Origin: Planctomycetales bacterium
Lineage (GTDB): Bacteria > Planctomycetota > Planctomycetia > Isosphaerales > Isosphaeraceae
DNA length: 64,000 bases
NCBI GenBank assembly: GCA_027449865.1
Contig: DAIDKV010000010.1
Span: forward strand, 1 to 64,000
Reading direction: 5' to 3'
In this document: piece after piece, positions 1 to 64,000 of the stretch
How positions within the stretch are numbered: position 1 is the stretch's first letter
Layout of the letters: every line of letters begins with the position of its first letter
Made by a program: the position numbers and the translations under genes
Notes under the pieces: generated by a model
What the model saw: the letters and a program-made list of their open reading frames with translations, nothing else
Databases searched by the model: none
Told to the model about the DNA's origin: nothing

Positions 1-2
1 TA

Positions 3-28
3 TCACCCTGGCGGATAAGATTCTCATG
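3..28. repeat. Left terminal inverted repeat of the IS630 element
   Basis: Its reverse complement aligns with 1141-1166 with 20 of 26 matches and is preceded by TA at 1-2. Confidence 0.8.
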
Positions 29-30
29 CA

Positions 31-1084
31 TCATGTGCGGGCAGCATAGAGTACATACGGGTGCAGAAAGTAGGCCATGACATGCTCCGGCTCAGAGAAC
101 AGCCGCCGCATAAAGTGCTGCACTTGCAAACGCAGATTCTCCCGGCTTGCCGGCAGACCGGACTCGTGCACATTCCCCTTGAGGTCGTTATTCAGGTATT
201 CGTCCGGATTCAACTCCGGGGCCCTCGACGGCATAGGGAACAATTCGATCCGATCCTCGTGGGCCTTGACCCAGTTCGCCACCCCCGCCGTCCCGTGGGC
301 CGGCAAGCGGTCCACGATCAGGAAGATCTTTCGAGTCGCGGTCCGAAGCATCCGCCCCCAGGAACACGAGGAACAACGCCCCATTCATCGCTCCCTTGTA
401 GGTCATGAAGCGAACGGCTCCCGCGTTGCTGATCGCCGAAACCTGGTTGATGCGGATGTGGGTATCCGGCACCTCCATCGTCGCCGCACGCCCCTTCCGG
501 GCGTAGCCCAATCGGGGATGTTCGTCGGCGGCCACGCCGGTCTCATCGCACCAGTAGATCTCGGCCCCCTCGGCACGGGCCCGGGCGGCGATGGCCGGAT
601 AGGTCTCCTCCAGCCACCGCCGTACTTCCTCGGGGTCCTGGTCCCTGGCATGACGGCGGGGCACCTTGGCCGTGTAGCCCCACCGCTTGAGGTAGTCGCC
701 GACGGTCCGCACCGGCATGACGACCCCGTACTCCCGGCGGATCAGTTCGCGCACGGCCCGGCGGCTCCACAGCGGCGCGGAGATGCCCAGGTCCTCGGGG
801 CTGTGGTCATCAATCAGATCCCGGACGTGACGAGCGCGCTCATCCGAGAGGGTCCGTCCGGAGCCGACGGGACGTCCAGTCCGATCGCCGGGAAGGGCAG
901 CCGAACCGCCGGCGGTGTAGGCCGTCCACCAGCGGCTGACCGTCTCCTGAGAGACCCCGAGCAGATCGGCAATATCGGCCTGGGTGAATCCCAGTTCACA
1001 GCCCCGCATCGCGCGGAGGCGCAGGGCCTCGAGCACGTCATCGGACAACTGGCGAGCGTCAGGTAAGGAGAGAGCCAGGGCGAT
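31..1084 (-). pseudogene. IS630-type transposase with a +1 frame disruption
   Basis: The N-terminal part (from about 1048 down to about 360) has a helix-turn-helix with the motif GFTQADIADLLGVSQETV, then the start of a DDE domain (YWCDETG). The reading frame then runs into noise, while the family sequence resumes in another frame (start of the 31-384 segment) with RKIFLIVDRLPAH and ELNPDEYLNNDLK. The switch point is a run of five G on the minus strand, bases 355-359. Four G would give one continuous protein reading FLGRMLRTATRKIFL, so a single extra G explains the break. Some IS630 elements use translational frameshifting, so a programmed shift cannot be excluded. A strong AAGGAGG sits just before an ATC codon at 1084-1082 rather than ATG. 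The first available start in the frame is TTG at 1048, another hint of decay. Confidence 0.8.
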
Positions 1085-1140
1085 GTCCTCCTTCTTCCCC
1101 CGCCTCCATTCTACTCCAAGGCCCAGCCGCCATTCGACTA

Positions 1141-1166
1141 CATGAGGATCTTGGCCGCCGAGGTAA
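1141..1166. repeat. Right terminal inverted repeat of the IS630 element
   Basis: Partner of the repeat at 3-28; followed by TA at 1167-1168. Confidence 0.8.
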
Positions 1167-1249
1167 TAAGTCCCGCCGAACGCAGCACTTGCGTACCTGT
1201 TTTTTCGGCAGCGCGGTGCGCATCCTTCGTCGGCCTGAGCCGATCCTAT

Positions 1250-1999
1250 TCAGCGCAGATCCTCAAGGAGACGCCTGGCAGCCCCGACGATCATGAGCGT
1301 GTCGACTCCGGCCGCGATCAGCGAATAGCCACGCTCCATGTAGGGCCGAACCGCCTGCGCCGAGACGCCGAAGTAGCCCAGCGGGATGCCCGCAGCCTGG
1401 CAGATTCGCGTGACCTCGTCTATCGCCTCAATCACCACCGGGTCATCAATCCGGCCCATCCTCCCAAGACTGGCCGACAGGTCGTAAGGGCCTAAAAAGA
1501 CCGCGTCAACCCCCTCCACCTGGACAATCGATTCCATGTTCTCCACGGCCTGCACGTGCTCGGCCTGCACGATCACCGTCACCCGCTCGTTGGCCTTCTC
1601 AAGATACTCCTGAAATCGCAGACCATATCCGTGCGCGCGGGCCAATCCGACTCCTCGCGAACCGATCGGCGCGTACCTCGCGTACTGGACCACTCGGGCC
1701 GCCTGCTCAGCCGTATTCACCTGGGGAACAATGATTCCCTCAGCGCCCAGGTCGAGGGCCCTCTTGATCGGAGCCTCCTCCGAACCCGGCACCCGCACCA
1801 GGCAAGCCAGACGATCCCCGACGGCCTGGAGAATCGCCAGAATGTCTCGGGTCTCCAGCGGTCCGTGCTCGCCGTCGACGAAGAGCCAGTCAAAGCCAAG
1901 CTCCGCGAGGATCTCCGCGATCGACGGCACGGGAAGCGTCACCATCGTCCCGATCAGCGTTTCGTGGGCCTGCAACCGCTTCCGGAAATCACCAGCCAT
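1250..1999 (-). CDS. HpcH/HpaI-type class II aldolase/citrate lyase family protein
   Basis: A 249-residue protein of the HpcH/HpaI aldolase family, the usual length for 2,4-dihydroxyhept-2-ene-1,7-dioate aldolase and relatives, which split or join 2-keto acids with aldehydes using a divalent metal in a TIM barrel. Visible family motifs are FDWLFVDGEHGP near residue 36, the LVRVPG strand, the GAEGIIVPQV metal-site segment, GSRGVG and FLGPYDLSASLG. The start at 1999 is chosen because GGAGG lies about 8 bases upstream; the open frame continues further upstream without family similarity. It is divergent from the sulfatase at 2222, and the 222 bases between them must hold both promoters. The substrate cannot be read from sequence; catabolism of sugar-acid or aromatic breakdown products is a reasonable guess. 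Confidence 0.9.
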   Translation of the reverse strand: MAGDFRKRLQAHETLIGTMVTLPVPSIAEILAELGFDWLFVDGEHGPLETRDILAILQAVGDRLACLVRVPGSEEAPIKRALDLGAEGIIVPQVNTAEQAARVVQYARYAPIGSRGVGLARAHGYGLRFQEYLEKANERVTVIVQAEHVQAVENMESIVQVEGVDAVFLGPYDLSASLGRMGRIDDPVVIEAIDEVTRICQAAGIPLGYFGVSAQAVRPYMERGYSLIAAGVDTLMIVGAARRLLEDLR

Positions 2000-2221
2000 G
2001 CGAGACGCCTCCGATCCTCGATGAATCCGCCGACAGCTCGATCGCCGCCACGTCCGGAGTATCCGGCGTTCGTCGAGGGGATGCAAGGGAGCGGATCGCC
2101 GTGTCATGATAGGGCATCTCAGCCCGCTTCTCGTGAGGGCAAAATCGGCCCGACAGTCATCCGGGCGCGCGCCCGGCGCGGCCATCTCCTGGAACTCGTA
2201 CAACCATTGGGGTGGAGACGA

Positions 2222-3661
<1,440 letters not shown>

Positions 3662-3723
3662 CCCCGGAACCGGAAACGTCGCGGCCCGACCGGGATTTCA
3701 TGACTTCCGCGATTGATAGTCAC

Positions 3724-3761
3724 CCGTGGTCCGGCGAGGCGGTCCGTCCGCCGGACCACGG
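3724..3761. terminator. Bidirectional hairpin between convergent genes
   Basis: Perfect 13-bp inverted repeat (3724-3736 and 3749-3761) with a 12-base loop, between the sulfatase stop (3661) and the PQQ-propeller stop (3841). There is no strong T tract, so it may act in both directions or only stabilise the mRNA ends. Confidence 0.55.
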
Positions 3762-3840
3762 ACATCAGACACCCCGGCGCTTCGGGCGCTCCGAGGATGG
3801 GTCGGCGAGCGGTCCCGTCCGGGCAACGAGCGGGCTCCAG

Positions 3841-5568
3841 TCAAGCATGACTCTTCATCGTGTTGGGTTGCCCCTGATGGACCGCCGAGTTCGCCACCGC
3901 GGCCGCCAGGATGATCAGGTCGTTATCCAGCGCGATCAGGTTCGACTGCGCGGAACCCAGACTATTCTCGCCCGGACTGATGGGGCTGGGAGTCGGTGCC
4001 AGGCCGATCGCGGCAGGGCTGGCCGTCGATCCGATGACCGAGGCCGTGGCCGGCGCGTTGGCCATCGTGGCTGTCCCGGCCGGTGCGGCCTCGGTTTCCG
4101 AGGAGGGCAGGCCCAGGCACAGGATCGAGCCCGTAAGACCCGGGCTGAAAACGCCGGCGAGGGCATTGCCGGTCCCGAGGAAGACATGTCCATCGGCCAC
4201 GGCCGGGGCGCTATACTGGCCGCCGGTGTTCACGGTGGCCAGGAGCGCATCGCTGGCACTGGTCGCGTGCTCGTTGAGCATGTAGAGCGTGCCATCGAGC
4301 GACTGGAAATAGACCACGCCGTTGGCGATGGCGACGCCCGAGCCGTTCGGCGCCGGGGTCTTGAAGTCCCAGAGTTCGGTGCCGTTCAGGGTGAGTGCGT
4401 AGAGGTCGCCTCCGAGGGGACTGGACCCATACGGCCAGTTGAGGCCGTTCTGGAAGACCAGACCCGCCTTCTGATCGACGGCACCACTGGCATAAAGACC
4501 GCCGAGGACGCCGCCCACTTCAAGCTGGGTCGCGTTCGGCCCATTGAGCGCCGCGCCGGTCGCCGCGTTCAGGAGGAAGTAGAAGCCGTCCTTCGAGCCG
4601 ACACCGATCGCCTCGGTCCCATCTGGCAGGTCGAAGAGCTTGGGGTTGTCGGCGATGTCCGCGTCGGGGTTGCTCGCGGAGGGCACGATCGAGCCGTTCC
4701 AGATGTCGCCCTGGACCAGCTCGTTCGTCCACTTGATGGCCCCCGTTCTCGCATCGAGGGCGATCACACCGTCCTCAACGCCTGGGTCGGTGCCCGTCCC
4801 CTTCTGGAAGTAGTTGCCGGTGGTCACATAGATGGTTTTGGACGCGTTGTCGTACGTCGGCGTGCTCCAGACACTCGCCCCACGCCAGCCGGCGGCGTAG
4901 GCATCGGGCGGGATGGTGTAGGTCTGCCAGAGAATGTTGCCGTTCGCCGGGTCGATCAACGCCACCGAGCCGTTCGCCTGGTAGTTGGTGATGCCGCTGA
5001 CCAGTTCCTCGTTCGATGCGGTGCCGATCACCACATCCTTGCCGATCTGGGTCGCCGAGCCCCAGATCGCGGTATAGGGCCCGGCGTCGTTGCTGGGGTG
5101 GATCTCCCACAGGGTTGAGCCAGTCTCCGCGTTCAATCCCCAGACGTTCCCGGCGAGATCCCCGAAGATCACGGCGCCCTGCGGCGTGACCAGAGGACTG
5201 TCGGTTACCGCGGCACCAACGTTCTTCTCCCAGACCAGCGCGCCGGTTTCCTGATTGAGCGCATAGAAGTTCCCGGCCTGGTCCCCGGCGTAGACCACGC
5301 CTTCCACGATCGCCGGGGTACCAGAAACCGGCGCCGCGGTCGGGTAGTTCCAGGCCACGCCGAGCTGGCTGACATTCGAGGCGCTCAATTGATGCTCGGT
5401 GATGTTGTTGCGACTCCCTCGGGAATCGTAGTTGTACATCGACCAGTTCGAGCCGTTGAGGCACTCACGGCGCTCCAGGGATTCCAGCGTGGGACGGCTG
5501 GATCGGGCACGATGGCCCTCCGAACGGATCAGGAAACGTCGTGGCCAGGCGAGTTGGATGCGAGTCAT
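3841..5568 (-). CDS. Secreted PQQ-like beta-propeller protein with planctomycete N-terminal motif
   Basis: A 575-residue protein made mostly of PQQ-type propeller blades, seen as repeats of the form G-x-x-Y-A-L-(N/D)-x-x-T-G-x-x-x-W, for example GNFYALNQETGALVWEK. The overall layout resembles polyvinyl-alcohol dehydrogenase-like quinoprotein folds, but no heme site is present, so an enzymatic role is uncertain. The N-terminus carries RPTLESLERRECLNG, the LE(P/S)LE-type motif found just before the mature part of many exported Isosphaeraceae proteins. The start at 5568 is chosen because GGAGGG lies about 10 bases upstream and gives that motif its usual distance from the start; the frame is open for another 77 codons without any similarity. 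The C-terminus is Ala/Pro-rich and low in complexity. Confidence 0.85.
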   Translation of the reverse strand: MTRIQLAWPRRFLIRSEGHRARSSRPTLESLERRECLNGSNWSMYNYDSRGSRNNITEHQLSASNVSQLGVAWNYPTAAPVSGTPAIVEGVVYAGDQAGNFYALNQETGALVWEKNVGAAVTDSPLVTPQGAVIFGDLAGNVWGLNAETGSTLWEIHPSNDAGPYTAIWGSATQIGKDVVIGTASNEELVSGITNYQANGSVALIDPANGNILWQTYTIPPDAYAAGWRGASVWSTPTYDNASKTIYVTTGNYFQKGTGTDPGVEDGVIALDARTGAIKWTNELVQGDIWNGSIVPSASNPDADIADNPKLFDLPDGTEAIGVGSKDGFYFLLNAATGAALNGPNATQLEVGGVLGGLYASGAVDQKAGLVFQNGLNWPYGSSPLGGDLYALTLNGTELWDFKTPAPNGSGVAIANGVVYFQSLDGTLYMLNEHATSASDALLATVNTGGQYSAPAVADGHVFLGTGNALAGVFSPGLTGSILCLGLPSSETEAAPAGTATMANAPATASVIGSTASPAAIGLAPTPSPISPGENSLGSAQSNLIALDNDLIILAAAVANSAVHQGQPNTMKSHA

Positions 5569-5743
5569 TGAGAAGTCCCTCCAGAATAGTCGTTGAGAAG
5601 CCATCTTCGGTCGTCCCTGACCCGTTCCACCGGTCCGGAGTGCGCGCACGTTCCCCAGCGCCTCAGCGGCGTGGGAACGAGGCGATCGTGGGAACCCCGG
5701 GGACTCATGCGAGCCCCAGGGTTCGGATGTCACAACTCGTGGC

Positions 5744-6298
5744 TCAACTGAACGAGCCGAAGATGTCGTCGTTGCCGCTGGAAGCCTTGTTGCCGACAAT
5801 TTTCGACCCGGTCATCGTTGAGCCGCTCCCACCCAGGTAGACGCCACCGCCCAGTCCGGCGCCGTCGAGGCCGTCCAGCGTCCCCATGCCGCCGACGCCG
5901 CCAAAAGCCTGGTGACCCGCGATCGTGCTGGAAGTGACGGTGATGACCTGTCCGGGATCCACGTAGATCCCGCCGCCCTGGGCCTCGCCGCCGGCACCCC
6001 CGGTACCTCCGCCGCTCGCGACGCCATGGCCGCCGGTCGCCGTCAGGTCCGCGATCCTGGAATCACTGGTGCTGTAGGTGGCGGCGGATCCCGGGGAGCC
6101 CTCGTTGACGAATAGGAGACCCCCGCCGACCACCGTTCCGCCAAAGAGTCCCGGCGCTGTCATCGTCGGCGGTGCTGGCGACGACGACGAAACGTCTTCC
6201 GGTTCGCGGAACGGCACTTCGATTGCGCAAGCAAACGATCGGTGTGGAACATGGAGAGATCCCTCGGGTGAAGTCATGATCGGACCAAGACTGACCAT
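5744..6298 (-). pseudogene. C-terminal remnant of a glycine-rich right-handed beta-helix protein
   Basis: This 184-codon frame contains GGG/GG-rich turns (GGTVVGGGLLFV, GGGIYVDPGQ, LGGGVYLGG) and ends in NDDIFGSFS. Those features are typical of the last coils and C-terminus of the long, exported Pmp/beta-helix proteins of planctomycetes. Here only about three coils remain. There is no signal peptide and no convincing ribosome site, and the first ~45 residues look unrelated. It is most simply read as the 3' remnant of a much larger gene whose 5' part is lost. A genuine short protein starting at 6298 or 6277 is possible. No out-of-frame continuation was seen in 6299-6540. Confidence 0.6.
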
Positions 6299-6540
6299 TT
6301 GTTAGCTGGGTCGCCGTGGGCCTTGCTCCCCAGGGGTCCCACAGATCCGGACGTGCTCGTCAAGACGCATCCGACGCGTCACGTCACAGGTTCGCTGTCG
6401 CACACACGATCCGTCCGCCTCGCGGTGAGACGCTCGGAGGTCCGATGCCCTCGGCGTGGTTCCGGCGCCCGGTCTGGAACGGTTCCCCCGCTTCCTCGCT
6501 CCTATCAGGCGCTGCGACTCCCTGACGTCCATGTGGAACA

Positions 6541-7293
6541 TCAGGGCCTGGCGAATGTGCTCTCGCTCGGCGTCACCGCCTTAAAATCGATGTACTCCGT
6601 TGTTGTCATGTTCTTTCCATCTACACTTGAGATCATCTTGCGAGCCATCGGGAAGCCGTTGTAATTCTGGTAATCCTCGAAGAGGGTCACGATCACCTGG
6701 TCCTCGCCCTCGAATCGTTTGGTGCGACTCTCCGTCTTGAGCAGCAGCCCGGAGTCCAGTGCGAAGAACCAGGTCTCCTCGGGCCCACCCACGAGCTTCA
6801 TCCGCAGCCCGACCGCCGGGCGGCCCTCGACGGTCCCCTCGCCGATCGTGGTGAACTGACACGCTGGGTTCTTCTGTCGCGCCCGCAGGCGCAGGATCGA
6901 CCGCGGACCCTCGTAGGGCAGGGTGTACTTCTTCATGGACTCCTGGAAGGCACTGGGATAGGGCGTCACAACATCGTTCGACTTGAACCAGCCCTGGTCG
7001 CCGTTGATCACCGTCAACGATGTCGTTGACTTGCCACCGGAGATCATCTTCCTCTCCGAGCGATAGCGATCGGGGAGTTGCACGGCGGCTTCGAATTCCC
7101 AGGTCGCGGCGTTCGAGTAGATCGCCCGCTCCTTGAAGAGGAACCCCTGAAGGCCGGTGAGTCTCTCCTCGCCGCCGTGGGCGCGGATCGCCTTTTCGAT
7201 GATCTGCTCGGGCTTGAGCTCCGCGGCCGGGGCCACTCGCCCCGTCGCTCCCACCAGGACCATGATGCCGACGGACAGAATGCGGGTCTTCAT
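6541..7293 (-). CDS. Exported LolA/LolB-fold-like protein (outer-membrane lipoprotein-sorting type)
   Basis: A 250-residue protein with a signal peptide (MKTRILSVGIMVLVGATG... cleaved near APAAE) followed by a helix with EQIIEKAIRAHGGEERL. This is the usual N-terminal signature of the planctomycete and bacteroidete proteins annotated as outer-membrane lipoprotein carrier/sorting or DUF4292-like. Later strands read RYRSERKM, GDQGWFKSN, VEGRPAVGLRMKL and FFALDSGLLLKTES, the antiparallel sheet expected of a LolA/LolB fold. Such proteins are periplasmic and are thought to bind lipid or lipoprotein acyl chains, but the ligand here is unknown. The ATG at 7293 is chosen for the signal peptide and the AGGAG 9 bases upstream. 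It stands alone, in the same direction as the kinase gene, 445 bases downstream of it. Confidence 0.75.
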   Translation of the reverse strand: MKTRILSVGIMVLVGATGRVAPAAELKPEQIIEKAIRAHGGEERLTGLQGFLFKERAIYSNAATWEFEAAVQLPDRYRSERKMISGGKSTTSLTVINGDQGWFKSNDVVTPYPSAFQESMKKYTLPYEGPRSILRLRARQKNPACQFTTIGEGTVEGRPAVGLRMKLVGGPEETWFFALDSGLLLKTESRTKRFEGEDQVIVTLFEDYQNYNGFPMARKMISSVDGKNMTTTEYIDFKAVTPSESTFARP

Positions 7294-7738
7294 CGAAGGT
7301 TTCTCCTGAATGCAACGAAATGAGAATGTTCCCGGGACCAGGGTCTGACGCCATTCGACGAACGTGTAGACGAAACCCGCCTTCGGCCGTGGTGATCCCA
7401 GGGCGGACAATCGCTCGAATCTCCTGGGCCAGCCATTCGCTTCAGAGCCGGAAATGCTGGGATGCAACACCAATGTCCAGCGGTTCGATTTGCCGCCGAT
7501 ATGAGCCACGGGTACGACGGAATTCGATCGGACGTGCGGACGTCATTCCCACTGCCCTAGTAAGTGCAGGACCTCGTCGATCGTCTCGATTTGAGCGGCG
7601 ATTTTTTTTGAGAAATGCTCTCTGGATTATTATCAGCATCCTCTTGGTTACATCATGTTCAGCGCAAGAAGATTCATCGCCTGTCCTGACGCACAGGGCC
7701 GCGGGAAATGGGCACAGGGACGGCGTCGTCCGGTTGTC
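7294..7738. other. Intergenic region, no gene seen
   Basis: 445 bases between the kinase stop and the LolA-like start. It is less GC-rich than its surroundings from about 7595 to 7675, with a T8 run at 7602-7609 (A8 on the coding strand of the downstream gene). It probably carries the promoter of the LolA-like gene, but no clear -35/-10 pair was found. Open frames here lack ribosome sites and similarity. Confidence 0.5.
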
Positions 7739-10700
7739 TCAGCGGGCGAAGGGATCCGTGGGGAAGGCGTCGTCGAGGATCAGCGTCTGGGCCTCACGCC
7801 AGGCGAGGAAGAGCGCCCAGAATTGCCAGTGATTCACACTTTCGGGAGGGCGATGCTCGAGATGGGAAAGGCCTCCGGGTTCCTGAGCGTGGAGGAAGCG
7901 ATCGGCCCGGTCGAACCACGCCCTGGCCTCATCGAGGCGGCCCTGCTGCCGCAGTGCGATGGCCAACCAGGCGGCAGCTCGGGCCCGGTTCATCTCCTCA
8001 GGCTCGCGCGCGATGACTTCACGGAAGGGCGGCTCCGCCTGATCGGGAGCCCCAGCGCGGACCAGGGCGGCACCCAGGGCAAAGAGAGCCCGGGTCCGCC
8101 GCCACGACATATCACCGGCCGCCGTCAGGTGCGCAAGTGCGCGCCGCGCGATCCGGACGCGGGTCTCCGCCTGGTCCGCCGGAATCGGCTCCAGGGCGGT
8201 GAAGTACGCCATGGCAACCTGGTATTCCTTGTCGGAACGCGAGTCCAGACTACGTAGCAACTCCTCCGAGAACTGGCGATAGCGGGCGTGGTCGCCGACA
8301 AGCACGAGCGAGAGGGCCCACTTAATCCCTCCCCAGTACTCGTGGAAGGCAGCCGGGGTCCGTATTGAGAGACGCGTCAACCAGTGGGCGGCCCGGCGGA
8401 ACTGGCCGTGAGTGGCAAGGAGGATGACAGCCCGGCCCAGAATTGTCTCATCACGCGGCGCCAGTGCGACGGCACGGGCCAGATCATCGTCGGCCTGCTC
8501 GATGAGGCCGAGATCGAGAAGGATCTCGGCCCGGGTCAGGAACTCCGACGCCCATTCGAGACCGATCCGTGCCGCGTGATCGAGGTGTTCCCGCACGAGT
8601 CGAGCCGCCTTGATTCCAAACTTCTCGCGGAATCGGAAAGCGACCTCGAGGTGGCGAGTGACCGCACGGCGGCGGGCCATCCGGATCCGGGCCGCGGGTT
8701 CTCCAGACGTTTCCGGCGGGATCGACCACATGGCCAGCGAGCGATGCATATCAAAGCAAATGGCGAATAGGCTTCGACCGTCGGGGCTGAAGCGGACCCG
8801 TGGATTGAACTCGTGGTTGCTGGAAACGAGCTGAGCCCTGCCGCGAAGCGTGAGCACTTCTTCGGCCGTCTCGGCATCCATCAGCTTGACCTGCCGGCGA
8901 GAAGCCACCGCCAGCCGCCGTCCGTCCGGACTGAATGCCAGGTCCCTGGCATCCGACGGGCCCTGCCGCGACGACACCGGGACGCGATCCGAGCCAGGGT
9001 CCCAGATCACGACCGTGCGATTCATGCCCGCCGCGGCCAGCCTCCTCGCGTCGCCGCTGAAACCCAGGGCCAGGCAACGATCGTCCGGGATCTGCCGGCG
9101 CATCTCCTCGCGACCAGTGGCGACCTCAACGACCGCCACAAACCCGACCGGCGGAGAAGCCTTCGCGTCCGTCGTCCGAGCCGTCCAGGCCCCGGCGATG
9201 GCCAGCCGCTTCCCGGTCGGGTCCAGCGCGAGGCGATCGATGGCCTCTCCTTCGGCCACTCGCCGAAGGAGGACATCGCCGGAGACGGCGTCCCAGACGA
9301 CGATTTCGGTGCGATATTCGGGCGCTCCGGACGAGGCCGCCGTGGCCGCTCGCTTCCCGTCGGCCGAGAGCGTGACGGCTTGAATCTCCAGGGTGTGGCC
9401 GCGCAGCCTTGTTGGTTTCAGGCCGTCCTCGATGTCCAGACAGACCGCCTCGCGTGGCGAGTCGGCATCGATTGTGACAAGGCGCCTGCCCTCGGCGTCG
9501 AAGGCCGCCAGCTCGGAGGGAACCCGCCAGGGAAGCGGATAGTCTCCGTATCGCTGCCGGATCCGATCGAACGATCCGACCCCATCCTGGCTGACAAACC
9601 CGTCGCGTCGGAGGCCCCGAACCTCGCGTCCCTCCCGGGCGAAAGCCATCGCCTCGAACGGAGGCTCGTGACCGTACCAGCCCCAATCGAACTCGGTTCC
9701 TCCCGTCTCCTCGTCGAAGGTGAGGTCCCAGACGCGGGCCGTCCCATCCTGCGAGCCCGTGACGAGGCGGTCGCCGTCCGGACTGAACGCCAGACTGGTC
9801 ACATTTTCGGTGTGTCCGCGGATAACCCGGATCGCCTTTCCCCGTTCGAGGTCCCACAACCGGGCGGTCCGGTCCCGGCTCGCCGAGGCCAGTTGCTGGC
9901 CATCGAAGCTGAAGGCCAGGCCCTCGACCGTGCCCTCGTGCCCGACGAGCGTCTGTCGGAGCCGGCCATCGGACAGATTCCAGACGCTGATGTAACCGGA
10001 CATCGAACCGGCCGCAAGGGTCTGAGAGTCAGGGCTGATCGCCAGGGAGATGTAATCCAACGGCTGGTCGGGCCGAATAGCCTCGGCGCCCGTGGCGGCA
10101 TCCCAGACCCGCAGATAGCAAGAGGCCGCCGCTTGTGAGATCAGGGATGTCGTCGCCAGCCATCGGCCGTCGGGGCTGAAGACAGCCTTCAGGTATCCGA
10201 ACGGCTGCGCGGGAAGGATAACCGGACGCACCCCCGTGGTGATCTCCTCGATGGCGATCGTCCGATCGTTGGTCCAGGTCGTCAACCGCCGGCCGTCGGG
10301 CGAGAAGGCCAGCGGGCCGGAATCGACACCCCTGGCGACCGCAATTGTCCGGACGAGCCGGCCCGTCGAGACCTCGTGAAGGTGGATGGTGCCGTCGTGG
10401 CTCGAAGAGGCGAGGATTCGGCTGTCCGGGCTGAAAGCGATCCGGTGAACCAGGTGTCTGTGCTCGCGCAGAGTGAACACCGCCCGGCCGGTTCCGGCAT
10501 CCCAGACAATGACCGTACCGGGCACGACCTTCTGACCCGGGCTCCCGTAGAACGGATTGCCACCGCCGGCCGTGGCGATCCACTTCCCATCGGGACTGCA
10601 GGCCACCGCATCCACCCAGCCGTCGTGGCCGTGGAGGGTGAGCAGCTCGGCATGATTCAGTTCCTTGAGGAAGTGCCACTCCCAGCCGCGGCGATTGGGT

Positions 10701-12388
10701 TCGCAACGATCGAGGATCGCCTCGGCCTCGGCGATGTTGGCACCCAGACGCTCGAGTCGGGCCCGGTCGATGTTGCTGAAATACAGACTGCGGCCGGCAC
10801 GCTCGGCGGCCTCTCGGGCGGTTTTCTCCGAATCGATCGCCTGGTCACGAGCGTGCTGGGCGGCCCTGCCAGCGTCGACGGCCACGATCCGCTGCGCATC
10901 GGCCTCGCGCCACTTCCAGGCGACCAGGCCGAAACCGATCCAGAAGACCACCAAGAGCGCCGCGATCAGCCCCGCGGGAACCGGGTTGCGCCGGCACCAC
11001 CTCAAAAACTTCTCAACCTCGCTCGCCGGTCGGGCGCGTACCGGTCGATCCTCGACGAAGAGCTTCAGGTCCTCAGCCAGCTCGGCGGCCGTCTGGTAGC
11101 GGTGGTCGGGGTCGCGGTCGATCGCCTTGTGGATGACCGTTTCGAGATCGCGAGGGACTTCGGGGTTGAGCTTCCGCAGCCGGGGGGGCTCGTCGCCCGT
11201 AATCAGGCGGACCAGACGGACTCGGTCCGTCTCTTCAAAAGCCGGGCGGAGGGCGAGAAGTTCGTAAAGGGTCAACCCCAGCGAGTAGATATCGCCGCGG
11301 GCGCCGGACTGGCCCTCGAAGGCCTCGGGCGGAATGTAACGAAGCGTCCCCACCACGTCGTGCGAGTCGGTGAGATCCTGCTGGTCCTCGATTTTCGAGA
11401 GCCCGAAATCCGTCACCCAGACTGTTCCCCGATCGTCGAGCAGAAGATTGGAAGGCTTGATGTCGCGGTGGAGAACGCCCTGCAAATGCGCGTAGGCCAG
11501 GGCCTCGGCAACCTGGACGCCAATGCGGGCGATCCCCCGCCAGTACGCCGATCGGCTCGAAGAATGCGATCCGCCTCCAGAGGATACCGGGCCCGGGCCA
11601 AGGAACGATGCCGTCGAGAACGACCGGGCCCGCTCCTCATGGTGGCCTCGGCAGTAGGTCTCCGGAGGGATTTCCGCGATGGACAGCCCGGGCTCCGTCA
11701 CGCACTCGCGTGCCTGATTCTCTAGTAACTGACCGGTCCAGAGCGAACGGGCGACCTCCGCCGCGGTGCTGCTAACCCCCTTCGATGCCTGCCGCGACGA
11801 ATATGGAACCGTCGTCTTCTCCCGACTCATGCCAGCCCTGAGCCGCCGAAGCTCGTCGAGAACCTCGTCAAGACCGCGACCAGCGATGAACTGCATCGCG
11901 TAGTACGGCGTCCCCTGGTGCTCGCCGATCCCAAAAACCGGGACGATGTTCGCGTGCGTCAGCCGGGCCGCGGCGCGGGCTTCCCGCTCGAATCGCCGGC
12001 GATGCTTGGGCACGCGGAGCAACGACATCGGCAGCAACTTCAATGCGACGTGGCGGCCCAGCGAGACCTGCTCGGCCTCGAAGACAACCCCCATCCCGCC
12101 CCGGCCGATCTCACGGAGAATTCGGAAATCGCCAATCTGATCGAACCCCAGCGACCCAGGGCGCACGGAATCCGACGCCGGCAATTCCATCTCGGGCGAG
12201 TCGGCGAGCGCGATCTTTTCGAGCATCGCCAGGGCGGGGAAAAGAGTCCGAATTTCCTCGGAGAATTCGCGATGGCGATCGATGTACTCCTGAAGAGGAG
12301 GACGCTCGCCCCGTCGATAGCGCTCGAGGAATTCCTCGGCGAGTTCAAGCACGATCGCAGATGGCGTCGCGGAATGGGACCTGGCCAT
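7739..12388 (-). CDS. Membrane Ser/Thr protein kinase with WD40 propellers and C-terminal TPR-like region
   Basis: A 1549-residue Hanks-type kinase. The kinase domain (about residues 87-445) has the glycine loop IGRGGMGVVF, the ATP lysine K117 (VALKLL), HRDIKPSN at 307-314 with catalytic D309, and DFG at 327-329. About 105 residues that are not part of the usual fold are inserted between the hinge region and helix E (roughly 178-283). A transmembrane helix follows at about 471-492. The outer part has around a dozen WD40 repeats (recurring FSPDG/LA.S.D.T..WD) and then an Ala/Arg-rich helical region like TPRs. The start at 12388 follows AGGAG; a GTG start 14 codons upstream is possible. It lies 58 bases downstream of an ECF sigma gene on the same strand, a pairing common in planctomycetes, so the two are probably co-transcribed and functionally linked. 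The ligand or substrate is unknown. Confidence 0.93.
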   Translation of the reverse strand: MARSHSATPSAIVLELAEEFLERYRRGERPPLQEYIDRHREFSEEIRTLFPALAMLEKIALADSPEMELPASDSVRPGSLGFDQIGDFRILREIGRGGMGVVFEAEQVSLGRHVALKLLPMSLLRVPKHRRRFEREARAAARLTHANIVPVFGIGEHQGTPYYAMQFIAGRGLDEVLDELRRLRAGMSREKTTVPYSSRQASKGVSSTAAEVARSLWTGQLLENQARECVTEPGLSIAEIPPETYCRGHHEERARSFSTASFLGPGPVSSGGGSHSSSRSAYWRGIARIGVQVAEALAYAHLQGVLHRDIKPSNLLLDDRGTVWVTDFGLSKIEDQQDLTDSHDVVGTLRYIPPEAFEGQSGARGDIYSLGLTLYELLALRPAFEETDRVRLVRLITGDEPPRLRKLNPEVPRDLETVIHKAIDRDPDHRYQTAAELAEDLKLFVEDRPVRARPASEVEKFLRWCRRNPVPAGLIAALLVVFWIGFGLVAWKWREADAQRIVAVDAGRAAQHARDQAIDSEKTAREAAERAGRSLYFSNIDRARLERLGANIAEAEAILDRCEPNRRGWEWHFLKELNHAELLTLHGHDGWVDAVACSPDGKWIATAGGGNPFYGSPGQKVVPGTVIVWDAGTGRAVFTLREHRHLVHRIAFSPDSRILASSSHDGTIHLHEVSTGRLVRTIAVARGVDSGPLAFSPDGRRLTTWTNDRTIAIEEITTGVRPVILPAQPFGYLKAVFSPDGRWLATTSLISQAAASCYLRVWDAATGAEAIRPDQPLDYISLAISPDSQTLAAGSMSGYISVWNLSDGRLRQTLVGHEGTVEGLAFSFDGQQLASASRDRTARLWDLERGKAIRVIRGHTENVTSLAFSPDGDRLVTGSQDGTARVWDLTFDEETGGTEFDWGWYGHEPPFEAMAFAREGREVRGLRRDGFVSQDGVGSFDRIRQRYGDYPLPWRVPSELAAFDAEGRRLVTIDADSPREAVCLDIEDGLKPTRLRGHTLEIQAVTLSADGKRAATAASSGAPEYRTEIVVWDAVSGDVLLRRVAEGEAIDRLALDPTGKRLAIAGAWTARTTDAKASPPVGFVAVVEVATGREEMRRQIPDDRCLALGFSGDARRLAAAGMNRTVVIWDPGSDRVPVSSRQGPSDARDLAFSPDGRRLAVASRRQVKLMDAETAEEVLTLRGRAQLVSSNHEFNPRVRFSPDGRSLFAICFDMHRSLAMWSIPPETSGEPAARIRMARRRAVTRHLEVAFRFREKFGIKAARLVREHLDHAARIGLEWASEFLTRAEILLDLGLIEQADDDLARAVALAPRDETILGRAVILLATHGQFRRAAHWLTRLSIRTPAAFHEYWGGIKWALSLVLVGDHARYRQFSEELLRSLDSRSDKEYQVAMAYFTALEPIPADQAETRVRIARRALAHLTAAGDMSWRRTRALFALGAALVRAGAPDQAEPPFREVIAREPEEMNRARAAAWLAIALRQQGRLDEARAWFDRADRFLHAQEPGGLSHLEHRPPESVNHWQFWALFLAWREAQTLILDDAFPTDPFAR

Positions 12389-12446
12389 CGCCGCCGCTCC
12401 TCTCCGACAGATCTTTCGAACACCCACCACGATGCCCGAGTCGGTC

Positions 12447-13091
12447 TCAGAACTCGAAACCGGGAATATTTTCGAGGATTGCCCTCAAGCGTTTCACCGC
12501 CCGGAGATATCGGCTGCCCGCTCCCGATTTGGAGATCCCCAGCACCTGGCTTATCTCGCTGAAGCTGAGCTGCTCAAAATGCTTCAGCGAGACGATCTCA
12601 CGATCGATCGGGTCCATGCTATTGAGGGCCTCCTGCACCATCAGCCGCGTCTCGGCCTTGAGCGCTGCCTGTGAAGGGGTCGACAACGAACCCAGAAGCT
12701 GGGCCGCCAGCGAGGCGGAATCCGCCAGCGGCAAGCAGCCGCGGTAGAGGGTCACCTCGCGGTCGGCATCGCGAATCTGGCAACCCAGGTGGCGGCGATG
12801 CACCTCGATCAGCTTCAAGGCGGTGAGATGCCGCATCCACAGGAACGGGGGCAACTTCGGGTCGCGAGCATAGTCCCCAAGCTTGCGCGCGATCTCCAGG
12901 TACGCTTCCTGAAGCACGTCCGAATCGTCGACCCGACCCGACAGCCGACGGCTCAGCCGCAACTCGATCATCCGCTCCAATCGCCCGCGATGTGCCGAGA
13001 AAAGACGACCGAGCGCCTCCGGATCGCCGTCAGCGGCCTGCCGGACAAGGCGCGATTCGTCCTCGGGCTTTTCCTCTTTCTCGAGATCCAT
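12447..13091 (-). CDS. ECF-type RNA polymerase sigma factor
   Basis: A 214-residue sigma-70 family protein of ECF architecture. Region 2 carries DSDVLQEAYLEIARKLGDY, and region 4 carries the helix-turn-helix FSEISQVLGISKSGAGSRYLRAVKRL near the C-terminus, with the acidic DPIDREIVSLKHFE segment before it. There is no anti-sigma gene next door; instead the kinase gene follows in the same direction after 58 bases. This matches the planctomycete pattern in which an ECF factor is controlled by a neighbouring Ser/Thr kinase rather than a classical anti-sigma factor. The start at 13091 is the first ATG in the frame, with an AGAGAG upstream. The target promoters are unknown. Confidence 0.92.
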   Translation of the reverse strand: MDLEKEEKPEDESRLVRQAADGDPEALGRLFSAHRGRLERMIELRLSRRLSGRVDDSDVLQEAYLEIARKLGDYARDPKLPPFLWMRHLTALKLIEVHRRHLGCQIRDADREVTLYRGCLPLADSASLAAQLLGSLSTPSQAALKAETRLMVQEALNSMDPIDREIVSLKHFEQLSFSEISQVLGISKSGAGSRYLRAVKRLRAILENIPGFEF

Positions 13092-15457
<2,366 letters not shown>

Positions 15458-15463
15458 TTGGCC

Positions 15464-15502
15464 CGCGGCCTGGCGTGGATGACCCCATCCCGCCAGGCCG
15501 CG
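15464..15502 (+). terminator. Hairpin after the tandem esterase
   Basis: 12-bp perfect inverted repeat (15464-15475 and 15491-15502) with a 15-base loop, starting seven bases after the esterase stop. No T tract, so the assignment rests on position and stem strength only. Confidence 0.5.
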
Positions 15503-15632
15503 TAGTCCTCGTCAAGATTTCGTGAAACATTGGAGAGGCGCTTGATCATCGTCCCTTCATCGGCCACCATATCGCCAGAGAACGGCAAAGTGGACGGCCG
15601 GGCGTTCGATTCGTGGGGGTCGGGAGGCTGGG

Positions 15633-17129
15633 GTGGAGTACGACTACGACGTGATCGTCGTGGGTAGCGGAGCCGGGGGCGCCACGTTTGCGGCCTCGTG
15701 TGCGGCCGCGGGGAAATCGGTCCTGCTCCTCGAGCGGGGCAATCCGTATCCGGCCGACCTCGCGGCTCACGACGAAAAGGCGATGCTGATCGACAAACGC
15801 CCGTACGACGATCGCGAGGTGGACGTCAACGGGCATGCCCGTCGGCTCTACATGGGTGGGATACTCGGAGGCGGCACCAGCCTTTATGGTGGCGCCTTGC
15901 TCCGTCCGAGCGAGCAGGACTTCCAGCCCGGGCGCTATTACGGCGAACGGATTCCTCGATCGATCTGGGACTGGCCGATCTCGTACCAGGAGCTCGAACC
16001 GTACTACACCGAGGCCGAGCGAATGTTTGGCGTCGCGGGCCGGAGCGACGACGACTTCGCCCCGCTGGCCCGGCCGTCGGGTGGTTTCCCCGGGGTTCCG
16101 CTTCCGCTCCATCCGCTGAACGAGCGGCTGATGGCCGCCAACCGGTCGAAGGGACTTCGGCCGTTCCAGTTGCCGCTGGCGATCGACTCGTCGCGATGCC
16201 TCCGTTGCGGCGCCTGTGCCGGGTATGTCTGCCCGACCGGAGCGCGGCAGTCGTCGGCGCAACTGGTCGAGTCGTCGATCCGGCGAGGTCAGTCCCTCCA
16301 GGTGCAAACGCATGTGGAGGTCGAGCGGCTCTTTCGCGAGCCGGGCACGGGCGCGACGATCATCTCGGTGCTCAACCGAACGACGGGGGCCCGGCAACAG
16401 TACCGGGCCCGCCGATACGCGATCGCGGCCGGTGCGCTCGGCTCGTCGCTCCTGCTGCTCCGATCGGGATTCGAACATCCGCTGATTGGCCGCAACTACA
16501 TGATGCACCTGGGCGCCATCGTCGTCGGGATCTATCCCAAGGCGACCCGGGCGGAATCGACGTTCGTCAAGCAGGTGGGCTTTCCCGACTTCTACTTCGG
16601 AACGAGGCGATTCCCACACAAGATGGGGGTGGTGCAATCGCTGGGGGTGCCGGGGCCGTTGATGGCGGCGAAGTTCTCGCCGTTTGTTCCGCCGGCGGTC
16701 CGGCAGTTCCTCCGCGAACGGGTCCTACCGCTGCTCGGCCTGATCGAGGATCTCCCCAATCCGGCGAATCGGGTGACGCTTGGTCCTGACGGCCAACCTC
16801 GGCTGCACCACCGGTACTCGCGATACGACCTGGTCCGGCGGAAGCACATGAAGCCGCAGCTCGCCCGAATTCTTCGAAGGTCGGGCGCGATGTACTTCCT
16901 CTCCTGGCGTCGACACTCGCACGACCACGTCGCGCACCAGTGTGGGACGCTCCGCTTCGGCCGCAATCCCTCGCACGCGGTTCTCGACCGCGATTGCCGG
17001 ATGTTCGCCAATCCGGATGTCTTCGTCGTTGATGGCAGTTTTCTCCCGACCTCGCTCGGGATCGGCCCCGGCCTGACGATCATCGCCAATGCCCTTCGCG
17101 TGGCGAACACGGTCGTCGGCGAGCTCTGA
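15633..17129 (+). CDS. GMC family FAD-dependent oxidoreductase with a four-cysteine motif
   Basis: A 498-residue GMC (glucose-methanol-choline) oxidoreductase. The FAD-binding G-S-G-A-G-G lies at residues 11-16 and the GMC signature GGILGGGTSLYGGALLRP near 72-90. The C-terminus has the conserved VVDGSFLPTSLGIGPGLTIIANALR block with the family's active-site neighbourhood HDHVAHQCGTLR. A cluster C189-x2-C192-x2-C195-x4-C200-P sits mid-protein. The same spacing occurs in other bacterial GMC proteins and resembles an iron-sulfur ligand set, but metal binding is not established. The start codon is GTG at 15633 after GGGAGG. No signal peptide. First gene of a five-gene run; 19 bases separate it from psd. 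The family oxidises primary or secondary alcohols; the substrate may be a lipid or sterol-like alcohol, which is inference from context. Confidence 0.9.
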   Translation: MEYDYDVIVVGSGAGGATFAASCAAAGKSVLLLERGNPYPADLAAHDEKAMLIDKRPYDDREVDVNGHARRLYMGGILGGGTSLYGGALLRPSEQDFQPGRYYGERIPRSIWDWPISYQELEPYYTEAERMFGVAGRSDDDFAPLARPSGGFPGVPLPLHPLNERLMAANRSKGLRPFQLPLAIDSSRCLRCGACAGYVCPTGARQSSAQLVESSIRRGQSLQVQTHVEVERLFREPGTGATIISVLNRTTGARQQYRARRYAIAAGALGSSLLLLRSGFEHPLIGRNYMMHLGAIVVGIYPKATRAESTFVKQVGFPDFYFGTRRFPHKMGVVQSLGVPGPLMAAKFSPFVPPAVRQFLRERVLPLLGLIEDLPNPANRVTLGPDGQPRLHHRYSRYDLVRRKHMKPQLARILRRSGAMYFLSWRRHSHDHVAHQCGTLRFGRNPSHAVLDRDCRMFANPDVFVVDGSFLPTSLGIGPGLTIIANALRVANTVVGEL

Positions 17130-17148
17130 TCCGAGGAGCCCGCCGATC

Positions 17149-18042
17149 ATGACGGTCTCTCGACGAATCCGGATTCGCCTCGAGCAGATCCGGCAGGCCC
17201 GAATCATTCACGGGGGCCTCGCCGGGCTCGTCATGGCGACGATCGCGGTCCGGCTCTCTCGACTGCCGATCCCCTCGCGGCGGGTCCGCGGCCGGCTCTT
17301 CCGCGACCAGTACGTCCGCCGATATCCGCCGGGGCTGGACGAGTCGGAATCCGAACGTCCGCTCGAGGACTACCCATCGTTCAACGCTCTCTTCACGCGA
17401 GGCGTCCGACCAGAACGCCGGCCGATCGCGGCAGGTCCGTCCGAAATCGTCAGTCCCTGCGACGGCACCGTGCAGGACGTCGGCCGGATCGAGCGCGGAA
17501 CCCTGATCACGGTCAAGGGAATCGAGTACTCGGTCGCCTCGCTGCTCGCCGATGACCCCTCGCCGTTCGAGGGCTCGCCGTTCGCCATCGTCTTTCTCTC
17601 GCCAATCGACTGCCATCGCGTCTTCAGCCCGGCGGATGGACGCTTCGAGCGAGTGGTCCACGTACCAGGCTCCCGGCTGCTCGTTCACCCGCCGTTGCAG
17701 CGCCCCGAGTATCCGGTCTACACTCTCAACGAGCGTATGATCCTTCGGCTTTCGACGGCCAATGGCCCGTGCGCCGTGGTGATGGTGGCCGGATGGGGCG
17801 TCGGGAACATCACCCTGCCCGGGGCGCCGAGGTTTCGCCCGGGATCGAAACGGGTCGAGTCGCTCACCTGGGAATCGCCTCCGACGGTCGCGCGCGGTGA
17901 CTGGCTCGCGACCTTCGAGCTGGGTTCGACGGTCGTCCTGATCGCCCCGCCAGGTCCCGATGCCGTGCCCCTGGTTCACCCCAACGAGAAGGTCCGGTAT
18001 GGAGAGTCCCTCTTCCGCCTCGCCGATTTCGACGCTCGATAA
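17149..18042 (+). CDS. psd: Phosphatidylserine decarboxylase proenzyme
   Basis: A 297-residue phosphatidylserine decarboxylase, making phosphatidylethanolamine from phosphatidylserine. The autocleavage motif L-G-S-T is at 258-261, so cleavage before S260 would give a pyruvoyl-bearing alpha chain of about 38 residues. Other conserved sites are CDGTVQ, LSPIDCHRVFSP (the usual histidine-containing loop) and the G-N-I-T segment. The N-terminus is arginine-rich with a short hydrophobic stretch, consistent with membrane attachment. The start at 17149 follows GAGGAG. Its 3' end overlaps the next gene by 44 bases, implying translational coupling. A psd inside an operon with a GMC oxidase, an FAD enzyme and an aminotransferase is unusual; a housekeeping copy is normally next to pssA. 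It may act on a modified serine lipid here. Confidence 0.93.
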   Translation: MTVSRRIRIRLEQIRQARIIHGGLAGLVMATIAVRLSRLPIPSRRVRGRLFRDQYVRRYPPGLDESESERPLEDYPSFNALFTRGVRPERRPIAAGPSEIVSPCDGTVQDVGRIERGTLITVKGIEYSVASLLADDPSPFEGSPFAIVFLSPIDCHRVFSPADGRFERVVHVPGSRLLVHPPLQRPEYPVYTLNERMILRLSTANGPCAVVMVAGWGVGNITLPGAPRFRPGSKRVESLTWESPPTVARGDWLATFELGSTVVLIAPPGPDAVPLVHPNEKVRYGESLFRLADFDAR

Positions 18043-19729
18043 CCGCCGGCTCGGTCGCCTGATGGTCGCGGGCCTGGGGCATTCCGCCGCCTCCGATTAC
18101 CTCGGGTCGGTTGACCGCGAATCGGGAACGCCAACCCTCGTCCTCTTCATCGGCGAGCGGCTGACGTCCGATCGCCGGCGCGAGCTGGACGACCTGGCCA
18201 GGACCCTCCAGGGCCAGTCGATCGACCTGATCGCGATCGTCGGCAGCTTCCGGGTCCACCTCGACGACCCAGCGGCCGAGGAGACCGAGCGATTCGCCGT
18301 CGACCTCTTCCGGAACGCCGTTCCCGGCGCCCGGGTGATCGTCTTCCGCCCCGGGCATCTGGATTCCTCGCTCAAACGCTGGGCGCCGCTCTGGCCGTTG
18401 TTCCCGAGATGGTTGACGACCTGCGTTCTGCCCGATGCCGAGCTGTTCGCCGCGATCGACTCCGAACGACGCGAAGGTGGAAACGAAAACCCCCAGCCAG
18501 GCCCCGGGCGAACACCCGGCCGGGATGGCCGGGCCTTTACCCTCCTCGGTGCGAACACTGCCTGGCGCGAGGCGCTCCGCCGGCATCAAGATCGATCCCG
18601 GTCCAGTGCCGTCCTCGAAATGACCGCCCGCGTCCTCTCGTGGATCCTGGTCGGCCAGATCATCGGGATCGCGATCACCGCGATGGCGAGGTTCCGCCCT
18701 GCCCTCCGAGCCCTCCACGTGACGACCCTTCGCCCTCGATCGTTCCGCGAGCTGATCGCGCTCTGCCACGCGAGGAACATCGACCGCGTTCGGGTGGTCG
18801 GCTACAACAACGGCGTCCACCACTTCGGCCATCGCTATCCCGGCAAGACGATCGTCTCCACCGTTCGATGCGGCCGGACCCTCCGCGACGGCCGGGGCTA
18901 CCTTCGCGCTGACTCCGGCGCCACGATTCGCGCGGCCATCTCCCGCCTGGCCGAGACCAATGAAGAATTGTTCGTCGTTCCGAATTACTCGTACGTCTCG
19001 CTCGGCACCGCGTTCTTCGTTCCGATCCACGGATCGGCCGTCGATTACGCGACGGTCGCCGACACGATCACCCGCGTCGTCCTCTACGACCCCGACCGCG
19101 ACCGCATCCTCTCGGCCGATCGCGACGACCCCGTCTTCGCCGAGAACCTCTACAACCTGAAGAGCCGCGCGGTGGTTCTCCGGCTGGAGCTTCGAACCCG
19201 CCCACGCTCGGCCTATTACGTCCGGCGCGAGACGGTGACCGACGCGACCGCCGAACAACTCCTCGACGCCCTGAGCGACCGGAACGCCGCGAACGTCGAG
19301 ATCCGCCAGGCCAACGCCGCAAGCCGGACGGTCACGATCTCCCGCTACTCGACCGGCAACGACTCGGCATCCGGCCCCGCGATGGAGCTTCCGCGCGACG
19401 CCCTCGGCCGGCTCTGGGATATTCTGGAAGAAAACCCAATCACGTCGTTTTTGATGCACGCGACGGCCCGGCACGTCGCCTGGCACACCGAGATCTTCTT
19501 CAACGCTGAAGAGTTCAAAACATTCTGGCGAACGCATGCCGACGTCCCGCTCCGGAAGATCCAGCTCCGCTACATCCGCCGCGACGGGATGCCGCACTCG
19601 CCGTTTCGAGACGAGGACCGCGTCTCGGCCGACCTTTTCCTCTTCCGTCCCGACAAACCGCGATTTGACGCCTACACCGCCGCCGTGCTCCCCAACGTCC
19701 GATACAACCCCGGCAAGCACAGCAACTAG
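17999..19729 (+). CDS. FAD-binding (PCMH-type) oxidoreductase, aldonolactone-oxidase-like
   Basis: A 576-residue protein. The middle (about residues 250-400) reads as a PCMH-type FAD-binding domain: VRVVGYNNGVHHFG, LRADSGATIRAAISRLAE, VVPNYSYVSLGTAFF, PIHGSAVDYATVADTI and VVLYDPDRDRIL follow the block order of D-arabinono-lactone oxidase-like enzymes. The first ~180 residues look like a nucleotide-binding, epimerase-like region (LGRLMVAGLGHSAASDYLG, PTLVLFIGERL), and a single hydrophobic segment lies near residue 215. No histidyl-FAD attachment site can be assigned with confidence. The start at 17999 is inside psd (44-base overlap), preceded by GAGAAGG. The aminotransferase starts 12 bases after its stop. 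It probably oxidises an alcohol or lactone made in the same pathway; the substrate is unknown. Confidence 0.75.
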   Translation: MESPSSASPISTLDNRRLGRLMVAGLGHSAASDYLGSVDRESGTPTLVLFIGERLTSDRRRELDDLARTLQGQSIDLIAIVGSFRVHLDDPAAEETERFAVDLFRNAVPGARVIVFRPGHLDSSLKRWAPLWPLFPRWLTTCVLPDAELFAAIDSERREGGNENPQPGPGRTPGRDGRAFTLLGANTAWREALRRHQDRSRSSAVLEMTARVLSWILVGQIIGIAITAMARFRPALRALHVTTLRPRSFRELIALCHARNIDRVRVVGYNNGVHHFGHRYPGKTIVSTVRCGRTLRDGRGYLRADSGATIRAAISRLAETNEELFVVPNYSYVSLGTAFFVPIHGSAVDYATVADTITRVVLYDPDRDRILSADRDDPVFAENLYNLKSRAVVLRLELRTRPRSAYYVRRETVTDATAEQLLDALSDRNAANVEIRQANAASRTVTISRYSTGNDSASGPAMELPRDALGRLWDILEENPITSFLMHATARHVAWHTEIFFNAEEFKTFWRTHADVPLRKIQLRYIRRDGMPHSPFRDEDRVSADLFLFRPDKPRFDAYTAAVLPNVRYNPGKHSN

Positions 19730-19741
19730 CGAAGGTCCCGC

Positions 19742-21895
19742 ATGATCCCCCTCCCGACCATCGCCGAGACCATCGACGAAATCGTGCGCGAGCAGGAGCC
19801 GAACTTCCTCCGGCTCTACCTCAACCCGCACACAGCCTGCACCTGCCTGGCCCTCGACCGGTACGCAAGGACCACCTGGCCCATCAGCCGGGACGAGGAC
19901 TTTCAGTCGTTCCTCGCCAACAGCATCGAGGAAGCCATCAGCGGAGCCCTGAAGCTCCTCCGATGCCACCGCCTCCCAACCGACCCCGACGCAACCGGCC
20001 TGATCCTCGACCCGGCCGACCGACTGAAGGGATTCGCCTCGGCCGATCTAACCAGCGGCGATCGCGTCGCGTTCCTCCCCGCCCTGACCACGCTCTCAGG
20101 TCCGCTCGACGGCCTGAGCGAGGCGGCCGAGGGGCCGCGGATCAACCCACTCGTCCTGGTCCTCTCGGGAGACCATCTCCTCGACGATCAGGAGGCGGCC
20201 CTTCGTCGCCTCATCCAGCGCCACGCGCCCCGGATCATCACCTGTGTCGACCGCGAGGCCCTCGCCACGATCCGATCGGGCCCCGACCGCCTCGTCCGCC
20301 GGCTGATCCCCGACGTGATCGTCTTCGAAGAGTCGTTCACCGATCACGCCGTTCCCTTCGCCGCCTTCACGGCCCGACGCTCGATCTTCGCCCCGTGGAA
20401 CCGCCCCGGAAAGGGAACCTTCCACTCAACCACCTTCCAGCCGAACACGATCTCCGCCCGCCATTTCCTGGAAGTCCTGGCGCATACCGATCCGAGGTTC
20501 CACGGCTCTCTAACCGTCGAAATGAGACGCCTTCACGACGATCTCTCGGCGCGTGGAGAGGCGTACCGTCGACACTACAATCCCGGTCTCTTCCGCCTGA
20601 TCCGGGCCGCCGGATTCGAGACGAGGGATGTTCGAACATCGGGTGCCTTTATCGTCGTGAACGGCCAGCCGATCTACGACGTCGTGGGAGGCGTCGCGTG
20701 CAGTATCCGCGGTCACAACCCGACCACTTACGTGGAAGAAACCACCGCGCCCGAGTTGCCGGCCGGACCGGCCCTCGAAGCGGAGTTGCACGATCGATTA
20801 CAGACGCTCACGGGCCTCGAATGTGTCCTCCCGGCGGTCAGCGGGGCGGGTGCCGTTGAGAACGCACTGAAACTGGCGCTCGTGGCTCAGTTTCCGAGGC
20901 GGCACGTTCTGATCCTGAAATCAGGCTTCGGCGGCAAGACTCTCCTCGCACTCACGGCGACCGAGAAGCCCTCGTACCGAAAATCCGTCGGCCCGCTCTA
21001 TCCCGACGTCCATTACCTCGACCCCTTCGCACCCGACGCGATTCAGCAGATCGAGGCACTTCTGGAGCGCCACGACTTCGCCGTCGTGCAGGTCGAACTG
21101 GTGCAATCGGTCGGCGGCGTCCGGCCGATCCCCGAAGCCTTGCTCCGCCACCTCGACGAGGGACGCGCCCGACGCGGTTACCTCCTCCTGGTGGACGAGG
21201 TTCAAACGGGGATGTACCGCACGGGCCCATTCGTACGCTCGCGGGCACTTGGCCTCACGCCGGATTTGCTTTTGCTCGGAAAGGGGACGTCGGACATGGT
21301 CTTCCCCTTCGCGCTGACGCTCTACTCCAAGGCGGCCGCCGATCGAGTCGAGGCAAGGTCTCCTGGCCTGGTTGATGCGATCCACCGTCGATTTGCGTTC
21401 GAACAGGGATACCGGACGGTCGTCAACCTGCTCCGCCTCGCCGAGCGGATCGACCTGCAAGCCCAGGTCGAGGAGGCGTCCCGGACGTTCGTCGGCGCTC
21501 TGGAATCGGAGCTGGCCGATCATCCGAACCTTCTGGAAATCCGCGCGTTTGGCCTGCTGATTGGAATCGAACTCGACGCAACGCGCGGGCCCCGAAAATG
21601 GCTGGGGAAGCGACTGGCGCCGATGGCCCTCCTGAAGATGCTACGACACCCCAGGTTCCCGCTGCTGGCCGGACTCTGCCAGTACGAACCGAACGTTTTG
21701 AAGGTCACCCCGCCGCTCGACGCCGCTCCAGACGACCTTCGCGCGGCCGCCCGGACGATCGCCGAGGTGATCGATGCACCGTTCTCACGCGTCCTTGCCG
21801 CCGGGCTCGGCGGACTCTTGCAGCCTTCACCGATCCAGAGGAAAGAAAGCGATGAGCACACAGGCCGCCCAGCCGCTGAGCTTGCGGCACGTTGA
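19742..21895 (+). CDS. Class III aminotransferase with an N-terminal degenerate aminotransferase domain
   Basis: A 717-residue PLP enzyme. The C-terminal part (about 310-690) is a class III aminotransferase: VSGAGAVENALKLA, D485 in LLLVDEVQTG binding the pyridine nitrogen, and the Schiff-base lysine K514 in LLLGKGTSDM. The N-terminal ~280 residues also look like part of the same fold: PDVIVFEESFTDHAVPFAAF followed by GTFHSTTFQPN mirrors the family pattern of (P)D-x-x-x-L-G-K-S-x-x-x-G-x-P-x-G-A and G-T-F-x-G-N-P. In this copy the lysine position is E197, so it should not bind PLP covalently. The protein would then be an active domain fused to a dead one, perhaps replacing a homodimer. It overlaps the next gene by 44 bases. 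Amino acceptor unknown; an aldehyde or ketone produced by the upstream oxidases is plausible. Confidence 0.82.
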   Translation: MIPLPTIAETIDEIVREQEPNFLRLYLNPHTACTCLALDRYARTTWPISRDEDFQSFLANSIEEAISGALKLLRCHRLPTDPDATGLILDPADRLKGFASADLTSGDRVAFLPALTTLSGPLDGLSEAAEGPRINPLVLVLSGDHLLDDQEAALRRLIQRHAPRIITCVDREALATIRSGPDRLVRRLIPDVIVFEESFTDHAVPFAAFTARRSIFAPWNRPGKGTFHSTTFQPNTISARHFLEVLAHTDPRFHGSLTVEMRRLHDDLSARGEAYRRHYNPGLFRLIRAAGFETRDVRTSGAFIVVNGQPIYDVVGGVACSIRGHNPTTYVEETTAPELPAGPALEAELHDRLQTLTGLECVLPAVSGAGAVENALKLALVAQFPRRHVLILKSGFGGKTLLALTATEKPSYRKSVGPLYPDVHYLDPFAPDAIQQIEALLERHDFAVVQVELVQSVGGVRPIPEALLRHLDEGRARRGYLLLVDEVQTGMYRTGPFVRSRALGLTPDLLLLGKGTSDMVFPFALTLYSKAAADRVEARSPGLVDAIHRRFAFEQGYRTVVNLLRLAERIDLQAQVEEASRTFVGALESELADHPNLLEIRAFGLLIGIELDATRGPRKWLGKRLAPMALLKMLRHPRFPLLAGLCQYEPNVLKVTPPLDAAPDDLRAAARTIAEVIDAPFSRVLAAGLGGLLQPSPIQRKESDEHTGRPAAELAAR

Positions 21896-22385
21896 CTTCG
21901 ACGACCTTTATGCCCGCCACCTCGGCCGACACTCGCAGTTCGGGATCAACGTCGCGCACGTTGTGGCGCTCTACGGTCTCTGGTACGGGGTTTATGCCGC
22001 GATCGACCAGGCCGCGCGACACCTCGGCGCCCCGATGACCTGGCCGATCCTCGCCACGATGGCCATCGCGTATCTCGCCGTCGTCTCGATCAACGCCCCG
22101 GCGCGGAACGTCGTTGTGACGGCCATCTTCATGGCCATCTTCGTGGCGAGCGTGCTGGTTTTGCCGACCCTCCCAATCTGGTCGATCCCGCTCTTCCTCG
22201 CGATGTCACCAGCTTTCTACAAGTTCCAGGCCTGGAATCACAAGATCTGGACCCGCGCCGCGGACATGAGCGAGTTCAACAAGCGATTCCCACCCGGCAA
22301 GGATCTGAATATGATCCTGTTGATGTACGAGATCCCGATCTGCCTGAACTACCTGATCTTCCACCGCGAGGACTGGCGGTCCTGA
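21852..22385 (+). CDS. Small multi-pass membrane protein, Mpo1/DUF962-like
   Basis: A 177-residue protein with about four hydrophobic segments (near residues 28-48, 57-77, 82-105 and 107-125). An N-terminal H-x-x-x-F-G-I-N-x-x-H-V pattern and a later W-N-H motif resemble the histidine pairs of the Mpo1/DUF962 family, in which Mpo1 is an iron-dependent 2-hydroxy fatty acid dioxygenase. The match is loose, so the family call is tentative; a generic sterol-desaturase-like or unknown membrane protein is the alternative. It begins inside the aminotransferase gene (44-base overlap, GAGGAAAG upstream) and is the last gene of the operon, closed by a strong hairpin. Its location argues for a lipid-linked substrate for the whole operon. 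Confidence 0.6.
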   Translation: MSTQAAQPLSLRHVDFDDLYARHLGRHSQFGINVAHVVALYGLWYGVYAAIDQAARHLGAPMTWPILATMAIAYLAVVSINAPARNVVVTAIFMAIFVASVLVLPTLPIWSIPLFLAMSPAFYKFQAWNHKIWTRAADMSEFNKRFPPGKDLNMILLMYEIPICLNYLIFHREDWRS

Positions 22386-22422
22386 TCATCGGCGAATTCC
22401 GAGGCCGCGCGAACGCGAAAGT

Positions 22423-22474
22423 ACCAAAGCACGAAACCGCGAAAGGATATCTTTTCGCGGTTTCGTGCTTTGGT
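22423..22474 (+). terminator. Strong 22-bp intrinsic terminator ending the five-gene operon
   Basis: Perfect 22-bp inverted repeat (22423-22444 and 22453-22474) with an 8-base loop, followed on the plus strand by a T-rich tail (22476-22481). It lies between convergent genes ending at 22385 and 22491, so it may also stop minus-strand transcripts, though the T tract is only on the plus side. Confidence 0.8.
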
Positions 22475-22490
22475 GTTTTTTGGTCAGGGT

Positions 22491-23366
22491 CTACCGCTTG
22501 CGGCCAACGGCCACGACGATGTTGTGTTTGTCCTGGAGCGGGAAGGCGAGGCGGTTGAGGAACCACTTCTTGATCGGCCCGGCCTTTTGCAGGCCCATCG
22601 ATTCGAGGAGCGGTGTGAGCCAGCCGCCTCGATAGCCGAATTCCATGAACTCGTCAAAATTTCGGAACTGAAGGACCGGCTCGAACGTCTCGCCCTGGCA
22701 GAGTTCGAAGCCGTGCGCTTCCATCGTTCGTGCGACTTCTTCAAGATGGGCCGGGTTCAAAACGGTCTCGTCCATCGACCGATCTCCCGCGCCGGCGAGG
22801 CGGCGGAGGAGCCTGGAGTTGCCCAGGGACTGGAGGCCCGGATAGGCGGCCTTTGTCCCGCCGATCAGCGACCAGTAGCCGCCGGATTCGAGTCGTCGGG
22901 CGATCTGGGGCGCCAGCCTGGTCATGGGCACGAAGCCGGTGACGAAGTGGGTGCAGACGCAGTCGAACATCTTGCCCGGGAAGTACGAATCGAGCTCGCC
23001 GGCATCGCCGACGACCGCGTCGAGGTCAGGAAGGCGGCGTCGGGCGACCTGGAGCATGTTCTCGGCGAGGTCGATCCCGAAGGGCTCGATCCGATCGCCG
23101 GCGTGGTTGCGGAGCTTGCCGAGGAACAGGCCGGTCCCCATCCCGAGGTCCAGCACCCGCCATCGGCGGTTCGGATCGCTCAGGCCCTCGGCCTCGAGCT
23201 GGCGGATGCCTCGATCGAGCGCCTGGCCGATGATGCCCTGAGGGTCGAGATCGTAATGATCGGCGACGACTTCGTTGTACGCGTGGTGAACCGTGGAAAC
23301 GCTCATGTCAAAAGGACTCGGCTCGGTGCTGGGAGAAGGATCAGGCGTGGCTGGGGTCGAGTTCAT
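22491..23366 (-). CDS. SAM-dependent class I methyltransferase
   Basis: A 291-residue methyltransferase. The SAM-binding motif I is VLDLGMGTGLFLGKL, followed by the acidic residue of motif II in FGIDLAENML, then VVGDAGELDS and CVCTHFVTGFV. An insertion near SMDETVLNPAHLEEVA and FELCQGETFEPV is typical of lipid or small-molecule methyltransferases, but the substrate is not recognisable. Two starts are possible. 23366 gives the longer form, has GCAGG upstream and overlaps the phosphoesterase stop by 26 bases. 23306 (MSVSTVH) drops a Pro/Ser-rich leader but has no good ribosome site. The overlap and shared direction indicate co-transcription with the phosphoesterase. Confidence 0.85.
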   Translation of the reverse strand: MNSTPATPDPSPSTEPSPFDMSVSTVHHAYNEVVADHYDLDPQGIIGQALDRGIRQLEAEGLSDPNRRWRVLDLGMGTGLFLGKLRNHAGDRIEPFGIDLAENMLQVARRRLPDLDAVVGDAGELDSYFPGKMFDCVCTHFVTGFVPMTRLAPQIARRLESGGYWSLIGGTKAAYPGLQSLGNSRLLRRLAGAGDRSMDETVLNPAHLEEVARTMEAHGFELCQGETFEPVLQFRNFDEFMEFGYRGGWLTPLLESMGLQKAGPIKKWFLNRLAFPLQDKHNIVVAVGRKR

Positions 23367-24150
23367 GAACCTGCTGCCGGCCGGCGCCGGCGCGAGCGAG
23401 AGCCCCCTCATGGGGATCGTCCGGCGGCCAGTATTCCAGGCAAATTTCCCGGCCGCGGACCGAGACGAACGGACAGGGGGGATGTTCGGTCCAGGTTCCG
23501 CTATTCACGTAGAGGATGCCCTGGCTGGTTTCCAGCCCGGGGAGGTGGGTGTGCCCGCAGGTCACGGCCTCGCAACCGCGGGTCCGCGCCAGGCGGATCG
23601 CTCCGTCACGGATCGTCGGCCCGTTCCGCTGCCAACGCTTCGAGGCCCGCCGGATATACCGAGAGGCTCGATGCGGGGCCCACTTCTGGATGTAGTAAAA
23701 CACACCGCAGGCCAGTTCGGTCAGCAGTCCGTAGTTATTCACGAACCGATCGAACTGGTCGCCGTGAAGGATTAGCAGCCGGGTCGTACCATTACAGTAC
23801 TCGTACTCGTCGAGAACTTCCACCCCGACGATGTGCGCAACCACCTCGGCCGGGCCGTCGTGATTCCCCCGTATCCAGATCAGGCGGAGGTCCTCTCGAT
23901 CCGAGTGGCGCCGGATGATCTTCAGGCAGGCGAAGTGCCGCTTCGAAAGCCGACGGAAGTTCAGGTCATCAAAAATATCGCCGTTGATAACCAGCTCGCG
24001 GGTATTCTTGACGGCCCATTCCAGGAACCCCTCCAGCAGCTTCGCCTGGCAGACCTCGCTGCCCAGGTGAAGATCGCTGATGATCAGGCAGTCGTACGGC
24101 CGAGACCCGGTCTCGGCCCCCGGCTCCGGTCCGGCCCGGTGGTCGGACAT
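23341..24150 (-). CDS. Calcineurin-like phosphoesterase, UDP-2,3-diacylglucosamine hydrolase (LpxH)-like
   Basis: A 269-residue metallophosphoesterase with all five family blocks: DLHLGS, NGDIFDD, GNHDG, LHGDQFDRF and CGHTHLP. The GDQFD block and the following long helical insert (YYIQKWAPHRASRYIRRASKRW) are characteristic of the LpxH/YbbF-like branch, in which the insert forms a cap over an acylated sugar nucleotide. A role in lipid A-type or related envelope lipid processing is therefore likely, though broader phosphoesterases share the pattern. No signal peptide. It is followed by the methyltransferase gene with overlap. Confidence 0.85.
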   Translation of the reverse strand: MSDHRAGPEPGAETGSRPYDCLIISDLHLGSEVCQAKLLEGFLEWAVKNTRELVINGDIFDDLNFRRLSKRHFACLKIIRRHSDREDLRLIWIRGNHDGPAEVVAHIVGVEVLDEYEYCNGTTRLLILHGDQFDRFVNNYGLLTELACGVFYYIQKWAPHRASRYIRRASKRWQRNGPTIRDGAIRLARTRGCEAVTCGHTHLPGLETSQGILYVNSGTWTEHPPCPFVSVRGREICLEYWPPDDPHEGALARAGAGRQQVHELDPSHA

Positions 24151-24527
24151 GACGAATAACCCCTCGCATGAATCGATGCGGCGATCCAGCTACCCGCTCC
24201 CGGATCGCGATCGACTCGGATCGTCCGAGCTAGCAGTATGACCCCGATCGGCCGGGAATCCAAGCGTCGGACGGCACCCTCACAGGAGTTTCGCGCGGGC
24301 TTCTCGGAGCCTCCACGATTCAACGCGTCGACGGAGGCCGGCCCTGGCGTCGTGGATGGTCTGAGGTCCACCCGACTTGCGGCTGGAGCCGCCTCCAGAA
24401 GGCGATTCGCGCGTTCTTTTTCAGCTTCGTCCGATTCGAGGGCGGGAGTCCCGTCCTACAAAGGTGCCGGGACGATCGCCACGTCTGGGATATCTCGCGG
24501 GGAGAATCGGCAAGACTTTAGATCAAA
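24151..24527. other. Intergenic region, no gene seen
   Basis: 377 bases between the phosphoesterase start and the small HTH-like gene's stop. Open frames here have no ribosome sites or recognisable features. A short hairpin-like sequence (CTCGGA/TCCGAG) is near 24208-24222. The phosphoesterase promoter is presumably here. Confidence 0.4.
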
Positions 24528-24758
24528 TCATTTCTTCCGACGAACGGCCAGAAGCGCGTCGAGCTGTTCGTCGGTCATGCCCCAGATCCGGCGTTTGGGG
24601 CCGCCCTTGCGTGAGGGAGGTGCGTAACCAATCGTGGTCGTCTCGAGATTCTGGTCGCGGATCAGGTCGCTGAGGGTCTTCACGGCGATCCCTCCGACTT
24701 TCGCGGCGATCTCTTCGGGGCTATATAGCCGAGCTTGCTGGCCTCCTGCTTCGGTCAT
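24528..24758 (-). CDS. Small DNA-binding-like protein (helix-turn-helix/excisionase type)
   Basis: A 76-residue basic protein. LYSPEEIAAKVGGIAVKTLSDLIRD resembles the first helices of MerR/excisionase-type DNA-binding domains, and the tail has the basic KGGPKRRIWG and ends VRRKK. The start at 24758 follows AGGAG; the frame is open for 21 more codons without similarity. Such small excisionase-like proteins often come from mobile elements, but no integrase is nearby. Function unknown; DNA binding is an inference from the pattern only. Confidence 0.6.
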   Translation of the reverse strand: MTEAGGQQARLYSPEEIAAKVGGIAVKTLSDLIRDQNLETTTIGYAPPSRKGGPKRRIWGMTDEQLDALLAVRRKK

Positions 24759-24887
24759 CCGAGCGCTCTCCTGACCTCCAATCCGTGAGCCCGCCGCCAG
24801 CCGAGGGCGGCGGTGCTTCACGGTTTGTTCTCAGGCTAGAGCGTCATTTCTGGTCGAGTCGGCCCGATCCGGTTCCATCGGCCGTCG

Positions 24888-27800
24888 TCAGTGGGCCTTC
24901 AGCGATTCGAGGTAGGCCAGTAGCGAGGCGAGATCGGGAGGGGTCAGCGTATCGACCAGTCCGACGGGCATGATCGAGACGGTTCCCCGGGCTCGTTCGT
25001 CGATTTCCTTCTTTGACAGGATCGTGGCGGTCCCCTGAGCGTCGCGGATCTCCACCTCGTCGCCCGATTCGCGGACGACGAAACCGGCGAAGGTCCGGCC
25101 ATCGGCCGTCGCAAAACTCTGAGGCTCGAATCCCTGCGCGATCTTCGCGCTGGGGCGGAGGATCGACTCGGCCAGATCGGCTCGACTGTACCGGGTCGAA
25201 ATCCCGAGGAGCGAAGGCCCCCGCGCGGGCTCGCCAGGCGCGACCGCGTGGCAGGCGACACATCCTTGCCGCTGGAACAGCCGCTCGCCTCGCCGAGGGT
25301 CTCCCTTTTCCTTGACCGCCGTCGACACCACCGACTCATACGGGAGCGAGGCGATCTTCGGCCCGCGATCGCGCGAAGCGTCCTCGTCGAGCCCCAGAAG
25401 TCCCGACGCGAATCCCGCGGCGGCTCGGACCTCGGGATTTCGGTCGGCCATCCGGGATCGCACGTGCAGCGCGTAGGCCACGGCATCCATTCGGCCGATC
25501 GCCCGAAGCAGGCTGGACGATTGTCGAGGATCTTTCCAGGCCGATTCGATCAGCTTTCCGGCCTCGGCGCGGGAGTTGCCGCGCGCCCGGGCGTTTTCGG
25601 CGATCGGAAGCAGGATCGCGAAGGCCAGCTCGCGACGATTGGCATCGTCGCTCTTGACCTCGCGCCGGAGGTCGGAGAGGTGGCGGGCCTGCTGGCGGTC
25701 CCGAACGAAGTCCCGCCAGGCGGCGACAAACGCGGCTGGGGGTGAGTCCTGACCGCCGATTTTCGAGAGCACCCGGAAGCCCACGGCCCAGTCGCGCTGG
25801 AGCCCCGCGATCGCCCGGGCGCGAAGCGCTTCCGGTTCGCGATCCGAGAACGCGATTCGCTCCAGGAATTCCACGTCACTGGCCGAGAGGTTTCGTCGGG
25901 TCGCGAGAATTCCGACTGCCGAGGCGCGTCCGGCCGCATCCAGCCCGGCGATATCGAGTGCGAGGGTCGAGGCGCCCTTCAGTTCGACCTTGTTTCGAAC
26001 CAGGTCGATCAGCATCACGGCGGCCTCGCGCGAGTCGGCCCGCGTCATCGCCTGGCCGAGGGCCTGCTCGATCCGGCTGGTCTGCTCCCAGGTTTCCGGC
26101 TTGTAATACGGCCCGCTGGTGTCGGGACGCGTGCCCCACCAGTCGCCCCGATACTCGGCCTCGCGATGATCGAGCCGGCAGAGCGTTCGGAACGCCAGCC
26201 GACGGGTCGTCGGATCGGTCGAGGAGAGCCGGGCGATCAGCCCGTCAACCGCCCGACGGTCGTGCATGGCCTGAAGTGCCTGGGCCGCGCCCGCGGCGAG
26301 ATCAGGCGTCTTCGCATCGAGCGCCTTCAGGCAGGCCTCGACGGCGTGAAGGGCCACCAGGGCCTTGACCGCGACGTGGGCGACCATCGGATCGTCGTCG
26401 GCCATTCGGGCGACCAGTTCGTCGGCGGCCTCGGTCTTTCCCAGCCGGCCGAGGCCCACGGCGGCCCGCAGGCGGACCCGGGGATTCCGGTCGAGCAGCC
26501 CGCGCAGGAACGGCGCGGCCGGGATCCTCGCCCCCTCCTTTCGATCCGAGAGCGCGGTCAAGGCAAACTCCCGGAGGCTCGGGTCTTCGGAGAGCCTTGT
26601 CAGCAGGTCAATCGAGTCGGCGCCGAGAAGTTGCTCCAGTGTGAAGATGGCCGCGACCCGAGAGGCGAGCCGGCCATTGCCGCGCGCCATCGCTTCCAGC
26701 TTCGAGGCGATCCCGCCACGATTTCCGCGTCGGAGGATCGCGCGCGAGGCCGCGAGCCTCATGACCTGGCTCGGCGAGGCCAGGAAGCCGACGAGCTGAT
26801 CATCGGTGGCCTTCTTCAGGTCGGGGATGGGACTTTCGGTCGAGCCTGGCGCCGTCACGCGGATGACGTAGCCGACGTTCGGGCCGGCATAGGTGAACGT
26901 GGCCCCCTTCCACGAGGCGACGTAGATCCGGCCCAGCCCGTCGACCTCGATGTCGGTTGGCCTGGGCAGCTTGATGAACATCTCCTGGCCGGCGCGGAAG
27001 CTGGCGCCCTCGCGGTCGAGCGGGTGCCGGAAGACGGCCTCGCGGCCCCATTCGCAGGTATAGAGGGCATCGCCGAAGGGATTCGGCAGCGAGGGCTCGT
27101 TGATGTAGATCGACCCGGTGGGCGAGCCTCCGCCGTAGTCGGCCAGCGGCTTCACCATCTCATCGGCAAAGTTCTTGAAGAGCGAGGGATAGCCCATGTG
27201 CGCCGAGGGGACAAGATGGCTAAGCCGGACGTCCCAGCCGTCGCCGTCGTTGGTGTTGTCGCGGGTGAAGAGGTTCATATAGGGATCGATGGCGACATCA
27301 TAGATGTTTCGCTGCCCCCGGGAGACGGGCTCCAGGCCGGTTCCATCGGTCCGAACCCGAACCACCCCGCCGCCCCGATACGGAAGCGCCCGGCCGTCCT
27401 TGCCAACCGCGTGCAGAAATCCGTAATCACCAACCGCGATATAGATGTACCCATCGATTCCCAGACGGATTCCGTTGGTCGTGTGGTCGGCTCCCCGGAA
27501 CTTCAGGTCGAAGCCGATCCCCTTGACGAGGGTCTCGGAGCGATCGGCGGTGCCGTCGTGGTTCTCGTCGTGATAGGCGGTCAGCTCGGGCGGATGGAGG
27601 ACGTAGAGGGTCCCGTCGTCGTAGGCGAGGCCGCGGGGGCTGTCCATCGTCGCGAAGACGTTGAACCGATCGGCGCGGCCGTCGTTGTTGGAGTCGATGC
27701 AGCGGACGACCCGGCCCCTCCCGGGCCGGGCGTCGAGTGAGCCGTTCTCATCGATACCGACGAAGACCTCGCCACCGGGCGAGGTGGCGAGGCAGGTCGG

Positions 27801-29165
27801 GTAGCTCACGTCGGGCGGCTGTGCGAAGACGGTCGCCCGGAAGCCCTCGGGGATTCGGATTTCGCCGAGTGTCGGCCCATCGCCGGCTCGCTGGAGCGGG
27901 CGAGAGAGAACGGTCCCCGCCGGAGCGGGGACTTTCTCGGTGCCGTGAACCTCAACCTCATAGATGCTCGCCCAGGCGCCCGGACGAAGGCCGAGGACAT
28001 CGATCCGGAGGTGGCGAATCCCCCGAGCCAGAATCGGATGAGTTCGGTCCTGGTCGCGGCTGCTGGTCTTCGACTGGTCGGAAAGGGTCATCCATTCCTT
28101 GCCGTCCTCGGAGCCCTGAATCCGGTATCGGTAGTTGACTCCGTCCTGCTCCCAGAGAATCCGAACACCGGTCAGGTCTCGCGCCTGCCCGAGGTCCACC
28201 TGCCACCACTGAGGCGCTGAGTCGTCGGAAGCGCACCAGCGGGTCTCCGGATTCCCGTCCACCGCGGCGCCCGGGGCGTGATCGGCCCCCTGCGTGGTGG
28301 AGGCGACCGCCTTGCGACCGCGGGCATGGTCCTCGGGGACCATCGCGGCATCGGCCTTCAGGTGCTTTTCGTCCAGCTTACCGACCGCCCAGAGCAGGCC
28401 CCGGGTGACCAGGTCGAGGTAGCGCGGGTCGGAGACCGTCGCATTGTTGTGACCGAGCGTCGTGCTGAAGACGCGGGCCTTCTCGTTGTAGATGTTCGTC
28501 CAGACGACCACCGACTCGGCATCCACCTTCCGGCCCTTCGGACCGGTCCCCGACTGCTTCCCGCGGGCCAGCGCGTGCGCGGTCGGTTCGAGGTGGCCGA
28601 TCGCGTTGTTGTAGAGCTCCTCGTTGACCGTGGTCCAGTCCTTGAAGGGCTCGGTGATCGGGTTCGCCTTGTCGACGAAGGTGACGGCAATCGGCATTTG
28701 CGGACCGTGACCGGTCGAGACAACGCCGATGAACTGCTGCCAGGGCGTCGCCTTTTTCTGCCAGCCCTCGGTCCGGTAGCTGTGCATTCCGCAGTGCAGA
28801 ACGACGCCCGGCAGGCCGTTTTTATGCGGCGCGAGGATGCGGTCAATGACCGCCATGTCCTTGTTCACGTTCGACGAGCATTCGTCGTGGACGACGATGT
28901 CAAACCCCTTGGCCCAATCGGGGTTGTCGTAAAGCGGGTTCTGGTGGCCGTTGCTGGTGCTGGGATCGTAGGCGACGGTCCAGTCGATGTAAGTCCGTGC
29001 CGAGATTCCCCGGGTGAGAAGATCCTTCTGATGCTTGTAGTCGTGGCAGCATCCGCCGAGAACGAGCAGAGCCCGGATCGGGCGGGGCGTTTCGTCGGCC
29101 CTCGCGACGATAGGACCTGCCAGGATCGCGGGAAGGAGCCATAGCCATCCGGCCCATCGCTTCAT
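24888..29165 (-). CDS. Giant PVC-type membrane-bound dehydrogenase: ThuA + F5/8C + propeller + HEAT + cytochrome c
   Basis: A 1425-residue exported protein. A signal peptide (MKRWAGWLWLLPAILAGPIVARA) precedes five modules. A ThuA-like domain spans about 30-270 (RALLVLGGCCHDY, HCGMHSYR). A discoidin-type F5/8C carbohydrate-binding domain lies at about 285-410 (AVDGNPETRWCA, WWQVDLGQ). A sorbosone-dehydrogenase-like propeller spans about 430-790 (GDYGFLH, NNDGRADRFNVFATMDSPRGLAYDDG). HEAT repeats run to about 1270. A C-terminal cytochrome c has CVACH near residue 1300, with the distal methionine likely in VSIMPVGL. This order is a hallmark of Planctomycetes, where such proteins are expanded and thought to oxidise carbohydrates and feed electrons to the periplasm; the substrate is unknown. 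Start: ATG 29165 gives a clean signal peptide; GTG at 29174 is an alternative. Confidence 0.92.
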   Translation of the reverse strand: MKRWAGWLWLLPAILAGPIVARADETPRPIRALLVLGGCCHDYKHQKDLLTRGISARTYIDWTVAYDPSTSNGHQNPLYDNPDWAKGFDIVVHDECSSNVNKDMAVIDRILAPHKNGLPGVVLHCGMHSYRTEGWQKKATPWQQFIGVVSTGHGPQMPIAVTFVDKANPITEPFKDWTTVNEELYNNAIGHLEPTAHALARGKQSGTGPKGRKVDAESVVVWTNIYNEKARVFSTTLGHNNATVSDPRYLDLVTRGLLWAVGKLDEKHLKADAAMVPEDHARGRKAVASTTQGADHAPGAAVDGNPETRWCASDDSAPQWWQVDLGQARDLTGVRILWEQDGVNYRYRIQGSEDGKEWMTLSDQSKTSSRDQDRTHPILARGIRHLRIDVLGLRPGAWASIYEVEVHGTEKVPAPAGTVLSRPLQRAGDGPTLGEIRIPEGFRATVFAQPPDVSYPTCLATSPGGEVFVGIDENGSLDARPGRGRVVRCIDSNNDGRADRFNVFATMDSPRGLAYDDGTLYVLHPPELTAYHDENHDGTADRSETLVKGIGFDLKFRGADHTTNGIRLGIDGYIYIAVGDYGFLHAVGKDGRALPYRGGGVVRVRTDGTGLEPVSRGQRNIYDVAIDPYMNLFTRDNTNDGDGWDVRLSHLVPSAHMGYPSLFKNFADEMVKPLADYGGGSPTGSIYINEPSLPNPFGDALYTCEWGREAVFRHPLDREGASFRAGQEMFIKLPRPTDIEVDGLGRIYVASWKGATFTYAGPNVGYVIRVTAPGSTESPIPDLKKATDDQLVGFLASPSQVMRLAASRAILRRGNRGGIASKLEAMARGNGRLASRVAAIFTLEQLLGADSIDLLTRLSEDPSLREFALTALSDRKEGARIPAAPFLRGLLDRNPRVRLRAAVGLGRLGKTEAADELVARMADDDPMVAHVAVKALVALHAVEACLKALDAKTPDLAAGAAQALQAMHDRRAVDGLIARLSSTDPTTRRLAFRTLCRLDHREAEYRGDWWGTRPDTSGPYYKPETWEQTSRIEQALGQAMTRADSREAAVMLIDLVRNKVELKGASTLALDIAGLDAAGRASAVGILATRRNLSASDVEFLERIAFSDREPEALRARAIAGLQRDWAVGFRVLSKIGGQDSPPAAFVAAWRDFVRDRQQARHLSDLRREVKSDDANRRELAFAILLPIAENARARGNSRAEAGKLIESAWKDPRQSSSLLRAIGRMDAVAYALHVRSRMADRNPEVRAAAGFASGLLGLDEDASRDRGPKIASLPYESVVSTAVKEKGDPRRGERLFQRQGCVACHAVAPGEPARGPSLLGISTRYSRADLAESILRPSAKIAQGFEPQSFATADGRTFAGFVVRESGDEVEIRDAQGTATILSKKEIDERARGTVSIMPVGLVDTLTPPDLASLLAYLESLKAH

Positions 29166-29502
29166 GTTGGACACTCGCTTTCATGGACCGAGGCAGCGCC
29201 ACGGCCGAGGCCGCTCGGGGAGAGGTTGAAGGTTCTGGAACACAAGGAGAGTGGCCGCGGTCGATCAATTCTATCCCGACCGGACCGCAACTCCGATGAG
29301 GTACCGCCCGAAAGACCCATCCCATCGAGAGCGGATCGGCGAGGTCGGGGCGAAACCGGTCGCCCGTGGCGAGTCGAAAACCCGAAGTCGCCGGTGCCGA
29401 CGGAGAACTTCAACATCGACGACGACGAGGGTTTCGAGGCTCGGCGATCACCGGCCGATTTCGTTCGATCCCGCTCCCTGAATGGCGGACTCGCAGGAAC
29501 CG
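29166..29502. other. Intergenic region, no gene seen
   Basis: 337 bases upstream of the giant dehydrogenase and downstream of the transglutaminase-hydrolase gene. No credible ORF, repeat or clear promoter was recognised. Confidence 0.4.
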
Positions 29503-31806
29503 CTATGGCGAGACGATCCGGACGGGCGCCGCCAGCCCTGGATCGCCTCGAAGCTCAAGCTCCTCGCAATAAGTCTCGGGGCCTGGGTTCGGGGTAAAGG
29601 TTTGACGGCGGCCCTCTCGATCAACGACCACCGGCCGTGAGAGATCCACCAGCTTTGAATCCAGGCGAATCCGGATCTCGTCCAGGTGTTGAGACTTGAT
29701 TGTGATGGTATTGTCATGAACCATCGCCTCGACCCGACCGTTGGCCTTCGGATGCGGCGCGTCGATCCAGTAAAAATCTCGGATCACCTCATCCGACATC
29801 GCCCAGACGAGGTGATCGGGCCACGGATGCCGAACGCCTTCCTTCAGCATCCGAGCGACCATATCGCGATCGGGAACGTGGTGGCCGACGCCCGGCAAGA
29901 TTTTCACATCGCCGGGATAGCCACCGTACTGGGCTCGTTGTTCGGCGATGGTCTTGACGAACGCCCGGCAGCGATCGGCCCGGCCGTACGCGGTATCCCT
30001 GTCGCCGATCATCACGGTGAAGAGCAGGTCGCGCAGGTTCTCGCATTTTGTCTCACCGTCGGTCGGCGCGGCGGCCGAGGCATGCACCGCGGCGAATCGG
30101 TCGGGGATTTTCGGGCCGATCACGAAGGCCCCATATCCGCCGTGCGAGGCTCCCAGCGCGTAGACCCGGTCTGGGTTCACATCGCCGAAGATCACAAACT
30201 GGCGGATCAGCCTCTCGACCATGGGGCCAATCGCATCATCGTAAAAGCCATTCCACTCGTTGTTCGGCGCCCGGAGGGCCAGGTAGACATAGCCGCCGGC
30301 CTCGGGATGATCCTTGTAGTATCGCTCGAACATACCATGCCACTGCTGATCGTTGACCTCCTGCGGGGCGCCCCCTCCGCCGTGCATTGCGATCACGAGC
30401 GCCCATCCGTCGATCGGTTTCTTTCCGACATGACGCCACAGATAGGGACTGGTCCGATCCTTCGTGGAGACCTTCTTCGCCTCCATCTCGCGGTGTAACG
30501 GCTCATGCAACGGCGATTTCCTGTAGGCCGCCCAGGCCAGTTCGCGGATCGAATCGTCCCAGGGCATTTCTGCCAGCAACTTTCGGGCCGTCTCGCGCCG
30601 GGCCTCGTCGCCGGAGAACCGATCGGCGAGGATCTTTTCCATCGCGGCGCGCGATTCTTTCGTCGAGGGCCGATCCAGGTCGACGCGGACGACGGTATCG
30701 CCGTTGATGGTGACCGGGCGGATCGCCGAGGCGGTTCCATCCCGGACGACCACCAGAAGCGAGCCGGTCGGCGGGGCCTCGCAGGTGAGGTGACGATTGA
30801 TATCGGCGGAGGGTCCGAGACTCGTCCCGAGCGGGCGGAAAGCTCCGGTGGAGGGGTCGAGAGCGGCGACCTCCGCCTCGACCCGATTCCCACCCCGACG
30901 GACCTCGACCATCAGCCGCCCCGAGGGCGCGGGCTTCGCGCCTCGGGTATAGCGGTCGGTCACGTCCTCGCCGTGGATGCGGTCGGATTCGGACCAGTCC
31001 ATCGGGAAGAAATCGCCCGTGGATCGATAGGTCACCGCGTAGATCGCGTTCCGCTTGCTTCCCTTGATGGCCTTCGCGGCGTCGCCGACGAACCAGGCGT
31101 GATCGAGCCCGTTTTCATCGGGCTCGGCGGCTCCGACAAAGTGCCAGCCGCCATTCCAGACCTCGACCCAGGTGTGATTGCCGCCCCGGCCCGGCCACGA
31201 GGCGATCCCCGCCAGCCGAGCCGGCACACCAACCGCCCGGCACGCCTCCACGAGCATGATCGAGAGCCCGGTGCAGGTCGCCCTCCCCTGCTCGATCGAT
31301 TCCTTCGAGCTCTGGTCGGGCCGCCGCCGCTTCGTGTTGTACACAACCTTGTAATCGCGGAAGAGAGCCCGGTTCAGCGCCTGGGCCGCCTCGCCGGGCG
31401 TCTTCATCGACTGGACCATCGCCAGGTATCGGCCGTGGAACTCGCCTCGCATCGGCTGGCGAGACTCGGTGATGCTCGCATACGGCAGAACGGCGTCGAG
31501 GAAGACATCTTCCGGCAGACCCGCGCCCCAGGGGACCTCGCCTCGCGCCTGGTAGGCCAGTGCGATGTTCTCGGCGAGCGTCTTCGGACTCATTGTTTCG
31601 AGGTCTCGCCTCGGAAGGTCGCTCAACAGATACGCAAGGCCGTTCCGCTGTTCCCTCGGGCACGATTGAAGGAGCTGGACCCACTCCGCCCGCCGGGCCG
31701 GAGCGCGATCGAGCGAGGTTTCGACCCGGGCGTCCCACCATCGGGACTGAGGCTCCTCTCCGATCGAGGTCATGAAGAGGCAGAGACAGGTCAGAAACGT
31801 CGACAT
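29503..31806 (-). CDS. Exported transglutaminase-like domain fused to an alpha/beta-hydrolase
   Basis: A 767-residue protein with an N-terminal hydrophobic leader (MSTFLTCLCLFMTS). Residues about 130-310 form a transglutaminase-like cysteine-protease fold: GRATCTGLSIMLVEACRAVGVPARL contains the catalytic cysteine, NHTWVEVWNGGWHFVGAAE the histidine, and a following aspartate is in LDHAWFVGD. Residues about 450-700 form an esterase/PHB-depolymerase-like hydrolase with its nucleophile in LGASHGGYGAF, the oxyanion loop AMHGGGGAP and a late histidine in PGVGHHVPD. The C-terminal ~70 residues (IDAPHPKANGRVEAM) match the tail usually seen in planctomycete hydrolases of this kind. The pairing suggests cutting or remodelling of an exported substrate, but no substrate can be named. 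The start at 31806 follows TTGGAG. Confidence 0.82.
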   Translation of the reverse strand: MSTFLTCLCLFMTSIGEEPQSRWWDARVETSLDRAPARRAEWVQLLQSCPREQRNGLAYLLSDLPRRDLETMSPKTLAENIALAYQARGEVPWGAGLPEDVFLDAVLPYASITESRQPMRGEFHGRYLAMVQSMKTPGEAAQALNRALFRDYKVVYNTKRRRPDQSSKESIEQGRATCTGLSIMLVEACRAVGVPARLAGIASWPGRGGNHTWVEVWNGGWHFVGAAEPDENGLDHAWFVGDAAKAIKGSKRNAIYAVTYRSTGDFFPMDWSESDRIHGEDVTDRYTRGAKPAPSGRLMVEVRRGGNRVEAEVAALDPSTGAFRPLGTSLGPSADINRHLTCEAPPTGSLLVVVRDGTASAIRPVTINGDTVVRVDLDRPSTKESRAAMEKILADRFSGDEARRETARKLLAEMPWDDSIRELAWAAYRKSPLHEPLHREMEAKKVSTKDRTSPYLWRHVGKKPIDGWALVIAMHGGGGAPQEVNDQQWHGMFERYYKDHPEAGGYVYLALRAPNNEWNGFYDDAIGPMVERLIRQFVIFGDVNPDRVYALGASHGGYGAFVIGPKIPDRFAAVHASAAAPTDGETKCENLRDLLFTVMIGDRDTAYGRADRCRAFVKTIAEQRAQYGGYPGDVKILPGVGHHVPDRDMVARMLKEGVRHPWPDHLVWAMSDEVIRDFYWIDAPHPKANGRVEAMVHDNTITIKSQHLDEIRIRLDSKLVDLSRPVVVDREGRRQTFTPNPGPETYCEELELRGDPGLAAPVRIVSP

Positions 31807-31903
31807 GTTCACTCCAATCGGAATGAAGGCCGGGATCGATTCGCGGGCGGCCCGGACCTCGATTTTTTGACCTTTCCTTGATAACCGATCCCGGCCTCGC
31901 GTC

Positions 31904-33247
31904 TCAAGCATCAGCCGCCGCATGGAGCCGCTTCAGAATTTCCGGCATCCATTCGCGATGCTCGGGCTTCATCGCGCAGGCGCGCAGGCAAACGATCGTG
32001 TCGGCGTCCCAGTTTAAGACTGGATGGGCGGGCTCGATCATCGGGCGCGGAAAGGTGGCGAGGGCCAGATGCAGGTCGAGTCGAGCGGCGGCCTCGAAGA
32101 TTCGACGAGCGCGTGCCGACGATTCCGTCGCCGAGCCAGCCCGGACCGCCCAGACAACGATGTCGAGCGCGGGTGGAAACAGGGGGGCGAAACGGTCGTC
32201 GGCTTCGAGAGCGGCATGAAACGCCAGCGCTGCCTCGCGGCACGATTCGAGACCCCGGGCGAAGTGGCCGCCTGGATCGGGAGGCAAGAGTCGGATCGTC
32301 GCCCAGAGTGCCGCCGCCGACGCTCCGGCGCGGGAGCATTCCAGCGAAATCTCGCCCAGATGCAGTTCGTTGGAACTGAAGTAAGTGTACGGCGAATCGT
32401 GGCGATAGAACCGGCCGACGGCAGGGTCGCGGAAGATCACGCAGCCGCATCCGTACGGTTGCAGGCCGTGCTTGTGCGGGTCGATAACGATCGAGTCGGC
32501 CTCGCCGATCCGGTCGAATGCTTCGCGGGCAAGGGAAGCCAGGTTGCCGGCGATCCGGAAGTATCCGCCATACGCGGCATCGACATGAATGCGAAAGTCG
32601 TATCGATCGCGCAGGGCGAGCACATCGGGAAGAGGGTCGATGGCGCCGGCGGCCGTGGTCCCGAGTGTGACGACCACGGTTCCGACCTCGCCCCCGCGGA
32701 GGGTCTTCTCGAGTTCGGCCGGGTCGAGCCGCCCGAGTGGGTCGACGGGGATCTTCCGGAACGGGACGCCGAGGACATCCGAGAGGCGGGAATGAGTGTA
32801 ATGCGCCTGGCTTGAGGCCGCGACCGCCTTCCCGGGGCGAAGCTCGCGACCGACCCAGAGCGCCTCGAAGTTCGCCATCGTTCCGCCGCCGCTGAGGTGG
32901 CCGAGGTGCGTCTCCCAGCCGAACATCGAGGCAAGCCGCGCGACGGCCTCTTTCTCCATCGCCGAGGTCGCCCGGCCGCCATCAAGCGCGTGATTATTCG
33001 GGTTCAGAGCCATGGCGAGGGTATACGCCGCTCGCGCTACTGGGTGCGGCGGCTTGAGCATCTGGCCGATGTAAAGCGGGTGGTGATAGGGATCATTGTC
33101 TCTCAGGCGCACGGCCGTCTCCGCCAGCACCGCACGCATGGCCTCGGGATCGAGCTCCGGGGCAAGATCGGGGAGCCGGTCGAAGCCCCGCTCCAGGATC
33201 GCCATGGATTCAGCCAGGATGTGCAGACTCTCTTGTTCAAACGTCAT
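31904..33247 (-). CDS. PLP-dependent group II (glutamate/tyrosine/diaminobutyrate-type) decarboxylase
   Basis: A 447-residue pyridoxal-phosphate decarboxylase of the aromatic-L-amino-acid/glutamate decarboxylase group. The Schiff-base lysine is K259 in SIVIDPHKHGLQPYGCG; the cofactor-contacting HVDAAYGGYFR precedes it, and GHLSGGGTMANFEAL is the phosphate/substrate loop. Early blocks (HHPLYIGQMLKPPHPVA, LNPNNHALDGG) are typical of the family. The start at 33247 follows AAGGGA; no signal peptide, so cytosolic. Amino-acid specificity cannot be read. It lies 97 bases upstream of the transglutaminase-hydrolase gene on the same strand, which may or may not be one transcript. The opposite-strand PLD gene begins 163 bases away. 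Confidence 0.9.
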   Translation of the reverse strand: MTFEQESLHILAESMAILERGFDRLPDLAPELDPEAMRAVLAETAVRLRDNDPYHHPLYIGQMLKPPHPVARAAYTLAMALNPNNHALDGGRATSAMEKEAVARLASMFGWETHLGHLSGGGTMANFEALWVGRELRPGKAVAASSQAHYTHSRLSDVLGVPFRKIPVDPLGRLDPAELEKTLRGGEVGTVVVTLGTTAAGAIDPLPDVLALRDRYDFRIHVDAAYGGYFRIAGNLASLAREAFDRIGEADSIVIDPHKHGLQPYGCGCVIFRDPAVGRFYRHDSPYTYFSSNELHLGEISLECSRAGASAAALWATIRLLPPDPGGHFARGLESCREAALAFHAALEADDRFAPLFPPALDIVVWAVRAGSATESSARARRIFEAAARLDLHLALATFPRPMIEPAHPVLNWDADTIVCLRACAMKPEHREWMPEILKRLHAAADA

Positions 33248-33410
33248 CGGCGGTCCCTTTTTCCTTCCACGTCTTCCGCAATCGACGCAATCCGAAAGTT
33301 CAGCAGTCTCACGACCACCGGTCAAGGGCGGATGCGAATCGGCTCACGCGCCCTGGCTGGGGGCGTCGAAGAAGAACGCGAGGACTGGAGCGTCCAGGAG
33401 GGACCGGCAG

Positions 33411-34811
33411 ATGAGTCGTCTGAGAAGGATGTCCGCGATTGCGGCCGCGCTATTCACCCTGGGATCGGCCCATGCCGGCGACCACCCTCCTCGCGTGGCG
33501 CCCCCGAATGCCTTCCAGCCGCCGGGTGCGAGCTTCGAGCGCGACGTCGACCGCCGGCAATACCTTCAAATGGCTCGTGAGGTTCTGGGCAACACCTGCG
33601 AGGCCTTCGCCGCCGCCCCGATCCGGTCCCTCGAGATCGGCTCGGCCCGCCTGGCCGAGCGACTGGGCGTCCGGATCGTCGGTTCACTCCCGCATTTCCC
33701 GGTCCCGCCCGGCCACCAGTGTCCCGAGGCTGGCGGCCCCTGTACACCGGCGCGGATCACTCCCATTTTCGACAGCCGCCCGGCCTTCGAGGCCCTTCTC
33801 GCCCTGATCGCTTCGGCCCAGTGCCGGATCGATCTGATGATGTTCGGCTGGGGCGACGATCCTGACGGCCGAAGGGTCGCCGCCGCGCTCATCGAGCGGG
33901 CCCGTGCCGGCGTACTGGTTCGGCTGATGATGGATCGGGGAAGTTTTGTGATCGGCGAGACCAACAGGCATGTCATCGTCGACGGCCAGCGATCGTTCCT
34001 CGACGCCCTTCACGCCGAGCCGAACATCCGACTCATCGAGACCCCCGACCCCGGCCTTCGCTTCGATCACCGAAAGCTCGCTGTCTTCGACGACCGGATC
34101 GCCTGGTCAGGCTCTCTTATCCTGACGGAGCCCTCGGTCGAGCGCTGGCATAACTTCAATTACATCGCCGAGGGCCCCATCGTCGGTCAGCTCGACGCCC
34201 TCTTCGTCGAGCGATGGGAGCGACTCGGCGGCTGCCATGCCCCGCTCTGCACCCCACCCGAGATCGCCGACGCCGTGACCCCGAACGCGGTCGTTCGTGT
34301 CGTTCGGACGGACGTCGACCCGGTGATTCGAACTCTCAAGGAAGCGGTCTATGGATCGGTTGATCAGGCTGATCACCACATCTATCTTGAAAATCCGTAT
34401 TTCAACGATCGGATTCTCATCAAGAAGCTGATCGCCGCCCGGGCGCGCGGGGTTGACGTCCGCGCGATCCTCACAATGCGGGGCGACAGCGCGACGATGA
34501 ACAAGTTCACAGCGCTGACCGCCAATGCGCTTCTTCGCGGCGGTTGCCGGGTTTATCTCTACCCGGCGATGACGCACGTGAAGGCCATGGCCGTCGATGG
34601 AACGATGATTTACATGGGCACCGGAAACTTCGACGATCTGAGCCTCCGCAATAATCGAGAGCTCTCGCTCACGGTCCGCGGCCCCGAAATCGTTCCGCAG
34701 ATCGAATCCGGCCTTTTTCTACGCGACATGGCTGACTCGGAGGAACTGCACGCCCTGCTCCCGCTTCCGAAGAAGTGGTTCCTGCTGCGCCCGGCCTGGG
34801 AATTCTTCTGA
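33411..34811 (+). CDS. Exported phospholipase D/cardiolipin-synthase-like protein
   Basis: A 466-residue PLD-superfamily protein. It has a signal peptide (to about residue 22), then two complete HKD motifs: FDHRKLAVFDDRIAWSGS in the first half and THVKAMAVDGTMIYMGTGNFD in the second, giving the two-lobed active site that swaps phosphatidyl groups through a histidine intermediate. Two short cysteine-containing loops (GHQCPEAGGPCTP, GGCHAPLC) suggest disulfides, consistent with a periplasmic location. Cardiolipin synthase or phospholipase D activity is expected; the substrate is not resolved. The ATG follows AGGAGGGA, a strong ribosome site. Confidence 0.88.
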   Translation: MSRLRRMSAIAAALFTLGSAHAGDHPPRVAPPNAFQPPGASFERDVDRRQYLQMAREVLGNTCEAFAAAPIRSLEIGSARLAERLGVRIVGSLPHFPVPPGHQCPEAGGPCTPARITPIFDSRPAFEALLALIASAQCRIDLMMFGWGDDPDGRRVAAALIERARAGVLVRLMMDRGSFVIGETNRHVIVDGQRSFLDALHAEPNIRLIETPDPGLRFDHRKLAVFDDRIAWSGSLILTEPSVERWHNFNYIAEGPIVGQLDALFVERWERLGGCHAPLCTPPEIADAVTPNAVVRVVRTDVDPVIRTLKEAVYGSVDQADHHIYLENPYFNDRILIKKLIAARARGVDVRAILTMRGDSATMNKFTALTANALLRGGCRVYLYPAMTHVKAMAVDGTMIYMGTGNFDDLSLRNNRELSLTVRGPEIVPQIESGLFLRDMADSEELHALLPLPKKWFLLRPAWEFF

Positions 34812-34983
34812 TCGGTCGTCGCCCCTCCGCGAATGAGGCCAAAGGGCACGTCGATTGCAGGTGGAAACGATGAGCCCTCCACCTGGATTTCGATGAAGGG
34901 CACCGGCAACGTCCGCCCGGGACGCCTGCCGGGCCCGATCGCGACGAGATTCCTCGGCGATGCCGAGACGGGGAACGCGCGCC

Positions 34984-36849
34984 ATGCCGATGCGGATCGA
35001 GGACTACGCGATGATCGGCGACTGCCGGACCGCCGCGCTGGTGGGCCGGGACGGGTCGATTGACTGGCTCTGCCTGCCGAGGTTCGACTCGGGGGCCTGC
35101 TTCGCGGCGATTCTCGGCTCGCCCGAGAACGGCCGGTGGAAGCTCTCGCCCGACGAGCGAAAGCTCAAGATCCGGAAGGTCGAACGGCGATACCGGCCCG
35201 GGACGATGGTCCTGGAGACGGATTTTCAGACCGATTCGGGCGCTGTGCGCGTCACGGACGCGATGTCGATGGACAGCGAAACCCCGACCGTCGCCCGCGT
35301 GGTCGAAGGGCTCCAGGGCGAGGTTCCGATCTGGTCGGAGCTGGTGATCCGGTTTGATTACGGATGGATTGTCCCCTGGGTAACGCACCACGCCTGCGGG
35401 ATCTCGGCGATCGCGGGGCCGGACAAGCTTCGGTTTCGGTCGTGGGTTCCAAGTCGTGGCGAGGGCTACGCCACGGTCTCCGAGTTCGTCGTTCGCGAGG
35501 GGCAGAAGATCCCGTTCACGCTCGCCTGGCATCCTTCGACCGTGAAGGCCCCCGCTGGTCTCGACGCCGAGGGTGTGATTCACGACGCCGATGCCATCTG
35601 GCGCGAGTGGTCGAGTCGATGCGATGGCGACGGGGCCTGTCAGGACGAGTCGGTCCTGCGCTCCCTGCTGACGCTCAAGGCGCTGACCTATGGCCCGACC
35701 GGCGGGATTGTCGCCGCGCCCACGACCTCGCTCCCGGAGCGAGTCGGCGGAGTTCGGAACTGGGACTACCGGATGTGCTGGCTCCGCGACGCGACGTTTA
35801 CTCTCCTCGCCCTGGTCAATGCGGGATACCTCGAAGAGGCCCGCGAGTGGCGCGAGTGGCTCCTCCGCGCGGTCGCCGGCCGTCCCGAACACCTTCAGAT
35901 CATGTACGGGATCGCGGGCGAGCGCCGGCTCACGGAATTCGAGCTGAACTGGCTTTCCGGCTACGAGAATTCCAGGCCCGTCCGCGTGGGCAACCTTGCC
36001 TCGGAACAGTTCCAGCTCGACGTCTACGGCGAGGTCTGCGATGCCCTCTTCCAGGCTCACCGCCACGGCCTCAGCGACCTCGACGACGCCTGGAAACTCG
36101 GCCAGATTATCCTCGGCTTCCTCGAAGACGCCTGGAAGAAGCCCGATCAGGGCATCTGGGAGGTCCGTGGCGACCGCCGCCATTTCGTTCACTCAAAGGT
36201 CATGGCCTGGGTCGCCTTCGACCGTGGCGTGAAGGCGATCGAGATTTTCGGCTACTCCGACGGGCATCTGGAAAAGTGGAAGCAGGAGCGAGACGCAATC
36301 CACCGGGAAGTCTGCGCCCGAGGCTTCGACCCCGGACTGAACTCATTCGTCCAGGCTTACGGCGAGAAGAACCTCGACGCCAGCCTGCTGATGATCCCAC
36401 TCGTCGGTTTCCTTCCCGCCGAGGATCCGCGAATGCTCGGCACGGTCGCCGCGATCGAAAAGCGCCTGATGGACCATGGCTTCGTCCGTCGCTACGACAC
36501 CACGAGCGACGTCGACGGATTGCCCGGCAACGAGGGCGCGTTCCTCCCCTGCACCTTCTGGCTGGCCGATAACCTGGCGCTCCAGGGCCGTCGAGACGAG
36601 GCCCGCGCCATCTACGACCGATTGCTCGACATCCGGAACGACGTCGGTCTCCTCGCCGAGGAGTACGACCCGGTCGCGAAACGCCAGCTTGGCAATTTTC
36701 CCCAGGCGTTCTCGCACATCTGCCTGGTCAACACAGCGCGAAACCTCGCCCAGTCACAAGGCGGGCCTTCCGAACAACGGCACAAGGACCATGGGCCGAT
36801 CGACCCGTCGGCGCGGCCCTCGCACTCGTCGCCGGGATCTCCTCCTTGA
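34984..36849 (+). CDS. Glycoside hydrolase family 15 protein (glucoamylase/trehalase type)
   Basis: A 621-residue cytosolic enzyme of the bacterial GH15 type. It opens with the family's signature MRIEDYAMIGDCRTAALVGRDGSIDWLCLPRFDS. The (alpha/alpha)6 barrel region has GGVRNWDYRMCWLRDATF, FQLDVYGEV and GNEGAFLPCTFWLAD, with acidic residues in the positions expected for a general acid/base pair, though which glutamates act is not proven here. Bacterial members cleave alpha-1,4-glucans or trehalose. The start at 34984 puts the signature within ten residues of the N-terminus; 34960 is an in-frame alternative without a ribosome site. The last ~30 residues are Ser/Pro-rich and unlikely to be structured. 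Confidence 0.9.
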   Translation: MPMRIEDYAMIGDCRTAALVGRDGSIDWLCLPRFDSGACFAAILGSPENGRWKLSPDERKLKIRKVERRYRPGTMVLETDFQTDSGAVRVTDAMSMDSETPTVARVVEGLQGEVPIWSELVIRFDYGWIVPWVTHHACGISAIAGPDKLRFRSWVPSRGEGYATVSEFVVREGQKIPFTLAWHPSTVKAPAGLDAEGVIHDADAIWREWSSRCDGDGACQDESVLRSLLTLKALTYGPTGGIVAAPTTSLPERVGGVRNWDYRMCWLRDATFTLLALVNAGYLEEAREWREWLLRAVAGRPEHLQIMYGIAGERRLTEFELNWLSGYENSRPVRVGNLASEQFQLDVYGEVCDALFQAHRHGLSDLDDAWKLGQIILGFLEDAWKKPDQGIWEVRGDRRHFVHSKVMAWVAFDRGVKAIEIFGYSDGHLEKWKQERDAIHREVCARGFDPGLNSFVQAYGEKNLDASLLMIPLVGFLPAEDPRMLGTVAAIEKRLMDHGFVRRYDTTSDVDGLPGNEGAFLPCTFWLADNLALQGRRDEARAIYDRLLDIRNDVGLLAEEYDPVAKRQLGNFPQAFSHICLVNTARNLAQSQGGPSEQRHKDHGPIDPSARPSHSSPGSPP

Positions 36850-36916
36850 CCGGTCGTTTGGTCTCCCCTACCCTCTCGATCGGAGCCAATCTTCCCGCGC
36901 CCGATCGGAGCCCGCG

Positions 36917-38584
36917 ATGTCCACGACCCTCGGCGCCCTCTGCCTGTTGCTACTGCCCTCAACGTTCCCCGTCAGTGTCCGCGTGGACGCCGACAAATCG
37001 ACGGGCCCACTGAAGCCGATCTGGCGATTCTTCGGGGCCGACGAGCCCAATTACGCTTACATGAAGGACGGTCAAAAACTTCTCTCCGAACTGGGCCGCC
37101 TTCGTCCCGGCGCTGTCTACTTCCGCGCCCACAACCTGCTCACGACCGGCGATGGAACCCCGGCCCTGAAATGGGGCTCGACCAACGCTTACCGAGAGGG
37201 AGACCAGGGTCGTCCGATCGACGACTGGACGATCGTTGACCGGATCTTCGACGCCTATTTGAAGCGAGGAGTGAAGCCGTACGTCGAGATCGGCTTCATG
37301 CCGCGCGACCTCTCGCGACATCCCGAGCCCTATCAGCACCGATGGACCCCGACCGCCCGCTATAACGAGATCTTCACCGGTTGGGCTTACCCTCCGAAGG
37401 ACGAGAAGAAGTGGGCCGACCTGGTTTATCGGTGGGTCCGGCACTGCCTCGATCGATACGGCCGCGATGAGGTGGAAACCTGGTACTGGGAGACCTGGAA
37501 CGAGGCCAACATCGGATACTGGCGCGGGACGCCCGAGGAGTTCCGCAACCTGCACGACCTGACGGTGGACGCGGTCCGTCGCGCCCTGCCGACGGCCCGG
37601 GTGGGCGGCCCCGACTGCGCCGGCAGTGGCGGCCGATGGACGCGCGATTTTCTGGAACACTGCCTCCGCGGAACGAACCACGCGACGGGCCGGGTCGGAA
37701 CGCCGATCGACTTCGTCTCGTTCCACGCCAAGGGCGCCCCGTCGGTGGTCGATGGTCATGTTCGGATGGGAATCGCGACCCATCTCCGGACAATCCGCGA
37801 CGGCTTCCAGATCGTCGCCTCCTATCCCGAGTTGAAGGACAAGCCGATCGTGATCGGCGAGTCCGACCCCGAGGGATGCGCCGCCTGCCAGGGTGAGAGG
37901 TTTGGCTATCGAAACGGGACGATGTATTCGAGCTATACCGCGGCGAGCTTCGCCCGCATTCCCGATCTCGCCGACCAGACAGGTGTAAACATCGAGGGCG
38001 CCCTGACCTGGGCGTTTGAATTCGAGGGCCAGCCGCCGTTCGCCGGCTTCCGGGCCCTGGCCACCGCGGGGATCGATCTGCCGGTTCTGAACGTTTTCCG
38101 AATGTTCAGCCTGATGGGAGCCCGTCGCGTGCGGGCGGAGAGCTCCGGCCAGGTCGCGCTGGAGAAGATCGTGGGCGAAGGCGTCCGTGCGACGCCCGAC
38201 GTCGGCGCTCTGGCGTCGACCGACGACGACCGACTCTCGGTCCTGCTCTGGCACTACCACGACGACGACCGCGACGGCCCCGACGCCGAGATCGACCTGG
38301 AGATCCGGGGCCTGCCCGCCGGTGCTGGCCCTGTGCTCGTCCACCATTACCGGGTCGATCGTCAGCATGGCAACGCGTTCGAGGCATGGAAGCGGATGGG
38401 ATCGCCAGCTTCTCTCTCCCGCGAGCAGACCGACGAGCTGACCCGGGCCTCTCGGCTGGGACTGGTCGAATCGCCCGGAAGGGTCCAACCGGGCGCGGGT
38501 GTCGTCAAGCTCCGGACGACCCTCCCGCGCCAGGCTGTCTCGCTGATCCGGATCGAATGGCCTAGCCGTTCCGCCCGTTCTTGA
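36917..38584 (+). CDS. Glycoside hydrolase family 39 (beta-xylosidase-like), exported
   Basis: A 555-residue GH39-like enzyme with a short signal peptide (MSTTLGALCLLLLPSTF). The acid/base glutamate lies in WYWETWNEANIGYW and the nucleophile glutamate in IVIGESDPEGCAACQG. The N-terminal WRFFGADEPNYAYMKDG block and the C-terminal beta domain (DDDRLSVLLWHYHDDD) complete the family layout. Members release xylose or other sugars from plant or microbial glycans. The start follows GGAG by 7 bases. Its last 23 bases overlap the end of the mechanosensitive channel gene on the opposite strand. It lies 67 bases after the GH15 gene and could be co-transcribed with it. Confidence 0.9.
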   Translation: MSTTLGALCLLLLPSTFPVSVRVDADKSTGPLKPIWRFFGADEPNYAYMKDGQKLLSELGRLRPGAVYFRAHNLLTTGDGTPALKWGSTNAYREGDQGRPIDDWTIVDRIFDAYLKRGVKPYVEIGFMPRDLSRHPEPYQHRWTPTARYNEIFTGWAYPPKDEKKWADLVYRWVRHCLDRYGRDEVETWYWETWNEANIGYWRGTPEEFRNLHDLTVDAVRRALPTARVGGPDCAGSGGRWTRDFLEHCLRGTNHATGRVGTPIDFVSFHAKGAPSVVDGHVRMGIATHLRTIRDGFQIVASYPELKDKPIVIGESDPEGCAACQGERFGYRNGTMYSSYTAASFARIPDLADQTGVNIEGALTWAFEFEGQPPFAGFRALATAGIDLPVLNVFRMFSLMGARRVRAESSGQVALEKIVGEGVRATPDVGALASTDDDRLSVLLWHYHDDDRDGPDAEIDLEIRGLPAGAGPVLVHHYRVDRQHGNAFEAWKRMGSPASLSREQTDELTRASRLGLVESPGRVQPGAGVVKLRTTLPRQAVSLIRIEWPSRSARS

Positions 38585-40067
38585 GGAGGTTGGTGCCCTC
38601 GTCGCTGACGCGGGTTTCGGGCTCCTGAAGAACGCGCTGGGTGGGCGTCTCCGCGTTCGGGACGACCGCCGTGGGCGCCTCGTCCGCGGCCTGAGCGTCG
38701 CGCGCGAGGTTGGCGGCGGCCTCGGTTTCGGCGGGGGTTGGCGGCGGCCCGATCGTCGCGGGAGCCGAGGCCAGACCGTTCGTCCGTTCGTCTGATCTCG
38801 CCGAGGACGGTGCGTCCCCAGGAGCCGGCAAGGGCGCTGGTGGCGGTGCCGGTGGGGGCGTCCCGATCACACCGGCCTGCTGGAGCGCGACCTTGGCCCG
38901 CAGCTTTGCGTCACTCATGAGCTGGAACCAGTCGATGTTGTGGGTTGGGGTCCAGAAGTCGGCGCGGAGCCGGACGATTCCTGGCTCCAGCCCCTCGACC
39001 AGAGTCCGGGGCGCCGGGTCGGTCAGGATGCCGGTCGTCTCGCGGAGTGCCCGGTTGATCGCCTCGATCGCGTCGGCCGTCGAGGCGGTCTCGGGGATCA
39101 CGACGTCGAAGTTTGTCCGGAAGCTTGGCGAAGCCGTCGCGTTCACCATGATCTCCTTGAAGATCGTGGCGTTGGGAATGCGAACGTGCTTGCCATCGAG
39201 CGTCACCAGGACGGTCGCCCGTGTATTCAGCGATTTGACCACCCCCGACTGACCGGCGATCGTCACATAGTCGCCGATCTGGAACGGCCGGCGGAGCCCC
39301 AGCAACACCGAGGCGATGAAGTTCTCGGTGATGTCGCGGAAGGCGAAGCCGACGGCCAGCACGATCAGACCCGAGACGCCAATCACCGAGGCGACCGCGT
39401 GCGTGAGTCGGAGCGCCGCCAGGGCCAAAATCAGCCCGCCGAGAATGATCAGCCCGCTGATGATCGAACCCACGACCGACCGGAGCAGGACGTTGTGGAC
39501 GACAAAGGCCAGCAGCGTCTCGGAATGTGTCGCGAACGCCTGCGCCGCGATCCACGAGACCGCCACGATGACAACGGAGAGTAGCATCAAAATCCACTTA
39601 CGTCTGAGGTAACCGAAGAAATTCCCGGCCTCCTGCTCGGCGAATTCCCAGCCCGACATCACCTCCTCGTCGGTCTGAGTCTGGTTGAGGACCATTCTCA
39701 CGCCCTCGACCTTCGTGACCACCTGGGTGATCTCGTCGCGGGTGCTATCGTTGTCGACCCGGCCGGTGATCTTGACGACCCCCTGCTCGACCTCGGTTTC
39801 GAGCCGCCCCTCGACGCCGGGATACTGGGGCAGGAACCGGTCGAGGAAATGCTCGATCTCGTCGTCGTTGACCTTCTCATGGACGGAGATCGGCCCCGAG
39901 GTGGTGGCCACGGCGGTCTTGCTTTTCTCCTCGGCGGCGGGAGCCTTTGGCGCCGCGGTCGGAAGTCCCGGCAATTGGGCCTCCGCCGATTGTCCTGGGA
40001 TCGCGGCCAGGATCGCCCCGACCGCCCAGGCACGCCATACGGCGAAAATCGTTCGTTGAGAAATCAT
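38562..40067 (-). CDS. MscS-family mechanosensitive channel with BON domain
   Basis: A 501-residue protein. A signal peptide or first helix (AVGAILAAIPGQSAEA) is followed by a Pro/Ala linker and a BON-like domain at about 60-130 (LETEVEQGVVKITGRVDNDSTRDEI). Three hydrophobic helices follow at about 155-250. The pore-lining third helix is SGLIVLAVGFAFRDITENFIASVL, matching the MscS Gly/Ala-rich pattern, and the cytoplasmic beta domain begins FQIGDYVTIAGQSGVV. The C-terminal ~100 residues are Pro/Ala-rich and disordered. A gated pore protecting against osmotic shock is expected; the BON domain suggests contact with membrane or envelope. The start at 40067 has GGAG 10 bases upstream. Its 3' end overlaps the GH39 gene antisense. 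Confidence 0.9.
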   Translation of the reverse strand: MISQRTIFAVWRAWAVGAILAAIPGQSAEAQLPGLPTAAPKAPAAEEKSKTAVATTSGPISVHEKVNDDEIEHFLDRFLPQYPGVEGRLETEVEQGVVKITGRVDNDSTRDEITQVVTKVEGVRMVLNQTQTDEEVMSGWEFAEQEAGNFFGYLRRKWILMLLSVVIVAVSWIAAQAFATHSETLLAFVVHNVLLRSVVGSIISGLIILGGLILALAALRLTHAVASVIGVSGLIVLAVGFAFRDITENFIASVLLGLRRPFQIGDYVTIAGQSGVVKSLNTRATVLVTLDGKHVRIPNATIFKEIMVNATASPSFRTNFDVVIPETASTADAIEAINRALRETTGILTDPAPRTLVEGLEPGIVRLRADFWTPTHNIDWFQLMSDAKLRAKVALQQAGVIGTPPPAPPPAPLPAPGDAPSSARSDERTNGLASAPATIGPPPTPAETEAAANLARDAQAADEAPTAVVPNAETPTQRVLQEPETRVSDEGTNLLKNGRNG

Positions 40068-40254
40068 GACTTGAGCACTCCATCGGGCTGACAGGACGGC
40101 CCCGCCAGGTCCATCGGCGCGCAAGGACGCCAATGGGCCCGCGGGGCCCCAATCGCTCGGAATATCACCCTCAGAGCAAATCGCGCGCCTCGCTGGTATA
40201 GTGGCTCGAAACCGAGGAACCCTGGAATTCTCAGGCGACGATGGGACCATCGAG

Positions 40255-41373
40255 ATGAGCCATGCCTTGCTGCTCGCGATCGGAATGCTTCTTCCGACGG
40301 CCGAACCCGCTCGACCACCTCAACACGTGATCGTTTACCGGGAAGAGGGCCGGTTCGCCGGCTGGCCGGCCAATCACGGAATCTGGTCGTGGGGCGATGA
40401 GATCCTCGTCGGCTTCAGCCGGGGGACCGACCAGGACCGCGGCCAGTTTCACCACATCAACCACGACCGCCCCGAGGAGTTCCTCCTGGCGCGGAGCCTC
40501 GACGGCGGCGCGACCTGGGCCATCGAGACGCCGAACCCGCCGGGAGCCCTCGCCGGGACGCCGGGCATGCGGCACGGGAAAATGCCGCCCGGCCTGCCGC
40601 CCGAGCATCCCCGCCCGCTCGATGATCCGATCGACTTCACCCACCCGGATTTCGCGATGACGATCCGGATGGAGAATTCCAACAACGGCACCTCGCGTTT
40701 TTACTATTCGTACGACCGAGGCCACGAGTGGCGCGGTCCGTTTGCGCTTCCGCTGTTTGGCCAGCCGGGTGTGATGGGCCGAACCGACTACCTCGTCAAC
40801 GGCCCCTCCGACGGCCTTGTCTTCCTCACCGCCTCGAAGACCGACGCAAAGGAAGGCCGTCCCTTCTGCGCCCGAACCACCGACGGCGGCCGAACCTGGC
40901 AGTTCGTCGCCTTCATCGGACCCGAGCCGGCTGGTTACGCGATCATGCCGTCGACGGTCCGCGTCTCGAAGACCGGCCTGGTGACGACCATCCGCGTGAA
41001 AGAGGGTGACCGAAGCTGGATCGACGCCCACGCCTCCGACGACGACGGCCGATCCTGGCACTTCCTGAACCGGCCCGAGCCTGACACCGGCGAGGGGAAC
41101 CCTCCGAGTCTCGTCCGTCTCCCCGACGGCCGACTCGTGCTAACCTACGGCGTCCGGGCCCGGCCGTTTGGAATCCGATGTCGCATCAGCGCCGACCAGG
41201 GCCGGACGTGGGGCCCGGCGATCGTCCTGCGCGACGACGCTCTCGCGAACGATCTGGGATATGTCCGCTCGGTCGTGCGTCCCGACGGGAAGGTGGTTTC
41301 GCTCTACTACTTCAACGACGGCAAGGCCCCGACCCGATACCTCGCCGCGACGATCTTCGACCCCGGCCGGTGA
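40255..41373 (+). CDS. Exported sialidase/BNR-repeat protein
   Basis: A 372-residue six-bladed propeller protein of the exo-alpha-sialidase superfamily. An N-terminal hydrophobic leader supports export. Five Asp-box-type repeats are visible (SLDGGATW, SYDRGHEW, TTDGGRTW, SDDDGRSW, SADQGRTW). Arg/Tyr-bearing strands such as TIRMENSN and GYVRSVVRPDG could carry the active-site arginines, but the full catalytic triad cannot be confirmed by eye, so it may be a sialidase or only a propeller that binds glycans. ATG 40255 is chosen for the leader; no strong ribosome site is visible. A sialate O-acetylesterase-like gene occurs 15 kb away at 56654. Confidence 0.8.
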   Translation: MSHALLLAIGMLLPTAEPARPPQHVIVYREEGRFAGWPANHGIWSWGDEILVGFSRGTDQDRGQFHHINHDRPEEFLLARSLDGGATWAIETPNPPGALAGTPGMRHGKMPPGLPPEHPRPLDDPIDFTHPDFAMTIRMENSNNGTSRFYYSYDRGHEWRGPFALPLFGQPGVMGRTDYLVNGPSDGLVFLTASKTDAKEGRPFCARTTDGGRTWQFVAFIGPEPAGYAIMPSTVRVSKTGLVTTIRVKEGDRSWIDAHASDDDGRSWHFLNRPEPDTGEGNPPSLVRLPDGRLVLTYGVRARPFGIRCRISADQGRTWGPAIVLRDDALANDLGYVRSVVRPDGKVVSLYYFNDGKAPTRYLAATIFDPGR

Positions 41374-41411
41374 ATCGGGGGCCCGCGGACGATATGGGAA
41401 AGTCCGGCGCG

Positions 41412-42233
41412 TCAGGGCGCCGCGTCTCCGGCCGGGGCGAGGTAGGCAAGGGCCTCGCGATAGGCCGACTCGATCGCGCGGAATTCGGCGGGATCACCGC
41501 CGGCGTCCGGGTGCGCGGTGATCGCCAGGCGTCGATAGGCAGCCTTGATCGTCTCCACCGAGCAGGGGAAACGCACGCCGAGTGTGGCGCACCAGTCGTG
41601 CTTCGCCGTCAGGGTGGCCTCGACGTCGCGGATGCCGTCGTCCTCGCTCGCGTAGAACGTCAGGTCGCGTTGCGCGTGGCGGCAGGTAAAGCGCCCCTCT
41701 GTCCGAAGCGCGACACGGTCGACGGCCAGCGTGCGCGTCTTCGGTTGGTCTTCCGGGGGCTCCTGGACTCGACGGGCCCATTCGTCCTCATCGAAGGGCT
41801 CACAGTCAACGTGAATTTTTTGGGCGGTCTGCTTGACGATCCGATGCCGGGCCACCATGACATGCCCGAGCGCATCGGGCGGCTCGCGCCCCTGGGCGGC
41901 ATACAGAAAAGCGAGCCGGACCGGCGCACCAGGCGACGGGCGAGGCCGTCCGATCCGGGCCTTGGGCCGGGTCACGCCAGCGCTCGCAGCATCTCCCTCC
42001 TTGCCTCGGTTCCTGTAGCCGGAGGCCCATTTGCCGGGGAGCTTTTTGAGTTCGGCCCCGACCCGCTCGGCGGCCTTCGCCTCGGCCCGAGCGGCGGTCG
42101 CCTCGTAGCCCGTGGCCAGGGCGGGCGCGTGGGCACGGGCGTCGGCCTCGCTCTCCCAGGCGACCCAGAACCATCGGCCGATCCCGGCCGAACAGCACGC
42201 GAACGCCGGGACCTCGCCGGACTCCTCGCTCAT
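41412..42233 (-). CDS. Protein with C-terminal J domain (DnaJ-like co-chaperone)
   Basis: A 273-residue cytosolic protein. The C-terminal ~55 residues are a J domain (CATLGVRFPCSVETIKAAYRRLAITAHPDAGGDPAEFRAI) with the HPD tripeptide needed to stimulate DnaK ATPase. The preceding ~215 residues have no recognised domain. They contain a WFWVAWESEADARAHA segment and a basic stretch (GRPRPSPGAP). Canonical DnaJ has the J domain at the N-terminus and G/F and zinc-finger regions, all absent here, so this is a specialised co-chaperone. No DnaK or GrpE gene is near. The start at 42233 is the only ATG that keeps the N-terminal segment. Confidence 0.82.
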   Translation of the reverse strand: MSEESGEVPAFACCSAGIGRWFWVAWESEADARAHAPALATGYEATAARAEAKAAERVGAELKKLPGKWASGYRNRGKEGDAASAGVTRPKARIGRPRPSPGAPVRLAFLYAAQGREPPDALGHVMVARHRIVKQTAQKIHVDCEPFDEDEWARRVQEPPEDQPKTRTLAVDRVALRTEGRFTCRHAQRDLTFYASEDDGIRDVEATLTAKHDWCATLGVRFPCSVETIKAAYRRLAITAHPDAGGDPAEFRAIESAYREALAYLAPAGDAAP

Positions 42234-42416
42234 GATCGTCGACGCACCTCAATAGATAGAGTTTCCCCACCTTCATTATCGGGGCCCTCCGCGAGTTGAC
42301 AACGCGCCCCGATCTTGCGGCGCTTCCGAATCCTCGCCGACGCGCGAGCATGGCGGGTCGTCCTCGTCCGGGGTCTAATGGGAGCAAGACGGTTCTCGAT
42401 CGAGGAGGACGCGGCC

Positions 42417-43022
42417 ATGTCGGATCGCGATCTGAAGCTCAACACGCTCCGGACGGTGAAGCAGTCGCCGGGCCTCGTCCTGGAGGAGCACGGCCATTGC
42501 GAGGTTCCGGCCGGCTGCGGCGGCGTGGTGCTCCGGTGGCGGAGGAGATCGCTCCGGCCGATCGAGGTCTGGATCCAGACGCTCGCGAGCAAGAGCGTCT
42601 ACATCGACGGCCAGGCGCTGGAGACCGGCCGGCCCCTGGTCCCGCCCGGCGAGCACGTGCTCGCGATCCGATTCCAGGAGGTCGATCCGGAGGCCCCGGT
42701 CCTGATGGCCGCCTGCGTCGACGGCGAGAAGCCTTCCAAAATGGTCCCGCCGGATGCCGGGGCCTTCCGCGTCGTCTCCCTCCCGGACGGCTCGTGGAAG
42801 TACGCGACGAGCGAGCCGGCCGATCCCTCGTGGATGTCGCCCGGCTTCGACGATTCCGGGTGGCGGCCGATGATCGCCCGCGAATTTCCCCCGCCGGACG
42901 AAAAGGACTGGTCCGCCAAAGGGCGAATCCAGCATATCCAGAAGCTCGGCGGACAGGGGCTCGGGATCGAAGGGCCCGCCGCGGTGCTCCTGGTGCGGAA
43001 AACCTTCGTCGTGGAGGCCTGA
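42417..43022 (+). CDS. Hypothetical jelly-roll-like protein in the radical SAM cassette
   Basis: A 201-residue cytosolic protein with no signal peptide. The second half has SEPADPSWMSPGFDDSGWRPM, a W-x(n)-F-D-D-S-x-W pattern typical of the galactose-binding (GH2 sugar-binding-like) jelly-roll fold. The first half is rich in beta-strand patterns (IEVWIQTLAS, KSVYIDGQAL). I do not recognise a family. The stop codon is 2 bases from the start of the radical SAM gene, so the two are translationally linked. It could be a substrate-presenting or binding partner of the modification enzymes; this is inference from position. A strong GAGGAGG precedes the ATG. Confidence 0.7.
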   Translation: MSDRDLKLNTLRTVKQSPGLVLEEHGHCEVPAGCGGVVLRWRRRSLRPIEVWIQTLASKSVYIDGQALETGRPLVPPGEHVLAIRFQEVDPEAPVLMAACVDGEKPSKMVPPDAGAFRVVSLPDGSWKYATSEPADPSWMSPGFDDSGWRPMIAREFPPPDEKDWSAKGRIQHIQKLGGQGLGIEGPAAVLLVRKTFVVEA

Positions 43023-43024
43023 CG

Positions 43025-44353
43025 ATGATCGAGGCCGCGCCCGTCCTGGTGCGTCAGCATTTCGGCTGCACGGTGTTCGACCGCGCGACCTCGCGATACT
43101 ACCCGTTCGATCGCGAGGCGACCGCGCTCCTGCTGCGTCTGGTGGATCGGCCGATCGAGGCCCTGATGGCGGAGAGCCCCGACGACGCCGAGGCACTCTG
43201 GGCGTTCTTCACCCGCTTCCATCGCCTGGGGTTCTTCACGATTGATGGGTTTTTCGGAGGCGAGATCCTCGACAACGAGGTCCCCGACGATCACCTCGCT
43301 GGCCCGCTCGCCGTCCACCTGGAAATCGTCGCTGCGTGCAACCTGACCTGCCGGCACTGCTTCGCCGGGGAATTGCCGAGGAAAGAACGCCAACTCAACC
43401 TCGACGAGCTCGATCGGCTCTTCGGCGAGATGGCCGCCATGGGAACCTTCCGCCTCGGCCTGACTGGCGGCGAGCCGACCCTGCGCCGCGACCTCTTCGA
43501 GATCGTCGACCGGGCGACCGCGCATGGGCTGCATCCCTGCCTCACGACCAACGGCCAGACGATCACCGAGGAGATGGCCCGCGAGTTCGGCCGCCGGGAG
43601 CTGGTCTGGCTCAACGTCAGCCTCGACGGGGCCACCTCGGCCACCAACGACGCCATCCGGGGCCCGGGGACGTTCGACCGCGTCCTCTCTCGGCTGGAAA
43701 TCCTGGCGCGGCACACCCGGTTCACGCTGGCCTTCACGATCCTGCGGACGAACCTCGACGAGATCCGCGCCTGTGCCGAGCTGGCCGAGCGGGTCGGGGC
43801 CTCGTCGGCGGTCTTCCGGCCGCTCTATCCGGTCGGCGTGGCCCGGCACCATCTCGAGTTGATGCCCGATTTCGCCGGCTACGCGGGCGCAATCGAGGAA
43901 CTCTCGGAGTACGGTCGCGAAGGCTCGGCCGCGGTCCGTGGCATCGACCCGTTCGGACCGATAGCCCGCGAGGCGTCGCAATCGGTGATCCACAACGACC
44001 ACGGCTGCGGCGCCGGTAATCTGGTCTGCTCGATCTCGCTCTCCGGCGACGTGAATCCGTGCAGTTTCCTCGGCCCCGAGCACGCCGCGGCGAACCTCCG
44101 CGAGGCCAGCTTCGCCGAGATCTGGCATCATTCGCAGGGATTCCGGGCCATCCGATCGCTCCCGGGCGGGACGCCGGAGACGTTCAGCGGCGGATGTCGG
44201 GCGAGGGCGCTCGTGTTCAACGGCTCGATCAACGCGCCCGATCCATGGATCATCGAGCGTTCGCGGTGGAGGGCCGACCGAGACGAGGTCGGTTGCGGCT
44301 CGGTCCTCGCTCCCATGGATATCGTCCAGATCTCGCGCGACGGGCCAAGATGA
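43025..44353 (+). CDS. Radical SAM/SPASM enzyme with PqqD-like N-terminal domain
   Basis: A 442-residue radical SAM protein. The [4Fe-4S] motif C105-x3-C109-x2-C112 is in CNLTCRHCFAG, followed by the usual GGEPTLR block. The C-terminus carries a SPASM-type cysteine set (GCGAGNLVCSISLSGDVNPCSFLG, then a late GGCRAR), which binds auxiliary Fe-S clusters. The first ~75 residues look like a PqqD/RRE domain (VLVRQHFGCTVFDRATSRYYPFDREATALLLRL), the peptide-binding module of RiPP biosynthesis. SPASM enzymes usually crosslink or epimerise residues in ribosomal peptides or maturate enzymes (anSME). No precursor peptide gene was found next to it. The SUMF1 gene follows 15 bases downstream. Confidence 0.88.
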   Translation: MIEAAPVLVRQHFGCTVFDRATSRYYPFDREATALLLRLVDRPIEALMAESPDDAEALWAFFTRFHRLGFFTIDGFFGGEILDNEVPDDHLAGPLAVHLEIVAACNLTCRHCFAGELPRKERQLNLDELDRLFGEMAAMGTFRLGLTGGEPTLRRDLFEIVDRATAHGLHPCLTTNGQTITEEMAREFGRRELVWLNVSLDGATSATNDAIRGPGTFDRVLSRLEILARHTRFTLAFTILRTNLDEIRACAELAERVGASSAVFRPLYPVGVARHHLELMPDFAGYAGAIEELSEYGREGSAAVRGIDPFGPIAREASQSVIHNDHGCGAGNLVCSISLSGDVNPCSFLGPEHAAANLREASFAEIWHHSQGFRAIRSLPGGTPETFSGGCRARALVFNGSINAPDPWIIERSRWRADRDEVGCGSVLAPMDIVQISRDGPR

Positions 44354-44368
44354 ACCGGGGAGGCAGTC

Positions 44369-45508
44369 ATGGCGATCGACCGGGAGACAATGCTGGCCTC
44401 GCACGGCCGAACCGGTAATGCCGGGGACTATCTGGCGATGGCGCGTCGCCTCGAATCGGAGGGCGACCTCCGCGCGGCGGCCTCGGCGGCCGATCGTGCG
44501 TTCGGGCTCGACCCGGGCCATCGCGAGATCGTCGCCGTCCGGCGGTCGCTGCTCGACCGGCTCGCCGTCACGGAACACGGGATCACCTTCCGTTACATCC
44601 CGGCGGGGACGTTCCTGATGGGATCGGACTCGGGCGATCCCGACGAGGCGCCGGTGCATCCGGTCCGGCTGGGCGATTACTGGCTGGCCGAGACGCCGAT
44701 GAGCTGGGCGGCGTACTGCGATTTGATGGGGTGGTCGCCCCCGCCCGAAGGCGGGATGCCCCGGGATTTCGACAGGGAGGCCAGCGGGTCGTTCCGGAAG
44801 GATCTTTTCGTGCTAACCCAGGAGAACAAGATCCGACTCCAGTACTGCGAGGACCTGACGGCGCGGGCGAAGGACTGGCACAGCCACACCCCCGAACGCG
44901 ACCCGGAATCGGGAGAGTGGCGGACGCCCGCGAATCGCCAGCACTTCCGCCCCCCGCTCCGCGACGAGCCGGATCGGCCCTGGAGCTACGATCGCAAGCC
45001 GATGGTCGCCGTCTCCTGGCAGGAAGCGGAGGAAGTGTGCTCCCAGCTCACGACCGGAACCGTCCTCTACCGGCTGCCGACCGAGGCCGAGTGGGAGAAG
45101 GCCGCGCGGGGCGGTCGGATCGGGGCCCGATATCCCTGGGGCGACGAGCCGCCCGATCCTCGTCGTTGCGATTTCGACCGGTTCGACGCGTTCGCGATCC
45201 GCCCGACGCGGCACTTCCCGCCCAACGATTACGGGCTGTACGCCATGAGCGGCGGCGTCTGGGAATGGACCTCCGACTGGTACGACTCGGCGTACTACCG
45301 CGAGAGCCCGGCCGAGAATCCGAGGGGGCCGGCCGAGGGCGAGGCGAAGGTGTTGCGCGGCGGGTCGTGGGCCGACTGCGCCGAGGCGGTGACAGTCTCG
45401 TTCCGGATGGCCCGCAAGAGCCGGAGCTGGCGGGACCGCGAATGGGGGGCGCAACTCGCCCCGAATGTGGGCTTCCGGCCCTGCCGCGTCGAGCGGGCCG
45501 GCCCTTGA
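44369..45508 (+). CDS. SUMF1/FGE-type protein with N-terminal TPR-like segment, canonical cysteine pair absent
   Basis: A 379-residue protein. The first ~70 residues (DYLAMARRLESEGDLRAAASAADRAFGLDPGH) look like one TPR-type repeat. The rest is a formylglycine-generating-enzyme (SUMF1/C-lectin-like) domain: IPAGTFLMGSDSGDPDEAPVH, LPTEAEWEKAARGG, YPWGDE, GGVWEWTSDWY and VLRGGSW. In true oxygen-dependent FGEs, GGS is followed by two close cysteines. Here the corresponding stretch reads GGSWADCAEAV, with only C337, and no second cysteine five residues on. It therefore probably does not make formylglycine, and may instead act like EgtB-type or accessory SUMF1 proteins. The GGGGAGG ribosome site is 6 bases before the ATG, consistent with its place as third gene of the cassette. 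Confidence 0.85.
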   Translation: MAIDRETMLASHGRTGNAGDYLAMARRLESEGDLRAAASAADRAFGLDPGHREIVAVRRSLLDRLAVTEHGITFRYIPAGTFLMGSDSGDPDEAPVHPVRLGDYWLAETPMSWAAYCDLMGWSPPPEGGMPRDFDREASGSFRKDLFVLTQENKIRLQYCEDLTARAKDWHSHTPERDPESGEWRTPANRQHFRPPLRDEPDRPWSYDRKPMVAVSWQEAEEVCSQLTTGTVLYRLPTEAEWEKAARGGRIGARYPWGDEPPDPRRCDFDRFDAFAIRPTRHFPPNDYGLYAMSGGVWEWTSDWYDSAYYRESPAENPRGPAEGEAKVLRGGSWADCAEAVTVSFRMARKSRSWRDREWGAQLAPNVGFRPCRVERAGP

Positions 45509-45638
45509 GCCGCGCCCATCGTTTCCGAGAGCAACGGCGATGAGGACTTGCGTTGCGATCATCGCCGATCATAATCGGTGTGAATGAGCCCTGGTCGCCA
45601 GAGACGACCCCATCCTTCCAGCAACGGAGGTGAGTGCG

Positions 45639-48581
45639 ATGCGATCCCGCCTGGCAGCGATCGTGATGGCCGCCGCGATCAGCGTGACCTTCGCCGCGGT
45701 GAGCGTCGTCTCCGGGACCCGCCCCGAGAGCGCGGGCATGCAGGAGACCGGAGGGCCCGGCGCTCAGGTCGCGATGCCGACGGGCACGGTCGGGCTCCAG
45801 ATTCTTCTCGGGCTCCGCGACGACGAGCCAACGCGATGGGAAGGGGACGTGAGCCTCTCCGCGGGCGAGCTTGTCGGCCTCGTCGTGACGCGACCCGTCG
45901 CTCGAGGCGAGGCCCAAGGGTCGCATTTCCGCGTCACCACCAAGAAGGCGACGCCGGCCAAGAAGCAGCAGGCCAAGAAACAGGCGAAGAAACAGGCCAA
46001 AAAGCAGGCGAAAAAGGCGGGACAGCCTGGCCCGATGGTCCCGGTCACGATGCTGGCCAACCTGATCGCCCCGGCCGACGCAACCGTGACCATCAAGACC
46101 GACCGCGGCGAATTCTCGGCGAGCCTTTCCGACCTTCGACACGGTCAGCGACGGACCTTCCTCGAAGGGCAGGCGGCCATCGAGCGGATCGATCCGTCCG
46201 TCCAGCTCACCGGCGGAGACGACGACGAGGATTTTCCAGCCGCCGCGAAGGCACCCAACGGCTCGATCTGGCTCGCTTACGCAAGCTACACCTCCGAGCG
46301 ACCCGTCCTCAAGGGAGCCGTCCAGCCCGAGGATTACGATTCGATGCTGGTCCCGACAAGAAACGGCGACCGCATTTTCCTCCGGCGATACGACGGCAAG
46401 ACGTGGGACGCGCCGATCGCCGTGACCGGCGGCGGGCTCGACGTCTGGCGCCCGGTCGTCTCGGTCGACGGTAAGGGGGATGTGGTCGTGATCTGGGCGC
46501 AGCAGGTCGACCATAACTGGGATCTCTACCGCCGCACGTACACCCCCGGAAAGGGGGACGAGGCGGGCCAGTGGAGCGACGTCGTCCGCCTCACCGAAGA
46601 CCCCGGGACCGACTCCGAGGCCGTCGCCACCACCGACGCGAAGGGAACCGTCTGGGTCGCCTGGCAGGCCTGGCGCGGCGAGAGCTACGACATCCTCGCC
46701 ATGCCGATCGCCAACGGCGCCCGCCCGCGAGCGATCTCCTCGGGACCGGCCAACGACTGGAGCCCGACGATCGCCGCCGATGGAAAGGGGAACGTCTTCG
46801 TCGCCTGGGATACCTACGAGCGGGGGAACTACGACGTCCGCCTCCGCTCGACGGCCGACGACGCCAGAACCATCGAGGTCGCCTCGACCCCGCGATTCCA
46901 GGCCCGGCCGTCGATCGCCTGCGACAGTTCCGGCCGGGTCTGGATCGCCTACGAGGAGGGCGATCCGAACTGGGGCAAGGACTACTCGAGCGAGACGCCC
47001 GCGAAGGTTCCCGTCACCCAGCGCGGGAATCCGCTCTATCTCTTCCGGACGATCCGGGTGAAGTGCCTCGACACCGATGGAACCCTGAAGCAGCCCCCTG
47101 GCGCGGTCGCCGATGCTCTGCCTGCCGGCAGTTCTCGCGGTCTAAGCTGCCCCAGGCTGGCCGTCGACGACTCGATCGGCCTCTGGCTCCTGTTCCGACG
47201 GAACCCGAATCCCAACGGAGCGGGCGAGGTCTGGGACAGCTTCGCCACGCAACACGACGGCAAGGGCTGGACGACGGCCCGGCACCTGCTCCACTCCTCG
47301 AACCTGATCGACAACCGCCCCGCGCTCGTGCCGATCGGCGGCGGCCTGATGGCGATCCACAGCACCGACGATCGCTTCTCCACGGCCTCGCGCAGCCAGG
47401 ACGACCTCCACTCCACCTGGGTCCAGCCCGATTCGAAGAACAACCCCCTGCCGACCCTGGAGGCGATCGCCGAGGCCGCCGAGGTTCGCGAGGAACCCGT
47501 TCACCCCAACGAGACGGCCGACAAGGCCCGACTCCGCGCCCATCGGATCGAGGTCGGCGGCCAGACCCTCCGACTCGCTCGCGGCGAGTTCCACCGACAC
47601 ACCGAATTCTCCTCACACCGCGACCAGGACGGACTCCTCGAAGACACCTGGCGATACGCCCTCGACGCCGCCGACCTCGACTGGATGGGGAACGGCGACC
47701 ACATGAACGGCTTTAATCACGAATACATGTGGTGGCTGATCCAGAAAGGGATGGACCTGCACGACCACGGGCGCCGGTTCGTGGCGGCCTACACCTACGA
47801 GCGGAGCGCCGTCTATCCGAACGGCCACCGCAACGTGATGATGCCCCGCCGCGGCATCCGTCCGCTCCCCTTCGGTGATCTCCAGGGCACGGAAGGCGAG
47901 GGAACGCCCGACACCAAGAATCTCTACGTCTGCCTGAAGCACTTCGGCGGCTTCTGCTCGTCGCACACGAGCGCCACCAACATGGGGACCGACTGGCGCG
48001 ACAACGACGGCGAGGTCGAACCGGTGGTGGAGATTTACCAGGGGCACCGCCACAATTACGAATTCTTCGGCGCCCCGCGATCGCCGACCGAGGCCACCCA
48101 GATCGGCGGCTACCAACCGAAGGGCTTCATCTCCAACGCGCTGGCGAAGGGCTATCGGCTCGGGTTCCAGTCGTCGAGCGATCACGTCAGCACCCACTGG
48201 AGCTATGGAATCGTCCTGACCGAGGACAACTCGCACCAGGCGATCATCGACGCCTTCAAGAAGCGGCACAGCTACGCCGCGACCGACAACATCCTGCTCG
48301 ACGTCCGCTCGGGCGATCATCTGATGGGCGACGTCTTCGAGACGGATCGCGCCCCAACCCTCGCGATCAAGGCCGTCGGCACGGCGCCGATCAAGGCGGT
48401 CCACGTCATCCGCGACGGCAAGTACGCGATGACGATCGAGCCCGGCAAGGAATCGGCCGAGCTGACCTACACCGACGACAACGCAAAGTCGGGCGAGACG
48501 CACTACTATTACGTCCGCGTCGAGCAAACCGACGCCAACCTCGCCTGGGCCTCGCCGATGTGGATCACGTTCAAGAAGTAG
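45639..48581 (+). CDS. Exported DUF3604-like PHP-type metallohydrolase with propeller and lysine-rich repeat
   Basis: A 980-residue exported protein. A signal peptide (MRSRLAAIVMAAAISVTFAAVSVVSGT) is followed by a Lys/Ala/Gln repeat at about 107-127 (see repeat entry), a propeller-like region with blades such as AKAPNGSIWLAYA and DAKGTVWVAWQAW, and a C-terminal DUF3604/PHP-like domain starting GEFHRHTEFSSHRDQDG. Metal-binding histidines are likely in FHRHTEF, GNGDHMN, SSHTSATNMG, GHRHNYEFFG and SSDHVS. DUF3604 proteins are predicted metal-dependent hydrolases, perhaps on phosphoesters or sugar derivatives; the substrate is unknown. The start at 45639 has GGAGG 8 bases upstream; GTG 45630 is an alternative. 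A related PHP-type protein is encoded at 52528. Confidence 0.85.
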   Translation: MRSRLAAIVMAAAISVTFAAVSVVSGTRPESAGMQETGGPGAQVAMPTGTVGLQILLGLRDDEPTRWEGDVSLSAGELVGLVVTRPVARGEAQGSHFRVTTKKATPAKKQQAKKQAKKQAKKQAKKAGQPGPMVPVTMLANLIAPADATVTIKTDRGEFSASLSDLRHGQRRTFLEGQAAIERIDPSVQLTGGDDDEDFPAAAKAPNGSIWLAYASYTSERPVLKGAVQPEDYDSMLVPTRNGDRIFLRRYDGKTWDAPIAVTGGGLDVWRPVVSVDGKGDVVVIWAQQVDHNWDLYRRTYTPGKGDEAGQWSDVVRLTEDPGTDSEAVATTDAKGTVWVAWQAWRGESYDILAMPIANGARPRAISSGPANDWSPTIAADGKGNVFVAWDTYERGNYDVRLRSTADDARTIEVASTPRFQARPSIACDSSGRVWIAYEEGDPNWGKDYSSETPAKVPVTQRGNPLYLFRTIRVKCLDTDGTLKQPPGAVADALPAGSSRGLSCPRLAVDDSIGLWLLFRRNPNPNGAGEVWDSFATQHDGKGWTTARHLLHSSNLIDNRPALVPIGGGLMAIHSTDDRFSTASRSQDDLHSTWVQPDSKNNPLPTLEAIAEAAEVREEPVHPNETADKARLRAHRIEVGGQTLRLARGEFHRHTEFSSHRDQDGLLEDTWRYALDAADLDWMGNGDHMNGFNHEYMWWLIQKGMDLHDHGRRFVAAYTYERSAVYPNGHRNVMMPRRGIRPLPFGDLQGTEGEGTPDTKNLYVCLKHFGGFCSSHTSATNMGTDWRDNDGEVEPVVEIYQGHRHNYEFFGAPRSPTEATQIGGYQPKGFISNALAKGYRLGFQSSSDHVSTHWSYGIVLTEDNSHQAIIDAFKKRHSYAATDNILLDVRSGDHLMGDVFETDRAPTLAIKAVGTAPIKAVHVIRDGKYAMTIEPGKESAELTYTDDNAKSGETHYYYVRVEQTDANLAWASPMWITFKK
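45957..46019 (+). repeat. In-frame 12-base repeat coding for K-K-Q-A units
   Basis: Four to five tandem 12-base units (GCC/GCG-AAG-AA(A/G)-CAG) encode a basic AKKQ run inside the DUF3604 protein. Such histone-H1-like repeats are prone to length change and could bind anionic polymers. Confidence 0.85.
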
Positions 48582-48661
48582 CTCCGGCGCGGGGTCTCAC
48601 AACCCCTCCCCAGATCTTCCCATCGCTCGGATCAGGTGTCGGGCCATTCTCACAACCATAC

Positions 48662-48691
48662 TTGACACCTGATCTCAGCTCAGGGTTAAAT
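48662..48691 (+). promoter_or_regulatory. Candidate sigma-70 promoter for the PEP-CTERM gene
   Basis: Perfect TTGACA at 48662-48667, an 18-base spacer and TTAAAT at 48686-48691, about 120 bases before the start of the disrupted PEP-CTERM gene. The -35 lies in the right arm of a 10-bp inverted repeat (48631-48640 and 48664-48673). Confidence 0.45.
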
Positions 48692-48810
48692 TTCTAGGTT
48701 CCAATAATCGATTGGGATTCACGGACGACGATGTCCATCCATCGCATGTGCGCGACACCCGTCCGTGCGGGCTCAACTCCACTCGACCCACACCCTGGGG
48801 AGCGTGCTCG

Positions 48811-48960
48811 ATGCGCCGCGTGCAACCTGTCCGATCCGGTCAGGGCCGAGTCTCGTACCGAGTCGCCATCTCGGCTGTCGTGCTGGGTCTTCTGTTCGTC
48901 GGGCCGGCGTCCCGATCCTCGGCCGACCAGATTGTGACCTTTGACCTCATCGGGATTACC
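48811..48960 (+). pseudogene. 5' fragment of a PEP-CTERM protein gene cut by IS605
   Basis: Fifty codons with a signal peptide (MRRVQPVRSGQGRVSYRVAISAVVLGLLFVGPASRSSA) and the first mature residues DQIVTFDLIGIT. Reading on in this frame runs into the IS left end. Joining base 48959 to 50687 gives an uninterrupted 191-residue gene (...LIGIT-PGNVTGSFQ...), so this and the 50687-51113 fragment are one gene split by insertion. The truncated product, if made, would be a signal peptide plus a few IS-encoded residues. A GGGGAG ribosome site precedes the ATG. Confidence 0.9.
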
Positions 48961-48964
48961 AAAT

Positions 48965-49010
48965 GTCGCCGTAAAGCCCCGGGTCTTCAGACCTGGGGAT
49001 ATAAGGCGAC
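48965..49010 (+). repeat. Left-end subterminal hairpin of the IS605 element
   Basis: An inner 10-bp imperfect stem (48977-48986 with 48989-48998, one G-T pair) is enclosed by a 6-bp stem (48965-48970 with 49005-49010). This is the structure recognised by HUH TnpA near the left end. Confidence 0.75.
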
Positions 49011-49037
49011 TGAGACCTTCGACTACGGAAATAGCCC

Positions 49038-49065
49038 TTGATTCGATAGCCTGAAGGCGTATAAT
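49038..49065 (+). promoter_or_regulatory. Sigma-70-like promoter of tnpA, apparently leaderless
   Basis: -35 TTGATT at 49038-49043, a 16-base spacer and consensus -10 TATAAT at 49060-49065. The tnpA ATG starts at 49073, where transcription would begin, so the mRNA would have almost no leader. An 8-bp inverted repeat (49035-49042 and 49064-49071) straddles the promoter and could be an operator or an extra hairpin. Confidence 0.7.
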
Positions 49066-49072
49066 CAAGGGT

Positions 49073-49465
49073 ATGGAATACAAGAGTAACCGAAACGTCG
49101 TCTACTCCTGCAAGTACCACGTCGTCTGGACGCCAAAGTTCCGCCGTCCGGTCCTGGTCGAAGGGGTAGACGTTCGGCTCAAGGAAATCCTCTGCGATGT
49201 CGCGGCCGAGACCTACTCGGATGTGCTCGGCATGGAGATCATGCCGGACCATGTCCATCTTCTGGTTGAGGTCGATCCGCAGTTCGGAATCCACAAGTTC
49301 GTCAAGCTCTGCAAGGGCCGATCGAGCCGGCTTCTGAGGCAGGAATTCCCTCGCCTTCGATCCCGGCTCCCGACCCTCTGGACGAACTCCTACTTCGTCA
49401 GCACTGTCGGCGGATCGCCCTTGGCTGTCGTGAAGCAGTACATCGAGAACCAGAAGCGAGTCTGA
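49073..49465 (+). CDS. tnpA: TnpA, Y1 HUH transposase of IS200/IS605 type
   Basis: A 130-residue single-strand transposase of standard length. The HUH metal-binding pair is H60-V-H62 in MPDHVHLLVE, and the catalytic tyrosine is Y123 in VKQYIENQ. The start reads MEYKSNRNVVYSCKYHVVW, a typical family N-terminus. It cuts and rejoins the element ends at TTAC on single-stranded DNA during replication. The tnpB start follows the stop after 3 bases, so they are co-transcribed. No frameshift or missing residue was seen, so the enzyme should be functional. Confidence 0.96.
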   Translation: MEYKSNRNVVYSCKYHVVWTPKFRRPVLVEGVDVRLKEILCDVAAETYSDVLGMEIMPDHVHLLVEVDPQFGIHKFVKLCKGRSSRLLRQEFPRLRSRLPTLWTNSYFVSTVGGSPLAVVKQYIENQKRV

Positions 49466-49468
49466 ACC

Positions 49469-50653
49469 GTGGCGAAGCACCGCAAGGTCTATCGATTCCG
49501 GATGCGTCCGAATGCGGAGCAAGGGCGTGCCCTGAACCGCATGGCTGGGGCTCGCCGGTTCGTCTGGAACTGGGCGCTCGCCCGGTGGAAGGAGACCTAT
49601 GCGGCCACGGGCAAGTCGATCTCGCTCAAGGCCCTCTCGGCCGAGTTGACCTCGCTTAAGAGCAAGCCCGAGACGGCGTGGCTCTCTGAGTGCGACTCCC
49701 AGGCCCTCCAGCAAGTTCTGGATGACCTGCGACGAGCCTTCGTCAACTTCTTCGAGCGTCGAGCCCGATACCCTCGGTTCAAGAGCCGCAAGCGGGATCA
49801 AGCTCGGTTCCGCATCCCGCAGCGGGTCAAAGTTTCCGATGGCAAGGTCTACGTGCCGAAGGTCGGGTGGGTCCGCATTCGCCAGAGCCGCGAGGTTGAC
49901 GGGGCGACCAAGAGCGCAACCTTCCGCCGCGAGGCCGATGGCCACTGGTACGTCAGCCTGACCACCGAATTCGAGATGCCCGACGTTGCCGTCGTGGCGG
50001 TCGATCCGGCGAAGACCATCGGCATCGATCTGGGGCTGATCGACTTCGCCACGACCTCGGACCCGGCCGAGAAGCCGGTCCCCGCCCCGAAATTCTATCG
50101 GAAGGCGACGGCGAAGATCCGCCGCGCCCAGAAGGCCGTCTCTCGTCGCAAGCTCGGGTCGAAGCGACGAGAGAAGGCGAAGAGGCGGCTCGCCCTGGCC
50201 CACCGGAAGGCGAGGGACCGACGGAACGACTTCCTCCACAAACTCAGCACCGACCTCGTGGGTCGGCATGAGGCGATCTGCATCGAGGATCTGAACGTCA
50301 AGGGCCTTGCGAGAACCAAGCTGGCCAAGTCGTTCGCCGATGCCTCGATGGGCGAGTTCGCGAGGCAACTGGAGTACAAGTGCTCCTGGAACCTCAAGGT
50401 CCTCGTCAGGGTCGATCGCTTCTTCCCTTCGTCCAAGATGTGCAACCGCTGCGGCGCTTTGAATGATCGCCTCTCGCTCTCGGATCGGGAGTGGGAATGC
50501 GACTGCGGGGCGAAGCACAAGAGGGACTTCCTCGCGGCCTGCAACATCCGGGATGAGGGCTTGAGACTCCTGGCGGCCGGACCGGCGCGACAGGTTAAAC
50601 GCTCAGGGAGCCGGTGTAAGACTCGGGCAACCGAGCTGTCGGCGTCGAACTGA
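49469..50653 (+). CDS. tnpB: TnpB, RNA-guided RuvC nuclease of the IS605 element
   Basis: A 394-residue TnpB (Cas12 ancestor). The RuvC triad is visible: D187 in GIDLGL, E273 in CIEDLNVKGL and D353 in KRDFLAACN. The zinc-finger cysteines are in CNRCGAL and WECDCGA. The N-terminal REC/WED region starts KVYRFRMRPNAEQG. The start codon is GTG. The triad and finger are complete, so nuclease activity is expected, guided by an omega RNA from the element's right end. It would cut empty TTAC-adjacent sites and favour element retention. The last ~30 codons overlap the predicted guide-RNA scaffold. Confidence 0.95.
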   Translation: MAKHRKVYRFRMRPNAEQGRALNRMAGARRFVWNWALARWKETYAATGKSISLKALSAELTSLKSKPETAWLSECDSQALQQVLDDLRRAFVNFFERRARYPRFKSRKRDQARFRIPQRVKVSDGKVYVPKVGWVRIRQSREVDGATKSATFRREADGHWYVSLTTEFEMPDVAVVAVDPAKTIGIDLGLIDFATTSDPAEKPVPAPKFYRKATAKIRRAQKAVSRRKLGSKRREKAKRRLALAHRKARDRRNDFLHKLSTDLVGRHEAICIEDLNVKGLARTKLAKSFADASMGEFARQLEYKCSWNLKVLVRVDRFFPSSKMCNRCGALNDRLSLSDREWECDCGAKHKRDFLAACNIRDEGLRLLAAGPARQVKRSGSRCKTRATELSASN

Positions 50654-50702
50654 GAATCCCCCGGCTTTAGCCGTGGGGAGTGTCAACCCCGGGAACGTCA
50701 CG
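50520..50702 (+). ncRNA. Putative omega (reRNA) guide RNA of TnpB
   Basis: In IS605 elements the RNA comes from the 3' end of tnpB through the right end, followed by a ~16-base guide copied from flanking DNA. The right-end border here is 50686, so the guide would be 50687-50702 (CCCCGGGAACGTCACG). The 5' limit is a guess; only the border and guide are well placed. The same guide sequence adjoins TTAC in the reconstructed uninserted gene. Confidence 0.5.
50657..50678 (+). repeat. Right-end hairpin of the IS605 element
   Basis: 8-bp stem with one mismatch (50658-50665 with 50670-50677) and a TTTA loop, 8 bases inside the right border. It is the mate of the left-end structure and is also part of the guide-RNA scaffold. 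Confidence 0.75.
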
Positions 50703-51113
50703 GGGAGTTTCCAGTTTGACTTCACCACGAACTCCCTCTATTCGGCGGATATCCATTTCGGATCGGTGATCGCGAACGGAAACCCCAACTCGTCACCCGT
50801 GCATGTCACGACCACCAGCCTGACGGCCTCCGCCGAGTCAGACACGTTGGGTTATGGCCTGCAATTCACGCTCGCGTACGCGATCACTCCCACGAGCGGC
50901 GCCCCGATTCTTCTCGACCCGCCCGGCACCTCGCCGCAAAATGCCAACAACTTCTGGACGGTCGACAGTAACGGTGTTTCGTCGACGCTCACGCTGACGG
51001 GCGGTTCGGTCGAACCCGCTGGCATTGTCCCCGAGCCATCGACCTTCGTCCTGCTCGCATCCGGGACGCTGGGGCTGATGTTCTGGCGACGGGCCCGACT
51101 CGGGCCAGGATAA
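50687..51113 (+). pseudogene. 3' fragment of the PEP-CTERM protein gene
   Basis: About 142 codons continuing the gene that starts at 48811: PGNVTGSFQFDFTTNSLYSADIHFGS and further strands, ending in the PEP-CTERM sorting signal VPEPSTFVLLASGTLGLMFWRRARLG (motif, hydrophobic helix, arginine cluster). In the intact gene it would direct an exported protein to exosortase. It has no start of its own apart from a GTG inside the IS. The joined product of 191 residues resembles small exported PEP-CTERM proteins of unknown role. Confidence 0.9.
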
Positions 51114-51273
51114 GCCCTCGGTAAATCGGCTCGAAGAAGGTCTCCGCCGAAGCGATGACAAAAGACCGACCCTGCTCCTCACTAGAAGCCGGATCAAAAG
51201 GGGGATTATTTCCCCCTGGTCCGGCACCGCAATTCAACAAGCATGCCCGCTCTCCATGTCTGCCTCTTCCGGG

Positions 51274-51302
51274 TTGGCTCCAGCCCGCGAACCTGCTATA
51301 CG
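51274..51302 (+). promoter_or_regulatory. Candidate promoter of the DUF1016 gene
   Basis: TTGGCT at 51274-51279, a 17-base spacer and TATACG at 51297-51302. The gene's ATG is at 51308, so the transcript would again be leaderless or nearly so. Confidence 0.45.
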
Positions 51303-51307
51303 GGGGC

Positions 51308-52531
51308 ATGGCCAAGAAGCGAACCCGACCGGGATTACCCGCCGCCACCGCTGACCCGCCCGGCTACGACGCCGTCCTGGCCGGCATCTCCGAGCTGCTC
51401 GGCCGGGCACGCCACGTCACCGCCCAGGCCATCAACTCCCTCCTCACGGCCACCTATTGGGAAATCGGCCGCCGTGTCGTTGAGTTCGAGCAACGCGGCC
51501 AGGTCCGGGCCGCCTATGGCGAACGGCTTTGGAAGCGGCTCGCCGATGATCTCACCGCACGCCATGGCCGCGGCTTCTCCAAATCGAACATCGCTCTCAT
51601 GCGGGCCTTCTACCTCCAGTGGGAGTTTTTCCAGACGCCGTCTGGAAAATTCGCCGCCCAGGCCAAGGGCTCGCCCTTCTCGCAGCTCCCCGCCGAATCG
51701 ACGGACCGATCGGCCGGCACGTCCCTCGCCGTCCCCGCCGATTTCTCCGACCTTGCCGGAGCGTTCCGGCTCCCCTGGTCCCACTACGTCCAGCTCCTGG
51801 CCATCGAGAATTCCAACGCCCGCGGCTTCTATGAAGCCGAAGCCTTGCGGGGAGGATGGTCCGTCCGCCAGCTCCGCCGCCAGATCGGCTCCCAGTTCTA
51901 TGAACGCACGGCCTTGTCGAGAGACAAGGCCGCTATGCTGACCAAAGGCCGCAAGACCCGCTCCGATGATGCCACTACCCCCGAAGAAGAACTTAAAGAT
52001 CCATTCGTCCTCGAATTCCTTGATTTAAAGGACCAATACTCGGAATCCGAGCTGGAGGAGGCCCTGATCCGGCATATGGAGAGCTTCCTACTGGAGCTGG
52101 GCAACGACTTCGCCTTCGTCGGCCGCCAGAAGCGGCTACGGGTTGATGACGAGTGGTATCGTGTCGATCTCGTCTTCTTCCACCGGGGCCTGCATGCCCT
52201 GGTCCTGATCGACCTCAAACTCCAGAAGCTCACGCCCGGCGACATTGGGCAAATGCACTTCTACTTAAATTATGCCCGCGAACACTGGACCCGCCCCGAC
52301 GAGAACCCACCCGTGGGGCTGATCCTCTGCGCCGAGCACGGCGGCGGTGTCGCCAGGTATGCCTTGGAGGGCCTGCCCAACAAGGTCCTGGCCGCCCGCT
52401 ACCGCACCGCCTTGCCATTGGAAACGCTGCTGGTGGCGGAGATGGCCCAGACCCGAAAAGTGCTGGAAGGCCGGGGCCGTCATAGGGCCAACCGCATCGA
52501 AGACCCGTCGAGGGAGGGTGAACGTCCATGA
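51308..52531 (+). CDS. DUF1016 (YhcG-type) PDDEXK nuclease-like protein
   Basis: A 407-residue protein with the two halves of the DUF1016 family. The N-terminal half (about 20-200) has the helical pattern INSLLTATYWEIGRRVVEFEQ and LTARHGRGFSKSNIALMRAFYLQW. The C-terminal half is a PDDEXK nuclease-like domain: DFAFVGRQKRLRVDDEWYRVDLVFFHRGLHALVLIDLKLQKLTPGDIGQM, where D in RVDLVFF and the D-x-K of LIDLKL are candidate metal ligands. These proteins are widely mobile and often neighbour restriction or phage genes; their cellular role is not settled. It has its own promoter candidate. Its stop overlaps the next gene's start in an ATGA, and the downstream gene's ribosome site lies inside it. This suggests a recently acquired gene stitched to the neighbour. 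Confidence 0.88.
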   Translation: MAKKRTRPGLPAATADPPGYDAVLAGISELLGRARHVTAQAINSLLTATYWEIGRRVVEFEQRGQVRAAYGERLWKRLADDLTARHGRGFSKSNIALMRAFYLQWEFFQTPSGKFAAQAKGSPFSQLPAESTDRSAGTSLAVPADFSDLAGAFRLPWSHYVQLLAIENSNARGFYEAEALRGGWSVRQLRRQIGSQFYERTALSRDKAAMLTKGRKTRSDDATTPEEELKDPFVLEFLDLKDQYSESELEEALIRHMESFLLELGNDFAFVGRQKRLRVDDEWYRVDLVFFHRGLHALVLIDLKLQKLTPGDIGQMHFYLNYAREHWTRPDENPPVGLILCAEHGGGVARYALEGLPNKVLAARYRTALPLETLLVAEMAQTRKVLEGRGRHRANRIEDPSREGERP

Positions 52532-54705
52532 ATCTCGTTCGATCGATGGTACTGGGCCTGGTCCTGCTTGTCGCACTCGGGTGGACGGGATCGCTCCGCG
52601 CGGAGGGTCCGACGGTGGATCTCTCCGGATATCAGGCCGAGAGCGGAATCAGTGTTCGGCAGGACGGCGACGGGCTGGAAGTCGTCTGGCGAGCCGATCC
52701 GGCCGGGGACCGGTCGGCGCGGATCGAGCTCGACCTGCGGCCCGGCCGTGCGCTGATCCGGTCGATGGGGTTTGGCCCGTCGGCCCTGCTCCGCGACGCC
52801 GATCCCGTCACCTTCCTGACCGTCGGCACCCGGGTCGCCCCGAACGGTCGGCCGCCGGGGATGAGCGTCTTCAACACCTTCTTCGACGCCCCCTCCAAAC
52901 GGCCCTTCCAGACTTTCAAATCGGCCCTCGACCTCAAGCGGGTCCGCGTGACGAGTCAGGGTCGGCGCGCGTCGGTCGCCGTTGGCGACCTCGCGATCGG
53001 GACGTTCTCGGGCGAGTTGCAAATCACCGTTTATGACGGCTCGCCGCTGGTCCACGTCGAGTCGGTCGTCCGCACCTCGGAAGACCGTCGGGCAATCCTC
53101 TACGACACCGGCCTGGCGCTGGCCGAGCCGGGCGAAATGCGGTTCTCGTGGGTCGACACCGAGGACCGTCCCCACGACGAGACGGCCCATCCCGACTCGT
53201 CCGACCGCCCGCTGAAGGTCCGCAATCGGATGCTGATCGCCGCGCGCGAGGGCCTGGCTCTGGCCTGCTTTCCGCCGCCGCACCAGTTCTTCACGCCCCG
53301 CGACCTGACCGACAACCTCTCGACCGTCTGGTACGGCAAGGGGCACCGCGGGCTCGACGATCGCTTCGGGCTCGGTATCCGGCAATCCGAGACCGGCGGC
53401 GGGTCGTTCGTCCCCTGGTTCAATGCGCCGCCCGGCACCGATCAGCGGCTCGGCGTCTTCTATCTCCTCTCGCCCGGAGGCCCGGCCGAGGCCCGTCGCG
53501 CGGCCCTCGACTACACTCACGGCGACCGATTCCCCGACCTCCCCGGCCACCGGAAGTTCACCACGCACTGGCACATGGCGACCGCCGTCGCCGCGATGAA
53601 GGAGATCGAACGCGGAGGCCCCCGGACGACGCCCGACCTTGTCCGGATCTTCAGGTCAATGGGCGTCGATATCGTCCACCTGGCCGAGTTCCACGGCGAC
53701 GGCCACCCGAGCGACCCCGGCCCCGTCCGACTCGCCGAGATGAAGGCGATGTTCGACGAGTGCCGCCGGCTCTCCGACGACAGGCTTCTCGTCCTCCCGG
53801 GCGAGGAGGCCAACTTCCCGCTGGGTCTCTCCGACGCCGGCAAGCGGCCCGGCCACTGGGTCTACCTCTTCCCCGGGCCCGTCTACTGGACCATGAAGCG
53901 TGCCAAGGGACAGCCGTTCGAGGAACAGACCTCCACGTTCGGGAAGGTCTATCACGTCGGCGACGGCCGCGACTGGCAGGAACTGCTCGCGCTCGAGCGC
54001 GGACTCGCCTGGACGTCGCACCCGAGGATCAAGGGGTCGAGCTGGACGCCTGATCTTTTCCGTCACGAGGATTTCTATCGGGCCCCGACCTGGCTGGGCG
54101 CCGCCTGGAAGGGGATGCCGGCCGACCTCTCAAAGGACCGGCTCGGTACCCGCGCGCTCGACCTGCTCGACGACATGGCGAACTGGGGCCCGCACAAGTA
54201 CATGCCCGGCGAGGTCGACGTCTTCAAGATCGACCATACCCACGAACTTTACGGCCACATGAACATCAATTACATGCGGCTCGAAGGCGACCGCCTCCCC
54301 CGGTTCGATGAAAGCTGGAAGCCGGTGCTCGACGGCCTGCGCGGCGGACAGTTCTTCGTCACCACTGGCGAGGTGCTGATCCCCGAGTTCACCGTCCAGG
54401 GAAGGCCGAGCGGTTCGACGGTCCGGATCGAACAGGGCGATCGGGCGGAAATCCGGCTCGACCTCTCCTGGACCTTCCCGATGCGGTTCGTCGAGGTGAT
54501 CTCGGGCGACGGCTCGAAGGTCTTCCGCCATCGGGTTGAGCTGCCCAGGACCGGCTCGTTCGGCAAGCAAACGGTTCGCCTCGCCCTCAACCTCGACGGC
54601 CGGAAGTGGGTGCGCGTCGAGGCGTGGGACATCGCCACGAACGGAGCCTTCACCCAGCCGGTCTGGCTCGAGGACGCGAAGGAAGTGACGATCTCATCTC
54701 GATGA
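52528..54705 (+). CDS. Exported PHP-like metallohydrolase (CehA/McbA-type)
   Basis: A 725-residue exported protein with a signal peptide (MNLVRSMVLGLVLLVALGWTGSLRA). An N-terminal beta domain is followed by a PHP-like region starting GVDIVHLAEFHGDGHP. Metal-site candidates are FHGDGH, LPGEEANF, TSHPRIKG and the late IDHTHELYGHMNI. A C-terminal beta domain (TFPMRFVEVISGDGSKVF) resembles the one at the end of the DUF3604 protein at 45639; the two look like distant paralogs flanking the mobile island. The ATG overlaps the DUF1016 stop (ATGA) and uses GGAGGG in that gene. The 3' end overlaps the TolC-like gene antisense by 12 bases. Substrate unknown. Confidence 0.78.
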   Translation: MNLVRSMVLGLVLLVALGWTGSLRAEGPTVDLSGYQAESGISVRQDGDGLEVVWRADPAGDRSARIELDLRPGRALIRSMGFGPSALLRDADPVTFLTVGTRVAPNGRPPGMSVFNTFFDAPSKRPFQTFKSALDLKRVRVTSQGRRASVAVGDLAIGTFSGELQITVYDGSPLVHVESVVRTSEDRRAILYDTGLALAEPGEMRFSWVDTEDRPHDETAHPDSSDRPLKVRNRMLIAAREGLALACFPPPHQFFTPRDLTDNLSTVWYGKGHRGLDDRFGLGIRQSETGGGSFVPWFNAPPGTDQRLGVFYLLSPGGPAEARRAALDYTHGDRFPDLPGHRKFTTHWHMATAVAAMKEIERGGPRTTPDLVRIFRSMGVDIVHLAEFHGDGHPSDPGPVRLAEMKAMFDECRRLSDDRLLVLPGEEANFPLGLSDAGKRPGHWVYLFPGPVYWTMKRAKGQPFEEQTSTFGKVYHVGDGRDWQELLALERGLAWTSHPRIKGSSWTPDLFRHEDFYRAPTWLGAAWKGMPADLSKDRLGTRALDLLDDMANWGPHKYMPGEVDVFKIDHTHELYGHMNINYMRLEGDRLPRFDESWKPVLDGLRGGQFFVTTGEVLIPEFTVQGRPSGSTVRIEQGDRAEIRLDLSWTFPMRFVEVISGDGSKVFRHRVELPRTGSFGKQTVRLALNLDGRKWVRVEAWDIATNGAFTQPVWLEDAKEVTISSR

Positions 54706-55944
54706 GGGTACGATCGGTTTCCGGGCGTTGGGCGACTCGACAACGATCCCCTCGGAGTCCAGGAGCGTGCCCTTCGCCTCCTCGAAGGCAATCAGGGTCC
54801 GGCCGTACGAGGCTCGACACCGGGCCTCGGCCGCCTCGGCGGTTGCGTCCTCGTGGATGGCCTGGGAGTAGCGGCCAGCGAGGATCCGGCCCTCATTGTA
54901 GAAGCCTTGCTCTCGCTTCCGCTTCTCGGCCGCCGCGAGTCGAGTTCGCGAAGCCGCCCGCAAGGGCTCCTGGGCAGCCTCGATCTCCAGGAAGGCGCGC
55001 CCGAGCTGATACGTCGCCCGATCGCGAAGCCGCTGCTCCTCGTTTCGTGCCCGGATCAAAAGATACTGGGCCGACCGGGCGTTGGCGAGCGGGCCCCGGT
55101 ATTTGATCGGCAACGGGAAGGTATAGCCTCTCTGGCGGTCGAGGAAGGTCTCGGGCGTGGTCCCATCGATCGAAGTCGAGAGCGTCCCGTTCTCGACGGC
55201 TCGCAAGATCGGTGCGAGCATGAGGAGCGAGGCACCAGTCCCGGGCCGATCCAACTGGAGTCCCAGGGCGCGGAAGTCGGCGACCTCGTCGGGGCTGAGG
55301 ACGGGGAGCAACTGGTTCCGCGCCGTCAAGAGACCCAGTTCGCCGAGACGGACGATCACGGCCTGCTCGACAATCTCGGGTCGATGGGCGAGCATCGTGG
55401 CCTGGCTCGCGTCCAGGTCGGGCGTCAGCGGAGCGGCGGTCGTCGGGGTGGTTACGACGATCCCGACGTCCGACTTCGCCAGGCCAAGCTGCTCGCGGAG
55501 CGTACGTTCCGCGGTGGCAACCGTCGATTTCCGCGTCGAGAGGTCTTTCTGGATCGCCTTGAGTTGCCGCTCAGCGCCTTCCATGTCGAGCGTCCCCCGC
55601 AAGAGCAACTCGGTCTGCTCGCGATGGAGAACGGCTTCCGCGTCGCGGTCGGCCCGCTCGAAGATCGCGACCTCCTCTCGGGCCCGGGCGAGGTCTCGAT
55701 ACGCCTCCTCAACCGAGCGCACCTTGCCGAGCAAATCGGCCTGGAACCGCCAGATCGAGCCGTCCGGATTCGTCGGCCCGACCACGATCGATCCGTCATC
55801 GGCCCGGGTCACCCGTACCGCCGGATCGTGTTCGAGGGCCGTCCGGATCGCCTCGCGGATCGTCAAGGTGGCTGAGGGCGGCACGGAAGCGGCGACATCC
55901 GCGGCGATGATCGAGAAGGCCAGCAGGCTCGCCGAAAGGACCAT
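54694..55944 (-). CDS. Outer membrane efflux (TolC-like) protein
   Basis: A 416-residue protein with a signal peptide (MVLSASLLAFSIIAADVAAS). Two long, heptad-rich helical blocks are separated by a beta region: RSVEEAYRDLARAREEVAIFERADRDAEAVLHRE with RGTLDMEGAERQLKAIQKDLSTRKSTV in the first half, and NARSAQYLLIRARNEEQRLRDRATYQLGRAFLEIEAAQEPLRAAS in the second. This is the inner-coil pattern of TolC-family channels, one protomer of a trimer. No inner-membrane pump or adaptor gene adjoins it. The start at 55944 has GGAGGAG upstream and gives the signal peptide. It ends within the PHP gene's antisense by 12 bases. Confidence 0.78.
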   Translation of the reverse strand: MVLSASLLAFSIIAADVAASVPPSATLTIREAIRTALEHDPAVRVTRADDGSIVVGPTNPDGSIWRFQADLLGKVRSVEEAYRDLARAREEVAIFERADRDAEAVLHREQTELLLRGTLDMEGAERQLKAIQKDLSTRKSTVATAERTLREQLGLAKSDVGIVVTTPTTAAPLTPDLDASQATMLAHRPEIVEQAVIVRLGELGLLTARNQLLPVLSPDEVADFRALGLQLDRPGTGASLLMLAPILRAVENGTLSTSIDGTTPETFLDRQRGYTFPLPIKYRGPLANARSAQYLLIRARNEEQRLRDRATYQLGRAFLEIEAAQEPLRAASRTRLAAAEKRKREQGFYNEGRILAGRYSQAIHEDATAEAAEARCRASYGRTLIAFEEAKGTLLDSEGIVVESPNARKPIVPSSR

Positions 55945-56128
55945 GATCGACTCTCCTCCGTGACCAGGAACGCCCCACGGATGCCGGACACCTTCATAGG
56001 GACAACCGCCCCGCCGATCTTCCCGCCCCGCGAAATGCCGGTCCACAAGGGCGGTTGGCACAGCCGGTGCAGGTGAATCCCTGCGAATTTCGAGGACCAC
56101 TCGAACGAGACCAGGAGGAGGCACAATC

Positions 56129-56347
56129 ATGGTGGACGGCACCCGCCACTCGATGACCGAAGCCCTCAAGGGCCAGGCACCCGAAAGGACTTCGCCCGGC
56201 AAGCCCGAGGAATCGGGGCCACCCCATCCCACCCACAACCAGGTCGCCGAGGAAACCCGGCGGCAGCAGGAGGCGCGTCCGGCCTCACGTCCCGACCGCG
56301 ACGACCTGCTTGTCAACGCGGGACGCGGACAGCAGACGCACGGCTGA
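56129..56347 (+). CDS. Small hydrophilic protein of unknown function
   Basis: A 72-residue acidic/basic, proline-rich, probably disordered protein. Key segments are SMTEALKGQAPERTSPGKPEE, PPHPTHNQVAEETRRQQ and DDLLVNAGRGQQT. It has a strong AGGAGG 8 bases before the ATG and codon use like its neighbours, which argue that it is translated even though it is short. It is divergent from the TolC-like gene. No family is recognised with confidence; the conserved-looking NAGRGQQT end invites comparison. A role cannot be assigned. Confidence 0.6.
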   Translation: MVDGTRHSMTEALKGQAPERTSPGKPEESGPPHPTHNQVAEETRRQQEARPASRPDRDDLLVNAGRGQQTHG

Positions 56348-56653
56348 AATCCCGCCTCACTCAAAGATCCAGGCATACACCCCTCGTCCCACCCCGCCGC
56401 GGGACGAGAGAACGCGAAGCACGCCATTTCGTCGGTTCCTCTCTCTCGCCTTCGTGATGCGGACGGCGACGTCCGCACACCTCTTTTTTCTCGCCGCGAG
56501 AGCGACGACTCGCCCCTTGGTCACGCCCGACTTCTCTGGCATCATCGGGAAAACCGGTTCCCAGTACCGGGCATGACGACGCGCCAGGGATCGGGACGGA
56601 CCCGATCTCGTGCGAGGACGCGCCGAAGACCAACCGAGATCAAGGGTCCATCG

Positions 56654-58207
56654 ATGAAGATCCAGAGAGACTTCCATCCCAGGCGCGGACGCGACCGGAT
56701 CGCACTGGCGATCGTGGTCGCCGCGCTCGGCGTCGTGCCGACCGAAGCCGCGGCCGACGTGAAGGTGCCCGCGCTGTTCGGCCCGCACATGGTCCTCCAG
56801 CGCGAACAGAAGGACAGAGTCTGGGGCTGGGCCGAGCCTGGCGAGGAGATCAAGGTCACGATCGCCGACCAGTCGAAGACGGCGAAGGCCGGCGAGGACG
56901 GCTCGTGGCACGTGATGCTCGACCCGATGAAGGCTGGCGGCCCGCACACCCTGACCATCCAGGGCAAGAACACCCTCACCTTCGACGACGTCCTCGTCGG
57001 CGAGGTCTGGATCTGCTCCGGGCAGTCGAACATGGGGATGAATGTTGGCGGGTCGAAGGACGCCGACCTGGAAATCCTGGCCGCGAAGTACCCGAGAATC
57101 CGCCTGATCAGCGTCCCGAATCGAGGGACCCAGGAGCCTCAAAAGGATTTCAACGGCAAGTGGGCCCGATGCAGCCCGGAGACGATCGGAGATTTCTCGG
57201 CGGTTGGCTACTACTTCGGACGCCAGTTATACAAGACGCTCGGTGTCCCGATCGGCCTGATTGACGACGCCTGGGGCGGCTCGGCCTGCGAGGCCTGGAT
57301 CCGACGCGACCTGCTCGCCGCCGATCCCCGTTATGCCGCACTCCTTAAGCGGTGGGAGGCGATCGAGAAGGAAGTCGAGCACACCGAGAAAAAAGCCGAA
57401 AGCAAGCCCGCGGTGAAGAAGGGTCAGCGCCGGCCGCCGAGTCGCGCCCAGATGCTCTCCGGCAATGCCCGGCCTGCCAACATCTACAACGGCGTCCTCA
57501 AGCCGACCATCGGCTACGGCATCCGCGGTGTGATCTGGTATCAGGGTGAGAGCAACTCCGGCCGTGCCTACCAGTATCGCGAGCTCTTCCCGCTCATGAT
57601 CAAGAGCTGGCGCGACGAGTGGGGCCAGGGCGACTTCCCGTTCTACTGGGTCCAGCTCGCCGACTTCATGGCCGAGTCGAAGGCCCCGCAGGAGAGCGGA
57701 TGGGCCGAGCTGCGCGAGGCCCAGACCATGACGATGAGCCGGCTCCCGAAGACCGGCCAGGCGGTCATCATCGACGTCGGCGAGGGGAAGGACATCCATC
57801 CGAAGAACAAGCAGGACGTCGGCATGCGGCTCGCTCGCTGGGCCCTCGCCCGCGATTACGGAATCAACGTCGCCTACCAGAGCCCGACCTTCAAGTCGAT
57901 GGAGCGCCAGGGCGACAAGGTCATCGTGACCTTCGACCACGTCGGCCACGGCCTGCGTCCCTTCGACGTCCAGGAAGTGATCGGCTTCACCGTCGCTGGT
58001 TCTGACAAGAAGTTCGTCGAGGCCAAGGCGAAGCTCGTCGGCCGCGACAAGGTCGAGGTCCACGCCGAGGGCGTCTCCGAGCCGGTCGCCGTTCGGTACG
58101 CCTGGGCGAATAACCCCGTCTGCAACCTCTACAGCAACGAGGGACTCCCCGCGACGCCGTTCCGGACCGACGACTGGCCGGGCGTCACCATCAAGAACGA
58201 CCACTGA
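56654..58207 (+). CDS. Exported sialate O-acetylesterase-like SGNH hydrolase
   Basis: A 517-residue enzyme. A signal peptide ends near EAAADV. SGNH block I is CSGQSNM (nucleophile serine), the GESN block is VIWYQGESNSG, and the late acid/histidine pair is in KDIHPKNKQDVG. The N-terminal VLQREQKDRVWGWAEPGEEIKVTI beta domain is typical of the 9-O-acetylesterase type. A Lys/Glu-rich loop (57360-57440) is inserted. The enzyme would strip O-acetyl groups from sialic acid or other glycans, making them accessible to glycosidases. Start 56654 is chosen for the signal peptide; the frame is open 27 codons upstream. Confidence 0.9.
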   Translation: MKIQRDFHPRRGRDRIALAIVVAALGVVPTEAAADVKVPALFGPHMVLQREQKDRVWGWAEPGEEIKVTIADQSKTAKAGEDGSWHVMLDPMKAGGPHTLTIQGKNTLTFDDVLVGEVWICSGQSNMGMNVGGSKDADLEILAAKYPRIRLISVPNRGTQEPQKDFNGKWARCSPETIGDFSAVGYYFGRQLYKTLGVPIGLIDDAWGGSACEAWIRRDLLAADPRYAALLKRWEAIEKEVEHTEKKAESKPAVKKGQRRPPSRAQMLSGNARPANIYNGVLKPTIGYGIRGVIWYQGESNSGRAYQYRELFPLMIKSWRDEWGQGDFPFYWVQLADFMAESKAPQESGWAELREAQTMTMSRLPKTGQAVIIDVGEGKDIHPKNKQDVGMRLARWALARDYGINVAYQSPTFKSMERQGDKVIVTFDHVGHGLRPFDVQEVIGFTVAGSDKKFVEAKAKLVGRDKVEVHAEGVSEPVAVRYAWANNPVCNLYSNEGLPATPFRTDDWPGVTIKNDH

Positions 58208-58225
58208 GCGATCGAGAGATTGATT

Positions 58226-58255
58226 CCGAGGGGACGGAATCCTCCGTCTCCTCGG
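58226..58255. terminator. Bidirectional hairpin between convergent genes
   Basis: 13-bp stem with one G-T pair (58226-58238 and 58243-58255) and a 4-base loop, between stops at 58207 (plus) and 58262 (minus). No T tract. Confidence 0.6.
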
Positions 58256-58261
58256 CCCCGA

Positions 58262-60490
58262 TCACCTGACGATCGGCCTCCACCGAATCGAACGCAGGAG
58301 GTCCGATCGCTCGTCGGTCCACGCCGGGGAATCGGCCCCGATCCCAGGCGCATGCCAGCCAGAATCATCGGCCAGGCCGCCCAGGTCGCCGGAATCGGCC
58401 GCCATCACCGCCCAGATCGATGGCTGTTTTCCCCCCTCTCGCTCCCTGGGCTTCACATCAAGATCGGCCCGGACCCGGCACAAGAGCCCGGCGTCGAGGG
58501 CCTGACGCCCAATCATCGGTTCGAGGTCGAGGTAGCGGTTCGTGATGTTGAACGCCATCACACCCCCCTCGGCCAGTTTCGAGCGATACAGCGCGATCGC
58601 CTCGCGCGTCACCAGGTGAACCGGCAGCGCGTCGGAACTAAATGCGTCGAGGATGAGGAGGTCGTAGGCGCGATCGGGCGCTTCGCGGAGCCTCAACCGG
58701 GCATCGCCGACAACCACGTCGAGCGCCTCGGCCTGGCAATGCTTCAGGTACGTGAAGTACCGAGGATCGCGGGCGATCCGGACGATCGCCGGGTCGATCT
58801 CGTAGAACGTCCATCGCTGCCCTGGCGCGGCGTAGGCGGCCAGAGTCCCGGCGCCGAGGCCAACCACCCCCACCCTCGCCCCTCCCTTTTTGAGCCTCGG
58901 CCCGATCATCCGAAAAAGATCGCCGATCGGACCGGATCGGGTGAAGTACGTCAGCGGCTCGTAAGCGTTCGTGCTCTTGTCGAAATTGATCCGCTCCTGC
59001 CCGTGGAGCGTGCTCCCGTGAAAAAGGCGATGGAAGTTCCCGCTCTCGTCCTCGGTCACGCGGACAACACCGAAGAAGTCGCGCTCGATGTGAAGCAACC
59101 GGCCCGCCTTGCCTTGCGTGAGGCCGGTCGCCGCCAGGACCGCGGCGACCACCATCGCAAACCGCAACGGACGCTGCCTTGCCTTCACCATCGAGAGCAC
59201 GCCCAGCCCCGAGGCCAGCACCAGCGCGAGTCCACCAACGGCCGAATCGGAGAGCCCACCCACGTCGGTCACCAGCATCGCCGCAATCGCGAAGACGATC
59301 AGAGGCGGAAGCACCTCGACCCTCCATCCGCGTCGCGTCGACGGGATCACCACCCCAATCCCCAGCAGCGATCCCGCCACGATCGCCACCGGATACTCGA
59401 CGATTCGATCAAAGATCACCGGTGCGACGATCGCGTTGAAAACCCCGCCGAGCAGTCCGCCGAACGCAATCGCGACGTAATACGGCCCGAGGTCGCGGGC
59501 GTGCGGGCGTCGGCGTGCCAGAGCGCCGTGGCAGGCGACCGCCCCAGCGAAGAATGCGAGCAGGTGAAGCGGAATCCAGGCGGCATGCACAAACCCCGCG
59601 CCCATCACCAGCGTCAGCGGCAGAATGAGCATAGGTAGCGAACCGGAAGCCAGCCGGACGAATCGCGAGCCGGGCCCGGCAAACGCGACGATGAAGCTCA
59701 GCAGGTAAAGTGCCAGCGGGACAACCCAGAGCATGGGCATCGGCGTAAGGTCGGTCGTCAGATAGGCCGTCACGCCCATCAGCCAGCTCGACGGCACCAG
59801 CGCCAGGATCAGGCACCCGCCGAGGGAACGCCAGCCACCGGTCGAGGCGCCTTCGGACGAATCCGGGCGCCGGCCTCTTTCATGGAGCGCGACGACCGCG
59901 CACGCCGCGAGCAAGATCGCCTCGACGAGCAGGCCCACCCTCCAGAATCTCGTCTGTTCGCGGAGGCTTAGATTCGGCTCAATCGCGAACGGATACGCGA
60001 GCAACGCGAGCAGGCTCCCGGCGTTGCTCGCCGCGTAGAGGAAATACGGGTCGTCGGCCCTGGGATGCCGCGTCAGATGAAACCAGTGCTGGACCAGCGG
60101 GGCCACCATCGCCACCATCAGGAGTGGGACCGTGAACGCCAGCAAGAGCGTCCGGAGCAGACCCACCGCCGGGTCATCGTAGTCGGCCGGAGCGCCCGGG
60201 ACGGGCGCCATCGGCGACGCGATCCCAATCGCAAGCAATCCACCCAGGATCAGCAGATAGCCCGGCGAGGCGAGCTTCCGCTCCGCGCCCGACGGAATCA
60301 ACCCGCCACCGAGCCCGGCATAGCCAACCAGCAGGATCATCTGGAAATAGACCAGGCACGTGTTCCAGACGGCCGGCGTTCCGCCGAAAATCGGCAGAAC
60401 CAGCTTGCCAACCATCGGCTCGGCCGAGAAGAGAAGCGCCGAGGCCAGAAACGTGGCCGACGAGAACAAAAAAACGAGGGCAACGTTCAT
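58262..60490 (-). CDS. Membrane-fused spermidine synthase-like protein
   Basis: A 742-residue protein. The first ~490 residues have 11-13 hydrophobic helices, including a long N-terminal set (ALLFSAEPMVGKLVLPIFGGTPAVWNTCLVYFQ). The last ~240 are a spermidine-synthase/SAM-methyltransferase-like fold with VGVVGLGAGTLAAYAA for SAM or dcSAM binding and YDLLILDAFSSDALPVHLVTREAI, the family acidic loop. Such fused proteins are widespread in Planctomycetes; whether they make polyamines is not established, and no SAM decarboxylase is nearby. The ATG at 60490 has TGGAG upstream; 7 more codons are open. Confidence 0.85.
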   Translation of the reverse strand: MNVALVFLFSSATFLASALLFSAEPMVGKLVLPIFGGTPAVWNTCLVYFQMILLVGYAGLGGGLIPSGAERKLASPGYLLILGGLLAIGIASPMAPVPGAPADYDDPAVGLLRTLLLAFTVPLLMVAMVAPLVQHWFHLTRHPRADDPYFLYAASNAGSLLALLAYPFAIEPNLSLREQTRFWRVGLLVEAILLAACAVVALHERGRRPDSSEGASTGGWRSLGGCLILALVPSSWLMGVTAYLTTDLTPMPMLWVVPLALYLLSFIVAFAGPGSRFVRLASGSLPMLILPLTLVMGAGFVHAAWIPLHLLAFFAGAVACHGALARRRPHARDLGPYYVAIAFGGLLGGVFNAIVAPVIFDRIVEYPVAIVAGSLLGIGVVIPSTRRGWRVEVLPPLIVFAIAAMLVTDVGGLSDSAVGGLALVLASGLGVLSMVKARQRPLRFAMVVAAVLAATGLTQGKAGRLLHIERDFFGVVRVTEDESGNFHRLFHGSTLHGQERINFDKSTNAYEPLTYFTRSGPIGDLFRMIGPRLKKGGARVGVVGLGAGTLAAYAAPGQRWTFYEIDPAIVRIARDPRYFTYLKHCQAEALDVVVGDARLRLREAPDRAYDLLILDAFSSDALPVHLVTREAIALYRSKLAEGGVMAFNITNRYLDLEPMIGRQALDAGLLCRVRADLDVKPREREGGKQPSIWAVMAADSGDLGGLADDSGWHAPGIGADSPAWTDERSDLLRSIRWRPIVR

Positions 60491-60624
60491 TCGGGCCGGC
60501 TCCAGTAGCAAGGGCCGCGGTGATCCGGGGAGACGGGGCGACGGTCTCGCCGATACAATGGAGCACCCTGGAAATCGAGAGGGCCGGCAAGGGCTCGCCG
60601 GCCATCGCCTTCGACGAGAACAGG

Positions 60625-62580
60625 ATGAATCGGGGATCCCCCTTGCCTACCTTGCACCGACGGATCGCCAGCCGGCTCCGGTTCCGCGAATACCTGGAAC
60701 GCTTCCGCTCTCAACTCAAAGCCAACGGCCAGGCCGAGCCAGCCGCGGGAACGGGGCCAGGCCGCCATCGCTCGCTCCCGAGGCTTTATCGCGAGCTGTA
60801 CCGGCTCATGGAAGGCCGGCGCGGCGCGCTGGCCGTCGCGATGGCCTCGCTCACCGTCGCCACGCTCCTGAAGTTGATTCCACCGGCCGCGACCAAGGCC
60901 GCGATCGACTATGTGATGCTCGCGCATCCGCTCCCCGACTGGCTGGTCTCGCAGAACTCGGTGGCGATTCCGGATTCGCCTCGAATCCGGCTCGCGGCGC
61001 TGGTAGCGATCGTATTCGCCGTTTCGGTCCTGGGCAAGTTCCTGGGTCTTTCCAGCCGATGGCAGGCGACCCGGATCACCAAGCGCGTTCAGGTCGCGAT
61101 CCGTCGAAAGGTCTACGATCACGCGATGCGGCTTCCGCTGCACCGGGTCTATCAGCTCAAATCAGGAGGGGCGTCGAGCCTGCTCCGGGAGGATGCCGGC
61201 GGCATCGGCGAGCTGATCTTCAGCATGCTCTACAACCCGTGGTCGGCGGTGGTTCAGTTCCTCGGCGGGCTCATCGTGCTGGCGTTCGTCGACTGGCGGC
61301 TCCTCGCCGGAGCGCTCTTGCTGGTACCGGGCGTGTATTATTCCGACCTGACCTGGAACCGACGGATCCGCCCGCTCTTCCGCGACGTTCGCAAGGAGCG
61401 CCAGCAGATCGACAGCGAGACGACCGAGGTCTTCGGCGGAATGCGGGTGGTCCGGGCTTTCGGCCGGCAGAAGAGCGAGTCGGCCCGGTTCATGGGTGAG
61501 AACCACTTCATGGCCCGGCTGGAGCTGCACGTCTGGTGGCTCTCTCGGATGATCGAACTGCTCTGGGAGTTCCTTCTGCCGATGGCCTCGGTGGCGCTCC
61601 TGCTCTACGGCGGCTTGCAGGTCATCGACGGCCGGCTCTCGCTTGGCGACCTGATGATGTTCCTGGTCTATCTGGCGATGTTGCTCGAGCCGATGGCGAT
61701 CCTGGCGTCAAGCGTCACGCAGTTCCAGAACAATCTCGCCGGCTTCGACCGCGTGCTCGACCTGCTGGCCGAGCCTCGCGAAATGGCCGACTGCCCCGGC
61801 ATCCGGTCGGTCTCGAAGGCGGCGGTCGCGGGCCGGATCGTCCTGCGCGGGGTGGCCTTCGCCTACCCGGGGACCACGCGACCGGTACTGGAGGACATCG
61901 ACCTCGACGTGGAGCCTGGCGAGACGATCGCGCTGGTGGGCCGGAGTGGATCCGGCAAAACGACGCTCTGCAACCTGATCGCCCGGTTCTACGATCCGAC
62001 ACGCGGCACGATCTCACTGGATGGTGTGGACCTCCGCGAGATCGAGGTCGAGAGTTATCGGCGTCTTCTGGGGATCGTCGAGCAGGACGTCTTCCTCTTC
62101 GATGGGACGATCGCCGAGAACATCGCGTATGGCGACCGATCGGCGACCCGAGGCCGGATCGAGGCCGCCGCCGCCGCGGCCAACGCCGCGGAGTTCATCG
62201 ATCGACTGCCGGACCGGTACGAGACGCTGATCGGCGAGCGTGGGGTCCGGCTCAGTGGAGGCCAGCGGCAGCGGCTCGCGATCGCCCGCGCTGTCCTGGC
62301 GGATCCGAGGATCTTCATCCTCGACGAGGCGACGAGCAACCTCGACAGCGAGAGCGAGCGGCTGATCCAGCAGAGTCTCGCCGATCTGCTCCGAGGACGG
62401 ACGTCGTTCGTGATCGCCCACCGGCTCAGCACGATTCGCCACGCCGACCGCATCCTTGTGATGGAGGCGGGACGAATCATCGAGGTCGGCCGCCACGACG
62501 AGCTGATCTCCTTCGGCGGCGCCTATCGCGAGATGGTGGAGCTCCAGCGGATCGAGCAGCAGGGAAGCGTTGTGGAGTAA
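60625..62580 (+). CDS. ABC exporter (fused membrane and ATPase domains)
   Basis: A 651-residue half-transporter. About 100 basic residues precede six transmembrane helices (about 90-400). The ATPase domain has Walker A GRSGSGKTT, the Q-loop, signature LSGGQRQR, Walker B IFILDEA and the switch histidine in IAHRLST. The layout is that of MsbA/lipid or multidrug exporters and works as a homodimer; the substrate is not known. The start at 60625 is the first ATG giving the basic N-terminus but has a weak ribosome site, while the frame is open to 60520. Confidence 0.9.
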   Translation: MNRGSPLPTLHRRIASRLRFREYLERFRSQLKANGQAEPAAGTGPGRHRSLPRLYRELYRLMEGRRGALAVAMASLTVATLLKLIPPAATKAAIDYVMLAHPLPDWLVSQNSVAIPDSPRIRLAALVAIVFAVSVLGKFLGLSSRWQATRITKRVQVAIRRKVYDHAMRLPLHRVYQLKSGGASSLLREDAGGIGELIFSMLYNPWSAVVQFLGGLIVLAFVDWRLLAGALLLVPGVYYSDLTWNRRIRPLFRDVRKERQQIDSETTEVFGGMRVVRAFGRQKSESARFMGENHFMARLELHVWWLSRMIELLWEFLLPMASVALLLYGGLQVIDGRLSLGDLMMFLVYLAMLLEPMAILASSVTQFQNNLAGFDRVLDLLAEPREMADCPGIRSVSKAAVAGRIVLRGVAFAYPGTTRPVLEDIDLDVEPGETIALVGRSGSGKTTLCNLIARFYDPTRGTISLDGVDLREIEVESYRRLLGIVEQDVFLFDGTIAENIAYGDRSATRGRIEAAAAAANAAEFIDRLPDRYETLIGERGVRLSGGQRQRLAIARAVLADPRIFILDEATSNLDSESERLIQQSLADLLRGRTSFVIAHRLSTIRHADRILVMEAGRIIEVGRHDELISFGGAYREMVELQRIEQQGSVVE

Positions 62581-62582
62581 GG

Positions 62583-62613
62583 CCGCCCCGCCGGAGGAGG
62601 ACCGGCGAGGCGG
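62583..62613. terminator. Hairpin between convergent ABC and DUF1559 genes
   Basis: 12-bp stem with one mismatch (62583-62594 and 62602-62613), starting 3 bases after the ABC stop. No T tract. Confidence 0.55.
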
Positions 62614-62724
62614 CGAGGATCGGCCCTTCGGCGGCAAGGGAATGCCGGCGGTCGGGCCGAAGTCGCATCCGCGCGAGAGACCAGGAGCCGTCGGCCCCCC
62701 GCGCCGGGTTCGAAGGGAAGGATC

Positions 62725-63909
62725 TCAGTACGAGCCGGAGCTGATGACCTCACCCATCGACCGGGTGCCGAGGCCCCACCACGCCTGGAGCGAGACCGTG
62801 TTCTTGATGAAATGGACCGAGCCGTCGCAGAAGCCGACGTTGACACCCCCCGGGTGCAAGCTCGAGGCCGACGGGGCGCTGTAGGGGCCCAGATAGCCGG
62901 GGAACATGGAACTCATCCCGATCGAGTAGTCCATCGGATTCAGGCAGGGGGGCGTGTTGGGCGGCGTCCAGTGCATGTAGCTGGAGAGGGCGAGCGTCAC
63001 CGGGTTGCCGGCGAGGTACTCGATCCCCACGTAGTTCGAGAAAGTGGCCGGCGTGGTCCCGCTGATCCCCTGGCAATACTTGACGAAGAGGCCCGCCGGG
63101 CTGGACATGACGTTCGGCGTGATCCCCGTCGTGCCCGGCACGACGCCACTGCTGGCCGTGAAAATCGCCCGCAATCCCGGGATACCGCTGGGATAGACCA
63201 GCGTCGTCGAGGTCCCGCTGGTGCCGAGATAGGGATTCTGAGAGAGAAGACGCTCGCTGACCAGGCCGGTGTTCGAGGTCCCGTCCGTGATCGAGGCAAT
63301 CCGAACGACCGGGTTCCGGGTACCGAGCGTCAACGTGGTCGAGCCCGGCGTGACACCGTAGCCAGGAATGATGGCGCCGCTGTAGGGCTGGAACGTCGGC
63401 GGTCCGCCGTAATTCCCAACGTAATTCGCCACGCCGTAGTAGCCGAAGCTCCCCCCGTTCATCTGGGGAGTTGCGTAGAGCTGCGTCGACGCCGACTCCG
63501 ACGGACAGAGCAGGGCCTTGATCTGGGTGCTCGCGGCCGTGATGTTGCCGAACTGCCCAAGGCTGCCATCCATCGGGCAGAGCATGAAGTTGATCGAGTT
63601 AAAGATCGGCTGCTGCTCCATCTGGGGCAGAATGGCCGCATACCAGTTGAATCCCCACATCATTCCCACACCCGTGCCCAGATTGTTGGCCGCGGCGGTC
63701 GGCCAGCTCGTCTGCGGCGGCAACGCTCCGACCTCGGAGATGTAGTTCTGCACCGCCAGCCCAATCTGCTTGAGGTTGTTGGTGCACTGGGCCCGCCGGG
63801 CCGCCTCGCGGGCCGCCTGCACCGCCGGCAACAGCAGGGCGATCAACACGGCGATGATCGCGATCACGACCAGCAACTCGATCAACGTAAACCCACGACG
63901 CTTCATCAT
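62725..63909 (-). CDS. DUF1559 prepilin-like exported protein (SBP_bac_10 type)
   Basis: A 394-residue planctomycete-type pseudopilin. It has the type IV prepilin signal [39 protein letters not shown], with cleavage after G and methylation of the next residue expected. The body is Thr/Ser/Gly-rich, and the end [17 protein letters not shown] matches the H-x9-DG motif of the family. Such proteins form a very large paralogous family in planctomycetes; their substrate or role is unknown. The start at 63909 has GAGGAG six bases upstream; 63906 is equivalent. No partner pilus genes are visible. Confidence 0.93.
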
Positions 63910-64000
63910 GTTTCTCTCCTCGGTTGAGCGATGAATCCGGATCATTGCAAACCAGGACGAGCCCTGGGACAGGCCCTGCGTTTCGTGCGCGCAGGCGCAC

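Follow-up and report, generated by a model that had tools for sequence, protein, structure and literature searches.

Most fold type I PLP enzymes contain two equal active sites, each built from both subunits. The glycine decarboxylase P-protein combines one active and one degenerate fold type I half in a single chain; it is a decarboxylase and belongs to a fold type I family other than the one discussed here. In eukaryotic serine palmitoyltransferase, SPT1 (LCB1), which has no lysine, pairs with SPT2 (LCB2), and the account in PMC6148460 points to what is presumably a single site at the interface of this fold type I pair. Among class III enzymes, the E. coli putrescine aminotransferase YgjG is described as a single-domain dimer of like subunits, in which PLP is joined to Lys300 as a Schiff base, Asp271 binds its pyridine nitrogen, and Gly150 and Thr151, together with Thr332 from the partner subunit, bind its phosphate (PMC4244111). 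A threonine from the other subunit is also described for an omega-transaminase of Thermomicrobium (PMC6502798) and for class III enzymes generally (PMC9309667). Serratia PigE, another class III enzyme, is described as also reducing a thioester (PMC8341465). Searching open-licence papers, a weak basis for claiming absence, we found no report of a class III enzyme that is fused or that forms an active/dead pair.

Here we analyze a bi-domain aminotransferase gene encoded in a 64,000-nucleotide stretch of a Planctomycetales genome (contig DAIDKV010000010.1; hereafter, the window). We consider it probable that the protein belongs to the class III PLP enzymes and brings its own dead partner, with one active site per chain.

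Results

The aminotransferase open reading frame begins 12 bases past the stop codon of the upstream gene, and its 3' end is overlapped by the next gene (Table 1). Aminotran_3 was the sole Pfam family found in the chain, a second, sub-threshold match being taken as noise.

Table 1. Positions of the aminotransferase gene, its domains and key residues, and the neighboring genes in the window
Feature	Position	Strand	Basis
GMC-type FAD oxidoreductase	15633..17129	+	Pfam; 11/14 loci
Phosphatidylserine decarboxylase homologue, LGST motif	17089..18042	+	Pfam 1.1e-48; 11/14 loci
FAD_binding_4-like protein	17960..19729	+	Weak match below Pfam cut-off; 12/14 loci
Bi-domain class III aminotransferase gene	19742..21895	+	ORF, 717 aa; Pfam Aminotran_3 at residues 298-615
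N-terminal lysine-less class III large domain, residues 1 to ~257	19742..20512	+	Profile, pairwise and fold matches
E197, catalytic-lysine position of the dead domain	20330..20332	+	E in 21/23 rows; opposite Lys in alignments
H228-N235 (HSTTFQPN), HxxT motif	20423..20446	+	H228, S229, T231, N235 in 23/23 rows
C-terminal complete class III aminotransferase domain, residues ~258-684	20513..21793	+	VIA Z 40.8; profile E 1.4e-56 to PigE
D485, pyridine-nitrogen aspartate	21194..21196	+	23/23 rows
K514, PLP Schiff-base lysine	21281..21283	+	23/23 rows
Degenerate HxxT place in C-domain, residues 548-556	21383..21409	+	Thr in 0/23 rows at residue 551
178-aa protein, no Pfam match, overlaps aminotransferase end	21849..22385	+	11/14 loci
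SAM methyltransferase	22491..23411	-	Pfam; 11/14 loci

Searched singly, residues 1-300 of the window's own protein gave no Pfam match and no convincing match among PDB sequences. We collected relatives from a species-genome collection (76 loci) and from genomes near the window, and built a profile from an alignment of 15 N-terminal domains. Against PDB sequences, this profile retrieved a class III enzyme as its best match (E 1.4e-7), and class III PLP enzymes occupied ranks 1-19 and made up 37 of the 42 matches in total. When the 15 domains were scanned singly against Aminotran_3, 9 of them matched at E values up to 1 (best 3e-8), with the window's own domain giving no match. Profile-profile comparison with 16 single-domain relatives gave E 1.1e-7 over profile columns 4-247, which is nearly the whole domain, and the N-terminal domain of the Rhodopirellula sallentina protein (locus L026) aligned over 245 aa with a single-domain relative in BLASTP (26 per cent, E 1.4e-10).

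The fold search of the whole chain covered residues 257-684 only, and the N-terminal domain was therefore folded and searched separately. The model of the lone domain (pLDDT 76.5, pTM 0.77) matched class III structures in Foldseek, with a best E value of 3.0e-8, and in VIA its residues 19-252 were superimposed on residues 77-344 of a class III chain (Z 14.4, rmsd 4.2, 217 aligned). YgjG is one of the top structural matches to the C-terminal domain and matches the N-terminal domain as well. By its profile matches and predicted fold, the N-terminal domain is thus a class III aminotransferase large domain.

A reading made earlier from the sequence alone (the sequence-only reading) had placed a second aminotransferase domain at the N-terminus and had named an unrelated N-terminal fold as the result that would speak against it. 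Structure prediction returned a class III fold instead, and the matches to class III enzymes by profile, in pairwise alignment and by fold bear out the second domain. The boundary lies near residue 255 rather than 300, and the copy is a large domain only, the match spanning residues ~20-254 and leaving out the small-domain parts. Compared with the C-domain profile of the same proteins, the N-domain profile gave a weak match (P 0.066), and the domain resembles single-domain class III enzymes more than it resembles its own C-terminal neighbor. Given the weak match between the two halves, the domain may or may not have arisen by internal duplication.

To describe conservation we used 23 aligned rows, 22 of them distinct. 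E197, which lies in the context PDVIVFEESF, stands opposite the catalytic lysine both in the profile-profile alignment with the single-domain relatives and in the alignments of the profile with PDB sequences. Across the rows residue 197 is E in 21, D in one and A in one, with lysine in none; the loss of the lysine is therefore old, and a sequencing error is excluded. The column of the phosphate-binding glycine (residue 62) retains Gly in a single row of 23, and D170, near the position of the aspartate, is D in 18/23. The HxxT motif is kept throughout, and the two most divergent members of the family (L026 and L027) still read HSNTWGGN there. Four of the 17 invariant columns of the N-terminal domain fall within this 8-residue motif (hypergeometric P = 7e-4, for a stretch that was picked post hoc, albeit one that is a known class III motif).

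The C-terminal domain passed the Aminotran_3 cut-off by a wide margin (130.1 bits against 30.5), and residues 268-680 of its model superimposed on ordinary class III chains. PigE was its best profile match; the cut-off of the PigE equivalog NF053554 was not reached (133.5 bits against 850). PigE also carries an extra N-terminal part, but that part differs from the one described here, which aligns to the aminotransferase part of PigE (chain 452-697). S367, G368, E452, Q455, D485, V487 and K514 are present in 23/23 rows, with D485 in the context DEVQTG and K514 in LGKG. E197, D485 and K514 are as the sequence-only reading stated them.

Several other C-domain positions depart from the class III pattern. 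G397 replaces the usual His, the Glu of the GEGG segment is V457 in 21/23 rows, and K654 stands in for the Arg in the RxxPPL segment, again in 21/23; in both cases the exceptions, with Glu and Arg, are L026 and L027. The V457 and K654 departures are visible against PigE and the acetylornithine aminotransferase of Thermus. A lysine also occupies the Arg place in the consensus of the 16 single-domain relatives, so that K654 does not set the fused family apart. We take the two positions to be the Glu/Arg switch that serves the two half-reactions, and given V457 and K654 the amino donor and acceptor may be unusual. Because of the departures at G397, V457 and K654, activity of the C-terminal domain is not certain.

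In class III enzymes, one subunit contributes the Lys, the Asp and a phosphate-binding Gly to an active site, and its partner contributes the Thr of an HxxT motif. If the two domains pair around one working site, each half is expected to have lost what the other kept. In our alignment T231 is the equivalent of Thr332 of YgjG, the threonine contributed by the other subunit. At the corresponding column of the C-terminal domain, placed at residue 551 by a joint MAFFT alignment that leaves the exact column uncertain, no row carries the threonine that is present in 16/16 single-domain relatives; hhalign puts a gap at this place, and the motif is missing under either alignment. As aligned, the loss is reciprocal: the C-terminal domain keeps the Lys, the Asp and the Gly without the HxxT threonine, and the N-terminal domain keeps the HxxT motif without the Lys and, in all but one row, without the Gly.

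The PLP-free model of the full chain reached pTM 0.90 and mean pLDDT 86.2, as compared to the poorer values of the lone N-terminal domain, and suggests that the two domains are arranged in a definite way. The loop that carries T231 was predicted at pLDDT below 50, at residues 226-228 and 230-232 in the full chain and at residues 229-231 in the lone domain.

Of the 45 genomes in the window's family, 11 encode the fused protein, one of these as two pieces at contig ends. Across 392 sampled genomes of the phylum, the N-domain profile retrieved it in three, including the window's own, all in long open frames, and a single-sequence search of 392 genomes of the phylum gave 5 matches, two of them weak. 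Outside the phylum, it was found in the cyanobacterium Hyella patelloides, the single carrier among 292 genomes of its phylum, an occurrence that suggests horizontal transfer. We looked for a stand-alone gene for the N-terminal domain by scoring the best 6 to 8 candidates of each genome against the N-domain profile, in the 392 genomes of the window's phylum and the 292 of the Hyella phylum, and found none.

We examined the neighboring genes at the loci of 14 full-length relatives, where some misses fall near contig ends. The cluster at 15633-23411 recurs in most of the Planctomycetota relatives and in part in Hyella. Its decarboxylase homologue, whose true start is probably downstream of 17089, has no second PF02666 match beside it in the window's genome, and the FAD_binding_4-like neighbor gave no match in a search of PDB sequences. 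Among the open-licence papers listed for an Isosphaeraceae cluster, none was relevant. That the product of the cluster is a modified lipid is a guess.

At the Hyella patelloides locus (L020:1-6567), the small protein, the methyltransferase, an MFS protein and a fatty acid desaturase are encoded along with the fused enzyme. At the loci of the most divergent fused enzymes (L026:465-10085 and L027:548-9947) none of the usual cluster neighbors was seen; the genes around them code for GH3-family, MMPL-type and ketopantoate reductase-like proteins (Pfam on L026 only). Elsewhere in the window, the minus strand encodes a 1563-aa protein kinase with WD40 repeats (7739-12430), which adjoins an ECF sigma factor (12447-13091).

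Discussion

In the arrangement that we favor, with the dead partner built into the chain, PLP would be bound in the C-terminal domain through K514 and D485, and the chemistry would be done there. The large domain of the dead N-terminal half probably packs on the C-terminal domain as the second subunit of an ordinary dimer does, and would give T231 of its HSTTF segment to the PLP phosphate, the outcome being a single active site per chain. We infer that the domains pack like a dimer, that T231 touches PLP, that the pairing takes place within one chain rather than by domain swapping, and that the enzyme is a transaminase. An active/dead pair in one chain had been proposed by the sequence-only reading, and homology, fold prediction and conservation in the 23 rows all back it. 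That reading had further suggested that the pair could replace the usual homodimer; this is favored by the complementary loss of motifs and by the pTM 0.90 model, with the oligomeric state being a prediction. Its other suggestion, a docking surface for partner enzymes, is speculative.

The same pattern of motifs would be expected if two chains formed a domain-swapped homodimer, in which the N-terminal domain of one chain completes the C-terminal site of the other to give two sites per dimer. Such a dimer fits the sequences equally well, and dimers are described for YgjG as well as for other members of class III (PMC4244111). Against this, the pTM 0.90 obtained for a lone chain suggests, without showing, that the pairing is possible within one chain, and we regard the swap as unlikely. 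We find it harder still to believe that the C-terminal domains form the usual homodimer, with the N-terminal domain appended as a scaffold or docking module. The full length of the C-terminal domain and its match to ordinary class III chains (Z 40.8) speak for this, but the threonine expected from the other subunit would then be absent from both sites (0/23 rows), and yet the N-terminal domain keeps its own threonine in 23/23.

A separate question is whether the chain is a working transaminase at all. The C-terminal domain could catalyze another PLP reaction or be inactive, either of which would be compatible with a built-in partner, and the replacement of the GEGG Glu and of the Arg before PPL, each in 21/23 rows, points in this direction. 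On the other hand, the invariant K514 and D485 argue for some PLP chemistry, and the two most divergent members retain both the Glu and the Arg. We view the absence of transaminase activity as rather unlikely.

With the built-in partner as the preferred explanation, serine palmitoyltransferase is the nearest working analogue. The lysine loss is seen here as it is there, and a shared interface site would be the second common trait. The two differ in that serine palmitoyltransferase belongs to the alpha-oxoamine synthase family and consists of two polypeptides, whereas the present enzyme is of class III, is made as one polypeptide, and has a dead half reduced to the large domain. As a tentative suggestion, the fused proteins may form a single-chain, single-site class III family whose halves share out the ancestral residues between them, and in which the freed dead half and the V457 and K654 changes suit the enzyme to a substrate that the cluster makes and that is unusual and possibly linked to lipid.

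The dead half is missed by standard annotation, as Pfam gives no match to the N-terminal domain of the window's protein. The fused enzyme marks an uncharacterized conserved gene cluster in Planctomycetota. In T231, E197 and K514 it offers simple mutants with which to probe the role of the second site in an ordinary dimer, and the opposite losses in its two halves would represent a route from an obligate homodimer to an asymmetric enzyme with one site.

Follow-up and report, generated by a model that had tools for sequence, protein, structure and literature searches.

Radical SAM maturases such as SkfB, CteB and SuiB are built from an N-terminal RRE-like domain, a radical SAM core and a C-terminal SPASM or Twitch domain, and act on peptides that are cut and exported. 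The SPASM domain is defined by a seven-cysteine signature (CX9-15GX4C-CX2CX5CX3C-C) and two auxiliary clusters; in SkfB its place is taken by a Twitch domain, which carries just one auxiliary cluster (PMC6231123). A related arrangement is found in MftB-MftC and PqqD-PqqE, where the RRE protein and the radical SAM enzyme are separate. Maturation of an operon-encoded protein subunit is exemplified by QhpC-QhpD-QhpG, in which a dedicated radical SAM enzyme works alongside a second oxidizing enzyme, a flavoprotein, and in which Cys37 and Trp43 of QhpC form CTQ (PMC7876137). The formylglycine-generating enzyme (FGE), which belongs to the SUMF1 fold family, has two active-site cysteines, at positions 336/341 in the human and 272/277 in the S. 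coelicolor enzyme (PMC4505483).

The window analysed here, a 64,000-nucleotide stretch from a Planctomycetales bacterium, carries on its forward strand three consecutive genes encoding a 201-aa protein (JR, 42417-43022), a 442-aa radical SAM enzyme (43025-44353) and a 379-aa SUMF1-like protein with a weak TPR-like N-terminus (44369-45508); the coordinates given in the initial annotation, and the gaps of 2 and 15 bases, were confirmed. By reading, a Shine-Dalgarno-like purine stretch precedes each of the three ORFs, and that upstream of the JR gene, GAGGAGGA (42402-42409, forward strand), favours the ATG at 42417 over the upstream open frame. All three genes are under purifying selection, with dN/dS values of 0.22-0.39 against the congeners G003 and G001, of which the former has its cassette divided between two contigs and the latter contributes only the end of the radical SAM gene and the SUMF1 gene. 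The gene directly downstream (45630-48581), coding for a 983-aa protein with a C-terminal CehA/McbA metallohydrolase match under the cut-off, is placed outside the cassette because it is kept in G003 and not in G001. On the other side, a divergent gene on the minus strand (41412-42233) shows a C-terminal DnaJ-like match (5e-7) and has an orthologue at the same place in G003. Between 49073 and 50653, a 130-aa Y1-type transposase-like ORF is followed after 3 bases by a 394-aa TnpB-like ORF, which, read by eye, looks like an IS200/IS605-type element.

The in-depth genome searches covered Planctomycetota. Among 59 relatives, high-identity copies of the cassette occurred in the window's genus only. 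Profile searching within the window's class (398 genomes) brought in G667, G493 and G648, with radical SAM matches at E <= 1e-60 in 5/398 genomes, and a radical SAM search of 392 genomes of the phylum led to G175, a member of a different class (51% identity; JR homologue 39%), and to five more genomes at 36-39% identity. The JR profile recovered the window and G175 only in this phylum sample, the other three JR loci having come from the class sample. The JR and radical SAM genes are followed by a SUMF1 gene in the window's genus, G667, G493 and G648; none is adjacent in G175, the assembly of which is 59% complete, and several other searched genomes are likewise incomplete. When near-copies are excluded, ten cassette loci remain, five of the JR type (the window, G667, G493, G648 and G175) and five in which a small ORF stands in the place of JR (G262, G171, G186, G227 and G200). 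A SUMF1 gene adjoins the radical SAM gene in nine of these ten, and a similar SUMF1 gene, JR or small ORF was found at 0/30 background radical SAM loci, most with flanks as short as ~1.4 kb, which weakens this control. The JR-radical SAM-SUMF1 cassette is thus real, rare and conserved, and its co-occurrence elsewhere, on which the initial annotation had made its proposal depend, is established; in the open-access literature, to which our search was confined, no description of the combination came up. In G667 (L105, 9405-11682), two divergent sulfatase-like genes adjoin the JR gene of the cassette.

In the five small-ORF-type planctomycetes, belonging to families f26 and f87 and to one other class, an ORF of 68-70 residues occupies the slot before a homologous radical SAM-SUMF1 pair, with 4-base overlaps at nearly all junctions of either kind and, in one case, an overlap of 40 between the small ORF and the radical SAM gene. 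The encoded proteins terminate in SAGCFGExxQWxLK or a near variant. A profile of these peptides gave five true matches in the 392 phylum genomes, all beside a radical SAM gene, and further matches lay near threshold and were judged to be noise. In the searches made, JR and the small ORF were mutually exclusive partners of the slot. The absence of a precursor gene reported in the initial annotation holds for the window itself, where a six-frame comparison with six distant loci recovered only the three genes and their shadow frames, leaving no further conserved small ORF beside the cassette, and a hidden precursor there was rejected; it does not hold for the relatives, whose 68-70-residue ORF has, from its sequence, the appearance of the precursor-like gene that had been missed.

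JR shares a motif with these small proteins, C-terminal in the latter and lying near its own N-terminus in the form CEVPAGC[GA]G[VA][VI]LRW. The surrounding segment LVLEEHGHCEVPAGCGGVVLRWR (JR residues 20-42, 42474-42542, forward strand), which includes C28, C34 and W41, is identical to that of G175 at 22/23 positions as against 36% by column over the whole alignment (0/100,000 shuffles). In an alignment of six sequences (orthologues being present in G003, G667, G493, G648 and G175), 20 invariant columns fall within residues 1-42 and 9 within the other 159 (Fisher p 9e-10). A conserved N-terminal tail attached to a diverging domain is how a substrate or a docking segment would look, and the segment might be an RRE-binding site or a metal site instead of a modified site. 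Across 11/11 JR and small proteins, the sole invariant residues are those of C-x-G-x4-W (Cys, Gly at +2, Trp at +7). The pattern AGC.G....W[RK] has a frequency of 1.5e-5 in JR shuffles, and among 102,750 residues C.G....W had 3 distinct occurrences beyond the cassettes, none of them preceded by AG. As the comparison of the small ORF and JR profiles was weak (hhalign P 0.003, probability 12%), the link between the two is carried by motif, spacing and operon slot in combination. No Pfam family matched JR and no signal peptide was apparent by eye. Its description as a jelly-roll protein draws its support solely from a short local resemblance of residues ~54-155 to a rhamnosidase-type beta-sandwich (PDB 3w5m; E 8e-4 with the single sequence, 4e-3 with the profile) and to large planctomycete proteins in their C-terminal portions; the AlphaFold model, at pLDDT 30, was unusable.

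The second gene product belongs to the radical SAM superfamily, with the CX3CX2C cysteines C105, C109 and C112 in CNLTCRHC (residues 105-112, 43337-43360, forward strand), a Radical_SAM match (PF04055, 2.6e-25) and a SPASM match (2.1e-6). Its first 90 residues or so (43025-43294, forward strand, boundary approximate) may form an RRE-like domain of the PqqD/MftB type. This part of the earlier description gained support from a weak hhalign match to MftB (E 1e-4, probability 56%), from a predicted model with three strands followed by three helices (pLDDT 64, moderate confidence) and from Foldseek, which listed SkfB, PqqE and SuiB first and anSME later, the alignments with the RRE-bearing SkfB and SuiB extending over most of the chain; it found none in Pfam, where the region had no match. 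The NCBIfam matches were led by MftC, AhbD, NirJ2, WgkB and PqqE, all far under their cut-offs. Identity with mycofactocin MftC was rejected, the match (2e-47) reaching 161.9 bits against a cut-off of 265 and mftA, mftB, mftD, mftE and mftF being absent from the neighbourhood; compared with MftB-MftC, the RRE-like region is moreover fused to an enzyme of a separate clade. A search of solved structures placed PqqE and SkfB above anSME (PqqE 2e-36, anSME 1.7e-14). Assignment to anSME was likewise rejected, as the Aux II ligands are absent, anSME ranks well under PqqE and the JR motif lacks C/S-x-P/A-x-R; judged by sequence and structure searches, the enzyme is nearer to peptide and cofactor maturases, and the grouping with anSME that could have undone the earlier proposal did not materialise. 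A plasmid of Rhizobium sp. T1473 (L063, 4992-7486) harbours two tandem radical SAM genes with a 1-base overlap, the first product of which aligns with nearly the whole window enzyme, RRE-like region included (27%). Neither these genes nor those for the RRE-bearing radical SAM enzymes of G154 and G139 are adjoined by JR, a small ORF or SUMF1.

The SPASM label requires narrowing. Alignments showed that C328, C335, C346 and C391 are kept (44006-44197, forward strand), but the CX2CX5C element and the terminal cysteine of the seven-cysteine signature are missing in the window, G003, G001, G667, G493 and G648. C328, C346 and C391 are common to these enzymes, and so is C335 except in G648 (Ala), the congener fragments missing some of the positions; G175 and the five small-type relatives retain the full SPASM set. 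With the cluster ligands assigned as in PMC5715301 and PMC6231123, this pattern is read as loss of Aux II with retention of Aux I, and the window enzyme, having Aux I-type ligands only, classes by its sequence as a Twitch type. In the radical SAM tree, the JR-type (100/100) and small-type (100/99) enzymes form clades within one supported group that also contains three other RRE-bearing enzymes, and the SPASM-to-Twitch loss fits a single event. A single clade of the two types was neither established nor rejected (AU p 0.27); as the tree joins them without firmness, the sharing of the motif could be convergent.

The third protein belongs to the SUMF1 fold family, with a Pfam FGE-sulfatase match of 2.1e-46 and an E-value of 2.8e-28 against solved FGE chains. 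Alignment with the latter places the first FGE active-site cysteine in RGGSWADC (45356-45379, forward strand), kept with a shift of one residue, and a threonine at the position of the second, as also in G003, G001, G667, G648 and G493; in the small-type proteins both cysteines are gone. The complete cysteine pair that marks FGE is therefore lacking throughout and, since the second cysteine is Thr in one type and neither is kept in the other, the FGE reaction is unlikely. The SUMF1-like protein thus resembles FGE in fold family and in most of the core but differs from it in this threonine, in its TPR-like N-terminal region and in its operon association with a radical SAM gene. The N-termini of the two SUMF1 types showed no significant homology (E 0.11).

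We consider it probable, at roughly 60%, that JR is a dedicated substrate whose N-terminal segment is docked by the RRE and whose Cys/Trp motif is modified by the radical SAM enzyme, the SUMF1-like protein being an accessory. The RRE-like domain would dock onto the N-terminal segment of JR, and the Twitch-type enzyme would then modify it by radical chemistry; the reaction would most likely cross-link or oxidise C34, and W41 and perhaps C28 are further candidate participants. The SUMF1-like protein may help in a non-FGE role, by binding, by presenting or by a second oxidation, and the end product would be the matured JR protein, no peptide being released; in the related planctomycetes, the 68-70-residue peptide with C-x-G-x4-W would take the place of JR. 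We infer that a modification takes place at all, and likewise that JR is its substrate, the motif its site and the SUMF1-like protein a contributor. The initial annotation had guessed that JR might itself be the substrate, and this is favoured because the slot in the relatives holds a small ORF with C-x-G-x4-W; its interpretation is supported in outline. By analogy, the nearest functional parallel may be the Qhp system, where Cys37 and Trp43 of QhpC can be set beside C34-x6-W41 of JR, although the partner there is a flavoprotein instead of a SUMF1-like protein and QhpC contains several Cys-Asp/Glu thioethers, whereas the conserved segment of JR has two cysteines only. Compared with SkfB, CteB and SuiB, which the window enzyme appears to resemble in architecture and, in the case of SkfB, in its Twitch domain, the apparent substrate is much longer than a peptide, at 200 aa, and has a folded domain at its C-terminal end, and the SUMF1-like partner is additional. 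A more elaborate version, in which a C34-W41 cross-link or Trp-based cofactor is installed in a sugar-binding-like JR by an RRE-fused Twitch enzyme and a SUMF1-fold second oxidase, with peptide and folded-protein modules exchanged in the slot, is decidedly speculative and, as a whole, improbable.

Alternatively, JR could be a partner or scaffold of the radical SAM enzyme, its segment docking the RRE while the true substrate is encoded elsewhere in the genome. In RiPP systems the RRE is often bound by conserved leader-like segments, and in JR a whole folded domain follows such a segment with no evident released core peptide; this arrangement nevertheless appears unlikely given that the JR slot in relatives holds a precursor-looking ORF with the same motif, that no further conserved small ORF adjoins the cassette and that a second JR or small-peptide copy was not found in G000. 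A formylglycine system, in which an anSME-like radical SAM enzyme (anaerobic) and an FGE-like SUMF1 protein (aerobic) both act on the conserved JR cysteine, would account for the pairing of the two folds known to make formylglycine, for the invariant cysteine and for the anSME structures among the Foldseek matches. It is disfavoured, and in our estimation very improbable, in view of the loss of FGE cysteines, of a JR motif reading CGGVV where the consensus is CxPxR (PMC4505483), of a radical SAM enzyme far closer to PqqE and of its Aux I-type ligands only.

Likewise very improbable is a small-molecule or heme-type product of the AhbD/NirJ kind with incidental neighbours: AhbD and NirJ2 rank among the top NCBIfam matches but, like all the others, score under the curated cut-offs. 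Peptide binding is what the substrate-slot genes and the fused RRE-like domain suit, and the three genes remain linked across families. That an abundant SUMF1 gene came to lie beside unrelated neighbours by chance is conceivable from its numbers, 8-20 matches per genome at E <= 1e-10 in the five genomes tested, but this is already contradicted by the co-occurrence, SUMF1 being adjacent at nine cassette loci and at no background locus, with overlapping genes.

For an undescribed radical SAM SPASM/Twitch subfamily, the cassette supplies candidates for both the substrate and the modified site, and few such systems have been characterised so far in the phylum concerned, Planctomycetota. The Twitch clade and its nearest relative in G175, the enzyme of which apparently has a full SPASM domain, constitute a natural experiment on the purpose of Aux II, and a non-FGE role is indicated for a subfamily of SUMF1 proteins. 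One operon slot that takes a small peptide in some genomes and a 200-aa protein in others, both carrying a single shared motif, would link RiPP-style maturation with that of enzyme subunits, a link that is testable with three genes.
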